A stretch of DNA of 64,000 nt. Origin: Lampris incognitus. Its lineage: Eukaryota > Chordata > Actinopteri > Lampriformes > Lampridae. The stretch is from assembly GCF_029633865.1 (NCBI RefSeq), contig NC_079212.1, positions 99,791,582-99,855,581 of the forward strand. Reading direction: 5' to 3'. This document shows positions 1 through 64,000 of this stretch, piece by piece (the stretch's first letter is position 1; every line of letters starts with the position of its first letter). The position numbers and the translations under genes were made by a program. Below the pieces are notes generated by a model that saw nothing but the letters and a program-made list of their open reading frames with translations, was not told the DNA's origin and ran no database searches.

Positions 1-352
1 TCTTCCATCAAACCGAGTTTAATGTGACTTGACAAGTGATACTTTTGCACATTGTTTTTGTCGGATGTTGCAGATAAACGTGTGTTGAAAAAAATTCTTC
101 TTTTGCTCTGTGGCAGAGTGAAAATTCCTCCATGGCTTGCAAACCCACATGCCCGCTGTGGCATCCTACGGTGTCTTCTCCAAGCTACAACAATCACAGC
201 CATGTCAGACACACAGTTAAAACATGCTTTTCCCATACGTCAAGTAGCACACACAATCACCAAGCTCTTATTTACTAACAGCCTTGATAAAGTGCATCTG
301 TTGTTTGATTCCATAATCTCCTGCCAATATTTTGCATATTGATAGGGTAACT
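1..352. other. unassigned sequence
   Basis: I see no recognisable gene, RNA or repeat here. The open frames are short and look like chance. It is the left flank of the SINE that begins near 353. Confidence 0.5.
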
Positions 353-594
353 CCTGGCACGGTGGCCCAGGCACTGTTAGCACTGTTGCCTCACAGCAAG
401 AAGGTCCTGGGTTTGAACCCCAGGCCATCCCAGGTCCTTTCTGTGCGGAGTTTGCATGTTCTCCCCGTGTCTGCATGGGTTTCCTCCAGGAGCTCCGGTT
501 TACTCCCACCATCTAAAATACATGTATGTTAGGGTTAATACTCTGTCTGTGCCCCTGAGCAAGGCAATGGAAAGAAGAACTGGAATTAATCTAC
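353..594 (+). repeat. tRNA-derived SINE, 3'-truncated
   Basis: The head has a tRNA-like internal promoter: an A-box-like stretch near 360-385 and a B-box-like GGTTTGAACCCC near 409-421. It is followed by the body (TTTGCATGTTCTCCCCGTG, then TGCCCCTGAGCAAGGCAATG). The same head and body recur at 62548-62872, where the 3' tail is also present. Such elements have no protein and are copied in trans by LINE reverse transcriptase. Here the body runs directly into L2 ORF1 sequence with no A-rich tail, so the 3' end is lost or was cut by the neighbouring LINE. Confidence 0.75.
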
Positions 595-1660
595 AGGCAA
601 CTGAGGATCGGCTGGAGAACAGATTTATTATTCTGGATGAGCTGCCTGTTAGTGAGCACAATGCTAATGCCAAAGTTAGCCCATGGCTTACTTCCGGCTT
701 GACATCTAACCACCAGTCGTCCTGGGCTGAAGCGGTGTTCCGCAGTCATAAGAGACACTCGGACGGAGCTGCCTCTCCCCCTCGCCTAAGGCTCTCCAAC
801 TGCTACACAACACTGTCTGATGACACCCCGGTCAACCCAGCCGATACTCCTGTTCCGTACCCCTCCCCTACAATGATGTGTGTTGGCACCGCAGCTTCCA
901 CACCTCCCGTGGCTGGCAATGTTCTGGTGGCTTGCCGCTCCACTGCAAAGCCAAATCATCGACCCTCATCCCGGTCAATGACTTCCTGCTGCAGGACCCA
1001 GAGAGAAGGCCTTGCACAGAAACAGAAGTCTTCTTTGTCCCGAGTCGGCAGGGTATCCCTCTTGCAGGTCTGTTGTCGCTGCCTCATCACAACAGTTGCC
1101 AGCCCAGACACCCCTTCATCAGCCAACGACATCAACACAGCCTGCGGAAACAGATTATGATCTCTCCAGCCCTGAGAACCCACAGCCATCAGCTCCTTGT
1201 CCCCTCTTCTCCCCAACTACATTAATAGTGGGGGATTCCATAATAAGGAACATCAATTTCTTTAATGCAGCTACACACCGTTTCCCTGGAGCCACATTTC
1301 CCGTCATCCTAGCTAAGCTCCCGGGGCGTCTTAGCTCACTTCCAACCTCTACCAACTGAGTGATAGTGTATGTGGGGACTAACGATGCAGCTTGTCAGCA
1401 GTCTGAATTAACAAAAAAGGATTTTATCAACCTTTTTAACCTTTTAAGTTCTTCTGAAAAATCTGTTTTTATTTCCAGTCCTATTCCCACAGTGGCCTGT
1501 GGAGTAGGGCGCTTCAGCAGACTCCTCAGCCTCTACACTTGGCTCCAATCCGCCCACAGAGCTCATAATTTGGGCTTCATTTGTCCTGGGGACACTTTTC
1601 CTTTTTTAGAAGAAATGGTATTCACCCCAACAAGCTGGGTAGCTGCATGTTAGTGGCCAA
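595..1660 (+). pseudogene. L2 ORF1 remnant with SGNH/GDSL-esterase domain
   Basis: The reading frame switches several times. An N-terminal segment (456-1160 frame) is low in recognisable motifs. The next segment has the esterase nucleophile block LIVGDSIIRN near 1224, and the following frame has VYVGTNDA near 1367, the usual oxyanion-hole block of SGNH hydrolases. L2 and CR1 ORF1 proteins often carry this domain; its role in retrotransposition is not settled. A stop after PTSTN near 1357-1360 separates the two blocks. The call rests on motif order and on the ORF2 that follows. Confidence 0.7.
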
Positions 1661-1954
1661 TTTTCATTACACTGTGCAGTCCTGTATTCATGAATGACTG
1701 TTTACACTCCACACAGTCCCCCAGGTTAGTTCCATAGATATAGATAAAAAAACACATTTGTTACATAAAACATGATGTCTCCAGTTCATTATCACCTGTT
1801 GCCCTTTGTAATCCAGCTGTTCTAAAGGTGAGTCCTCTCTCATCCAATGGCTCTGACAACATTTCTGTTAGGCTTAGGTCACGATTTATTGCCCACTACC
1901 CTTTGCATTATGTGTCTTCAACTGTCAGACCAGATAATTTGATTACAGTCTGCT

Positions 1955-4765
1955 GTAGTGATTCCAGTCCAACTAAGCCCCCTGTTACAATTGTTTTTTG
2001 CTCATTTAAATGCCCAGTCCATATCAAAGAAGTCTTTTATTCTCAATGATTTAATTACTTCCCTCAACCTTGACTTGCTATTTCTTACTGAGACCTGGCT
2101 TAAACCTGGGGAGTGCGCCCCTCTAGTGGAGCTCTGCCCACCTAGCTATAATTTTCTGAATGCACCCAGGTCATGGTGGGGGTATAGTAGCTGCTTTTAA
2201 AGGCCATTACACTTGTGCTCCTGTTACTTTTGGTTCATTTAATAGGTTTTAAATCTTAACTTTAAAAAATGTTTGTGACAACCCAATTACCCCCCCCATT
2301 CATCTACAGGTTTTCTTAATGAATTATCTGAGCTATTGTCCTATCTTGTTCTTAAATTTGATAGGGCCATTATAGTTGATGATTTTAACATCCGTATTGA
2401 GCAGCATCCATATTGATAATCCTTTTAACTCATTTGTCATAGATTTTTTAAACATTACTAAAAACTCAGTTGTCATAGATTTTTTAAACATTTCTAAACA
2501 TTTTAACCTTGTGCAACATGACACTGGCCCCACACATAGCCATGGGCACACCCTTGATTTAACCGTGGGCACACCCTTGATTTAGTTTTCACCCTGAACA
2601 TGTCTTTTAATTCCCTGAATAAGATCGATTTTGTCTCTGACCATAAATTTATTACATTTGATGCTTCTTTACCACCTACTACATTCGCCCAGAAATGTAT
2701 AATTAATTCTCGCGTCTTTAATAAGCAGTCAGCAGCCATGTTTTCATATTTTTCCAGTCGGGCTAGCTGCCCTTCTCTCTTCGCCAATATTAATGACCAA
2801 GTTAGTTGGTTTAATGATTTGTGTACATCTGCCCTTGATTTTTCAGCTCCATATACTTCCATGGCTGTCCCAGTTATTAGCACAACCCCTTGGATCAATG
2901 AAAACATTCGTCAAAAAAGAAGGGACTATAGGAAGGCTAAACGCAGATGGAAAAAAAATCTACTCTTGAAGTTCATCAACTCCATATGACGGAGTTATTA
3001 TCTAAATTGAATCAAACTATTAAAGATTCAAGAGCTGCTTAAGAGCTCTGACTTGATTGAGAGTAATAAACATAACCCTAGATTTCTGTTTTGTACTATC
3101 AATCAGCTTGCGACTCCCTCTCTTTCTACTCGTTTCCGCCTGTTCCACTAATGACTGGAAATGTCTTGTCTTTCTTTGTTGGCAAGATTGATGGTCTAAG
3201 GTCCAATTTTACTCCCCACCCCTTTCAGATGTCCAATTTTAATGTCGGAATTTGCTCCCGTATCTCTTTAGTTCCTTGTAAGTGTAGACCCTATGCATCC
3301 TTCTTCCAGTCCCTGTGATATAGTTCCAACAATTTTTTTTAAATCCATCCCCCCTGGCTTAGGTCCCAGCCTGCCCTCTATCATCAACTGCTCACTTGCA
3401 TCTGGGTCTGTACCTGACTACTTTAAAATTCCCTGTGTTCAGCCCCTCCTCAAAAAACCTTCTTTTTATCCGGCAAGGGTAGATAATTATAGACCAATTT
3501 CCAAACTTTCTTTCTTATCCAGAATCCTTGAAAAAAATGTTGCAGACCAAATCCTGCAGCTGACTTAGGGTCATAACATTTTTGATAAACTTCAATTCGG
3601 CTTTCATCACAAGCATAGTATTGAGACTGCATTACTGAGTGTTCAATGACATTCATATGCATGCTGATAAAGGTGAATATTCTTATTCTCCTAGATTTAA
3701 CTGCTGCATTTGATACCATCGATTATGCCATCTTACTTGATAGTTGGAGAACTGGGTTGGCATTTCTGGTACAGCGTTAAATTGGTTTCACTCTTATCTG
3801 ACTAATAGACATTTTATTTTTTTATTAACAATCTTGTATCCTCGTCAGCTCCCCTACTGTGTGGAGTCCCTCAGGGGTCTGTCCTCGGGCCAATCCTCTT
3901 CTCTTTATACATGCTTCCTCTGGGTCATTTGTTTAGTCACTTTCAAGACATGTCATAGCACTGTTACGCCGATGATACTCAGATCTATTTCTCTGCCAAA
4001 CACAATAACCTCAATCAACTGTCCTCCCTCAAAGATTGCTTAGCTGCCACCAAAGACGGGATGTCCCTACATTTCCTCCATCTAAACACCGACAAAACTG
4101 AAGTTCTCTTAATTGGTCCTGGGAACTTTGCCACTGCAGTTGATCTGTTTATTGGTCCACTTCATTCAAATATCAAACGTACCGCTAAAAATCTTGGTAT
4201 CATCTTTGAACAGAATGTCTTTCGATCACTGTGTTACTAAGCTTGTCCAATCCCGTTTTCTTCAGCTATGAAATATTGCAAAAATACAAACTATTTTGCC
4301 TTTTAAGGATATCGAAAAATTAATTCACGTTTTCATTTTCTCCCATGTAGATTACTGTAACTCCCTCTACTCTGGCCTCAACCAAGCTACTTTAAATCGT
4401 CTACAGTTGGTTCAGAATGCAGCTGCTAGACTACTAACTAGAACTAGCCGTAGGTCCCGTATTACCCCTATTCTTGCATCCCTCCATTGGCTTCCCATAA
4501 AATTCAGAATAATCTATAAACTCTCATTGATTATATTTAAAGCACTGCATGATCTTGCCCCCAGTTATATTTCTGATCTTCTCACTCCTCATTCCACTTC
4601 CCAACCACCCCGATCCTCAAACCTCAGTCTTTTATCCATCCCTCACTCCAACTGCAAAACAAATGGTGACCGTGCCTTTGCAGTTTTAGCCCCAAGCCTC
4701 AGAATAATCTTCCCCAATCCATTAGATTCGCTGAATCTTTGGACTGTTTTAAGCAGCTTCTAAAA
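1955..4765 (+). pseudogene. L2 ORF2 remnant: endonuclease plus reverse transcriptase
   Basis: The endonuclease start is visible as AHLNAQSISKKS and LLFLTETWL (about 2000-2100). RT blocks follow: NYRPISKLSFLSRILEK (about 3485-3535), motif A LLDLTAAFDTIDY (about 3690), [14 protein letters not shown] (about 3870) and the catalytic YADDTQI (about 3970). The C-terminal region has SHVDYCNSLYSGL, QNAAARLLTRT and SLHWLPI (about 4335-4500), typical of the L2/CR1 group. At least six frame changes or stops break the frame. The domain order is complete, so the loss is by point decay, not large deletion. Confidence 0.8.
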
Positions 4766-5159
4766 ACTAATCTTTTCAGACAAGCTTTTTTTTAATAGAT
4801 TCCCACCCCTGACTTCTGTTTTGTTTAGTTTTTAGCTTGGTCTGATACTCCCTATGACATGTCTTTATATTCATTCAATTTATTTTATGTATTTCATTCA
4901 TTTATTATTTTGTGTATTGAGTGTAAAGCATTTTGCACTGGAGCTGCCCATAAATACGTTATAAATGAGATCAAATAAGTGCATTTAGGTGGAGCTAACA
5001 GGCTCTCGGTTTTTTCCTCGCATCAGTGAAACAGAATGTATGCTAGCCTTTCATATTGCATTCAATATAAGTACATTATCAGAACAATACAAAAATGTGC
5101 TTCCTGTTGAACTTTTTTTTTTAAATGCTCATTGCTATTATCAGAATGAATAAAACATC

Positions 5160-6720
5160 CATCCTAGTATGCACTGGGACACATCCTCAGTGATGTTTCC
5201 TGAGGTCCTTAGGTGTTTCGGGTCTTTCAACATCATACACCCTCACGCATGCAACCCTGCAAGGGTTGATCAGGCCTTGGCTTGTGTCCCAGCAACATTG
5301 GCCCACAGATCACTCCTACTGATCCAAAGCCACCTGGAGGCCCTCTCTGTAGCCTCCGTGGTAGACTTGAGGGCTTTCCTTTTTGCAGCCTCATTGATGC
5401 TAAGTAGAGTGTAGAACTTGCAGAGTGAGTGGCAATCAATGCCTTTACACCCCACTTCAATGGGCTCACAACGCACCTTTCAGCCTCTCCTCCGGCATTG
5501 AGCCACCAGTTCCTGGTGCTTGGATCACCCATTTGCCTCTTCCATCCGGTCCTCCCAAGGAACTGTCAGCTCTATAAGGAGCACCTGCTTTGAAGAGGCT
5601 AATAATAGCACTATATCTGGCCCCAATGAAATTGTCATAATGTGGTCCGGGAACCTGAACTGCCTCTACAAGTCAACTCGCAGCTCCCAGTCTGACGTAG
5701 AGGTGAGGAGACCGGCTGCTGATCTGGGCTGTGACTGAGGCTGCTCACCAGCCCTGACTAAGGCAATGTTCCTCTGTCCGCAGGCCTGCTTGTTGTTGGA
5801 CACAGATTTGGAGATGACCTCTGCGATTGTCTTCAACACCTGGTCATGTCGCCAACAGTATCAGCCCTCCCCCAGGGCTGATGGGCAGCTGCTGAGGATG
5901 TGCTTGAGTGAACCTTTTTTGTGGTTCTGCCTGCCAGATAGCTGCCCAGGATATCTTCCTCTCCAGTACACCCTCCCACCTTGTCCATACTCCCTGCTCA
6001 TCATCATTCTGCTGATCCTTTCCTTCTCGACACCTGCCCACACCTCCTCCAAGACTAGATGGCATCTGTCCTTGCCATGAGCCTATCATAGCGAGGTTGT
6101 GGGATGGCTCCCAGCCCTGCCCATCCAGTTGCCACTGTGCCCACCAAAGCCCTGTCTCAGCCAAGACTCTGCTTTCTCCAGGCCTTCATGGGCTCTCCAC
6201 TTCCTCCCTGTCCACTCCATAATGCCTGCTGATGACATGCTAAAGTCCTTGGAGTCCCAATAGAGCAGTGCCTCTCTTGTGCGAGAAACCCTGAACTTCT
6301 CATCGAGGCTGCTGATAGGGAGCTGGAGTTTGTTACTCCTCCCATATAGTGCTGCACTGCTAAGGCTGCGCGGCAGACCCAGCCATCTCCAGAAGTAGCT
6401 ACTGATCTTCCTCTCCAAGGTCTAGACTACTGTCGACAGGGTTACCTCATAAACCAGCAGAGGCCAGAGAACTCAGGGTAAGATGCCATGTTTGGTAAAT
6501 CCAAGCCTTGAACCTGCCAGGTAGGCCAGACTTGTCTACTGTGGTGAGCCAAGTCTCACGCTTCTTGATGGTTACTTGGATTGCTGCTGTATCCCTAAGG
6601 CTGCAGTCAAAGACCTTGCCTCGACTCTTGACTGATTTCTTGGTAATGGATGGGATTGCAGTGTCATCCAAAAAGAAGTGAAACCTGTCCACCACTTTTC
6701 CCCTCTTCAACACCATGGCT
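5160..6720 (-). mobile_element. 3' half of a restriction-like-endonuclease LINE (R2/R4/NeSL type)
   Basis: Read on the minus strand, the RT thumb region comes first (GLPGRFKAWIYQ, then WLGLPRSLSSAALYG, about 6520-6340). It is followed by a degraded Cys/His knuckle (SLKHILSSCPSAL, about 5890-5910). The C-terminal PD-(D/E)XK nuclease has GPDIVLL near 5620 and the block PIEVGCKG near 5450. This arrangement, with the nuclease after the RT, separates these LINEs from APE-type elements such as L2. Frameshifts are frequent and the 5' half is missing upstream of 6720. I cannot assign the clade within the RLE group. Confidence 0.65.
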
Positions 6721-7197
6721 GTGGATTAGGCTGGTTTTAAACTAGTAGGCTTGTATTTAAGTGCAGCTGTTGTTATCAAACAGTCAATCAACCAATTCGT
6801 TAACCACATCAGGTTTATTCCATATCAAATTTCATTCGGCCCATTATGTGCCATTTACTTATCCTGAATATGATCTTTTTTGGCCTACTCAAAGTGTCCA
6901 ATTGTGCATATTGATTTTATTTACACCTTGCTAATGTGATAGGTGGGCTTGCTTGCTTTTTAGTGTTGCGTTCCAGTCCAGTGCACAAGAGGAGAAATGG
7001 TGGAAATCATGTGTGGTAGACATACAATGAGCCCTCTCATGTGGCTCAAAGGTTTACTGCATATATAAATCTTAAAAGACAAAGACATTCTGCAAATTTC
7101 CGGCGACCCAAATGACATCTCCAGCGACATCGCGTTAGTGGTCTCTTCGTCGCTCAGTGTTTGTAGTATGAGCCCTGCCACATGTTAGACAACGTGC
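6721..7197. other. unassigned sequence
   Basis: No recognisable coding or repeat structure was seen. The region separates two LINE remnants. Confidence 0.4.
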
Positions 7198-7660
7198 ATG
7201 TCGGGTGTGTATAAGTGGACGCTTCTCCTGGATCGCCACCTTGCCACGGTGGAGAAGCTTGCATGTACCAGTGATCCCAAGAGTTATGCCATCTGGAGCT
7301 TGGCTCCTGGGTCACCTAAGGCGGATAGGTCAAGGGGGACGTTCCAGACGAAGTGCGATCCAACAAAGATGTTAACGGCAGAACTGGCGGAAGTTTATTC
7401 AGGTCACAACAGCAGTGTAGGCGGATGAAGGCTGCAACAGAGGGTGGTTCCCCAATCGTCTTGGTTCTCCATGCCATTGGACTCTGGCAACCCCCTGCCA
7501 AGGACCGCGTGGTGGCTGCAGCTGCATCAGCCACTCTACATAAAAAGCTGTCATGCGCAGGCGTCCTCCCATTATGTGGCTCCAGGATCGGCCTCTACGC
7601 CCACCTGAGGACCCAGAGGGAGGACGTTCATATTCGACCCTGAGTGACCGCCAATAATGA
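7198..7660 (+). mobile_element. RTE-like LINE remnant (5' leader joined to C-terminal tail)
   Basis: The start (GCCACCTTGCCACGGTGGAG, about 7234) resembles the GC-rich leader seen on many fish RTE-type LINEs. The end encodes CGSRIGLYAHLRTQ (about 7577-7620), which resembles the C-terminal zinc-finger-like tail of such ORFs. The endonuclease and RT core is absent, so this would be an internally deleted copy. The assignment rests on these two short similarities only. Confidence 0.4.
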
Positions 7661-8075
7661 TAAGTGGACATGCAACTGGGTCGAATTCATATGAGTGAGC
7701 TATAAGAGCCATTATGAGTACAGACTGTTGGGGTTGTGTGTGCAATGTAGTTTATGTGCATCATTTGTGTAATGGAATGTGTGTCAGTATGCACGGTAAA
7801 ATCCATTTAGTGTTGACTGTGGGTTTTATGTGTGTGCCGGTCTTGTTGTGTGATGTAATTTAAAGTGTAACTTCTCCCCCACGTCTGAGCCTAAATCCAC
7901 CCACTGCATAATTTTGAAAAATGCTAAAAAGTGTGCTGGGGGGGGGGCAGGGGAAGACTAAATAGGCGGGTATGGGGGGGGGGGCTGGACGTGTGCAGCA
8001 AGAGCGTGTGTCGGTGTAGCTGGGGATAGCCAACAGAAGGGCCCGACGTAAGTCACCGGCTCACCACCATATACA
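7661..8075. other. unassigned sequence with two G-runs
   Basis: The stretch contains G-runs near 7938-7946 and 7975-7983 and a TG-rich part. No coding signal was recognised. Confidence 0.4.
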
Positions 8076-8080
8076 GTATA

Positions 8081-8523
8081 TCACGCTCACAATGACGAAG
8101 AACCCACAAAGCAGACTGACACAGGTAGTAAAAGTTCCAAAAAGGTTTAATCAGGCAAAAAGATCGGTATACAGGAGTCAATCAGATCAGGCAGCGGTAT
8201 CAAAAACGGCAGGCAAAAGGCAGAATCACAAAAACAGAACGCTCACACGGGGGTAAAGATGAACTGACAACATGAGGGAGAAAACACATGGCTTAAATAC
8301 AGCACATGGGGGAGACAATGACACAGGTGGACAATGACACAGGTGGACAATGACACACAGGTGGAACACATTAGGGTGGGACTGATAATCACACAGGAGG
8401 GAACTTGACAGGAAGAGACATCTGAAATGAGAGATAAACATTAATACCAAAATAAAACAGGAAACACTGGGAAATATGAAAAACACATAAAACATGACCT
8501 AGGATCTGGAGCAGGTCATGACA
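8081..8523 (-). mobile_element. solo LTR of an LTR retrotransposon
   Basis: On the minus strand the unit begins TGTCATGACCTG, contains a TATA-like TATTTAAGCC (about 8300) and a downstream TGATTAAACC near 8146, and ends at 8081. A 5-bp direct repeat GTATA lies on both sides (8076-8080 and 8524-8528), as expected for integrase-made insertions. No gag or pol lies next to it, so it is probably a solo LTR left by recombination between two LTRs. A small tandem repeat (about 16-bp unit ACAATGACACAGGTGG, three copies, about 8315-8365) sits inside. The inner terminus is GA instead of the canonical CA, which lowers confidence. Confidence 0.55.
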
Positions 8524-8760
8524 GTATACAGTCCCCTCCTCCAGCCCGCCTTCTCTCACAGCATCAGACACCGCAATCACCGCGACGTGGATGGGCTGCA
8601 AATGGAAGGGGGCCACACAAGACAGGCTGTGGCTTTCCAGCGATGGAGAGAGGTGTGCTACGAGGCAACTGCTCCCCCCAGCCACGGCGCAAGCCCAGCC
8701 CAACTGACCCAGTTGTGCAATAGTGCTTCTACAGCAGTCAAAAACACAAGTCCGAACCAT

Positions 8761-8876
8761 CCATCCATCCATTATCTTAACCGCTTATCCTGCTCCCAGG
8801 GATGCTGGAGCCTATTCCTCTAGTCATTCGGCAGGCGGGGAGACACCCTGGACAGGCCGCCAGACTATCACAGGGC

Positions 8877-8968
<92 letters not shown>

Positions 8969-9212
8969 ATTCATTTCTAGGGACAATTTAGTGTGGCCAG
9001 TTCACCTGACCTACATGTCTTTGGACTGTGGGAGGAAACCAGAGCCCCCAGAGGAAACCCACGCAGACACAGGGAGCACCCCCGGAGAACATGCAAACTA
9101 CACACAGAGGATGACCCGGGATGACCCACCAAGGTTGGACTACCCCGGGGCTCAAACCCAGGACCTTCTTGCTGTGAGGCGACCACGCTAACCACTGCGC
9201 CACCGCGCCGCC
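8761..9212 (-). repeat. tRNA-headed dispersed repeat, full length, with internal CA tract
   Basis: On the minus strand the head has the A-box-like GTGGCGCAGTGGTTAGCG and the B-box-like GGTTTGAGCCCC, followed by a GTTTGCATGTTCTCCG body. The tail is CCTGTCCAGGGTGTCTCCCC to (GGAT)n. A perfect 13-bp duplication AAGTCCGAACCAT (8748-8760 and 9213-9225) fixes both ends and shows LINE-type insertion. Other copies lie at 17522, 18275, 21950, 23463 and 57049. Confidence 0.85.
8881..8967. repeat. (CA)n microsatellite inside the dispersed repeat
   Basis: About 43 CA units occur at the position where other copies of the same repeat (23572-23667, 58890-58905) also carry CA or TG. The tract is therefore a component of the repeat that has expanded. 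Confidence 0.95.
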
Positions 9213-9225
9213 AAGTCCGAACCAT

Positions 9226-9540
9226 TGCGCCACAATTGAAAATGATGAAATAATGTAGCTGTAACCAACATAAATTGAGAGAAATTCAAAAGATTGGTAG
9301 AAAATGTAATAAAGGCGCAAGGTTAGCAATTACACTCCTGTGAATGGCGAGTCTCGATCAGCGTATATTTGAAAATGAGTGTGGTTTCACAGACTCTCAC
9401 TTAAGAGCGGGGTGGGGATGTGGGTCGCCCCCATCTGATTAGAGGGCGTTCTCATTCTTTTTTACATTTGATTACGTACATAACTGGTCGACTCTACGTC
9501 ATAGTTGGCCTTGCAAGGTTCAGGGCTGATTTACAGTAGA
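9226..9540. other. unassigned sequence
   Basis: I see no recognisable gene or repeat in this stretch. Confidence 0.4.
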
Positions 9541-10016
9541 AGGTAGATGGCGTGTTGAACCATTTTCAACCCATGAAATGCGGATTCCAACCCTCACCTA
9601 TGGTCATGAGCTTCGGGTAGTGACCGAAAGGATGAGATCACGGATACAAGCGGCTGAAACGAGTTTCCTCCGTAGGGTGTCTGGGCTCAGCCTTAGAGAT
9701 AGGGTGAGGAGCTTGGACGTCCAGAGGGAGCTTGCAGTAGAGCCGCTGCTCCTTCGCATCGAAAGGAGCCAGTTGCCTTGGTTCGGGCATCTGATAAGGA
9801 TGCCTCCTGGGCCCCTTCCTTTGGAGGTTTTCCAAGCATGTCCAACTGGGAGGAGACCCCGGGTTAGACACAGAACAATCTGGCCTGGGAACACCTTGGG
9901 ATCCCCCAGGAGGAGCTGGAGGGTGTTGCTGGGGAGAAGGACATCTGGAGTGCCCTACTTAGCTTGCTGCCACCGCAACCCAACCCCAGAGAAGCGGCTG
10001 ATGATGAATGAATGAA
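9541..10016 (+). mobile_element. 3' end of a Rex3/RTE-type LINE
   Basis: A 145-residue open frame (9578-10015) matches the C-terminal region of a common fish LINE: LTYGHELRVVTERMRSRIQ, SFLRRVSGLSLRDRVRS, LPWFGHLIRMPPGPLPLEVF and PTGRRPR. After a frame change the last part is normally followed by a leucine-rich end and a GATG-type tail; here the tail is GCGGCTGATGATGAATGAATG. The element is truncated at the 5' side near 9541. RTE elements encode an endonuclease and RT, neither of which is present here. Confidence 0.7.
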
Positions 10017-10239
10017 ATGCGGATTTTTATAAATTTGGTAAGCAATGGCAATATTAACACCAGCATTGATGTGTATTATCTCCGTAAACATTCAGTTTAC
10101 AGCTCAAAAAACACGTTGTGTTTAGTACCTCTGTAATGCTCATTCAGTTGAGAATAACAGATCGACCTGCTATTCTTACTGACGTCAACAGAGACACAGG
10201 ACCAAGCGAAGATGACAAACATCATCCCAATGCTTTTTT

Positions 10240-10416
10240 TTTAAACAATTTATTTTATTTTCTTGGCATTTTAAGTTATCATCGATAGGACAGTGTAGAA
10301 AGACAGGAATGAGGGCAAAGAGAGAAGGTGATGCAACATGCAGCAAGGGTCCCAATTTGGGACACTACCAGTTGAACTACCAGGGTGGGCACCCCCATCA
10401 TCCTGATGCTAAACAG

Positions 10417-10417
<1 letters not shown>
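10240..10417. repeat. probable dispersed repeat fragment
   Basis: The segment with AGGACAGTGTAGAAAGACAG, GCAACATGCAGCAAGGGTCC and TGAACTACCAGGGTGGGC resembles a dispersed fish repeat whose class I cannot name. It runs into a CA tract. Confidence 0.35.

Positions 10418-10484
<67 letters not shown>
10418..10484. repeat. (CA)n microsatellite
   Basis: About 33 uninterrupted CA units. Confidence 0.95.
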
Positions 10485-10485
<1 letters not shown>

Positions 10486-10499
10486 CGACTTCCTTCCAC

Positions 10500-10990
10500 A
10501 TGCAAGCATCAACATAGTCTGCCCTTAACAGCAATGACTCAGTGTCGCTTCAGGGGAAAAACAAGCTTGATGAGGGGATCTTTTCTCACATTTATATCAG
10601 TCAGACTTGGGTTTTTTTTTTATTAAGATATGAAGATATTTTGAGGTTCACTGCTTTAATGCACCTACGGATAACATAACATCTGCTGGACACTTCATTC
10701 CAGAGTGGCCTCACAATCAGTTTGTGCATTCTTAATGGGTCTAGTGGGGTTGAACCCATAACCAGACGGTGAATTATCATACCTTACTCACATTTAAACT
10801 AAATGGGACTGAAAACTTGAATGCTTCAGAATTTCCCCGTTTCAAGACTGAAGGGCTTGGCTAAAACATTAATCAGGAAATAAGTCAAGAACAAAGTAAA
10901 TCTGTTGAACTAATTCTTCACATAGGTGAGTGAACTGGATGTTTCGAAAGAAATCATGTGAGCATCTGACAAGTTAAAATATCTGCAAAG
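10500..10990. other. unassigned sequence
   Basis: No gene or repeat recognised; AT-rich, with a short poly-T near 10612. Confidence 0.4.

Positions 10991-10993
<3 letters not shown>

Positions 10994-11053
<60 letters not shown>
10994..11053. repeat. (AT)n microsatellite at Tc1 insertion site
   Basis: About 30 AT units lie immediately left of the transposon at 11054, and a shorter run (12639-12660) lies on its right. The element has therefore split one AT tract. TA is the obligatory Tc1/mariner target, which explains the choice of site. Confidence 0.95.
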
Positions 11054-11056
<3 letters not shown>

Positions 11057-11215
11057 TACCGTTCAAAAGTTTGGGATCACCCAAACAATTTTGTGTTTTC
11101 CATGAAAATCCACACTTATTCACCACCATATGTTGTGAAATGAATAGAAAATAGAGTCAAGACATTGACAAGGTTAGAAATAATGATTTGTATTTGAAAT
11201 AAGATTTTTTTTACA

Positions 11216-12259
11216 TCAAACTTTGCTTTCGTCAAAGAATCCTCCATTTGCAGCAATTACAGCATTGCAGACCTTTGGCATTCTAGCTGTTAATTTGTTG
11301 AGGTAATCTGGAGAAATTGCACCCCACGCTTCCAGAAGCAGCTCCCACAAGTTGGATTGGTTGGATGGGCACTTCTTGCGTACCATACGGTCAAGCTGCT
11401 CCCACAACAGCTCAATGGGGTTCAGATCTGGTGACTGCGCTGGCCACTCCATTACCGATAGAATACCAGCTGCCTGCTTCTGCTCTAAATAGTTCTTGCA
11501 CAATTTGGAGGTGTGTTTAGGGTCATTGTCCTGTTGTAGGATGAAATTGGCTCCAATCAAGCGCTGTCCACTGGGTATGGCATGGCGTTGCAAAATGGAG
11601 TGATAGCCTTCCTTATTCAGAATCCCTTTTACCCTGTACAAATCTCCCACCTTACCAGCACCAAAGCAACCCCAGACCATCACATTACCTCCACCATGCT
11701 TAACAGATGGCGTCAGGCATTCTTCCATTATCTTTTCATTTGTTCTGCGTCTCACAAACGTTCTTCTTTGTGATCCAAACACCTCAAACTTGGATTCATC
11801 CGTCCACAACACTTTTTTCCAGTCTTCCTCTGTCCAATGTCTGTGTTCTTTTGCCCATCTTAATCTTTTTCTTTTATTGGTCAGTCTCAGATATGGCTTT
11901 TTCTTTGCCACTCTGCCCTGAAGCCCAGAATCCCGCAGCCGCCTCTTCACTGTAGATGTTGACACTGGTGTTTTGCGGGTACTATTTAATGAAGATGCCA
12001 GTTGGGGACCTGTGAGGCGTCTGTTTCTCAAACTAGAGACTCTAATGTACTTATCTTCTTGCTCAGTTGTGCAACGCGGCCTCCCACTTCTTTTTCTACT
12101 CTGGTTAGAGCCTGTTTGTGCTGTCCTCTGAAGGGAGAAGTACACACCGGTATAGGAAATCTTCAATTTCTTAGCAATTTCTCGCATGGAATAGCCTTCA
12201 TTTCTAAGAACAAGAATAGACTGTCGAGTTTCAGATGAAAGTTCTCTTTTTCTGGCCAT
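11216..12259 (-). CDS. Tc1/mariner transposase, DD38E, intact (347 aa)
   Basis: This would be a cut-and-paste transposase that binds the terminal repeats and integrates at TA. The N-terminal helix-turn-helix region spans about residues 1-55 (ETRQSILVLRNEGYSMREI), followed by the GRPR motif at 59-62 and a second DNA-binding segment to about 110. A basic stretch near 116-134 (RVAKKKPYLRLTNKRKRLR) may be a nuclear signal. The catalytic residues are D154 (LWTDESKF), D244 (LQQDNDPKHTS) and E283 (LNPIELLW). Thirty-eight residues separate the second D and the E, the spacing of the DD38E/Intruder family; classic Tc1 elements have 34. There is no stop or frameshift, and the start is the conserved MARKREL also found in the copy at 57381. 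Only about three residues differ from that copy (F41Y, IM/ML at 177-178). Confidence 0.93.
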   Translation of the reverse strand: MARKRELSSETRQSILVLRNEGYSMREIAKKLKISYTGVYFSLQRTAQTGSNQSRKRSGRPRCTTEQEDKYIRVSSLRNRRLTGPQLASSLNSTRKTPVSTSTVKRRLRDSGLQGRVAKKKPYLRLTNKRKRLRWAKEHRHWTEEDWKKVLWTDESKFEVFGSQRRTFVRRRTNEKIMEECLTPSVKHGGGNVMVWGCFGAGKVGDLYRVKGILNKEGYHSILQRHAIPSGQRLIGANFILQQDNDPKHTSKLCKNYLEQKQAAGILSVMEWPAQSPDLNPIELLWEQLDRMVRKKCPSNQSNLWELLLEAWGAISPDYLNKLTARMPKVCNAVIAANGGFFDESKV

Positions 12260-12314
12260 TTTGAGCGTTTAATTGACCCCACAAATGTGATGCTCCAGAA
12301 ACTCAATCTGCTCA

Positions 12315-12638
12315 AAGAAGTGCCCATCCAACCAATCCAACTTGTGGGAGCTGCTTCTGGAAGCGTGGGGTGCAATTTCTCCAGATTACCTCAACAAATT
12401 AACAGCTAGAATGCCAAAGGTCTGCAATGCTGTAATTGCTGCAAATGGAGGATTCTTTGACGAAAGCAAAGTTTGATGTAAAAAAAATCTTATTTCAAAT
12501 ACAAATCATTATTTCTAACCTTGTCAATGTCTTGACTCTATTTTCTATTCATTTCACAACATATGGTGGTGAATAAGTGAGACTTTTCATGGAAAACACA
12601 AAATTGTTTGGGTGATCCCAAACTTTTGAACGGTAGTG
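12315..12638. repeat. inverted duplicate of the element's own 3' end
   Basis: This arm is the reverse complement of 11054-11377, including the C-terminal transposase codons (the segment encodes AWGAISPDYLNKLTARMPK on the plus strand). The junction lies in TCAAAGAAGTGCCC, where the normal 5' leader TCAAAGGAAGG meets 3'-end sequence with a few bases of shared AAG. The same junction occurs twice in the element at 46867-48063. Confidence 0.9.
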
Positions 12639-12661
12639 TATATATATATATATATATATAC

Positions 12662-13540
12662 GTATGGGTACTCTGAGATATATCAGGCTATTTTCACATG
12701 CAGATCGTCAGTGAACTAGAGGAAAGAAAGACATGCTCCATGTGCAGCGCTGCAGTGAAAAGTATTGGATTTTGAGTAGGAAGAGAGAAAGAGAAAGAGG
12801 AGGACAACTGTATTCCGCACTATCACAGCACTGCAGGGCAAATGAGAGCAGTTCTACTGATATATTTTCAGTAAATGGGCACCACACATCTTGAGTGAGG
12901 CGTCATTTCAGCAATGTTAACTGTCAAGATTGAGAAACTATGGGGGACCATGGTTTCCCAAGTAGTCATTGTTATTTCTAAGTTAATTTCTTGAACTGAC
13001 ACACAACACAATTTAGGCGGACTTGAATAGCCTGAGAAGAGGACATGACCCTAATGTCATCAGCGGTAGTTACAACCATAGCTATTGTGATAGTCTTTGT
13101 GGCTGTTTCTCAATATTACCTGTGTTCTCTATGACAAACAAGACAGGATTAGAGAGGTGGATGGAGGTGTCCAAACTTCAACTGATGTGTAACACACATG
13201 TAATGTTTATTAAAGGTACTATCAGTAACATGTTGACTTTATCATAGCAATAAATGAGAATCAGGTATCAGGGGGTGTTGGAAAGAGTTGTAGATCTAAA
13301 CCAAGCGCACGGCTTTGCCGGTTGCTGAGGTTTCTGGGTTAAAACCTATGTTCTAGCCCAGAATCGTTGTTTTGGTAAACAAACCAGTCAGGGGCTCTCC
13401 GGCCTTTACAAAACCTATTTTCTTTCCACACAGGTCACCACACAGTCATCTTGCCATATGATTCAACGAGAAGCAGCCAGCTTTGCAATACAGTTTTAAC
13501 GAACCCAACTCCAGAGAAAACATTGTCCTGATTACAGCCC
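12662..13540. other. unassigned sequence
   Basis: No coding region of note and no repeat I can name. A short open frame at 13023-13247 has no recognisable features. Confidence 0.4.
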
Positions 13541-13543
13541 TTA

Positions 13544-14107
13544 AAGGTAGAATGAGTAGGATTTTCCTAAAACTCAATGCATAGACTCATACAAAAATAA
13601 TCCCTCTCAATCATCAATTATGACCCACTAGACATGTGTGGCAGTGTCTATGTCTGCAGAGACCATATCCTCTGCCTGTATCTTTTTATTTTTCTTACTT
13701 TGCTGTGTACGGGATATTTCTGGGCGTTAACCTTTGGGAAACAGGACTCTATAAAAACGTAGCGACCAGGTGCTAGATGGAGATCGTAAACACGCATCCA
13801 AAAGGAAGCTATGACGGTGGCGGACACAGTGCCAAAAAGATGTAAATATAGTGAGGCAAAATTCCAAGTGGACAAAGCTCGTTCCAAAACGAGAATGAAT
13901 ATGGGGTTGGCTTGCACCTGCTGGCGAGCACTGAAGGAGAGGATGGGAATCAAGGGTGACGCAGAGTCGGCCTAAATACTGGGATGTGTTCTGGCAACTG
14001 CAGTCAGGGGGCGCACGCTTCTGGCGTCGTTGAGCCAGGGAGGAGGGGCCGACTTTGAGTGTTGTGTTTACAAACCGCAACTGACAAATGCTACTCGTTC
14101 TACCTCT
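13544..14107. mobile_element. non-autonomous DNA transposon candidate (564 bp)
   Basis: The two ends form an imperfect inverted repeat: AAGGTAGAATGAGTAGGATT at the left and AATGCTACTCGTTCTACCTC at the right. A TTA trinucleotide lies on each side (13541-13543 and 14108-14110), compatible with the TWA target of PIF/Harbinger elements. The interior has a short plus-strand open segment (KRCKYSEAKFQVDKARSKTR, about 13834-13893). It has no transposase catalytic motif, so it would need a partner in trans. Superfamily is inferred from the TSD only. Confidence 0.55.
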
Positions 14108-14111
14108 TTAT

Positions 14112-14790
14112 GTGTGCTCAATAATTCAGGTAGAGAAATCATAGAAAGTTGAATCAGTTCATCTGGACACACCATTTATTAAGAAAAATGTTTCATCACT
14201 CATCTAAGGGACTTCTTCTGTCTCAACTGACTGCAGGTATCCCCACCCTTTTAATAAAGTGAAGTAATAAAGTGGCATAGCGAACGAAAACAATGATCGG
14301 TTTCATATGCAAATTGTCGTGACCATTTACTAGAGTTACAACGCCCATGTGTACTATTCACAGAGGACTGGGGAATAGTTGCAATCACAACGTGGTGACA
14401 GAAGTAGTCTTAGCCCCCCCCCCCCCCCCGGTTCAGGGATGGTCATTCGCTCTTAACATAGATGACCTGTTTGACACCCCATTCAAACAAGCTTTCCTCC
14501 CTATCAAGGACGTGCACATCCTCATCCTCATCCTTGAGTGGCCACTGGCCTGTCGATGGGTGTGTAGACTGTGGAGTCCTGGCCTGATGCGTTAGCTCTT
14601 CTGTGTTGTGCCATCCTCTTCACCAGCATGGTGAAGAGGATATACAAGTCATGGCAATCCTCCTGGCACTTGACAGCATACACTATAGTGCTCTGTGTGT
14701 GCCGAAGGACCCGATCCTTGGGGTGGACCAATTTCTGACGCAGTGTGTTTTTGGGGTTTGAAAGCAACTGAGACGCGATGTTTGGAAAAT
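14112..14790 (-). mobile_element. Penelope-like retroelement, 3' part with GIY-YIG endonuclease remnant
   Basis: On the minus strand the frame reads KLVHPKDRVLRHTQSTIVYA, then CQEDCHDLYI, RMAQHRRANASGQDS, DEDEDVHVLDREES, and finally a PSLNRGGG-like block before a poly-C/G run at 14417-14430. These are the successive conserved blocks of the fish Penelope/Poseidon GIY-YIG domain. The end sequence AGAAGAAGTCCCTTAGATGA with GATGAAACATTT is typical of these elements. The core GIY-YIG strand is frame-disrupted (DLYI followed by LFTMLVK) and the RT is absent, so the fragment is dead. Confidence 0.75.
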
Positions 14791-15495
14791 ATGCATCTCA
14801 ACTGTTCCGCCACATATGGAATTACCACTGGGTTACATTTCGGCTGTAATTACTTCCGCATTCTCCAACGAGGCAAAGCTACATTAATGGATATATAAGT
14901 GTTTGTCATCGCCGTCAATCGCTGTCTTTTCTTTTCTTTTTTTATTTACTTTAATTCCCCATGTTTTTTCTCTTAAGGATCAGAAACTTTTCTTGGACGC
15001 TTTTTGGGTTTTTTTCTACCATTGCCTCCAAGCCCAGAAGCTTTTTATCAGAAAGCCCTAAGGCAAGCCAATCGGAGACATACGAATGCTTTCATCACAA
15101 GTTCAGCATGGGCAAAGTTTTTTTTTTAAGGTTCCCCCAACTCTTTTGATTACTTAAAGTCAATGATTATTTTTCATTGTGGTTATAATGTTGACAGGCA
15201 TCATTTCTTCAATGTGCAGTCTTAAGTAAAAATGTAAACTTGACAAAATGTTATTCAACTGTCAGAGTCCAACCATACAAAAACGATAACATTGAAATCA
15301 TTCCTTTGGCTTAAACTGTTTAATTAAACTTGAGAAAGCAGGGCTTCTAAAACTATATGCAAATGTGCAACACATGAGGAGTGGATGTGTTAAAAGGTCC
15401 ATCAGTCATTTTGTTATAGTTAAGACCCTCTGTTAGCAGGACTCCAAACAGATTTCTAAGAGGGGCGACTTGGTGTGTCATTACTGATTGTTATT
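14791..15495. other. unassigned sequence, partly 3' flank of the TTC27 retrocopy
   Basis: AT-rich sequence without recognised features. The part next to 15495 may be TTC27 3' UTR: it lies downstream of the stop on the minus strand and includes an AATTAAA near 15323. I do not see a clear poly(A) tail. Confidence 0.35.
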
Positions 15496-16615
15496 CAGAC
15501 TGGCTCCGCAAATCACCGCTGAGGTGCTGCATCTCCATGATGAGCGGCTCCAGTTCTGCCACACCGGCCCTCGGCTCCTCATGGATTTCACCTGTGGTCA
15601 CACCTGTGTGCATTTGCTTAGCTTTGGTGACCAGACTTCTCCGGCTTAGATGTGTCAATGAAAGTATCTTCTTATTTCATTGAACAGTCATATTGCCTAA
15701 ATTTATGGCTCTCTTGATCACCTCCTTGAAGGTCTCAGGGTCCTTCTCCCAGCATCTGGCCTGCACCTCACAACAGTGGTGTAATGATCTAACGATGAGC
15801 CTTGGACAAAAACTGAAGTGTCTTTTCATTGTCGTCTGGGCTGATGCTGTGGCCATTGCCATAGAGCAAGGCATACTGCCACCATATTTGGGCTTCGGAG
15901 TTGTGGCATGATGTCACATGGTCCAGGAGCTCCTGGAGTTTGGAGTGGTAAGAGGACGCCTGCACCCCATTTGTCTGTCAAGTTCCCCACCACCACTCTC
16001 ACAAGAATCTCCTGAACCTCAACGTCTTTGTACTTTTCCCTGAAGTCCATGAGGCAGTGGTTGGCTTTGATGGCCTCGGTAAAGTCTTCTATGTTGATGC
16101 ACAAGGCAATAAAGTTCTCCCAGATCTGCCAGTGCTCATAGTTACACGTAAGAGCTTCTTGTAGGGTATGGAAGGTTTTGTCTTTCTTTTGAAGGTGAAT
16201 GTAGGCTGTAGAGAGGTTGTTCCACACCTTTGCATTATCTGGCTGTAGTCCCACACACCTCTGGAAGGCCTTTCCAGCGTCTTCATAGCCCTCTAGGGCA
16301 AAGTAGGCACAACCTAGGGAAAACCACACTCCCAGCTGGATGGGGTTGATGTGGAGCGACTGTTTGAAACACGAACGCACTGCTGGCACTCCTTGTTCTG
16401 CAGGTGCAGCAGGGTCTTGGAGTGCATCGTGCAGGTGTTGCGCTGGCCCGACAGCTTCCAGGCCTGGTCATAGTACCGGTGGTCACCCAGGACTTCACAC
16501 AGCAGACAGTACAGACTGGGTGTCTCATTCTTCTCCAAATTTCTACACAGGATCTCCTCGGCCTTGCCATGTTTGCCCACCCTCTCATAGCAGATCACTT
16601 CATCTTCCCACAGTC
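15496..16615 (-). pseudogene. TTC27: processed pseudogene of TTC27, 5'-truncated
   Basis: The minus strand encodes the C-terminal half of tetratricopeptide repeat protein 27 without introns. Starting near 16610 it reads [20 protein letters not shown] and [16 protein letters not shown], then after a frameshift near 16370 the TPR core [33 protein letters not shown] and [16 protein letters not shown] second frameshift near 15965 leads to CWEKDPETFKEVIKRAINLG and the extreme C-terminus, ending in a stop near 15499. Continuity across several expected exon junctions marks it as a retrocopy. Frameshifts and stops show it is not functional. Its 5' end abuts Gypsy pol sequence in the opposite orientation. 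The parent gene is not in this window. Confidence 0.88.
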
Positions 16616-17110
16616 ACATCAAGTGTGGATAGGTCATCTTAGTGAGCCTGAAAGAGAAATAGTGCAGAAAATGTTAAGAGAGGACTCAAGTCAGATAATG
16701 ACATTGAATGTATTGACAAATTACAACTTCACATCACCTTAAAGGAAACTGAACCTGTTGCCAAGATTTATCTGTCCATGCCTAAGCCATTGTATAGAGA
16801 AGTGAAAGACTATCTGTATGACCTCATTGCACAGGGCTGGGTTAAAAAAACAAACAAAAAAACAAAAATCAAACTCACCATCTTCTTCCCCAGTAGTCTG
16901 CATCAAAAAAAAAGTGCAGAAGCTTATGCTGGTGCATTGTTTATTGTGAGCTTAATAGAAAGACTCTCCTTGACTGCCAACTAATTCCTAGAGTGCAAGG
17001 CATGATGGATATCATGGGAGGCAACTCCTGGTTCTCACTTTTAGATCAAGGGAAACTTATCATCAAGGGTTCATGGCTGAAGAGAGCAGGCCCATGTCCG
17101 CTTTGGAGGA
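16616..17110 (+). mobile_element. Gypsy/Ty3-type LTR retrotransposon pol fragment
   Basis: The fragment covers the segment just upstream of and into the reverse transcriptase: SEPEREIVQKMLRED, MPKPLYREVKDYLYDLIAQG, then degraded sequence and MMDIMGGNSWFSLLDQGK. In the family this region precedes the RT catalytic motif, which is missing here. There are frame changes and an A-rich insertion near 16850-16870. No LTRs are seen next to it, so it is a dead internal fragment. Confidence 0.7.
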
Positions 17111-17182
17111 TCACACTATTCTCCCCACCCCCCCACCCCCAAACAGGCGCCCCTACTGACCAGAGGAGGTGCTAGTGCAGCA
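17100..17182 (-). repeat. SINE-B fragment
   Basis: On the minus strand the sequence CTGCACTAGCACCTCCTCTG with GGGGCGCCTGTTTGGGGGTG matches the middle of the SINE at 22279-22730. Head and tail are missing. Confidence 0.6.
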
Positions 17183-17521
17183 AAAAGTTGTTTCTGGTTG
17201 TACTTCTTGCCAGGCGACCGCTGCGTTCTTTTTTATTTTTATTTTATTTTTTTGGTTTGGTTTGTTTTTTGTTTTTTTTTGCTGAACCCCCTGCAGTATA
17301 CACTGCTGTAGCCTACACACACTAACCTCATTCAAATGAATGGGAGGACTGGCATTTTTTGGCCGGATTCAGTGTGAATGCAGCCTTAGACATGATTGAG
17401 CAGGAAGTGTTTTTGCCTATTCTGACTCTCTGTGGGGTCTTGTATGGGGAGGATATACAGAGACCAGGGTACTAGTCAACAGAATAAACGCTGGTTTCAG
17501 TTGTCCTCATTACCTATACTC
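17183..17521. other. unassigned sequence with poly-T tract
   Basis: A T-rich run lies near 17229-17280. No gene or repeat is recognised. Confidence 0.35.
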
Positions 17522-17642
17522 CATCCATCCATCCATTATCCAAACTGCTTATCCTGCTCTCAGGGTCACGGGGATGCTGGAGCCTATCCCAGCAGTCATT
17601 GGGTGGCAGGTAGGGAGACACCCTAGACAGGCCGCCAGGCCA
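17522..17642 (-). repeat. tail of tRNA-headed dispersed repeat
   Basis: CCATCCATCCATCCATTATC followed by GGATGCTGGAGCCTATCCCA and the AGACACCC block match the 3' tail of the 8761-9212 repeat in the same orientation. The tRNA-like head is absent, as expected of a 5'-truncated copy. Confidence 0.8.
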
Positions 17643-18270
17643 TCATAGCTATAGTCCAACAAACACCAAACAGAGTCGCACACTGGAGCTTGCATGGTCT
17701 TTGCAGAGTCACAAATTAAAAACTCCCCATTCTGACAACCTGTAGACAATAGTATACAATATACATAGGACAGGGAAGCATTTTTTATGTGCCTGTTATT
17801 TTCAAGTCAGTCAATTTAGTGGTGGTGGTGGTTACATGCAAACTAATAATCTTAATCTGAAGTCAGTTAATGCTCTATTTTTGGTAATTACCATGAGCAA
17901 AAGATATCTATTGAAAAAAAGTGTAGTACTGTACGGTAGGTTCTCAATTTGATTGTAGAAGGCCATGATCTGTGTAAGTACTACTCATGATTTGTTAGGT
18001 AAAATCACTGCTTGTGATTTGTCAACAATTGCTCCAGATTTCACTCAGGTGCAACACCTGTATATTGAAAGAGTTGTTTAGTTTGCCCAAATACTTACCC
18101 AGAGACTAAGAAGAGAAACAGCTGCAGTACTTCAACGGTTCATCTGACCTGGTGAATAACTTTCTCAATGCTGACCCTTCGACCTTTAACCTGGCAGTCA
18201 TTGGGTCATTTCACATAGAAAATCATAGAAATATTGTTTAGTTTACATCTTGTTAACTCGATGTCCACTG
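17643..18270. other. unassigned sequence
   Basis: No gene or repeat recognised. Confidence 0.4.
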
Positions 18271-18274
18271 TGTC

Positions 18275-18405
18275 CACTGTGATGACCTGGCAGCCTGTCC
18301 AGGGTGTCTCCCCGCCTGCAGCCCAATGAATGCTGGGATAGGCTCCAGCGTCCCCGCAACCCTGAGAGCAGGATATGCAGTTTCGATAATGGATGGCTGG
18401 ATGGA
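18275..18405 (+). repeat. tail of tRNA-headed dispersed repeat
   Basis: GCCTGTCCAGGGTGTCTCCC through AATGGATGGCTGGATGGA is the 3' tail in plus orientation. The head is absent. Confidence 0.8.
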
Positions 18406-18825
18406 TGTCCATTGTTCTCAACAGGACAACAACATGACAGTAAATTCACCAGTTAATCCACCTCCCGGACCTTGAGGTGACCATGACATCAAAAGCAGGG
18501 TTGCCCTAATTCTGCTTACACTGCAACTGTGAAGACAAATTGGCTGTTGAAATATACATCAAAATGGATTTAGCTGCAAATTGTTGTGCAACTTTGTGGA
18601 GGAATTTATTCAAAATGTCACTATACAAAGTAATTTCTGCAAAATGTGATGTATTAGATGCGCTGAAATGATAATGAAATGCTAAAAATGAAATGATGAA
18701 TGATAATGATATGATAAATGGCACCATTTTTCAGAGCAGTTGTTCACTACGATTCAGCAAGGAACGGGCAAAAGGCAACGGCAGTACTGTGGGCCATTCT
18801 TAAAGGGCTGACTGTGTGTTTGTGT

Positions 18826-18910
18826 AGATATATAGATAGATGCATGCATACATACATGCATGCATGCATACATACATGCTTGCATACATATATGCATACA
18901 TATACATAGT
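18826..18910. repeat. (CATA/GCATA)n imperfect microsatellite
   Basis: Mixed tetranucleotide units of ATAG, GCAT and CATA type in a single tract. Confidence 0.85.
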
Positions 18911-20356
<1,446 letters not shown>

Positions 20357-20467
20357 GGTGACCAGTGCACCATCTCGCACAAGAGGCGATTCAAACTGCA
20401 ATTACCTCAAACCGATCTTGTCTTCTGCAGAGTTGGAGCTTGGCTGCGCCAGGTCCCTAGTGTGGAT

Positions 20468-20512
20468 GTGTGGATGTGTGTGTGTGTGTATGTATGTGTA
20501 TGTGTGTGTGTG
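20468..20512. repeat. (TG)n imperfect microsatellite
   Basis: TG units with interspersed TA. Confidence 0.85.
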
Positions 20513-20978
20513 AAAGACATCCATAAAGTGGAACACTGGTAATAATTATTGGTTTTTGGTCAATATGAATTCAAATGTAACAATATAGCCGCAAGCTGCA
20601 ATGGGCCGGGTCCAAGCAGTACATAAGCTTGGTGAAAACTCCTGAACACAAGCCTCAAATTTCAGTTTGATATCTCAACGTGATCATGAGTTATTGCAGA
20701 TTTTGGAAAATTAGATAGTTTGAGAAAAATTGATTGACTTGTATAATGAAAACCGTATGGAATATCAAAAATGTAACATTTTCCAGCTTGATCCTGAGAT
20801 GCTCTGTACCAAACTGGTGACGATTGCTAAAAATGTATGAGGAGTGGTGAAAAACAGATTTGGACAAAATGGCAGGAAATCTTCCTAGGCTCACTGGGTG
20901 TGACTTCGGTCTTTACATTCATCTGTAACCACGGAATCCAGGAAAAAGATTTTAGTTTCTGAGACTTACAGTTCAAAA

Positions 20979-22249
20979 CCGAGCCACTGGGGATACACAA
21001 GCCAGTGCATTCTTAGTGCTGGTCCCAAGCCCAGACAAATGGGGAGGGTTACATCAGGAAGGGCATCTGGTGTAAAGTGTTTGCCAAATCAAATGTGCGG
21101 ATCATGAATTAGATTTCCATACCAGATCGGTCGAGGCCCGGGTTACCAACGACTGCCACCAGTACTGTTAGCCAGCATGGTGCCAGTGGAAACTATGCTA
21201 CTATTGGGATAAGGAGAGGGGGAAGGCATGTGCAGAGGCAGTGGGAGAGGAGGGAGGGTATAAATGTGGAGGTGAGAGTCAGAACTTTGAATGTTGGCAC
21301 TATGACTGGTAAAGGGAGAGAGCTGGCTGATCTGATGGAGAGAAGAAAGGTAGATATACTTTGTGTGCAAGAGATCAGGGGGAAGGGGAGTAAGGCCAGG
21401 AACATCAGAGGAGGGTTCAAACTCTTCTACCATGGTGCAAATGGAAGAAATGGGGTAGGGGAAATTCTGAAGGAAGAATAACGAGAGGGAGGGCAGCGGA
21501 ATGGTGAGGAAGCAAGGAGTAGAGGTGACGAAGGCGTATGAGTTTAAATACTTGGGGTCAACTGTTCAAAGTAACAGGGAGTGTGGAAGAGAGGTGAAGA
21601 AGAGAGTGCAGGCAGGGTGGAGTGGGTGGAGAAGAGTGTCAGGAGTGATTTGTGACAGAAGGGCACTGGCAAGAGTTAAAGGGAAGGTTTACAAGATGGT
21701 AGTGAGACCAGCTATGTTATATGGTTTGGAGACAGTGGCACTGATGAAATGACAAGAGGCGGAGCTGGAGGTGGCAGAGTTGAAGAGGCTAAGATTTTCA
21801 TTGGGAGTGACGAAGGAGGACAGGATTAGGAATGAGTATATTAGAGGGACAGCTCCGGTTGGATGGTTTGGAGACAAAGCAACACAGCCAAGACTGAGAT
21901 TGTTTGGACATGTGCAGAGGAGCGATGCTGGGTATATTGGGAGAAGGACGCCTGTCCAGGGTGTCTCCCCGCCTGCCACCCAATGACTGCTGGGATTGGC
22001 TCCAGCATCCCCATGACCCAGAGAGCAGGATAAGCAGTTTGGATAATAGATGGATGGATGGATGCTGAATATGGAGCTGTCAGGGAAGAGGAAAAGAAGA
22101 AAACCAAAAAGAAGGTTTATGGATGTTGTGAGGGGGGACATGCAGGTGGCTGGCATGACAGAAGAAGATGCAGAGGACAGGGAGAGATGAGAACAGATGA
22201 TCCACTGTGGCGACCCCTAACGGGAATAGCCAAAAGTAGTAGTAGTAGT
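20979..22249 (+). mobile_element. RTE-clade LINE, internally deleted
   Basis: A 17-bp duplication AGACTTACAGTTCAAAA (20962-20978 and 22250-22266) frames the element. The 5' leader is followed by the endonuclease start (VRTLNVGTMTGKGRELADLM, KVDILCVQEIRGKGSKARN, 21274-21400). It then jumps directly to the C-terminal part of the RT region (YEFKYLGSTVQSNRECGREV, DRRALARVKGKVYKMVVRPA, MLYGLETVALM, 21540-21750, and RLRLFGHVQRSD near 21890). The RT catalytic core is missing. The end GTGGCGACCCCTAACGGG with a (TAG)n tail is typical of fish RTE. The internal deletion makes it non-autonomous. Confidence 0.85.
21950..22057 (+). repeat. dispersed-repeat tail inserted in the RTE
   Basis: CCTGTCCAGGGTGTCTCCCC through GGATGGATGGATG interrupts the RTE C-terminal frame between GYIGRR and a following MLNMEL-like continuation. 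It is the 3' tail of the 8761-type repeat and inserted after the RTE. Confidence 0.75.
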
Positions 22250-22278
22250 AGACTTACAGTTCAAAAGTTATAGGCCAA

Positions 22279-22730
22279 GCGTGCGAGTAGCGTGGTGGTC
22301 TATTCCGTTACCTACCAACACGGGGATCGGTGGTTCGAATCCCTGTGTTGCCTCCGGCTTGGTCTAGTGTCCCTGAAGACACAGTTGGCACAGTTGGCCA
22401 TGTCTGTGGGTGGGAAGCCAGATGTGGGTATGTGTCCTGGTCGCTGCACTAGTGCCTCCTCTGGTCGGCCGGGGCGCCTGTTTGGGGGGAGGGGGAACTG
22501 GGGGGAATAATGTGATCCTTCCATGCACTACGTTCCCCTGGCGAAACTCCTCACTGTCAGGTGAAAAGTGGCTGGCGACTCCACATATATCAGAGGAGGC
22601 ATGTGGTAGTCTGTAGGTCTCCCCGGATCGGCAGAGGGGGTGGAGCAGTGATCGGGAAGGCACGGAAGAGTGGGGTAATTGGCCAAGTACAATTGGGGAG
22701 AAAAAAGAGGGGAACAATACAAAAAAAAAC
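22279..22730 (+). repeat. SINE-B, tRNA-derived, full length
   Basis: A 12-bp duplication GTTATAGGCCAA (22267-22278 and 22731-22742) defines both ends. The head has CCGTTACCTACCAACACGGG followed by the B-box GGTTCGAATCCC. The GC-rich body has CCTCCTCTGGTCGGCC, and the end is an A-rich tail (ACAATACAAAAAAAAAC). No protein is encoded. Mobilisation would depend on a LINE. A second copy lies at 55713-56150. Confidence 0.85.
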
Positions 22731-22887
22731 GTTATAGGCCAAAATGTAAAGTTTCATGTTATATCGCTACCTTTTGGCCAATTGGTATAATTTATTTTTT
22801 TTCTCTGAGTAGTGGGTGAGATTTCCAACCTATCTGCCGAATTTGGGAACTGTAGCTGTTATCCTGACCCCTAAATACTTTTAGGGC

Positions 22888-22889
<2 letters not shown>

Positions 22890-22918
<29 letters not shown>
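22890..22918. repeat. (ATA)n microsatellite
   Basis: About nine ATA units inside the old dispersed repeat. Confidence 0.9.
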
Positions 22919-22919
<1 letters not shown>

Positions 22920-22972
22920 CCTTACAGATACAATAGGGTTCCAGCAGCTTCGCTGCATGGACCTCTAAAAAA

Positions 22973-23453
22973 ACAAGTGTCCTTCTCCTGTCAAGTGACA
23001 TTTTCAGTTAACTCTATATTACTAAAAATAACCTTTGATTTCCATTTTGTCCGAAGTTAGAAATAAGTTAGCAGTTATTTCACATTATAAAATATGAACT
23101 CAAGAGCTGCCATATCTTATTTCATTTCACTTTGCTCCTCCTGTCATCAGTTTATTGTGGATTATTATGCTTGCTCATATTTCAAACGATTGAATCAAGG
23201 TATTTAATAGAGCCATTTGATTTTAATAGATAGCCAATACTACTGATAAGTCTGGGTCCAAAATTTATGTACTTTATCTTGAAGACAGTAGTCTGGTTTG
23301 GGTGAATGATCACATTACCGCAATAGTTTGGTTAAAGCAACTGGGCAAGACATTACTTTCTCAAAAGTGCTTGCTCATGGAGCATTTTGAATACTACTTC
23401 CTGGGAAGGTATATGTTATCATAGCTCAGCGATCTACGATGGCCTACGTATGG
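22973..23453. other. unassigned AT-rich sequence
   Basis: No gene or repeat recognised. Confidence 0.4.
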
Positions 23454-23462
23454 CCATTGGAA

Positions 23463-23892
<430 letters not shown>

Positions 23893-23915
23893 CCATTGGA
23901 ATCATACCATATGTA

Positions 23916-25493
23916 CACTGCTCAAAAAAATAAAGGGAACACCTAAAAACACAATATAGACCTCGATGAATGAAATATTTCAGCTGAAAATCTTTATTTA
24001 TTAGACAGAGGAATGTGTTTAGAGCAAAATAACCTAAGAATGATCAATGGAAATCAAAATCATTTGCCCATTAAGGTCTGGATTCAGAATCATACTCAAA
24101 ATCAAAGTGGAAAATGAGAACATAGGCTGATCCAACTTCTGTGGAAATTCTTCAAGACGATTCAAAATGAGGCTCAGTAGTGTGTGTGGCCTCCACGTGC
24201 CTGTATGCACTCCCTACAACGTCTGGGCATGCTCCTGATGAGACGACGGATGGTCTCCTGAGGGATCTCCTCCCAGACCTGGATCCGGGCATCGGTCAAC
24301 TCCTGGACAGTCTGTGGTGCGACATCGCGTTGGCGGATGGTACGAGACATGATGTCCCAGAGGTGCTCGATTGGATTCAGGTCTGGGGAACGTGCAGGCC
24401 AGTCCATAGCATCAATGCCCTCGACATACAGGAACTGCTGACACACTCTGGCCACATGAGGACGAGCATTGTCATGCATGAGCAGGAACCCAGGGCCCAC
24501 TGCACCAGCATATGGTCTGACAATGGGTATGAGGATCTCATCCCGGTACCTAATGGCAGTCATGGTACCTCTGGCTAGCACGTAGAGGTCTGTGCAGCCC
24601 TCCAAGGATATGCCTCCCCAGACCATCACTGACCCACCGCCAAACCGGTCATGCTGGAGGATGTTGCAGGCAGCAGAACGTTCTCCACAGCGTCTCCAGA
24701 CTCTCTCACGTCTGTCACATGTGTTCAGTGTGAACCTGCTCTCATCTGTGAAGAGCACAGGGCGCCAATGGCGAATCTGCCAACCAAGATGTTCTCTGGC
24801 AAAGGTCAATCGGGCTGCACGGTGTTGGGCTGTGAGCACAGGCCCCAATTGTGGACGTCGGGCCCTCATACCATCCTCATGCATTCTGTTTCTCACTGTT
24901 TGAGCAGAAACCTGCACATTAATGGCCTGTTGAAGGTCGTTTTGTAGGGCTCCGGCAGTGCTCCTCCTGTTCCTCCTTGCACAAAGGACCAGATAGCGGT
25001 CCTGCTGCGGGGTTGTTGTCCTCCTGCGGCCCCCTCCACGTCTCCTGGTGTACTGGCCTGTCTCCTGGTACCTCCTCCATGCTCTGGACACTGTGCTGGG
25101 AGACATCAAATCTTCTTGCCACAGCACGCATTGATGTGCCATCCTGGATGAGCTGCACTACCTGAGCAACTTCTGTAGGTTGCAGATACCGCCTCATGCC
25201 ACCTCTAGTGGTGAGGGCACTAGCAAAATGAAAAACTAACCAAAGATCGGCCAGAAAAGATGAGGACAGGCAAATGGTCTGTGGCCACCACCTGCAAATC
25301 CATTCCTGTTATAGGGGTCGTCTTGTAAATTGTCTAATTTCCACCTGGTGGAAATTAGACAATTTGCCAACAGGTGAAATTGATTCACAAATCAGTGTTG
25401 CTTCCTAACTGGACAGGTTGATATCTCAAAAGTGTGATTGACTTGGAGCTACATTTCATTGCTTATGTGTTCCCTTTATTTTTTTGAGCAGTG
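23916..25493 (-). mobile_element. Tc1 (DD34E) element B
   Basis: The terminal repeats are CACTGCTCAAAAAAATAAAG (27 bp matched at both ends), with TA at 23914-23915 and 25494-25495. The element is 1578 bp with a single minus-strand transposase carrying one frameshift. Its right TA is the left TA of the next element at 25496. It inserted just beyond the duplication of the repeat at 23463. Confidence 0.92.
24174..25197 (-). pseudogene. Tc1 DD34E transposase with one frameshift
   Basis: The N-terminal part starts [20 protein letters not shown] (25197). One base is missing in a C-run near 25108, after RFDVS, and the rest continues in another frame as [19 protein letters not shown] through HTHY. 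The catalytic triad is preserved: [16 protein letters not shown] and NPIEHLW, with 34 residues between the second D and the E. The GRRR motif follows the helix-turn-helix. Everything after the frameshift is open (over 300 codons), so the copy is recent but probably inactive. Confidence 0.9.
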
Positions 25494-25495
25494 TA

Positions 25496-27102
25496 CAAAC
25501 CCCAATTCCAATGAAGTTGGGACATTGTGTAAAACGTGAATAAAAACAGAATACAATGATTTGCAAATTCTTTTCGACCTACAATTGAATACACTACAAA
25601 GACAAGATATTTAATTTTCAAACTGATAAACTTTATTGTTTTTTGCAAATATTCACTCATTTCGAATTTGATGCTGGCAACACGTTCCAAAGAAGCTGGG
25701 ACAGGGGCAACAAAAGACTGGGAAAGTTGAGGAATGCTCAAAAAACACCTGTTTGGAACATTCCACAGGTGAACAGGTTAACTGGAAACAGGTGAGTGTC
25801 ATGATTGGGTATAAAAGGAGCATCCCCGAAAGGCTCAGTCCTTCACAAGCAAGGATGGAGTGAGGGTCACCACTTTGTGAACAACTGCATGAGCAAATAG
25901 TCCAACAGTTTAAGAACAACGTTTCTCAACACACAATTGCAAGGAATTTGGGGATTTCATCATCTACAGTCCATAATATCATCAAAAGATTCAGAGAATC
26001 CGGAGAAATCTATGCACGTAAGCGGCAAGGCCGAAAACCAACATTGAGTGCCCGTGACCTTCGACCCCTCAGGCGGCACTGCATTAAAAACCGACATCAT
26101 TCTGTAAAGGATATTACCACGTGGGCTCAGGAACACTTGGAAAAACCATCGTCAGCTAACACAGTTCGTCGCTACATCTACAAGTGCAAGTTAAAACTCT
26201 ACCATGCAAAGTGAAAGCCATATATCAACTACACCCAGAAACGCCGCCGGCGTCTCTGGGCCCGAGCTCATCTGAGATGGACTGACGCACAATGGAAAAG
26301 TGTGCTGTGGTCTGACAAGTCCACATTTCAGATTGTTTTTGGAAATCATGGACGTCGAGTCCTCCGGGCTAAAGAGGAAGAGGACCATTCAGATTGTTAT
26401 CAGCGCAAAGTTCAAAAGCCAGCATCTGTGGTGGTATGGGGGTGTGTTAGTGCCCATGGCATCATGGGTAACTTGCACATCTGTGAAGGCACCATTAATG
26501 CTGAAAGGTACATACAGGTTTTGGAGCAACATATGCTGCCATCCAAGCGACGTCTTTTTCAGGGACGTCCCTGCTTATTTCAGCAAGACAATGCCAAGCC
26601 ACATTCTGCACGTGTTACAACAGCGTGGCTTCATAGTAAAAGAGGGCAGGTACTAGACTGGCCTGCCTGCAGTCCAGACCTGTCTCCCATTGAAAATGTG
26701 TGCCGCATCATGAAGCGCAAAATACGACAACCGAGACCCTGGACTGTTGAGCAACTTAAGTCGTACATCAAGCAAGAATGGGAAAGGATTCCACCTACAA
26801 AGCTTCAACAATTAGTGTCCTCAGTTCCCAAACGCTTATTGAGTGTTGTTAAAAGGAAAGGTGATGTAACACAGTGGTAAACATGCCCCTGTCCCAGCTT
26901 TTTTGGAACGTGTTGCAGGCATCAAATTCAAAATGAGGGAATATTTGCAAAAAAACAACAAAGTTTATCAGTTTGAACATTAAATATATTATTGTTGTAG
27001 TGAATTCAATTGAATATATGTCGAAAAGGATTTGCAAATCATTGTATTCTGTTTCTATTTACATTTTACACAACGTCCCAACTTCATTGGAATTGGGGTT
27101 TG
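25496..27102 (+). mobile_element. Tc1-like (DD34E) element C with long terminal inverted repeats
   Basis: The ends CAAACCCCAATTCCAATGAA and its complement at 27083-27102 are the tips of an inverted repeat that extends for roughly 200 bp on each side. TA flanks at 25494-25495 and 27103-27104. The element is 1607 bp with one plus-strand transposase. It begins exactly at the TA that ends element B, so one of the two inserted at the target duplication of the other. Confidence 0.92.
25870..26880 (+). pseudogene. Tc1-like DD34E transposase with one internal stop
   Basis: The frame runs from LHEQIVQQFKNNVSQHTIAR (about 25885) through a helix-turn-helix (LGISSSTVHNIIKRF) and ARKRQGRKPTL. A TGA at 26212-26214 follows KLYHAK. 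The frame resumes with [19 protein letters not shown] and stays open to DVTQW (26880). The triad is [19 protein letters not shown] and LSPIENV, with 34 intervening residues. The residue after the first D is K where E is usual. The likely start codon region near 25855 also contains a stop, so the N-terminus is uncertain. Confidence 0.85.
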
Positions 27103-27104
27103 TA

Positions 27105-28010
27105 ATTGAGGGGTCATACTGTACCTCTTCTTAGCTTTAACAGAGACTGCACAGTGATGTGGAGTGAAGATATAATGTTTGCTGTGCTTTTATAGATGGT
27201 GGGCCAATGGGAGATTTTGTGTATTTAGATGATCCCTATCAAGGGAGGATCCAAATTTTTGTTAACAGCTTCTATAGTTTTCAACAAATAATTTTTTTTT
27301 TTAAATTGCCACTTGTACTTCTTGCAAATTTTCTATTGGTAACTTTGTCCAAGTTACCTTTTCCGGCGAAGAGAACAGGCCGCTAGCTATGTTTGGGGTC
27401 CAACATGCATGATGTATTTGTAGCTATCATCCAATAACGTGCCTAGAAAAGTGCCGGCTTGAGTTAAATGCGTCAGTCCAAGTTATTATTAAATCAATGA
27501 GTGAAATCAAAGATAACACTAAGACATGAAGTTTGTATTATTGAACATTTTGAAATGTACAACCACATTTTACTGTCAACGAAGCTAAAATAAACAGAGA
27601 TTTGCATTGCAACCACAGAAATGCAACATTTCGTATTCAACATTTGTAATTTTGCACATTAGCTTCATTGTACTTGCTTGTCGTGACATCTTGGATCTGG
27701 GGATTTTCAAATCACCTCTGAAAATTCGGGCCTCCGCAAAAACAGCTAGAAGAGAAAATAAACAAGTTAAGAGTCTCCCTACATTGTTATTCGGCTTGAT
27801 GAAACAAAAAACGTCAGTATTTCAGAGGCAGTCCTCACTGTCATCCTTACTTGTTTTAATGTAAGTACTAACATATTCTGTCATAATGTTACTGGTGTCC
27901 TCAAAAGTTTATTTGGGAGCATTTCACATAATGAATATATCTAATTTAACAAATTATTTTGTCAAAATGATGAGCAAAACGTCATAAAAACAGGCCACCA
28001 AACTTAAACG
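27105..28010. other. unassigned AT-rich sequence
   Basis: No gene or repeat recognised; a short open frame at 27607-27864 has no known motif. Confidence 0.4.
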
Positions 28011-28090
28011 CAGGGGTCGGCAATCTATGACACGCGTGCCCACGGTGGCACATGAGGCCGTTTGCATGGGCACGCAGAGGATGAGGATGA
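28011..28090 (+). repeat. possible hAT-type element end
   Basis: CAGGGGTCGGCAATCTATGA with GCCCACGGTGGCAC resembles the terminal repeat of hAT elements (CAGGGGTC start). I did not find a matching opposite end nearby, so this may be a fragment. Confidence 0.35.
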
Positions 28091-28835
28091 TAATTGTGGG
28101 CGTAACTTAATATGTACAAATTGAAACTTTTCACCCGTTTGGTGGTAGGTGCAGGTGAAAGTTTGTTGACAATTCTGTGCATGTTGTTGACATTTATCCA
28201 AGGTAAATCTTGCAGGCATCGCAAAAAATATGCCATTGTCAACAGCACACGCCAACAAACAGGTAACTGGTATGACCACTGCAGTAGAAACCGGAAGTCA
28301 GTGGACTATACTTATGCACAGGGTCGATTCAATAGACCCTTTTACAGTTGGTAAACAGTGATCACGTGATTTAGTATGCACATGCATTCTGGCAGCAAAA
28401 AAAAAAGATTTTATTACTTGCGACCATACAGTTGTATGCTATAACCTCTTATTTATGCTAAAATATAACTTCTATTTGTTATGATAGCCACTTATGTATT
28501 TATCGAGACTCGTTTTATTACTTGTAGCCACAGGGGCATGTGCAGGAATTGGAAATAAGCCTATCATGGGGGGGGGTTCGAACAAACTATGTTAAACCAT
28601 GGCACATTTAACGTTTGTTTAGTAAGTACTCCCATTTTAAAAGAAAGGCATTGTGGTACATTGGCATATATTATCATTATTAATAGAATTTGTATACTAT
28701 CGCCATCTGCTGGGTGGGTTAGATAGATAACTGCGTATAATCTGGCTATTTGTTGGGAACATTGTGTGAGTTGGGCCTATTTTGTGTTATGATAATGCAT
28801 CAGATCAGATTGCATATAAAAAAATATTTTTATAC
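28091..28835. other. unassigned sequence
   Basis: Contains a G-run at 28559-28568. No coding region or named repeat recognised. Confidence 0.4.
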
Positions 28836-28837
28836 TG

Positions 28838-28943
28838 TAGCGAATTCTGGGGACAACGCAACCACAGGAACTGCCGCGGCTGGGAAGCGAACCCGTGTCG
28901 CCCGCACCGCAGGAGGCATCGCTAACCGCTCGACTAAAGGGTT
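28838..28943 (-). repeat. tRNA-like dispersed repeat, split by the Tx1-L1 insertion
   Basis: On the minus strand the repeat has the A-box-like TAGTCGAGCGGTTAGCGA and the B-box-like GGTTCGCTTCCC, ending AGAATTCGCTACA. The rest of its 5' side lies at 37725-37745 beyond the L1. Related copies form the foldback at 38568-38885. The A-box resembles that of serine or leucine tRNAs. No tRNA cloverleaf is claimed. Confidence 0.65.
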
Positions 28944-29435
28944 TTTTTTTTATTGTCTTTTATTATGAAAATATATTTTTGGAAAAAAAATACATTTTTG
29001 ATTGCATGTATTGTCCATCAATTCCACATTGTTACATTTGTTTTACACTTTGTGTCACTTACACAAGATAGTATCCGTCTCTCTTTATACATAAAATAAA
29101 GCCATGCATTCCAAACCATCAACTTAAATCAGTGCTTTGGAACCAGAACAGAAAATGAAACAAATCAGCCCTTTTGAACGAACCTTAGACTGTGTTTTTA
29201 GAAGAAGGTAACATTACAATACTTGTTCCCCAAATTAAAACATCACTTTGAGATTTTAATTGACACACATTCCACATTAAACAGAATGATCCCACCTTCC
29301 CCTTAACTTAAATAAAACGTAACAGAGAAAATTAAAAGAAAACGTAACTCATCTTTAACTCTGTTTCTATTTACCCTTCCGATAATCATCATTTTCCGTT
29401 CACATCATTTCAGACTTTTTCCTCCCCTCCCTGCC

Positions 29436-32400
29436 TCACCAGTTCCATACAATCTCCCCCCTCCTGTTGAGGGAGAGGAGATGGCTGTCTCTGATGAAGA
29501 GCCGGGTGAAGTCCGCATCGCCGTGCGTCAATCTGTAATGCGTTTGTTTTTTGACCATGTTTTTGAAAATGTTCCAAACCGGGATGATTCTGCGTTCAAA
29601 GTGCGCAATGTTCCGACGTGATTTGACGGCCCACCGGGCGTGACTTAAGAGGAATTTGCACAGCGCTGTGTTCTTCACCCTGCTCTTCTCCCACACTCCA
29701 AACACAAAAAATACATCCCACGAATCCCCATTGTCCCAAATTAATCCCAGTTTGTTGACTAAGCACTTTTTCAGGGTTTCAAAGAAGCTCGCCAGCTCCG
29801 AGCAGTGCCCGTACATGTGCAATAATGTTTCAGGCAGCAGGCCACAGACGTCACACTCCCTGCCGACCCCCTTGTTAAACTGGTGCAGAATAACGTTTGT
29901 GAACACTTTGTTGTGTCGAATTTTGTAGTCGTTGTCTTCTGCCTCAATGCTGTTCCCTCTCACCCTCCATTATCCCCAGATTTGTCCCACATTCAAATTG
30001 GGCATAACTTTGCCCCAGAACGGCAGAGAGGTCGGACGTTGCGACGCCTGTGCCAGAAACTTTTCATAGATCTGTTTGCTTGTCAACCTGTGTATACTCC
30101 TCCACTCTCCTCCTTGCTCAACCAACACGGCTGGGAGCTTCCCCTCTCTGTTCTGTACTACTCTCCGCTCTATGGTTGTCAGCCATTCTTTTGGGATGCT
30201 TTCCTTTAAATCATTGTAATAGCTTGTTGTCTCTGTAATTTTGGCCTTATGGTTTATCTCCTTTATACTATCATATATGGTTTGGGGGGGAAGAAAACCC
30301 GGCATCAGTTTATACATGACGTCCTTCAACTGGACCAAACCTGCTCTTAACATATTATTATTACACAGAAGCTTACCTGTCTTTTGAATTTTCTTATTTA
30401 GAAAAATTGGCATTTCTCTGATAACGTTTACCGAGTCACATGCATAGTCTATATGCTTTAGAAATTCCGCGTGAGCGGACAGGACTTCTCTGTAGAAATC
30501 TGGAAGCCCCACCATCATCGGTCTCTTTAGTTGCATCAACAGCACAAAATCGCCTATGTGAAATGCCTTGTTTATGAAGTATGCCATCAGGCTTTTCCAG
30601 CCGTGGGCTGTGGAGTCACACAGATATTTTTTTATGGTTTTGATCCTGAACGCCCTTTTTTTGCTTTCTATATCTACTAATTGAAGTCCTCCCTCTCTGT
30701 ACTTACTTATTAATGTCTTTCGTGCTATTTTACTTACTTTTGCCCTCCACAAGAAATTGGTTATGATTTCATTTAGTCTATTTAATACCCATAAGGGTAG
30801 TTCTATAACTGCTAATGCATAGTTTAGTTTTGACAATATTAAGTTGTTTAGAACCACTACTTTACCTTTGAGTTTAAGGTCTCTCAGTTTCCAATAATTT
30901 AGACATTTTTCTATTTTATTAATAATTTCCGTCCATGACAGATCATGAGCTGCCACTACATCTTTACCGATGTAGGTGCCTAGAATTTTTATATGCTTGC
31001 TTTGTATTTTAAAAGGTGTGGTCTCCTGCTGAGGTTCAGCCATGTTAATAAACATGATGTCTGACTTACCTACATTTATGCGGGAGCCAGAGGCTCGACC
31101 GTACATGTTTATAACTGCGATTGCTCTCTCTATGCTTACCATGTCCTTTACTGTTAGGGTCGTGTCATCAGCAAATTGCTGGACGACACAGGATCCTCCC
31201 CCTGGTAACTCAATACCACTAATACCCTTGTCTTTTTTTAATATAATTCCTAGTGGCTCTGCTATTATTGTGTACAGGATTGAGGATAGTGGACAGCCTT
31301 GTCTGACCGACCTTTCCAGAGGAAACGCATCAGTGGTTGCACCGTTGCATTTGACCTTACCTGTAGCGTTGCTATATAACAATTTTACCCAAGTTAAAAA
31401 TCTGTCTCCAAAACCTACCTTTTTCAGTACATTAAACATAAATTGATGCTCTACTCGGTCAAAGGCTTTATTGAAGTCAATGACCAGAAGGACACCTGCT
31501 TGATCTGTCTCCTTTAAATACTCCACCACATCTCTTATCGTGCGTACTGTGTCAGTGACTTCTCTCCCTGGCACACTATAAACCTGGGTGGGTTCTATTA
31601 TTGTGTGTCATATTTGTTTGACTCTGTTTGCGAATATTTTCATTAGTATTTTGTAATCATTGTTCAACAGAGTAATGGGCCTATAATTTGTTATTTCATC
31701 CTTCTTCCCTTTCTTAAAAATTAAAGTGATCAAGAGAGTCATTGACTCCGGTACCTTCTGTTCTTTTTCCATTGTTTTATACAATTTCAGTAGTATTGGT
31801 TTGAGCGTGTTGCAGAAAGCTTTATAGAAGTTTGCCATCAACCCATCACTACCTGGGCTTTTATTTGACATCATTTGATTTATTGCACACTCTATATCTT
31901 TCTCAGTTATTTCCTGTTCACACGCTGATTTATCCTCATCATTTAGTTTAGCTGTCATCTCTTCCAATATGTCATTTGTAGCTTGTATGTCTGAACTCTC
32001 AGTTTTGAACAAGTCACTGTAAAAAGTTTGTACTGTTTCCAAAATGTCTACGAAATTGGTCACTACTTTACCTTCTTTATTTTTGATTTCTTGCAAATAA
32101 CACTGATGTTGTTTTCTTTTTTCCAAGTTGAGGAAAAAAGCTGTACTTTTCTCCCCTTCTACTGCATATTGAGCACGGCTCCTCACTATAGCACCTTCAC
32201 ATTTTATCCTTTCAATTTCATTTATTTCATTTTGAATATTCACAAGCCTTTCAACATTGACAACCGGTTGTGCATTTAATTTAGCAATTGTATTTCTTAA
32301 TGATCTTTCTTTTTCTCTAGTTTTAAAGTTCAATCTTTTCGCAAACTGAATACTTTTTTGTTTAATTCTCACCTTTAATTTCTCCCACCCCGCTATGATA

Positions 32401-33220
32401 TTTTCCCCAAACTCAGGCTGTGCACATTCAAATGAGATCAATTTAGAGATACAGTCAACATAATCCCTTCTGTTCAGCAGACTAGCATTAAGGTGCCACA
32501 CGCCTCCCCTCTCCCCCTCCTTTTACCCCCCATTCCCACACGCAGGATGGCATGATCACTAATAAAATTTAAACAATAGCGCACAGTATCGAAAAGGTCG
32601 ATCTGCGGTTTCCTGACTAAACAAAAATCTATCCGACTTTGCCGTACAGTGTCCATTTGTGGCTGTACTCTCGAGTACTCTCGTGTTATGGGATTTCTGG
32701 TTCTCCATAAATCACAGAAATTATTCTTGGCCATAAACAGATTCAGGGCCGCTCTTGAACAGTGGTGTTTATAGCTACCGTTATCGCTAATGTCAAGCCT
32801 GCTCATCTTGACATTGAAATCCCCAACTATGATGTCACAGTCTTTAGCTATAATATTCAATTCTCGAAAGAAAGAAGACCTGTCCCCCTCGTGGTTGGGC
32901 GCATAAATGTTCAGTAATTTGCAGACAGTGTCTTCAAAAACAAAGCCCACTTTAACCCACCTCCCCCCAATGTCTTTGTCTATTAGAGTGGCATCGGCCT
33001 TAATTTGGCTACTCACCATGATGCTTACTCCTCGTGCCCGCTGAGTCCCATGGCTTGAAAAGTAGAATCCAGGCCACCTTTTCTTGCACTGAGTTTCACA
33101 GTCAGTGTCCCAGTGGGTTTCTTGAAGACAGATTATTTCTGCATCACACATTTTTTCGACTTTAGTGAACTTGTCCATGTCACGTAGTCCACGTACGTTG
33201 AATGATGCTATTTTGACCAT
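29436..33220 (-). pseudogene. Tx1-L1 ORF2 (APE endonuclease, reverse transcriptase)
   Basis: The frame starts MVKIASFNVRGLRD (33220), with endonuclease blocks EIICLQETHWD, NIYAPN, VGDFNV and SDHAIL. One frameshift occurs near 32505-32525 in a purine run. The RT region then gives NKSPGSDGLMANFYK, NYRPITLLN, a TGA at 31608-31610, VIDFNKAFDRVEHQF, RQGCPLSSILY and QQFADDTTL. It continues to a Cys-rich C-terminal part (ECDVCGLLPETLLHMYGHC) interrupted by one TAA at 29970-29972. One frameshift and two stops are all that separate it from an open frame, so it is disabled but little decayed. F-A-D-D replaces the more common YADD in the catalytic box, which is normal in this clade. Confidence 0.92.
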
Positions 33221-33291
33221 GGTGAGTGGGAAAGACAGAGAAAAATAATCCCCAAACAAAAAACATGATGCATACCCTTTTCAGTCCATTA

Positions 33292-33799
33292 TTATTTACC
33301 CCTCTTAGTCTTGCCCTTTCTGCTTGTCCCCTCTTCCCTCCCCTTACTAACTCCATCCCATTCCGAAGCCTTAGGGTTCAGCTGTCGTCTCTCACTCCCC
33401 TGCCCGTGTAGAGGCCCTCTCTGCCCCGGCTGCCCGCAAGGCAAGGACGCCAGGCTGGCCGAACTGCCCTCCCTCTGGTTGCTGCGGCTCCTGTCCCCTG
33501 ATGTTGTTACAGCCTGACCCCTCAGCGACCCGTGCGCCAGAGTGGAGTCGCTCATCGGCATCCTCCCCACCCTCTCAGAGGCCGCAATCACACCGCTGCT
33601 TCCTCTTTTCTCCTCCTCCTCCTCTTCCTCCTCGACCTCGCTCTCCTCCTCCATCTCATGGCCTGTAGCTGACTGGGGCCCCTCTGCTTCGCCATCAGTC
33701 GCAATGCCATCAGGATGATCTCCTGTCTCCGTCTCCTCTGCCCCCCCCTCCACTCCCTCGCCGGTGTCCCTCTCTGTCTCCTTTTTGGGATCTGCTCCA
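33292..33799 (-). pseudogene. Tx1-L1 ORF1, C-terminal part downstream of the nested insertion
   Basis: The minus-strand frame encodes a low-complexity acidic and glutamine/serine-rich tail (SEVEEEEEEEEKRGSS near its centre) ending KGKTKRGK and a stop at 33292. In Tx1 L1 elements such a tail follows the Zn knuckles. It is separated from the rest of ORF1 by the 33803-36695 insertion. The two parts are also out of frame at the junction. Confidence 0.7.
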
Positions 33800-33802
33800 G
33801 GC

Positions 33803-33881
33803 ATACGCCCATTTCACGCCGCGGCCATCTTGGATTAAAAAAAACCAAGCGGGGGGAATTTAGCCACGCCCCCTTCTTACT
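33803..33881 (+). repeat. left terminal inverted repeat of the THAP/DDE element
   Basis: It pairs with 36615-36695. Both arms contain, in one orientation, AAGATGGCCGCGG, which fits the YY1-type consensus AANATGGCNGC, and a GCCACGCCCCC block that looks like an Sp/KLF site. These may act as promoter elements for the transposase; this is inference. Confidence 0.8.
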
Positions 33882-33907
33882 TCATTGAAAACACTGCTGG
33901 AAGTAAC

Positions 33908-34004
33908 ATGTCGTACTGCTGTGTACCATCCTGCAACTCCTATCAAAGAAGGGAAAGAGATAAATCCTTGACGTTTCACTGCTTCCCCAAACGCCTGCAC
34001 ACCC
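33908..34004 (+). CDS. first exon of THAP transposase (N-terminal half of THAP zinc finger)
   Basis: The ATG opens a frame with MSYCCVPSCNSYQRRERDKS followed by LTFHCFPKRLHTR. The Cys pair and the FHxFPK motif are the start of the C2CH THAP DNA-binding domain. The exon ends at a strong donor (CACCC|GTAAGC). The second half of the THAP domain (AVPTM end and C-x2-H) should be in another exon, which I could not find in the following 700 bp, so the gene may have lost it. Confidence 0.65.
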
Positions 34005-34774
34005 GTAAGCAGGGCTCTCAAGTTTTGAACTGAGTTCAGAGTGAGATTTTGGCGGCGGCGGTGGTGGGGGTTTGGTTGGAGTGGGGACGGGGGTCTGATC
34101 TGATAAATGACAGATAAATTCATACAAATAAAAATATTTATTTAATTCATCATTTTTTAGTGCAGGTAGAACTGGTGACCTGAACGAGAACAGGAGAACG
34201 TCACTTAATATGCGCAGTAATCCCGTATACATGTTCATTATGAATACAAACGACAGGGTTGATGTCAGGTTACAATCTGTCTCACAGTAAAACATCAAGC
34301 TCATCAATCTCACTTTTTTGAATATCCCAGATGTATTTCCATGGAAATGGAGAGCTCCTAACAACCAGAAAAAAGCAACAGTAAATTATATGAAGTGAAA
34401 ATGAATATATCCCACCATGTACTTATCTCAGATTGTGTTCTTATAAGCTAATTTCCACAGCAAGTGGGAATGAGAGAATGAGGTCATTAACTTTAAAGAC
34501 ACGTAGCAGTGTCTTGCCATTAACATTGCTGATAAAGCAGCTGGCTTGCTTGAGATCGGTAAAAATATAATATAGTATAACAGTTCAGCAACATGCAAGC
34601 AAACCTACCACAGAAAACCGGACATTTTCATGAATTTATTTACTGTATGCATTTAGCTGCAGAGGTTGCACCATGTACAGCCAGTTAAATAATATTGGGG
34701 TGACCAGTTTCACTGTGACTAAAACATTAGAAGGGAGACAGAAGTTTGACGTCGAAAAATGTTTGCTCCTGTTT

Positions 34775-36078
34775 GTAGTCGCATTGGTGACTTAATAGCG
34801 GAAGAAGATGAAGAGGAACATGAGGGAGATAGGTGTGTTGTTACTGTCAGTACAATACAATTTTTCCAACATGTAGATTACTGCATTGTATAATATGTAT
34901 ATATATATTCACTAATCTTTCAATAGTGGATAGCTCTGTTCTGACTCATCATCTTGATAACAGGAAAATGTGTGGAATTATATTGCTTCCCACATGTATG
35001 ACATATCCTCATGTGTCCAGTGAGGTTTGGGCGACTCTACCTGATCATGACTACGACGTGAAGCCCCTTTCTGTGGAAGACCAGCTTGACGCAGTAAAGA
35101 AACGCATCGCTTTCCTGGAGGACGAAAAAAAAAAGCTGAAAAGTGAGCGTTTTGGTCTAGAACGCTTCCAGTGTGCGCCCAATCTGATCAGGTTTTATAC
35201 TGGTTTTAAGGATTACTACACCCTCAAAGCACTCTTCCTAGCTTTACAGCCTACTGCAGAGTCCATGGTGCAATGGACTCAAATGCAAAGGAACAGCCAA
35301 AACCTAGAACACATTTCTGTGTCTGGCTTCCATGCAGAGCATTTATCGCTGATTGATCAGTTTTTCCTGTTCTTGTGCCATGTGAGGCAGGGCTTTTTTG
35401 CTCTGGATTTATCTGTACGATTCAATTTGTCGCCGGCCACAGTCAGCAATAACTGTACGACGCAGGCCAACTATTTGCTCTTTATGTTAGGGACCCTCCC
35501 AATATGGCCTAGTAGAGCAGCAGTAGACGAGCTAATGCCACCAGTATTCAGGGAATTCTACCCAAACACAAAAGTGATACTAGACTGCACAGAGATCCGC
35601 AACGAGACAGCTAGTTCAAAGGTTTTGAACACCATGACATACTCCCATTATAAAAGTAACACTACACTGAAATCCCTAATTGGGATCACTCCCTCAGGGT
35701 CAGTTAGCCTGGTAAGTAATCTATACGCAGGATGTATTTCTGATAAGGAGATAACTAAGAGGTCAGGTGTTCTGGACCTCTTAGAGTCAGATGATGAGGT
35801 CATGGCCGATAAGGGCTTCCTTATCAAAGACCTGCTCGATGAAATAGATGTAAAACTTGTCATCCCTGCATTTTTAGGCCCAAGTGAACAGTTTAGCTGT
35901 GATGAGCTCAGACACACAGAGTATTGCTGGCTTGAGAATACACGTCGAACGGTCAATAAGACGCATAAAGGAGTACCACATTTTTGATGGGGTCATACCC
36001 CTTTCACTAAGTGGAACAGTCAACCAACTGTGGACTGTGTGTGCTCTCCTAACACATTTTCAGGGACCACTGTTTTAA
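34775..36078 (+). pseudogene. DDE_Tnp_4-type transposase, frameshifted
   Basis: The large exon follows a spliced-looking leader. Small putative exons end at AGATAG|GTGTGT (34830) and start after CTTTCAATAG (34925). The conserved part starts near 35020 (WATLPDHDYDVKPLSVEDQL), then a predicted coiled-coil-like LDAVKKRIAFLEDEKKKLKS. A helix-turn-helix segment follows (FFALDLSVRFNLSPATVSNN). The nuclease core has VILDCTEI (first D), MADKGFLI (second D), and [12 protein letters not shown] (E). A one-frame shift near 35905-35930 separates the last block. The protein cuts and pastes TIR-bounded DNA in the nucleus. With the frameshift and the incomplete THAP domain this copy is probably inactive. Confidence 0.82.
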
Positions 36079-36614
36079 ACCTTTGTTAAATTCAGCTGAC
36101 AATAAAATAGTGCACACAAACCTTAGATAGATTGAAACATATTTAACTTTATTTCAGTACAGTCCCATTTTTTAGCCCACACCTTGAGATGAGCAATCAC
36201 TATCTTCGTTTAGTAAACAATTGATGATTTGAGGTGGTAGCGAGTTCCAGTTTATTGCTACAACAGAATGACAGTTGACCAAACATATTTTAGTTTAAAA
36301 TGAACCAACAGTTTTGTTAAAGTTAAAGGACAAAGAATGAAAATATTGTAGATGGGACAATCTAATGTATAAATATTGAATGTACAGTATAAAAATGAAA
36401 TGTATCTTATTTTTTATTTTATTGTGATTAAACAGCTTGTTTGAATACAGCCCTGTGTGTGTGTCTCTCCTCACTGGCACAGGAGAGGCAGAAAGTACTC
36501 GAAAAAGAAAAGATTCAGCTTAGTTTTCATATTGTGGTAAATGACGGTAGGTGCTAAAGGTTGGTAGTCCAAACCATGTTTGCTGCTGGCCCCGGCTGCA
36601 TTGATTTCCGATTG

Positions 36615-36695
36615 AGTAAGAAGGGGGCGTGGCTAATTTCCCACCACTTGTTTTTTTTTTTAATCCAAGATGGCCGCGGCGTGAAATGGGCGTAT
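36615..36695 (-). repeat. right terminal inverted repeat of the THAP/DDE element
   Basis: Reverse complement of 33803-33881 with a few differences (two extra A/T in the homopolymer, GTGG for CGGG). Confidence 0.85.
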
Positions 36696-36698
36696 GGC

Positions 36699-37342
36699 TG
36701 CGCATTCTCGTGCGTAGTGTCCGATCTCCCCGCACTTGAACTCCGGGCACTCCCGTAGGATGTGTCCGGGCTGGAGGCACAGCCTGCAAACTTTAGATTG
36801 ATTATCGTGCAGCACTCTGGAGTATTCAATCCCTTCCAGCGTCTCAAATTTGGTGCTATAAGGTAACGAGGAGACATTTTCATTGAAACGGACTTTGAGG
36901 AATCTCGTCCCGTCAAAAACGTCCGTCCCGGCCCACTTCCTCCGCTTGATAAGAGACACCGGCTCCACGCCCCACTGCTCCAGTTTAGTAACAATTTGAT
37001 TGTCTGTGACATACAGGGGAAGGTTCAAAAAGGAGACGATCCTGGTGTCCCTCGTGACTTCTGATGCCACCACTCTGGAGTTTCTAATCTTGAAGCCGTC
37101 CAGCAGTCTTGTTTTCCCTTTCGGGTTACTCATCGTGAGCTCCCATCGCTTTTCGCCCTGCAGCCCAGTACTCTCCCACACGTGTTGTCAACCGCACGCA
37201 GAAGCTCCAACATGGAGATTTTGTCTTCTCCCTCCACGTCCACATTAACCACCAGGTCTCTGTCCATCTCTCTCCCTTCCTCCTCCCTCCCCGCCGCTCC
37301 CGCCATTTCCGCGGTGACCGCCGTCTCTTTCACCAACGCCAT
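36699..37342 (-). pseudogene. Tx1-L1 ORF1, N-terminal part with Zn knuckle
   Basis: Translation begins near 37342 (MALVKETAVTAEM), changes frame near 37190 and continues ELTMSNPKGKTRLLDGFK, IVSFLNLPLYVTD, GTRFLKVRFNENV (RRM-like region). It ends with two CCHC-type knuckles: CRLCLQPGHILREC, complete, and CGEIGHYAREC, which has lost its first Cys pair. The frame then runs into the nested transposon at 36698. ORF1 binds the element RNA to form the ribonucleoprotein. Confidence 0.85.
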
Positions 37343-37745
37343 TGCTGTGGCCCCTCCACCTCGTCTCTTTTCGTTTCTCCGTTCGACTCTCCACCACCAC
37401 CAATTCTCCTCTCTCCCCCTTCTCCATCACGCTTTCTGCCCCAGTCGGATTCGCGTCCTGCCGGGGCCTCTGTTTCCGCCGCCATACCTCCATTTTGTTT
37501 GTCCGTCTGCCCGTGGTCGTAAGTCTTGTCCGGTCCGAGTGTCTTTGCCGTTTGTGCCATTTTCGTGCTTCTAAAGCCACAAAAGTTTCCCCCGTGCAGC
37601 AGAAAGCTGCTGGGGGGGGGAGTTTGAAGCGTTATTTTCAGAAACTGCTCTCTTTTCCCCGTCGATTTAATGGTCTTTTTCGTCCGCTCCGCCGCCACCA
37701 CGCCAACCGCTCGACTAAAGGGTTAGACCCGTGAGCCAGCGTGTC

Positions 37746-38567
37746 TTCTTATCCATGCACGTTACAATACGTTTAAAGTTGTTTCCCTCCCTGTTTGCAC
37801 TGAATGGTCTTTTCCCCGATGGAATGCGGTAGAAACTAATACCTTTAGTTTTGCTAGACCTGTTCTGGCAACCCACAACACAAGATGACATTTTAACAAG
37901 TAAATATCAATCGATCAAAAATCCACTTGCACTCTGTATTGATTGGAGATGGAGAAGATGCCTCTTTTGCCGCCAAAATGCGCGCGCATACTATGCGTGA
38001 CGTAGTTCATCAGAGTCTTATAGAAACGTAGCAGTGGAAAATACGAGGTTCCCACTAAAGCCACTAGGTGACACTGTGCCCTTTTGGGTAACCCCCAATT
38101 TGAGATTTGCGCCCACGGTCATAGCGCGAGAGGAAACAGGAAGTGGAGGGTCTTCCGTGTTGAGCGACTAACCTGCTCTTCTGCGGAGCGTTTGCTGTTT
38201 TAAAAGGGGTAAATATGCTTAAAATGTTATTTCTGTACAAAATGATCAAAAGATGGACAAAATGTAATGTTTACCGCCGATGGTAATGTAGTTGGTCCGA
38301 TGTATACAGAGTTTATCTACATGTGACGAGTGACTCACAAGAGGACCGTGAGGTTGATAACTTTATGAAAGCACTGTAAGTTCATTTTACAGAGATGAAT
38401 TTTGTTATAATTCATGTTTCAGAACATTTAAGGTGTGCACCTTGTGCTAATCCACATTGTGCCGAAAATGTTTATTTTCGTTGTCTAGTGTTGTATGGGG
38501 TTGAATGGCTGCCGCCATTTTGTGCAAATGAGTTAGCACAGAAATAAAACGTATTGTAGCGTATTCC
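37746..38567. other. unassigned sequence with GC-rich patch
   Basis: Mostly unassigned. A patch at 37960-38215 has CpG-containing motifs (GCGCGCGCATACTATGCG) and an ETS-like ACAGGAAGTG near 38131. It could be an old promoter or repeat fragment; no exon could be supported. Confidence 0.35.
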
Positions 38568-38885
38568 GGAGGGCAGTCAGGGAACCGCCGCAGCCAGGAC
38601 GCGATCCCGGCTCTCCCGCACCCCGGCGACAACGTTACCCACTCGACTAAAGGGTCTTACCCGTTAACCAAGGGCTACCGAGCCTATTCATTACATTACC
38701 CACTTCCTTCGGGATTCACACGCCTCCAGTCCCAACGGTCACTGATGAATAGGCTCAGTAGCCCTTGGTTAACGGGTTGGACTCTTCAGTCCACTGGTTA
38801 ATGTTGTCGCCCACGGTGCGGGCAATTCGAGTTCGCGTCCCGGCTGTGACGGACCGGCTGGATTGCCCCCTGAATTCGCTGCAGT
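38568..38885. repeat. foldback of two inverted tRNA-like repeat copies
   Basis: The left arm (38568-38700, minus orientation) and right arm (38740-38885, plus orientation) are inverted copies of the repeat also seen at 28838. Shared blocks are GTTAACCAAGGGCTACYGAG, ACTCGACTAAAGGG and the outer TGTAGCGTATTCC/GGAATTCGCTGCA-like ends. The arms align at roughly 75% by eye over about 140 bp. The unique centre is about 40-70 bp. Confidence 0.7.
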
Positions 38886-39747
38886 GGTTTGATATATACT
38901 GCACATTTCATTTGGATTTCATTCAGTGTTAATGTACGAAATGTTCAGTGTTTTATGGAAACTGACCTTATGTTGTTTTGTTTCTTTTCTTTTCTTTTGT
39001 GTTAACAGAGGAGTTACCGCTGCAGTTATTTATGCATTTTATATTTGGTTACTGATTAGATACTGGTTTCTGTAGGCCCTTTAAGTTAACCTAAGATTTT
39101 GAGCACTCTATTTGAATGTTAAAGCACTTCATAGGGGTACATTAGTCACCAGGAATAGTGCAGTCTCTTTGTTTTTTTCTTCTTTTTTTGGGATCTATGT
39201 ACTACACTTTGAAGTGAGACATTGTGGCTAAAGTTGCAAATCTGTTTGTGTTAAAAAATCTTTGTTAAATCTATACCGCTTGAAAACTCCACTACTCTCC
39301 CCTTTCTGAAAGAAGTCGGGTAATACCTGGATATAGTTTTTGTCCTGTCATTCAAATTTCACTAGTGTTTCCATGGAGCTGCATCTTAAATTACTCTCTG
39401 AATGGTGCACGATGCTTATCTATGTGTTGACCGGACAGTTGCTCAAGTTCACAGCCAGGAGCCCAGAAGGCGTTCAAGCAAGCCAGCCACACTCCAACTA
39501 ACTTGACATGAACCAATCCAAGGTAAGTGACTAGGGCAGTTATCAATCATGGATTAATTGACAAACCCAGGGTTCTTGTAATATTTGTTTTGAATAAATG
39601 CTCTGTGAGTTACTGAGTAAGTTTAAGCTATCTTAAAGCTATGTAAACAGCCAGTTAGCTTACATTAGCTCTCTAATGTTAAGTGCATGGCAGAGAAATT
39701 AATGAAAGCAACTCTAAACCATGACATTTGGGGGGTTTTTTTTGTTG
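38886..39747. other. unassigned sequence
   Basis: No coding region recognised. A possible donor CCAAG|GTAAGTG lies near 39521, but no convincing exon precedes it. Confidence 0.35.
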
Positions 39748-39760
39748 GTTTTTTTTAGTA

Positions 39761-39909
39761 GCACAGCTTGTTCTATGCCTACCTCACTCTAATGTGGATA
39801 CAGAACAAGTGTTCTCAACAATTGCCCTGAACAAAACAGAATGTAGAAACAGACTTTGCACTAGGTGGGATGCTGTTGTTCATTATGTGCATCAAAGGTC
39901 ATCAGATTG
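39761..39909 (+). pseudogene. hAT-type C-terminal dimerisation fragment
   Basis: The frame reads LVLCLPHSNVDTEQVFST and then LNKTECRNRLCTRWDAVVHY before a stop at about 39908. This resembles the PHSNAxxERxFS block at the C-terminus of hAT transposases and related domesticated proteins. A long pyrimidine run ending in TTTTTTTAG directly precedes it, like a splice acceptor. No other hAT domain is adjacent, so it is a fragment or a lone last exon. Confidence 0.55.
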
Positions 39910-39995
39910 AACAATACTGCTACAAATACAAACTGCTGGTAGACATGATGGTCAAGTCCAAGTCTGCTGTTTGTAGTTGTACTTGGCCAAAATAG

Positions 39996-39997
<2 letters not shown>

Positions 39998-40082
<85 letters not shown>
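39998..40082. repeat. (TG)n microsatellite with CG end
   Basis: About 39 TG units followed by a short GCGCGCG stretch. Confidence 0.95.
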
Positions 40083-40084
<2 letters not shown>

Positions 40085-40928
40085 CGCGCGGGCCCTCGTG
40101 TGTTTATGTATTGGCTGTATCTGGCGTAGGATAGGTTCTTGTGTCCTTTTGTTTCTTTTTGCTTGTTTCTTGTATTTGTTACCATTTTGATTCTCCTCCT
40201 CCTGTAAACCCTTGTTATTGCCTTTTTAACTTATGAACATTCAATAAAACGTTGTAGTTTTGATATTGAAAACAACACGTCTTTGACTTAAATTACTGAA
40301 TGAACTTGTGTGCCCTTTATTGGGTTAGTGTATGCCTAATATTGTGAGAATCATGAGTGGAAGTCTCAGGGTAGCGTAGTCAGGCTATATACTCCCAATT
40401 GGTGCATTTGGTGAGATTTGGTGCATTACGACCACCGACTGGAATGGTGAGTGGAATAGAATGTCTATTTAATTAAAAAAAAACACTCGTCTTCTCAATC
40501 AAACTAGTTACATCTCTTGTTTCTGAGGGGGACTAAAAGCCTCAGCAGCTGCTGCACACCTTCTCCACAAACACCGACAACACCCAGAAACGTCCTTGCT
40601 GCACCTACAATTATGTCTGTTCTCTCCGATTTTCTTTGCACTCCAGCAGACTGTTAATTACCATTGCCAAAAATGACAAAAACTTCATCTGGTCCTTAAG
40701 AAATCAAAACTCAGCATGCTTCCTCACTAACTTGTCATCCTTAGGTTCTTGTCTGGCATTATTCTTGTTGTTTCTCTCCATTCCTTTTGCAGCTTCAGCA
40801 TATAACAATCCCTTTTCTGCTCTCATCTTAATCAATTTCTCATCTTAATCCTGTTTGGACACTGAGCTGATGCTGTATCATGTTTTCCCTTGCAGTGCAG
40901 GCAATTTGCTTACGCTTTCTCAACTTTC
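40083..40928. other. unassigned sequence
   Basis: Contains CAATAAAACG near 40242, which could be a polyadenylation signal, but no exon to go with it. Nothing else recognised. Confidence 0.35.
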
Positions 40929-41388
40929 ACAAAATAGAACCAGAGTCATATTCCATTATTCCTTGCTGAAGTATTCAGGTGACCTCGCCTGCTTTGAACA
41001 CTAATTTTTTTCAAAGTAAACGCTTCGGACCCCACAGAAACACTCAGTTAAGAGGATCCCAGGGATGCCAAGAGGCAGGAACTGGGACAGATGGTGGTTA
41101 GCCTTGCAGCGGACCAACAGTTTGATCCCGAGATCCAACTACGAGCTTTTTAACTACAACAACTTTAAGATATGCTATTGGAGCTGGAATTACCATGGCT
41201 GCTGGCACCAGACTTGCCTTCCAATGGGTCCTGATTGGAGGATTTAAAGTGAACTCATTCCAATTACAAGGCCTTGAAAGAGTCCTGTATTGTTATTTTT
41301 TATCACTACCTCCCCGAGTCAGGAGTGGGCAATTCTCGCACGTGCGTCCTTCCTTAGATGTGTTGTTTCGCAAGCTCCCTCCCTCTAC
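40929..41388 (-). pseudogene. 18S rRNA fragment, decayed
   Basis: The minus strand matches a continuous internal part of eukaryotic 18S rRNA, including the universally conserved 530-loop region. On the plus strand, GGAGCTGGAATTACC is followed by ATGGCTGCTGGCACCAGA, where functional 18S has CGCGGCTGCTGGCACC. Other matching blocks are CAAAGTAAACGCTTCGGACC (41012), GATCCCGAGATCCAACTACG (41123) and CTACCTCCCCGAGTCAGGAG (41309). About 460 nt are present with many CpG-to-TpG/CpA changes, so it is not part of an active rDNA unit. It is either a retro-copied rRNA piece or a dispersed rDNA fragment. Confidence 0.9.
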
Positions 41389-42453
41389 ATGTGTAAGCTT
41401 CATTCTTTTTTAAACCCTGATGGTAAATTGAATCCAAATATGTGCATGCGATTAAGTGCACGTACGGGTACGTGTGATTAAGCCCATGTACGGGTATGTG
41501 TGATTAAGCCCATGGCATCAAAATCTCACTCCAGCTAGGTACCCAAACTTGGCAACTCTGGAATGACATATTATTTCGAGAAAACTAGTTAATGAGAAAT
41601 AGATGCAGGCCACTTCAACTTCACTTCACCCATAGGGTGCATGATGCTAGCTAGTGAGTGCTGGCTAGCATCATTATTTGTAAATCTGTACACTTACAAA
41701 AAGTCGCCATACATTTAACAAAATTTTGTACAAAACAAACAAGTTGCATAGCTGACATTTCTCAATAACATTAATACTTACCCTTACACATTGAGTGGTG
41801 CTGCTACCATGTTCTAATGTTCTCTGTTGAGTCTGTCAGCTGATTCCTCAGTTTCTCATAGGCCAAACAGTTGTGCTCAATGTAACTAAATCTGATAGGT
41901 TAATTACATACCTCCGTCACTATCTTATCATGTTATTGGTTTGACTGATATAGTAGACTGCAGCATTTGCCTGCAGATTTAACAAAATTGAAACGATGAT
42001 TTTGGAAAAATGTGCAAGAATTTAATGTGGCAACAAACAGAATCTGATTAACAATAAAATAATCATTGCAACTTTATAAATCCAGTATAAGTATAGTCCT
42101 TTATAAGTCCTCCCTCAATGGTGCTCATTATGTTCTAAAACTAAAGCTGAGATGTGGCCTCAGCCCACTGCCTATTAATGTCAAGAAAGAAAGTTGGACA
42201 GAAGCTTATATATAATAAGACAGCAGATTGGCCTTGACCAAGATTTGACTTGGCGATATAGTTTTCTCATTCAGTATACAGGTGAAATGATCATTCCAAT
42301 TTTCTAGCTTGAAAGAGACCAATCCACACATTTGGGTGGTTTGGTTACATTTGGGTGGTTTCTCAACTTAGGGTTTGTTAGATTGTCAACAAACTAGAAG
42401 GAAAGAAATCAAATTGAAGAAAGACATGTCCTCTCACGAATGACTGATAAAAT
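41389..42453. other. unassigned sequence with short tandem repeat
   Basis: A roughly 26-bp unit containing ACGTGTGATTAAGCCCATG is repeated two to three times at 41444-41514. The rest is unassigned. Confidence 0.4.
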
Positions 42454-42461
42454 CTTAAAAG

Positions 42462-43239
42462 CACTGGCGTAACATATTTATTATGGGCCCTGGTGTAAGC
42501 AACCCTCGTACACCCCCCCCCCCCCGTCTCTCTCTCACTCGCTCACACACACACACCACCACCACCATAGGTGGGTTTAGTAAGTAATTTTAGTAATTTA
42601 TTTGTATAGCACCTTTCACAGATATACAATCACAAAGTGCTTCACAGCATAAAATATAACAAATAAAATAGAAATATCAAAGTAACAGACAAAGTTTACA
42701 CAGATTAGTTATTGTAAAGGTCAGTACGTCAAAGATTGGCTACACTTCAGAACCACGGAGAGCGGACGCACCACGGACAGAGTTCGGAAACCTAAACAGA
42801 CGGTCTCTAAATCAAATCAGTTGACAAGGCAATGAAACAAGTCAACACAGCAACTAGGCTGTAATATAGCTAACAGCCTTGTCATTCGACAGTAACAAGG
42901 GAGCACACATCAGACTCAAAACCTGGTAGATTGCATGGTTTGGCACGCACGCAGAACACATTGCAGCTTTCCTTTTTTTCCTTGCTCTCCTTCCTCTTTT
43001 TACATCCACTTTTATATGTGTAACTCATGCTTTCTTGCTTGATTTTATTTTTCTAACATTACTTAGGTAGGCTAGATAGGTAAATGATATTGCGCGCGCT
43101 AAACAAGCTGTCATCACATGCTCAAAACAGACACATAACATTGGACTAGGACAATGCATGCAGAAATATTGACGGGCCCCCCCTAGCGACGGGCCCTGGT
43201 GCCACTGCATCGGCTGCACCACCTATATTTACGCCCGTG
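42462..43239. mobile_element. hAT-like non-autonomous element (778 bp)
   Basis: The ends CACTGGCGTAA and TTACGCCCGTG are inverted repeats, and an 8-bp duplication CTTAAAAG flanks the element (42454-42461 and 43240-43247). Eight-base duplications are the hallmark of hAT insertions. Inside are a C-run, a CT/CA-rich stretch and a fragment with TTTATTTGTATAGCACCTTT like a LINE 3' UTR. No transposase is encoded. Confidence 0.75.
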
Positions 43240-43247
43240 CTTAAAAG

Positions 43248-44139
43248 CATTTTTGAGCTTATGGAGGAAGAGGCGGAAGAAAAACACAGGCAGGTCTTAG
43301 AGAGCATGAGTGTATCTAAATGCGGCAACAAAAAAAGGCAAAAATGTGTCTCATGAAAACACAGCTATAGCTTAGCATTAGATTAGGACATATTTTCCGT
43401 TAAAGTCAGAGGATGATCTGAGCCATGAATTTAGTAGTTAAGGGGACAAAGGTACAAAAAAGTGCAAGAACTGTTGACATCAATTGGTGAGGTGAGGCAT
43501 TGTGACTCCCTCATCACTATGCAACCATGATGCACATTTCTACCCTTGGAACAGAATTGCAGGGAATTTTTAGTCCATTTTTAAGTCAACCAAAAAAAAA
43601 AAAAAAACATCAAAGTGGCAAGCGCGAGGCATGGCATCAAAGATAGGAATGTGGATTAAATGGGAGAAATAACATTAAGCCATTGTATGTCATTCCAAGC
43701 TTATGAATAGACAACATGTTTATAAATGTACATTTTTGATATTAAAGTGGAAGAACTGTTGAATGTAAGCTTGGCGATGCCCTTTCTGATGGCAGAAAAA
43801 AATGTCTTCATTTACGGGTGTTGCTTTGGCAGATTAAGAGAGTAGCAAGTTGGTTCACGCACCAAACACAATTTGCAAATTCTGCCATTTGTAAGTTGAA
43901 TATGTATGCCAGTGTTTATGTATCTGTTTGAGTGGTTGATGCAGCTAGAGAAGTGCTATAAAAAATGCAACTTGATTGCTTGATTGATTGATTGATCTGT
44001 CTTAATGAGTGCAATACATTGGCAGCTGCTCACCAAAATTTTGGGTGAAGCAACCACTCAACCAACCCCCCCCCCCCATTTTTAAAACATCCCTCACTGT
44101 ATGTGTAAAAACAACGAATCATTAAGCAGATAAATCCCA
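43248..44139. other. unassigned sequence
   Basis: A poly-A run lies at 43593-43607 and a C-run near 44068. No gene or named repeat is recognised. Confidence 0.4.
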
Positions 44140-45493
44140 GCATATTACAGGGTTCATACGGTCATGAAAAACCTGGAAAAGTCATGGAAATCTAAAATGC
44201 AATTTCCAGGCCCTGGAAAAGTTATGGAAATATATATTTACCTTTAAAGTTTTGGAAAAGTCATGGAAATATAGCTAAATTTGTGTCAAATGTAATTGCT
44301 AATTAATCCAAGCGTAAAAAATAAAACTAGATGGGCACATAACCGTCGCGGTATTTTGGTGGTGTGTGAGAAGTTATTTCAGTCTGTGATTACAGCCCGC
44401 CCACTACCCCTCCTGTGTGCTAAGGTGGCAAACCTGCTGTGCCAACATGCCAGGGAAGTGCAGCTTCAATAATACATGGCTTTATAAGGATAACTACCAA
44501 TTGTGGCTGGCAAAAGACATTGACCTAAAATGAGCTAAATGTAAGGTGTGCTGTAAAACATTCAATATTTCGAATATGGGTGAGGCTGCACTTGGTAGCC
44601 ACATGAAGGGGAAAAAGTACAAGGCATCTGCCACTACTGCTAGCACTGCAATTCCCATTGGTGAGTTTATGAACGCTGGCGTATCAAATACGTCCAGCAA
44701 CGCTACTGCAGCTTCAACAATGAAGAAACACAACTTTGGACATTTCAACAAAAAACGAAGTCCTCAAAGTAGAGATTATGTAGGCATTAAAAATCATGAA
44801 TTTGCACTACTCATTCAAGTCAACAGAGGACACGAGCTGTCTTTTTGCAGCCATGTTCCCGGACTGCGGGATTGCAGCAAAATTTGCCTGCGGTGAGAGA
44901 AAGTGTGTGTATGTCTGCACAGTTGGGCTTGCTCCGTATTTTAAGGGGCTCTTACTGGCAGAAGTGTCCCAACAAACGGCATATGTAGTGCTATTTGACG
45001 AGAGCCTAAACCACCATTGGCAGTCTAAACAAATGGATTGACGTGAGGCTGTGGGAAGGAGCACAGGTTAAGACTAAATACATTGGCTCAGAATTTTTGG
45101 GACATTCCATTGCAGTTGATATCGTCAAAAATGTAAACAAAGTGCTGTCTGAGACAGGAGTTCATAACTTCATGCAGCTGTCTGTGGATGGGCCAAACGT
45201 GAACTGGAAAGCGTCTGAACAAATACAGACAAATCGCTTCTCCACATTGGATCTTGCGGTTTGCATATCGTGCACAATGCTTTCACAGAGGGATGCAAAG
45301 CTACCAGCTGGGACATTGAGCATACACTCTTGAGCCTATACTTGCTTTTCCGTGATTGTCACACTCGTCATGAAGACTTTGTCACTGTCACTGGACGCAG
45401 CACCATGATGCTCAGGTTCTGCAGACACCATTTGCTTGAAAATGTTGGTGTGTCTGACCAAGCTTTGAAGCTTTGGCCCCACATGACAACCTA

Positions 45494-46603
45494 CACTCAC
45501 CGGCCACTTTATTAGGCACACCCGTCCAACTGCTCGTTAACGCAAATTTCTAATCAGCCAATCACATGGCAGCAACTCAATGCATTTAAGCATGTAGACA
45601 TGGTCAAGACAATCTGCTGCAGTTCAAACCGAGCATCAGAATGGGGAAGAAAGATGATTCAAGTGACTTTGAACGTGGCATGGTTGTTGGTGCCAGATGG
45701 GCTGGTCTGAGTATTTCACAAACTGCTGATCTACTGGGATTTTCACGCACAACCATCTCTAGGGTTGATAGAAAGGCAACAGTAACTCAAATAACCACTC
45801 ATTACAACCGAGGTATGCAGAAGAGCATCTCTGAACGCACAACACGTCGAACCTTGAGGCAGATGGGCTACAGCAGCAGAAGACCACACCGGGTGCCACT
45901 CCTGTCAGCTAAGAACAGGAAACTGAGGCTACGATTCGCACAGGCTCACCAAAATTGGACAATAGAAGATTGGAAAAACGTTGCCTGGTCTGATGAGTCT
46001 CGATTTCTGCTGCGACATTCGGATTGTAGGGTCAGAATTTGGCGTCAAGCAACATGAAAGCATGGATCCATCCTGCCTTGTATCAACGGTTCAGGCTGGT
46101 GGTGGTGGTGTAATGGTGTGGGGGATATTTTCTTGGCACACTTTGGGCCCCTTAGTACCAATTAAGCATCGTGTCAATGCCACAGCCTACCTGAATATTG
46201 TTGCTGACCATGTCCATCCCTTTATGACCACAGTGTTCCCATCTTCTGATGGCTACTTCCAGCAGGATAACGCGCCATGTCATAAAGCTCGAATCATCTC
46301 AGACTGGTTTCTTGAACATGACAATGAGTTCACTGTACTCAAATGGCCTCCAAAGTCACCAGATCTCAATCCAATAGAGCACCTTTGGGATGTGGTGGAC
46401 CGGGAGATTCGCATCATGGATGTGCAGCCGACAAATCTGCAGCAACTGCGTGATGCTATCATGTCAATATGGACCAAACTCTCTGAGGAATGTTTCCAGT
46501 ACCTTGTTGAATCTATGCCACGAAGGATTAAGGCAGTTCTGAAGGCAAAAGGGGGTCCAACCCGGTACTAGCAAGGTGTACCTAATAAAGTGGCCAGTGA
46601 GTG
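45494..46603 (+). mobile_element. Tc1/mariner DD36E (Incomer-type) element, internally deleted
   Basis: The ends CACTCACCGGCCACTTTATT and its complement near 46584-46603 are flanked by TA (45492-45493 and 46604-46605). The element is 1110 bp, short for the family because part of the transposase linker is missing. It sits inside the coding part of the BED/hAT-like gene, which it interrupts cleanly. Confidence 0.9.
45641..46571 (+). pseudogene. DD36E Tc1-family transposase, deleted and frameshifted
   Basis: The start MGKKDDSSDFERGMVVGARW begins a helix-turn-helix region. After ISRV about 35-40 residues of the usual linker are missing, and the frame continues DRKATVTQITTHYNRGMQKS and [10 protein letters not shown] (first D). 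A frameshift follows near 46055. The rest has VMVWGIFSWH, YFQQDNAPCHKARI (second D) and [10 protein letters not shown] (E), with 36 residues between the second D and the E. That spacing is the DD36E/Incomer signature. The end is KAKGGPTRY. Confidence 0.88.
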
Positions 46604-46866
46604 TATATGTGGATATGGTGCGGAATGATGACCTACCAGTTCCTAAAGTTAAGTCTTTTGAGGCAGTGAAGAACAGTTCCAAGGATCCTCTGTTCATCCC
46701 AAAAGTGATGATCTTCAACAGCATCGCAAGAGAAATTTATTTAGGGTGAGCTTTATTACTTATGTTTATATTTGCTGTGAAACTGTTTACAATTTATTTC
46801 ACACTATTGAGTGACACATTCCATCTCTAGTTCTTGGGAGAATTGTTTTATTTCATTTTAGATATA

Positions 46867-48063
46867 CACTACCGTTCAAAAGTTTGGGATCACCCAAACA
46901 ATTTTGTGTTTTCCATGAAAAGTCACATTTATTCACCACCATATGTTGTGAAATGAATAGAAAATAGAGTCAAGACATTGACAAGGTTAGAAATAATGAT
47001 TTGTATTTGAAATAAGATTTTTTTTACATCAAACTTTGCTTTCGTCAAAGAATCCTCCATTTGCAGCAATTACAGCATTGCAGACCTTTGGCATTCTAGC
47101 TGTTAATTTGTTGAGGTAATCTGGAGAAATTGCACCCCACGCTTCCAGAAGCAGCTCCCACAAGTTGGATTGGTTGGATGGGCACTTCTTTGAGCAGATT
47201 GAGTTTCTGGAGCATCACATTTGTGGGGTCAATTAAACGCTCAAAATGGCCAGAAAAAGAGAACTTTCATCTGAAACTCGACAGTCTATTCTTGTTCTTA
47301 GAAATGAAGGCTATTCCATGCGAGAAATTGCTAAGAAATTGAAGATTTCCTACACCGGTGTGTACTACTCCCTTCAGAGGACAGCACAAACAGGCTCTAA
47401 CCAGAGTAGAAAAAGAAGTGGGAGGCCGCGTTGCACAACTGAGCAAGAAGATAAGTACATTAGAGTCTCTAGTTTGAGAAACAGACGCCTCACAGGTCCC
47501 CAACTGGCATCTTCATTAAATAGTACCTGTTAGAGCCTGTTTGTGCTGTCCCCTGAAGGGAGTAGTACACACCGGTGTAGGAAATCTTCAATTTCTTAGC
47601 AATTTCTCGCATGGAATAGCCTTCATTTCTAAGAACAAGAATAGACTGTCGAGTTTCAGATGAAAGTTCTCTTTTTCTGGCCATTTTGAGCGTTTAATTG
47701 ACCCCACAAATGTGATGCTCCAGAAACTCAATCTGCTCAAAGAAGTGCCCATCCAACCAATCCAACTTGTGGGAGCTGCTTCTGGAAGCGTGGGGTGCAA
47801 TTTCTCCAGATTACCTCAACAAATTAACAGCTAGAATGCCAAAGGTCTGCAATGCTGTAATTGCTGCAAATGGAGGATTCTTTGACGAAAGCAAAGTTTG
47901 ATGTAAAAAAAATCTTATTTCAAATACAAATCATTATTTCTAACCTTATCAATGTCTTGACTCTATTTTCTATTCATTTCACAACATATGGTGGTGAATA
48001 AATGTGACTTTTCATGGAAAACACGAAATTGTTTGGGTGATCCCAAACTTTTGAACGGTAGTG
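46867..48063. mobile_element. palindromic derivative of the DD38E element
   Basis: TA flanks it (46865-46866 and 48064-48065) and both tips are CACTACCGTTCAAAAGTTTG. The left arm 46867-47401 and right arm 47529-48063 are inverted copies of about 535 bp with few differences. The loop is about 127 bp. Each arm contains the element's 3' end, the chimeric junction TCAAAGAAGTGCCC-type, and then the first part of the transposase (plus strand from 47246, minus strand from 47684). No complete transposase remains. The arms equal the right end of copy 1 at 11054-12638. It would need transposase in trans. Confidence 0.92.
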
Positions 48064-48299
48064 TAAGTATTATGTATTTATTTTGTTAAAAGTTAATACA
48101 AGGAAATGCACTGCAAATAGAGAGGCACCACATGTTTGAAATGCAGACCTAATTTTACTTGGTGCTACAATAAATAATTTTCAGTGAACAATGAAGTAAT
48201 TTCTTGGTCGTGGAAACTCAGTTAAAGGTTGTGGAGAAGTCATGGAAAAGTCATTGAAAATCATTGGTGAAAGAGTGTATGAACCCTGATATTATGCCA

Positions 48300-48900
48300 G
48301 TAACCTTTTATTCAAAAGACATGACTGACACAACAGTCTCTGTCCTTTGATGTTGGCATTTCCATTTGATGCAATAATTTAAGAAATAATCGATCAAACA
48401 GACATTTCAGGTTGGGAGTTACTTGGACTTCTGACAGTAGTGGATTATCTGACAGGGAGGAGGGCAGAAGGAAGGGTCTGCTGGTCTTCTGGAGCTTCTG
48501 TGCTGTAAATAGAGACATAAAACAAATAGATTAGTTCAAGTAAACAACTCTTCATCTTAGATAGATTAGAAGCATAATAAAATTAAGTCACCAAGATGAA
48601 GGCCAGTGCTGCCGCAACGCGTTGGTGTGTTTTTTACATGTTCACTTGAGTCATGTGTTAGCACATTAATAAAGGCTTTTTAATTTTTTTCTACCTCAAG
48701 AGTGCCTTGGTCATTTCTTATTTCTTTTTTTTTGCATAATACAATTAATTTGAAACAATAATACTTACCAATGGTAAGAGCTGTTGGTTCTCTGCTAGGT
48801 TAATGCTGAGAGCAATGGGAGGGGACTGAGCTGGTCTGGACTGTGCTTCACATGAGAGTGGAGGGCTGAGCTGGACTGGACTGTACTGCAAACAGAAGTG
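48300..48900 (-). other. exon-like module, copy 1 (unknown gene)
   Basis: On the minus strand a segment ending ACAGCTCTTACCATTG|GTAAGTA (about 48770) is followed, after an intron-like gap enlarged by an insert at about 48592-48730, by TTTACAG|CACAGAAGCTCCAGAAG (48507). That segment contains TCAGATAATCCACTACTGTC and a donor-like GTAACT at about 48429. It is paralogous to 48975-49290. An extra T in this copy breaks the frame (TGTCAGATAA). The identity of any gene is unknown. Confidence 0.35.
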
Positions 48901-48974
48901 TATCCTGAAAAACATAATTCCAGCATATGTTCATGGTTGTTGCAGCTAGAATAGCGCTATAAAAATGCAACTTG

Positions 48975-49620
48975 ATTGTCCTTTTATTCAAAACATGTGA
49001 CTAATATAACAATCTCTGTCCAAATAGGCATTTTTATTTGATGTAATAATTAAAAACACAAACAAATACAGATATTTCAGGTTAATGGACAAGGACTTAC
49101 TTGGTCTTCTGACAGCAGTGAATTATCTGACAGGGAGCAGGGCAGAGGAAGGGTCTGCTGGTTTTCTGGTGATTGTGTGCTGGAAACGGAGACATAAAAC
49201 ACAGATTAGTTCAAGTGAACAAATGCCCAAGCTTGAATATTTGAAGCATAATAAAATTAATTTGAAACAATAATACTTACCAATGGTCTTGCTTTCCTGG
49301 ACTTGAGAGAGCCTGGTATGACAGAGGAGGGCAGAGCTGGCTGGACATGAGAGAGCTGGGCATGAAAAAGGAGGGCAGAGCTGGTTGGACATGAGAGAGC
49401 TGGGCATGACAGAGGACAGCTATGCTGGCTGGACATAAGAGAGCTGGGTATGACAGAGGAGAGCTGTGCTGGCTGGACTTGAGAGAGCTGGGCATGAGGC
49501 TGTGCTGGCTGGACATGAGAGAGCTGGGCATGACAAAGGAGAGCTGTGCTGGCTGGACTTGAGAGAACTGGGCATGACAGAGGAGGGCTGGCCTGGACCT
49601 GAGTGTCGACTCATTGCAGT
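48975..49620 (-). other. exon-like module, copy 2 (unknown gene)
   Basis: On the minus strand, a long repetitive segment (49600-49283) ends ACCATTG|GTAAGTATT, and a 79-nt segment lies between TTTCCAG|CACACAATC (49183) and GAAGACCAA|GTAAGTCC (49105). Joined, the frame stays open: ...SSPGKQDH, then TQSPENQQTLPLPCSLSDNS and LLSEDQ. The repetitive part encodes Ser/Pro/Gln-rich units (SSQHSSPLSCPALSCP-like). I do not recognise a family. It could be a real minus-strand gene fragment or chance. Confidence 0.35.
49310..49600. repeat. minisatellite, about 50-bp unit
   Basis: About five to six units containing GGCTGGACATGAGAGAGCTG and GGCATGACAGAGGAGAGCTG, varying in length and base composition. Weaker related sequence lies at 48815-48895. 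Confidence 0.85.
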
Positions 49621-52600
49621 GGTAACACCCTTGATTTGGTTTTATCTAAAGGGACGGCTGTTTCTGATCTGAATGTTTTGCCAACCACATCAGCTATTCA
49701 CATCATTTCCTCATCAAATTTGAAGCATTATTGGTCTGTCCTGTTAATATTGGCACAGATGTAATTGCCACTCGCCACATTGGTCCATCCACTGTAGCTG
49801 TATTTGGCCAGCAGCTGCCTGAAGTCTTGGCTCCTTGCACTGTAGAGACTGACTCTGTTGAAAATTTCGATATTGACTTAATTGTGGCCCTCTCTAGTCT
49901 CCTTGATTCAGTTTTATCTCTCACTACCAGAGCTAGGTGACTAAAGAGGCCTACACCCTGGTTTAACGATGAGACATGTCATCTTAAACCTAGACAGGCC
50001 TCCGTATATGCAGAATTCAGCTGCCAGGGTCCTCACCCACACCAAGCCCTGGCAACACATCACTCCTACCCTGCTCCCGGTCAAATCCTGCATTTCTTAT
50101 AAAATCCTCCTCCTTGCCTATAAATCCCTCAACACCCATATCCCGCAGTACATATCAGACCTCCTCAACCCCTATATTCCATCCCAGAATCTGTGGTCTG
50201 CAGACATGGGCATGCTTTCCATCCCCCACACCAGCCTGCAAACTTCTGGGAATAGAGCCTTTAGTATGGCAAGCCCCCACCCTTCGGACCTCTATTCCAG
50301 CAGAGATTTGCAATGCTGTTTCTTTGGACAATTTTAAAAGACAACTGAAAACCTACCTTTTTACTAAGCCCCATGGTCTGTAGTCTTTTGAGCTTCGTTT
50401 TAATTTTAATTTTTTTTTTGTTCTTTGAAAGGCACTATACAAAACTAAGTTGTTGTTGTTAAGCGGGCCTGCAGGAGACTGGAACGTAAATGGCGAAAAT
50501 CTAAATTTGAAGTATTTTTACTTATCTTGGCATGAGTATTTATTGAAATACATGTGCTTTATCTGCTGCAAAAGCAGCGTATCTCTCTCGCTTAATCAAT
50601 ATTAACAAACATAACCCCAGATTTCTCTTTGACACTGTAAACTTACTAAAAAGCAGCCATCTATTAGCTGCTCACCATTCACTGCCCATGAGTTTCTAGA
50701 CTTTTTCTGCAATAAGATTGATGAGATCATAAACAAAATTAGTTCTTCAATGCCAGCTATTCCTGTCGATCCTGTCTTACTAAATCCATAAATATATACA
50801 ATGAGTCACTGATAGTCTCAAAAGCTACAATAACAATGACTATCTCTTGTGATACTTTGACTAAGCTCATGTCAGCTTCTAAACCAACTACTTGCCTACT
50901 TGACCCTTTACCAGCAAAACTTTTTAAAGACCTCTGGCCTTTCCTGGGACCTACAATGCTAGACACTGTTAATTTATCACTTATTACTGGCACTGTTCCC
51001 AGCAGTTGTAAGACAGCTGTGGTTAAACCTCTACTTAAAAAACTGCACCTCGATCCAGGGTCTCTTAATAACTATCAACCAGTCTCTAATCTTCCATTCT
51101 TTTCGAAAGTACTAGAGAGAGTTGTGTATCAACAACTTTTGACTCAATAGAAGAAAACTATCTATATGAACCTTTTCAATCGGCTTTCAGGGCCTGTCAC
51201 TCCACTGAAACTGCTCTCACCAGAGTGATGAAGGATCTTTTACTGGCTATCGACTCTGATTCCACTTCTGTGCTTCTACTACTGGACCTCAGTGAAGCAT
51301 TTGACACCATTGATCACTGTATACTATTAGACAGAATAAATTGTAATTTTGGTGTGCCTGGTTTAGCTCTCTCTTGGCTTAAGTCCTACTTATTTGGAAG
51401 AACACATTGTGTCTGGTATAATAATATTACATCAAAATTCTGTGTTACATATGGTGTACTGCAGGGCTCTGTTCTTGGCCCTCTACTTTTCGCTCTTTAT
51501 ATCTCACCTCTTGGCCAAATCATATGCAGTCATTGAATAGATTTCAGTTGCTATGCGAATCATACTCAACTGTTTATGCTTATAAGGGCTGATGATCATA
51601 CTCAAATGGCTAATTTAGAGGTCTGTTTGGCTGCTGTGAAAAATTGGATGTCACTAAATTTCCTGCTTTTAAATTCGGATGAATCTGAGATTCCGGTCAT
51701 TGGCCCTGCTAGACACAGACACCAGTGTGATCAAGTAACAATAACAATTGACAACTCTGTGATTTCATAAAGTGTGGCAGCCAAAAATGTTGGTGTTATG
51801 TTTGATCCCAGCTTTTCCTCTGATAAGCATATTAAAGAAATCACCAACACAGCCTTTTTTCACTTACATAACATAGCTAAAATTTGATCTTTCCTGTCTA
51901 TGGCTAATGCAGAGACTCTAATACTTGCATTTGTTTCATCCAGACTTGATTATTGTAATGTTCTCTTTTCAGGTCTGCTATACACTAGTACTAAAAGTCC
52001 TAAGATGGTTCAAAATGCTGCTGCTAGAATCCTAACTAAAACTTGAAAATTTGACCATATTACACCAATTCTTGCCTCCCTTCATTGGCTTCATATCCAT
52101 GTTAGTCCAGACTTCAAGGTGCTTCTACTGACTTATAAAATACTTAAATGGGCTTGCCCCATCATACCTGTCTGATCTCCTTAAACTGTACATTCCATCT
52201 TGAGCTCTGCGCTCTCAAAATGCAGGGCTCCCGTGTGTACCCAAAGTTAAAAAGAAGTCAGCTGGTGGCAGGGCATTTTCCTATTGGGCTCCATTCTTGT
52301 GGAATAACCTGCCTTCTGCCATCAGACAGTCAGAGTCTGTAGAGTCCTTTAAATCCAAACTTAAACCTTGTCTTTTTGCCTTAGCCTACAATTAGTTGCC
52401 TTTAAGTTGAGTACTTCAAGACCTGTACTGCATGGCGGGTCAGTTTTTGTTTCAATGAATTTGCCAAGCACTGTTCTGCCGACTAGATTATAGAGTATAG
52501 ATTATTGACTATTGCAAACTTCTATTCTCTCATGTCTTTTCTCTCTCTCTGAATGATGTCTTCTCCTTTCTCTTCTTCTGTGTATGTGAATGGTGTTATG

Positions 52601-52846
52601 TGAGTCTCCCTTGTGTGCGTGTGCAGTCTATCCTCCTCCCAGGTCTCCATGGTGATGGTGGTCACCTCACCACCTGGACACTGCTTGGCATCCCCCTGAT
52701 CACATTTTATTTTTATTTATATCTTATAAATCCATATAATTTTGTTATCCTGTTTCAACCTTTTTCAATGCTTTTCCCTCATTTAATTTTTAACATGTGC
52801 CTGCACATTGTTTTTAATGACAATAAATTGAATTGAATTGAATTGA
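49608..52846 (+). mobile_element. L2/CR1-group LINE, 5'-truncated, decayed
   Basis: It starts in the endonuclease end (GNTLDLVLSKGTAVSDLNVL, about 49620). RT blocks follow: TTCLLDPLPAKLFKDLWPFL, VVKPLLKKLHLDPGSLNNYQ, LLLDLSEAFDTIDH, GVLQGSVLGPLLFALY and a degraded YANHTQLF in place of YADD. The thumb has SRLDYCNVLFSGLLY, QNAAARILTKT and SLHWLH. Several stops and frameshifts occur. The 3' UTR ends GACAATAAATTGAATTGAAT, a (TTGAA)n tail. A separate L2 fragment is inserted at 50007-50460. Confidence 0.8.
50007..50460 (+). mobile_element. L2-type LINE 3' fragment nested in the LINE
   Basis: The frame QNSAARVLTHTKPWQHITPT, SYKILLLAYKSLNTHIPQYI and QLKTYLFTKPHGL is the C-terminal end of an L2 ORF2, distinct in sequence from the host LINE, followed by GGCACTATACAAAACTAAGT. 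It interrupts the host between ETCHLKPRQA and RACRRLERKWRKSK (about 50465). Confidence 0.7.
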
Positions 52847-52849
52847 ATG

Positions 52850-53345
52850 TTATATCCTTTTCTCAGACGTGTGACTTTTTTTTTCCTCCCTTGTCTCTTC
52901 TCCTGCATATGTGACTGGTGTGATGTGAGTCTCTCTTGTGTGCATGTGGTCTGTCCTCCTGTCAGGTCTACATAGTGATGGTGGTCGCATGGCTCGGGTC
53001 CAAGGCTGTTCTGGTGGCATCTGGACACTGCTTGGCGCTCTTCTCATCATATTCTTCATATATTTTATAATTCCATTATAATTGTTAACCTCTTTCAATG
53101 TTGTATTCCTTAAGTTGTGTACACACAACATCCATTGCACATATGTCCCTTTTGGGAGAGAGATTCCTCCTCTGTTGCTCTCTCCCAGAGATTTCTTCCT
53201 ATTTTTTATCCCCGTTAAAAGGGTTTTTAAGGGAATTGTTCCTTCTCCGACGGAGGGTCTAAGGACAGGATGTTGTATTGCTGTGAAGCCCACTGAGGCG
53301 AATTTGTAATTTGTGATATTGGGCTATACAAATTAAATTGACTTG
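52850..53345 (+). mobile_element. second LINE 3' UTR copy in tandem
   Basis: GTGTGATGTGAGTCTCTCTT and GGACACTGCTTGGC repeat, in diverged form, the 3' UTR at 52600-52700. It continues with GATTTCTTCCTATTTTTTAT and GATATTGGGCTATACAAAT, a typical end of these LINEs. This is a 5'-truncated insertion just behind the first tail. Confidence 0.65.
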
Positions 53346-53779
53346 ACATGATGTGTATGATGGACTGCTGCGCTGTACAGCTACAAGTTTATTAGTAGAC
53401 AAATGTACAACTTTGCACATGAGTGTGTGGGTTTGAAGCATATGAGTTATTTTTGATTACTTGTTTGTGGCTAAGTGTCCTTCATGTGTGCGTGTCTGTG
53501 CATGTGTGTGTGCATGTGTGTACCCAAGACATCAATAGGCTGATGATGCTAACATCCTTGGCTGCTGCTAAATGAGGTGTGAAGATGAACAGTGCTGTTC
53601 TTGAAACACTACTGAGGATGATGATGACAATAATGATGATGATGATGATGATAGCCTCTGATTTATGTGTACATAAGGGGTGATGTTTGGGACTGTTTGT
53701 TATTGGTGGGTTAGTGTTTCTATGTATGATGTGAGGATAGGGTATATATGTGTATGTGCTTGTCTGTTGATGTGCATGT
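53346..53779. other. unassigned sequence with GAT tract
   Basis: A (GAT)n-like run lies at about 53617-53652. No gene is recognised. Confidence 0.4.
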
Positions 53780-53787
53780 GGGTGTGT

Positions 53788-53838
<51 letters not shown>

Positions 53839-53850
53839 TTTGTGTGTGTA
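53780..53850. repeat. (TG)n microsatellite
   Basis: TG units with a few TA and TT interruptions. Confidence 0.9.
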
Positions 53851-53851
53851 G

Positions 53852-53965
53852 AAGATATACTTTATTGATCCCCGTGGGGAAGTTCATCCTCTGCATTTAA
53901 CCCATCCTATACACACACTGGAAGCAGTGGGCAGCCGTGTAGCTAGGAACTGCCGCTGTTATGCG
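53852..53965. repeat. dispersed repeat fragment
   Basis: ATACTTTATTGATCCCCGTG with GGGAAGTTCATCCTCTGCAT and AGTGGGCAGCCGTGTAGC is a common fish interspersed sequence, probably a LINE 3' end in reverse. The family was not identified. Confidence 0.5.
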
Positions 53966-55362
53966 TGTGTGGCTGTTATGCGTGTGCATGTATGTGTGGT
54001 TCCTTGGTGTTGAAGGTACAAGGGTCAAGGCTAAGGGCTCCATATGACCTCATGAGACATTTCTCCTTCCCCAATTAACAGCCCTGTCACAACCTGCCAT
54101 TCCACTCACCTCCATCTAGATATTCTCAGTGGATTTCTCTGTGTTCTTCCCTTCCTGTAATGCAGGAGGAAATTGAGTTATTTCAAGATTAGATGAGAAG
54201 AAAGCGCTGTGTTATTTCAGTGATGACTTTGGGGGAACAGAAATTAAATTGGTTGCTGTGCTTGCTCCAATTTGCTGTTTAATTAAAACGAATGAGTAGC
54301 ATTCATCCAGTAGTACAGCATACTAATGATAATAGTATATACTATTACAACTTACACTGTCACAATATTTTGCAGAAAGCATGCTTAACAGATGCAGTTG
54401 AGGTTGGTTTGTTGGAGATGAGGGGATGATAAGTAATTCAGCTGCAAATTAGACAACGAGTCTCTTGAAGTACCACTTTATCGAATTATTTTCAGTTCAT
54501 ACCGTGGAGAGGAAAAAAAAAAGATCACGGAAGTTGCACGGCAACTGCCTGGTTAAGATATTTAAACCTGATTAATTGCAAGTTTAGTTGTCTGACCTCT
54601 CCGTGGATTCGATAACCTTAATTTATTCTGTGGGCATTACAGTCTTGTTTAGCAATTTGACTTGGAAGGTACTGTTTGTTTTGCAAGGGGGGAACCATCA
54701 TGACATTTGTTTTTCCTGAAAAGGCTTCCTACATCATTTTTCTTTATCCACATTTAAGGTCTAAGGACAGAGGTTGTCTTCCATCGCATGATCATATTAT
54801 ATCTGTACCTCTTTCTCATTGTGTGAATGTTAAGCCTTACGGGACTGAAACTTGGATTTGGGGCTACAGAAATAAACCTGTTGTTATCACATTTTAGTCC
54901 ACGTCATATTTCATAAAAGCACTTCTCATCTTTCAGTGGGCTTTATAAAATGCATAGTTTGTGTTTTTGGCAATCATAAAATGAGTTGGATGTAATAATC
55001 GGCATACTTCTCTGTAAATCCACAGCATATTAAGACCCCTAGAACATCTTGTCTTTACAATGGGAAAATGACCGCGGGACATGTCAGAAAGACTGAAGCT
55101 AAGGTGAGGTGATTTATGGTTAAAGCTACAATCTTGAAGATAGATGTTTTTATTGATGTTACTGACACCTGTGGTTATACTGGTCACTGGAGTGGTGTTT
55201 GATCTCTCCAAATGCCAGCCGATATGGTCTTGCTGCAGGCTGGAGACCTCCTTCCACCCCCCACGCCACCATGTTGATGCCGCCAAATTGTTTTGTATTA
55301 CATGCTGTAGCATTGCTGGACATAAGACAGCCAACTCCTCCTCAACCAGTATTGTATTGTAG
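53966..55362. other. unassigned sequence
   Basis: About 1.4 kb without recognised coding or repeat structure. It may be ordinary intronic or intergenic DNA. Confidence 0.4.
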
Positions 55363-55695
55363 CAACCGGAGGAGGCGGTTGCTCTGACTGTCGGTGGCTC
55401 TGCGCTGGGGAAGCGCAGGGACTCATGGGACTTAGTGTTCCTGTTGAAATTGTTATAGTTTATGTGTTCAAATGTTTGGTTCAAGTTGGGATGTGTTGTT
55501 TGTTTGGGGGTTTGACTCGGACTAAGTAGAAGACGGTTTACTGACTGTAGGACCGTGACTCAGACTGATCAGACTGATGTTGCCGGTTGTGACCTCGGGG
55601 GGGGGGGGGGGATCATTGTGTTGTCTGTTCTGGCCAGTGTGTGAATAAAAGCACTCCCAGGGTCATGCGGTGTATGAGACACAGGAGTTGCAGTT
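55363..55695 (+). mobile_element. possible LTR
   Basis: The segment begins TGTAGCAACCGG, has an AATAAAAGCACTCCC polyadenylation-like signal near 55647, and could end at GAGTTGCA (55692). A G-run at 55598-55610 interrupts it. I see no flanking duplication, so the LTR call is tentative. Confidence 0.3.
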
Positions 55696-55712
55696 AAAAA
55701 GAGATCTCTGGG

Positions 55713-56150
55713 GGGCGTGGTTGTCTATTCCGTTGCCTACCAACACAGGGATCACCGGTTCGAATCCCCGTGTTACCTCTGGCTTGGTCAGGCATCCCTA
55801 CAGACACAATTGGCCATGTCTGCGGGTGGGAAGTCAGATGTAGGTATGTGTCCTGGACGGCGCAGTAGTGCCTCCTCTGGTCGGTCGGGGCGCCTGTTCG
55901 AGGGGGAGGGGGAACTGGGGGGAAATAGCGTGATCCTCCCACGCGCTACACCCCCCTGGTGAAACTCCTCACTGTCAGGTGAAAAGAAGCAGCTGGCGAC
56001 TCCACATGTATCGGAGTAGGTATGTGGTAGTCTGCAGCCCTCCCCGGATCGGCAGAGGGGGTAGAGCAGCAACCGGGACAGCTTGTAAGAGTGGGGTAAT
56101 TAGGCAGATACAACTGGGGAGAAAGAAAAGGGGGGGGGGGCCTCCCAAAA
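55713..56150 (+). repeat. SINE-B, second copy
   Basis: Head CCGTTGCCTACCAACACAGG with B-box GGTTCGAATCCC, body CCTCCTCTGGTCGGTCGG, and end CAACTGGGGAGAAAG match 22279-22730 throughout. No clear target duplication is visible. Confidence 0.8.
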
Positions 56151-56158
56151 AAGTGTCT

Positions 56159-56468
56159 GCTGTAATGTCCATGCTTTGTAACATGTTTAGTAATGTTTCT
56201 GGTGTTAGTTTAAATGTTTATTCTGGTCACAAGGGGGCGCTCTAGGGGGCGCTCTAAGTTAAGTGTTAAGCCCGGAAGTAGGAGGAGTAAGAGAGTAAGA
56301 GAGGAGTGTTAGTATGCCATGGCTAGCAGATACACCAACAGATGTACCGTTGTCATTATACAGATGTTTCACTAAAGATTCCAAAACGCAGCTTCATGGT
56401 ATTTGAGTTTATTATTTCTAAACTTTACGCCTGCCTCTTGTCTCATTCTTCCACGCCGGCTCGCCACA
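56159..56468 (+). mobile_element. possible LTR-like repeat
   Basis: Starts TGTAATGTCCATGC and ends GGCTCGCCACA. It contains a duplicated GGGGGCGCTCTA (56233-56256). TG/CA ends are the only support. Confidence 0.25.
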
Positions 56469-57036
56469 GTATTTTTTATATCTTAATTGTTGCAAGAGCG
56501 ATGCTACCCTTAAATTCTTGATGTGTGTCTGCCCTGTCAAAAATCTTTGAGGAGACCTTTGAGAAGGTGACTGTTTGGATTCGTGTGCTGTCCGACATGC
56601 AATTTTAAGTCATTGGCATTGATCCACTTTTCTCATGTAATTGTCATTACATACACCTCATTCAATGTTATTAATTAAACAAAATTCCATCACAAAAACA
56701 AAGACACCATGGGGTTGTGTACGCATTCACAGCTGCAGTGTTGCCATAGTAAGCAATACATTTGGGAGACGGAGCAGTTGCATCCTATTGAACTTGGTCC
56801 TATCGAGCATCTGAATGCATTTGCTTATTAGTGATTTGTTGTGGTTCATGTTCTGAGTGCATCAGATTAATCTTTTTTACATTTGTCACAATTCAAAGAC
56901 ATGAGGTCATACATATGTCGCTTCAGCAGTTCTTTAAAGAGACATTTTTCCCAGCATACATTGTGGCATACTACCACAGCAGGGATGACATAGCTGCAGA
57001 AAATGGCTTTGAATTTTGGGTGCGTTTCATTTGAAG
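56469..57036. other. unassigned sequence
   Basis: No gene or named repeat recognised. Confidence 0.4.
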
Positions 57037-57218
57037 TATCACTGTGTAGGGCGGCACTGTGGTGCAGTGGTTAGCGCGGTCGCCTCACAGCAAGAAAGTC
57101 CCAGGTTCGAGCCCGGGGGTAGTCCAACCTTGGTGGGTCATCCTGGGTCGTCCTCTGTGTGGAGTTTGCATGTTCTCCCCGTGTCTGAGTGGGTTTCCTC
57201 CGGGGGCTGACATATATA

Positions 57219-58836
57219 CACTACCGTTCAAAAGTTTGGGATCACCCAAACAATTTTGTGTTTTCCATGAAAAGTCACACTTATTCACCACCATATGTTG
57301 TGAAATGAATAGAAAATAGAGTCAAGACATTGACAAGGTTAGAAATAATGATTTGTATTTGAAATAAGATTTTTTTTACATCAAACTTTGCTTTCGTCAA
57401 AGAATCCTCCATTTGCAGCAATTACAGCATTGCAGACCTTTGGCATTCTAGCTGTTAATTTGTTGAGGTAATCTGGGGAAATTGCACCCCACGCTTCCAG
57501 AAGCAGCTCCCACAAGTTGGATTGGTTGGATGGGCACTTCTTGCGTACCATACGGTCAAGCTGCTCCCACAACAGCTCAATGGGGTTCAGATCTGGTGAC
57601 TGCGCTGGCCACTCCATTACCGATAGAATACCAGCTGCCTGCTTCTGCTCTAAATAGTTCTTGCACAATTTGGAGGTGTGTTTAGGGTCATTGTCCTGTT
57701 GTAGGATGAAATTGGCTCCAATCAAGCGCTGTCCACTGGGTATGGCATGGCGTTGCAAAATGGAGTGATAGCCTTCCTTATTCAGAATCCCTTTTACCCT
57801 GTACAAATCTCCCACCTTACCAGCACCAAAGCAACCCCAGACCATCACATTACCTCCACCATGCTTAACAGATGGCGTCAGGCATTCTTCCAGCATCTTT
57901 TCATTTGTTCTGCGTCTCACAAACGTTCTTCTTTGTGATCCAAACACCTCAAACTTGGATTCATCCGTCCACAACACTTTTTTCCAGTCTTCCTCTGTCC
58001 AATGTCTGTGTTCTTTTGCCCATCTTAATCTTTTTCTTTTATTGGTCAGTCTCAGATATGGCTTTTTCTTTGCCACTCTGCCCTGAAGCCCAGAATCCCG
58101 CAGCCGCCTCTTCACTGTAGATGTTGACACTGGTGTTTTGCGGGTACTATTTAATGAAGATGCCAGTTGGGGACCTGTGAGGCGTCTGTTTCTCAAACTA
58201 GAGACTCTAATGTACTTATCTTCTTGCTCAGTTGTGCAACGCGGCCTCCCACTTCTTTTTCTACTCTGGTTAGAGCCTGTTTGTGCTGTCCTCTGAAGGG
58301 AGTAGTACACACCGGTGTAGGAAATCTTCAATTTCTTAGCAATTTCTCGCATGGAATAGCCTTCATTTCTAAGAACAAGAATAGACTGTCGAGTTTCAGA
58401 TGAAAGTTCTCTTTTTCTGGCCATTTTGAGCGTTTAATTGACCCCACAAATGTGATGCTCCAGAAACTCAATCTGCTCAAAGGAAGGTCAGTTTTGTAGC
58501 TTCTGTAACGAGCTAAACTGTTTTCAGATGTGTGAACATGATTGCACAAGGGTTTTCTAATCATCAATTAGCCTTCTGAGCCAATGAGCAAACACATTGT
58601 ACCATTAGAACACTGGAGTGATAGTTGCTTGAAATGGGCCTCTATACACCTATGTAGATATTGCACCAAAAACCAGACATTTGCAGCTAGAATAGTCATT
58701 TACCACATTAGCAATGTATAGAGTGTATTTCTTTAAAGTTAAGACTAGTTTAAAGTTATCTTCATTGAAAAGTACAGTGCTTTTCCTTCAAAAATATGGA
58801 CATTTCAATGTGATCCCAAACTTTTGAACGGTAGTG
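57219..58836 (-). mobile_element. Tc1/mariner DD38E (Intruder-type) element, copy 2, canonical ends
   Basis: The tips are CACTACCGTTCAAAAGTTTG at 57219 and its complement at the right end (58836), with TA on both sides (57217-57218 and 58837-58838). The 1618-bp length is normal for the family. Unlike copy 1, the 5' side has its own leader (GGAAGGTCAGTTTTGTAGC, about 58482-58500, onward to 58836). It carries an intact transposase and inserted into the dispersed repeat at 57049. Confidence 0.95.
57381..58424 (-). CDS. Tc1/mariner transposase, DD38E, intact (347 aa)
   Basis: This transposase has the same length and start (MARKRELSSETRQSIL) as the copy at 11216. It keeps the N-terminal paired-type DNA-binding region, GRPR at 59-62, and the triad D154, D244, E283 with 38 residues between the last two. 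Y41 and ML at 177-178 replace F41 and IM of copy 1; Y41 is also seen in the palindromic copy, so it is probably ancestral. No disabling change is visible. With canonical terminal repeats this is the best candidate for an active copy in the window. Activity itself cannot be judged from sequence. Confidence 0.94.
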   Translation of the reverse strand: MARKRELSSETRQSILVLRNEGYSMREIAKKLKISYTGVYYSLQRTAQTGSNQSRKRSGRPRCTTEQEDKYIRVSSLRNRRLTGPQLASSLNSTRKTPVSTSTVKRRLRDSGLQGRVAKKKPYLRLTNKRKRLRWAKEHRHWTEEDWKKVLWTDESKFEVFGSQRRTFVRRRTNEKMLEECLTPSVKHGGGNVMVWGCFGAGKVGDLYRVKGILNKEGYHSILQRHAIPSGQRLIGANFILQQDNDPKHTSKLCKNYLEQKQAAGILSVMEWPAQSPDLNPIELLWEQLDRMVRKKCPSNQSNLWELLLEAWGAISPDYLNKLTARMPKVCNAVIAANGGFFDESKV

Positions 58837-59059
58837 TATAAGTCAGGTAAATTGGCCGTACTAAATTGTCCCTAGGTATGAATGAATGGGTGTGTGTGTG
58901 TGCGTCTGTGTGTCAGCCCTGTGATGACCTGGCGGCCTGTCCAGGGTGTCTCCCTGTCTGCCACCCAATGACTGCTGGAATAGGCTCCAGCATCCCCACG
59001 ACCCTGAGAGCAGGATAAGCAGCTCCGATAATGGATGGATGGATGATATCACTGTGTAC

Positions 59060-60227
<1,168 letters not shown>

Positions 60228-62547
60228 AGTTGGCCCAAACATTGAAGTACCATTGTGAATAGTTGCCCTGTGTGGTGCTTATCCATTGTCTAGACTGTCT
60301 AATACCCCAAATTAAGGTGTGTAGCACCCCCCCCCTTTCCACTCTCTCTCTCTCTTTGTGTGTGTCTCTCTCTGTCTCTCTCTCTTTCCTTCATCCACAC
60401 ACAGTTTCTGATATAAATCATTACTTGACTTTATTCCATGTGAACCAAAGTAAAATGTCTAAATATCCTCGCCCAGAGCTGCTATGTTTTAAACACTGGC
60501 AGCCTGAGTTAGCTATGTCAGATACAAACACATGCATGTGTGTGTGTGCACGTGCGCAAGTGTTTGTGCTTGACATCGATAACTTGTGTTTGTGCTTGAC
60601 ACACACACACACATGCTGGCACACACACGCATGTGCACACACACACAAACACAATGCAATTAATTATAGTGTAAATCGTTTCAGATGGGATAGTCCCTTC
60701 TCTCATCATGTCCCAATATAAATGTTTCTGCACCCAATTGCAAGCTGAGTCCATTCAACCCTGGTCCACTTCCCTTTTTTAAAAGATGCATCCATTTTCA
60801 TACTGTGGACTAACATAATCTTATATCTACTTGTCCCAGCTTATTGTCGCCTTCGTCAAGTACTCTATATTTCGTATGATCAAATGAGTGATGCTGAATT
60901 CTGCAGAGCACCAACGATAATGTCAGCGGAATATGGAAATCACTATGAACTGATGAGGTAATCGGAGACAGACTTGTATCGGCTCACACTTGGGGAATTG
61001 GCTAAAGTCCCCAGTGGAAATCAATGTGATGGGGGAATTCAATCTGTACAGGGAAGGTGCCCTGAAAATCAATCAGTTAATCCACGCATTCCTGCAGAAT
61101 ATCAACAAACTTTACCACAATGTATTATGAATTTACATCCAAAACTTATTGGGTTTGCTTTCGCTAAAAAACGTTATCAGAGTCTGAAATTTGCTGTTAA
61201 CTGTTACGTGTTTATGGAAAATTTTAGAGGATCCTGTCAAAAGTAGTATGATCTATTAAATTTAGTTTCTTGGTCACTTTCAGCTATCACTCTAGTCAAA
61301 TGGTGAAAATGTAAGCAACTCAATGCCTGTTGGATTAAATGGAAATAGTCCTTATTCAGTGGTCACAGGGTACCATCTAGTGGACAGTCTTCTAAATGGG
61401 AACATCCTCTCGAATGTGAATGCACCAACAAGACAAATAGCTGGCATTATGTGCTGGGCCATGAAAGACACTTTAATTCTCTAATTTCTGTCCGAGGTAT
61501 ATTTCAGCGACAAGAAGGGCACATGCCAGGCCTCCTCAGCATGATGCTCTGCAAAACCAAAGCTGCAGTGTACTTTAAGTGGATGGTTTGTGGCATGCAC
61601 ACTGAGTGAGGGGTAGGAGGAGGTTTAAAGCAATCCCTCTCAGAGAATTCAGAACTCAGGGTGAGCCAGAAAAGAAACAGATTCACAACACATTGCTCAA
61701 GAAGACCCATTACATGAGGATGTAGCAAGCATCACCGATGCTAATGCTATAGTCTGCCATTACCCGGGGGTCAGGTTCAGATACAGATACAGCACCCCTT
61801 TGGCTGGAAAGTATTTATCTTCCTTTTCTGTACCACTTGGGCAGAAACTTGACAGAGGGTTTTGAACCTTGGTATGTCCTCTGGTACTGATTTGTAACCG
61901 ACACACTACACAGCTTTTCAATTCGGTTATCGATTTTTACATTTTCTGCTGCGTCACTGTGTTGTTGTTGCTCATGGATTTTCTGAAAGCCATCTTAATC
62001 ATAAAAAAAAATCTTATTTTGATTTGGAACAACTGTTTTTAAAGATTTATTTGTAAAGAAAAGTGAAACCTTGACTTCACCTTCCAATTGCTGTTAGTAG
62101 TTGCTGTTTTAAACAAGCGCCGATTTAGAGAAGACCGGCTGGCTTCACACGGAGAAGAAGAGCAATTCGCTGCGTTTGGCCTTTTCATCCAGCCGGAATA
62201 TTTCAAGTAATGAAACATCGGAAATGTTTTGAGTTTCAACAGCCTCGGACTTCTGTTTCACTCACCTTTGTTTTTGAAAATTGCTGTAGAGGAGTGTTTC
62301 ATTTAAAGCTGTGATAGAAGTAGATCCTAAAATAAACACGAGACACAAAGTAGACGCTTATCTTGTAAAACTAGTTTGAAAAGTTTTTTTAGGTGATAAG
62401 GAAGTTGGATTTCTGCTTTGGGTGGTGCTGAGAGGTGGACAACAGGAGAGAAGCCTATAAACTTGCCTCACAATTGATCAGCAAAAGGGCAAGAATGGGT
62501 TAAATGTTTGTTTGTATGATTTTAAGCTGTCTTTTGTCCTTGTTGGG
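60228..62547. other. unassigned sequence with TG/CA inverted tracts
   Basis: TG-rich (60534-60560) and CA-rich (60598-60655) tracts lie 40-100 bp apart and can pair. AAGTGTTTGTGCTTGACATC and TTGTGTTTGTGCTTGACACA (60558, 60590) are a local direct repeat. Elsewhere no gene or named repeat is recognised. ACCATCTAGTGGACAGT occurs at about 61371 and again at about 62948. Confidence 0.4.
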
Positions 62548-62872
62548 CACAGTGGCCCAGTGGTTAGCACTGTTGCCTCACAGCAAGAAGGTCCTGGGTT
62601 CGAACTCCACGCCATCCCAGGTCCTTTCTGTGTGGAGTTTGCATGTTCTCCCTGTGTCTGCGTGGGTTTCCTCCCACCATCAAAAAGACATGCATGATAG
62701 GGTTACTACTCCTGTCTGTGCCCCTGACCAAGGCAATGGAAAGAACCGGAGTTGGTCCCCGGGTGCTGCAGTTGCCCACTGCTCCTCTACAATAGGATGG
62801 GTTACATGCAGAGAACAAATTTCATTGTAACTTACAATGACAAAATAAAGCAGCTTTCTTCTTATATACAAG
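62548..62872 (+). repeat. tRNA-derived SINE, full length
   Basis: Head CAGTGGCCCAGTGGTTAGCA (A-box-like), B-box GGTTCGAACTCC, body GCCCCTGACCAAGGCAATGG, and 3' tail TTGTAACTTACAATGACAAA with AATAAAGC. This is the same family as 353-594. The tail is similar to LINE 3' ends, which suggests the LINE partner that copies it. A clear target duplication was not found. Confidence 0.8.
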
Positions 62873-63799
62873 GGGTGCAATTTGGAGAGACGGTAGATCA
62901 GACTCCTCTCAGGTTTTGCTTTATGTGGATAGTGTAGTCATAGACCACCATCTAGTGGACAGTGCTGTAAAAACTACTTGGTAAGCAATGATATGGGCTG
63001 GCTTACACGTGTTGCATAAGCAGCAATATCAACTATTCTCTAAGTGTAATGTCATCATGAGTCAAGTTTTTGAGCTGTAGATTTGTCTGCACTCTTTGAA
63101 CCTGATGAAATATATCAGTACTTGACACAACTTCATTGCTGGCCAAGTTAACTTTAACAAATCTCTGCCAGTTTAAAAAAAAAACATTATTGTGAAACCC
63201 TCTTTTGGTGGAATTTTTGACCCCTATACACGCCCCCCCCCCCATTGGTGATGGAGTAGACTACCAGAAATATTGAGGTAGTCTGACGTCAGTGGGAAGA
63301 AACAAAACAAAAAACAACTGCAGTGCAAACTGTCAATCAGAGGTTCCTCCCCACGCCTCCTGTTCTGGAGATGCACGCCACCCCCCAACTGCCCCCCCCC
63401 CCAAAAAAAAATCTGGCTCTTCACCCCACATATCAGCCTTTTTCAAAAGCGTGTACTGGTTTGAAACAGTGGAAATATTGGAAATCAGTAAATATACACA
63501 GGAAAGTAGAGTTGTAATGTAAAAAAGATGGAACAGATTGAAGCGACAAAGTTGACAGAGACGCTGTATGTACATGGACCAGGGACTTTGTGTCCCAAAG
63601 CCAGATAAGTAGGTTAGAGAGCTAACTTTGGGCTTTGGCTTGGACTTTTCTTCTCACTACAGAGACTCCTTTGACTGCTGATCTTAGATGTTCTCTCCTT
63701 TATATCATGTGAGCATCTAAGTCACATTTCTTGTGTTTTGCTGTGCAAAATTAGTTTGGCTGGTACAACAAATTTGCAAAGTTGCATCTGAAAAAGGCA
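62873..63799. other. unassigned sequence with C-runs
   Basis: C-runs at 63232-63243 and 63391-63402 are followed by A-runs. No coding region is recognised. Confidence 0.4.
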
Positions 63800-64000
63800 G
63801 AGTTGTAAAAACCAGGTCCAGAAAGTAAAAGTCCAAACCATGTATTTGCTCCACTCATGCACTACAGCAGCAGATTCTAGTCAACACCGCTCCTCAACTA
63901 GGTAGGGAAAACTAGCTAATGAAATCAGCTGGTTTAGTAACATGGTTGGAGCAAATACACAGTTTGGACATTTACTTTCTGGACCTGGTTTTTACAACTC
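63800..64000. mobile_element. MITE-like inverted repeat at the window edge
   Basis: The arms 63800-63853 and 63947-64000 are inverted copies of about 54 bp (GAGTTGTAAAAACCAGGTCC at the outer tip) with a few mismatches. A loop of about 93 bp lies between. The window ends exactly at the right tip, so the full extent and any target duplication cannot be seen. Confidence 0.65.

Follow-up and report, generated by a model that had tools for sequence, protein, structure and literature searches.

A fold-back derivative of an Intruder-type (DD38E) transposon, probably formed by two rounds of interrupted gap repair

The hairpin at positions 46867–48063 of the window (the whole 64-kb stretch of DNA analysed here) is a fold-back, MITE-like derivative, whose ends are identical to those of an autonomous parent and which contains no complete transposase. 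It is probably a non-autonomous form of an Intruder-type (DD38E) element that arose in two steps, both of them interrupted gap repair in which the copying strand crossed over to the element's opposite end. Its anatomy, both of its junctions, the order of the two steps and its sister relation to a full-length element, copy 1, can be read from the sequence. Together with a second full-length element, copy 2, the hairpin and copy 1 suggest within a single window how short inverted ends probably became long matching ones and how a fold-back then arose, and the junctions of these steps can be read.

Anatomy of the hairpin and its parent element

The hairpin, to which no strand is assigned, measures 1197 bp and has TA at each side (GATATA/element/TAAGTA). 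The left arm (46867–47401, plus strand) corresponds to positions 1–535 of a chimeric element, and the right arm (47529–48063, minus strand) to the same positions in inverted orientation. The two 535-bp arms are identical at 532 positions and differ at arm positions 39, 116 and 512, where the right arm carries 39C, 116T and 512G. With the flanking TA included, they span 46865–47401 and 47529–48065 (537 nt each, 99% complementary). The loop between them (47402–47528, plus strand; 127 nt) comprises chimera positions 536–661, from the transposase coding sequence, and one base. A first-pass annotation of this DNA had described arms of about 535 bp, a 127-bp loop and TA on both sides, all of which we confirm. 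The hairpin is the longest inverted-repeat pair in the window (among the best 25 of 88 pairs that are 40 nt or longer and whose arms lie no more than 4 kb apart). A smaller, second fold-back is observed at 38625–38811, with 67-nt arms that are 87% complementary and a 53-nt spacer.

Each arm begins with 324 bp derived from the 3′ end of the element, followed by the 5′ leader and the start of the transposase gene. At each of its ends the hairpin carries a copy of the element's 3′ end, as the first-pass annotation had noted. The 3′-end copy meets the leader in a 3-bp overlap (CTT) at 47188–47190 (plus strand) in the left arm and at its counterpart, 47740–47742 (minus strand), in the right arm; the earlier claim that both arms carry the junction of copy 1 is thus correct. 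At the hairpin junction (47527–47529, plus strand), chimera position 661 is joined to inverted position 535 with one extra T. Both full elements read C then G at this base, and a C-to-T change at the CpG combined with a 1-bp overlap is an equally valid reading.

The longest transposase frames in the hairpin encode 95 and 64 amino acids, in agreement with the annotated lack of a complete transposase, but each arm retains a transposase start that the annotation had missed. The 95-aa N-terminal frame (47246–47533, plus strand) contains a helix-turn-helix and reaches its stop codon at the hairpin junction, whereas the 64-aa frame (47684–47490, minus strand) contains the first helix-turn-helix and a short foreign tail. 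They match HTH_38 at 31.0 and 30.8 bits, respectively (cut-off 27).

A substitution present in both hairpin arms, 62T, converts AATAAG to AATAAA on both outward strands (47997–48002, plus; 46928–46933, minus). The hexamer lies at position 1131 of 1197, and copies 1 and 2 read AATAAG there. RNA entering the hairpin from either side would reach this polyadenylation-type hexamer after nearly the whole fold-back.

Copy 1 is a chimeric element of 1585 bp (11054–12638, minus strand) with inverted ends of 324 bp (321/324 identical), and copy 2 an unrearranged element of 1618 bp (57219–58836, minus strand) with inverted ends of 27 bp. The 27-bp terminus is perfect at all six ends of the hairpin, copy 1 and copy 2. 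Each copy has a complete 347-aa transposase frame (11216–12259 and 57381–58424, both on the minus strand); the two proteins differ at 3 residues, and outside the replaced end the elements match at 1257 of 1264 positions. The transposase carries the catalytic residues D154, D244 and E283 and a GRPR motif at residue 59, and its domains HTH_Tnp_Tc3_2 and DDE_3 score above the cut-off. The DD38E label given earlier holds, since 38 residues separate D244 and E283 in the copy 2 transposase. Both copies fall within the size ranges of Intruder elements (1.5–1.7 kb; transposase of 341–379 aa), and TA is found on both sides of the hairpin and of copy 2. On the features tested, not on a tree, we assign the parent to the Intruder-type (DD38E) Tc1/mariner elements. 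Copy 1 lies within a TA microsatellite (11027–12665), which makes its TA target duplication uninformative.

A protein search with the transposase gave 5219 matches among 6572 candidates, the best of the 120 listed being a cluster of 213 sequences that is 99% identical. The best named relatives among the matches listed belong to Serrasalmus rhombeus (95% over 97%), other fishes and one nematode record. We take this DNA to come probably from a ray-finned fish. The nematode record (P0005), whose entry names the horse nematode Cylicocyclus nassatus, is 89% identical to the transposase and would reflect contamination or horizontal transfer. A search for direct repeats of the IR/DR kind revealed no second transposase-binding repeat inside either end; the best internal matches were 12/18 at the 5′ end, which 40 of 200 shuffles attained, and 11/18 at the 3′ end, which 123 of 200 attained.

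Three Tc1-type transposase frames of other lineages lie at 24174–25142 (minus), 26302–26880 (plus) and 45981–46571 (plus), and the hairpin starts about 295 bp past the last of these. Three long inverted-repeat blocks (88, 71 and 63 nt; 25494–27104) flank the frame at 26302–26880, suggesting another Tc1-like element with long inverted ends. Also found in the window are a LINE-type reverse transcriptase and endonuclease region (29970–33259, minus), a DDE_Tnp_4 transposase frame (34833–35987, plus) and a frame with tetratricopeptide repeats (15826–16389, minus), which we take to resemble the host gene TTC27.

Order of the rearrangements and kinship of the copies

In copy 2, the two ends are unrelated once the terminal 27 bp are passed, and its 5′ region (58483–58809, minus strand) is lacking in copy 1 and in each arm of the hairpin. 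Copy 1 carries in its place, at the 5′ end, the 3′ end in inverted orientation, and the copied tract takes in 162 bp of transposase coding sequence, from codon 295 through the stop. Because the copied tract carries coding sequence, this end of copy 1 is derived. The leaders of outside relatives agree with copy 2 as the unrearranged form. Three proteins (P0241–P0243) have leaders that match the 5′ region of copy 2 in the same frame with scores of 38, 57 and 57, each reached by none of 300 shuffled peptides, whereas against the leader of copy 1 their scores of 21, 22 and 22 are reached by 240, 264 and 248 of 300 shuffles. From these sequences we read copy 2 as the original, short-ended form and copy 1 as derived. 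The chimera consists of the inverted 3′ end (positions 1–324) and the normal element (322–1585), overlapping by 3 bp; the hairpin consists of chimera positions 1–661, one extra T and inverted positions 535–1.

Diagnostic substitutions, numbered here in chimera coordinates, place the hairpin and copy 1 side by side. The chimeric end of copy 1 alone carries 59T, 487T and 501T, and its 3′ end alone 56T and 57C. The substitution 62T occurs in both hairpin arms, and neither end of copy 1 nor the 3′ end of copy 2 carries it. The three differences 39C, 116T and 512G are private to the right arm, the left arm has no private change, and 259G is found only in copy 2. With private substitutions on each side, the hairpin and copy 1 are sisters, neither descended from the other. 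Both very probably descend from one chimera with the same CTT junction, which arose once; an independent second origin of an identical junction is possible in principle and unlikely.

The shared junction and the different flanks indicate that the chimera reached at least two sites. The common junction, the differing flanks and the private substitutions together bear out the first-pass claim of a single origin followed by spread. The accompanying claim that the rearranged form was mobile does not extend to the hairpin's own movement; the chimera, the hairpin or both may have moved. The hairpin could have formed in place, and its intact termini and TA flanks say nothing on this point. Every end of an element of this kind is bordered by a 2-bp TA, and the same ends would result if a resident chimera had been repaired faultily or if a deletion had brought two facing insertions together.

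Gap repair, rival readings and possible roles

We infer gap repair from the structure of the product. The first step would have started from an ordinary element whose inverted ends measured 27 bp: its 5′ end would have been replaced by 324 bp copied in inverted orientation from the 3′ end, and the chimera represented by copy 1 would have resulted. In the second, the left 661 bp of a sister chimera would have been joined to an inverted copy of its own first 535 bp, with the remainder deleted. After excision, each broken flank would copy inwards from a template, one copying strand may switch between the two ends of the element through their identical terminal sequence, and the two repair tracts would then be joined at little or no homology (3 bp in the first step, 0–1 bp in the second). 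Two meeting tracts, one of which has jumped through the identical tips, would explain both steps alike. The presence of 62T on both arms implies either that copying of the right arm began very close to the tip or that both ends of the parent already had this substitution. Counted against gap repair is that neither a donor nor an intermediate nor an empty site was seen, and that one hairpin and one chimera are known, both from this window.

Traces of the junctions outside the window were sought in protein and contig collections. With a 75-aa frame spanning the chimera junction, 3 proteins matched among 4 candidates, and none of the 3 carries a chimeric leader in this blunt search. For the 95-aa hairpin-junction frame, 326 proteins matched among 343 candidates, the best of the 120 listed being 97% identical. 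Two of the matching sequences were inspected; a hairpin-junction protein was not found in this database, which is clustered at 90% and could hide one, and the best listed match is a truncated transposase of 154 aa whose sequence continues beyond the junction. Three scans of a viral contig collection found nothing, which says little as this collection holds no fish genomes. In a collection of genome contigs, likewise not of fishes, 9 stretches fit the pattern and none encodes a relative, and phage records, again not fish genomes, gave no match.

An unlikely alternative is that two oppositely oriented chimeras inserted near each other and that a deletion removed their inner parts and the intervening DNA, leaving the outer 661 and 535 bp. 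The product would be identical, a blunt or 1-bp join is compatible with deletion, and the TA flanks cannot separate this reading from gap repair because TA borders any insertion. However, two members of the same 62T-bearing subline must then have inserted near each other, and a deletion must in addition have ended inside both elements.

The hairpin has no known function of its own. With two intact 27-bp ends, it is probably a substrate that the transposase of copy 1 or copy 2, or a similar enzyme, could mobilise in trans. In Intruder donor plasmids, replacing the 5′ repeat by a consensus derived from the 3′ repeat improved transposition in HeLa cells, with more colonies, and the two natural repeats differ by only 2.4% (PMC7731502). 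This result fits a mobile chimera, although indirectly given so small a difference. The 95-aa and 64-aa fragments may possibly compete with the transposase as DNA binders, and roles of the hairpin in titration or as a source of small RNA are speculative.

That the hairpin is a spreading non-autonomous element, which titrates transposase and, on read-through from a nearby promoter, silences its family by long duplex RNA, extends the view of the first-pass annotation and is a reading we hold to be quite improbable. Its intact ends and the DNA-binding transposase fragment that each arm could encode are in its favour. Transcription of the hairpin would yield RNA with a very long duplex, as the first-pass annotation had anticipated: one strand as RNA has a predicted minimum free energy of −1022.8 kcal/mol, an extremely stable fold in silico, with no shuffle control at this length. 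Moreover, fold-back read-through RNA of Tc1 feeds RNA interference in C. elegans (PMC3878927), and palindromic Made1 elements give rise to human mir-548 (PMC1784062). Against this, the window holds a single copy, the long ends of copy 1 would give a 324-bp duplex anyway, and the piRNAs that suppress transposons in the zebrafish germline need no hairpin (PMC3878927).

A broader proposal, which we consider distinctly doubtful, is that end-over-end copying is a general route from short-ended Tc1-like elements to identical long ends. Chimeras with two 3′-type ends would enjoy a transposition advantage, and a second round would regularly yield fold-backs that spread with the family and damp it through duplex RNA or DNA-binding fragments, in a boom-and-brake cycle.

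Snap-back replication, in which a nascent strand folds back and copies its own arm, would account for the inverted arms and the loop. Such copying should continue into an inverted left flank, and none is found: the right flank matches the inverted left flank with a score of 11, against a shuffled mean of 12.9, and 180 of 200 shuffles score as high. The flank fits a switch at the ends and disfavours simple snap-back, which is very improbable unless the switch fell at the very tip. Self-insertion of an excised element, known for Sleeping Beauty (PMC3952818), produces internal rearrangements in Tc1-like elements, but it would join a tip to an internal TA; both junction sequences lack a tip, which leaves self-insertion scarcely credible. 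Long palindromes are error-prone in assembly, yet an assembly artefact is extremely improbable given the three differences between the arms, the unlike flanks and ends that fall exactly at TA.

Comparison with known systems

Intruder (DD38E/IT) elements have a DD38E transposase of 347 aa, a length of 1.5–1.7 kb, a GRPR motif and a TA target (PMC7731502), and copies 1 and 2 share the triad, the protein length, the size range, GRPR and TA. Intruder inverted ends are known in short (<100 bp) and long (100–272 bp) forms (PMC7731502). In contrast, those of copy 1 extend over 324 bp and reach into the coding region. The hairpin differs further as a fold-back with its middle deleted, a form absent from the parts of PMC7731502 compared. 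The TA microsatellite around copy 1 recalls the Intruder copies of the cat assembly, which are mostly flanked by TA repeats and were judged to be contamination (PMC7731502).

Made1, the source of mir-548, is likewise a palindromic non-autonomous derivative of a mariner-type element and gives a hairpin RNA upon read-through. It is 80 bp long with 37-bp arms and without a long copied coding stretch, whereas the hairpin measures 1197 bp with 535-bp arms (PMC1784062). In C. elegans, the inverted ends of one Tc1 transcript also pair into a duplex; silencing was demonstrated there, whereas the present hairpin is known from sequence alone (PMC3878927).

Products of abortive gap repair have been described for Ds (Rubin and Levy 1997, as cited in PMC4877112) and for P-element MITEs, whose internal deletions are explained by post-excision repair (PMC1562414). 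They share with the hairpin internal deletions and intact ends. In the hairpin, however, one tract was taken from the opposite end and inverted. Among titles and abstracts, we recognised no Tc1-like fold-back carrying an end-swapped chimera, a weak negative as subscription literature lay largely outside the search.

Copy 1 finds its closest parallel in Bari1 of D. rhopaloa, which has two identical long inverted ends (PMC4877112). Like the elements described here, Bari is Tc1-like, occurs in forms with 28-nt ends and with identical ends of about 250 nt, and retains a complete transposase (PMC4877112). The mechanism behind its identical long ends was "still to be identified" in 2016 (PMC4877112), and this window offers a worked example of a short-to-long step. 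The question can be counted in any genome by recording where inverted ends overlap transposase coding sequence and what their junctions look like. For Bari, a decay from long to short ends was proposed (PMC4877112); the step in this window runs in the opposite direction, from short to long, and its junction is visible.
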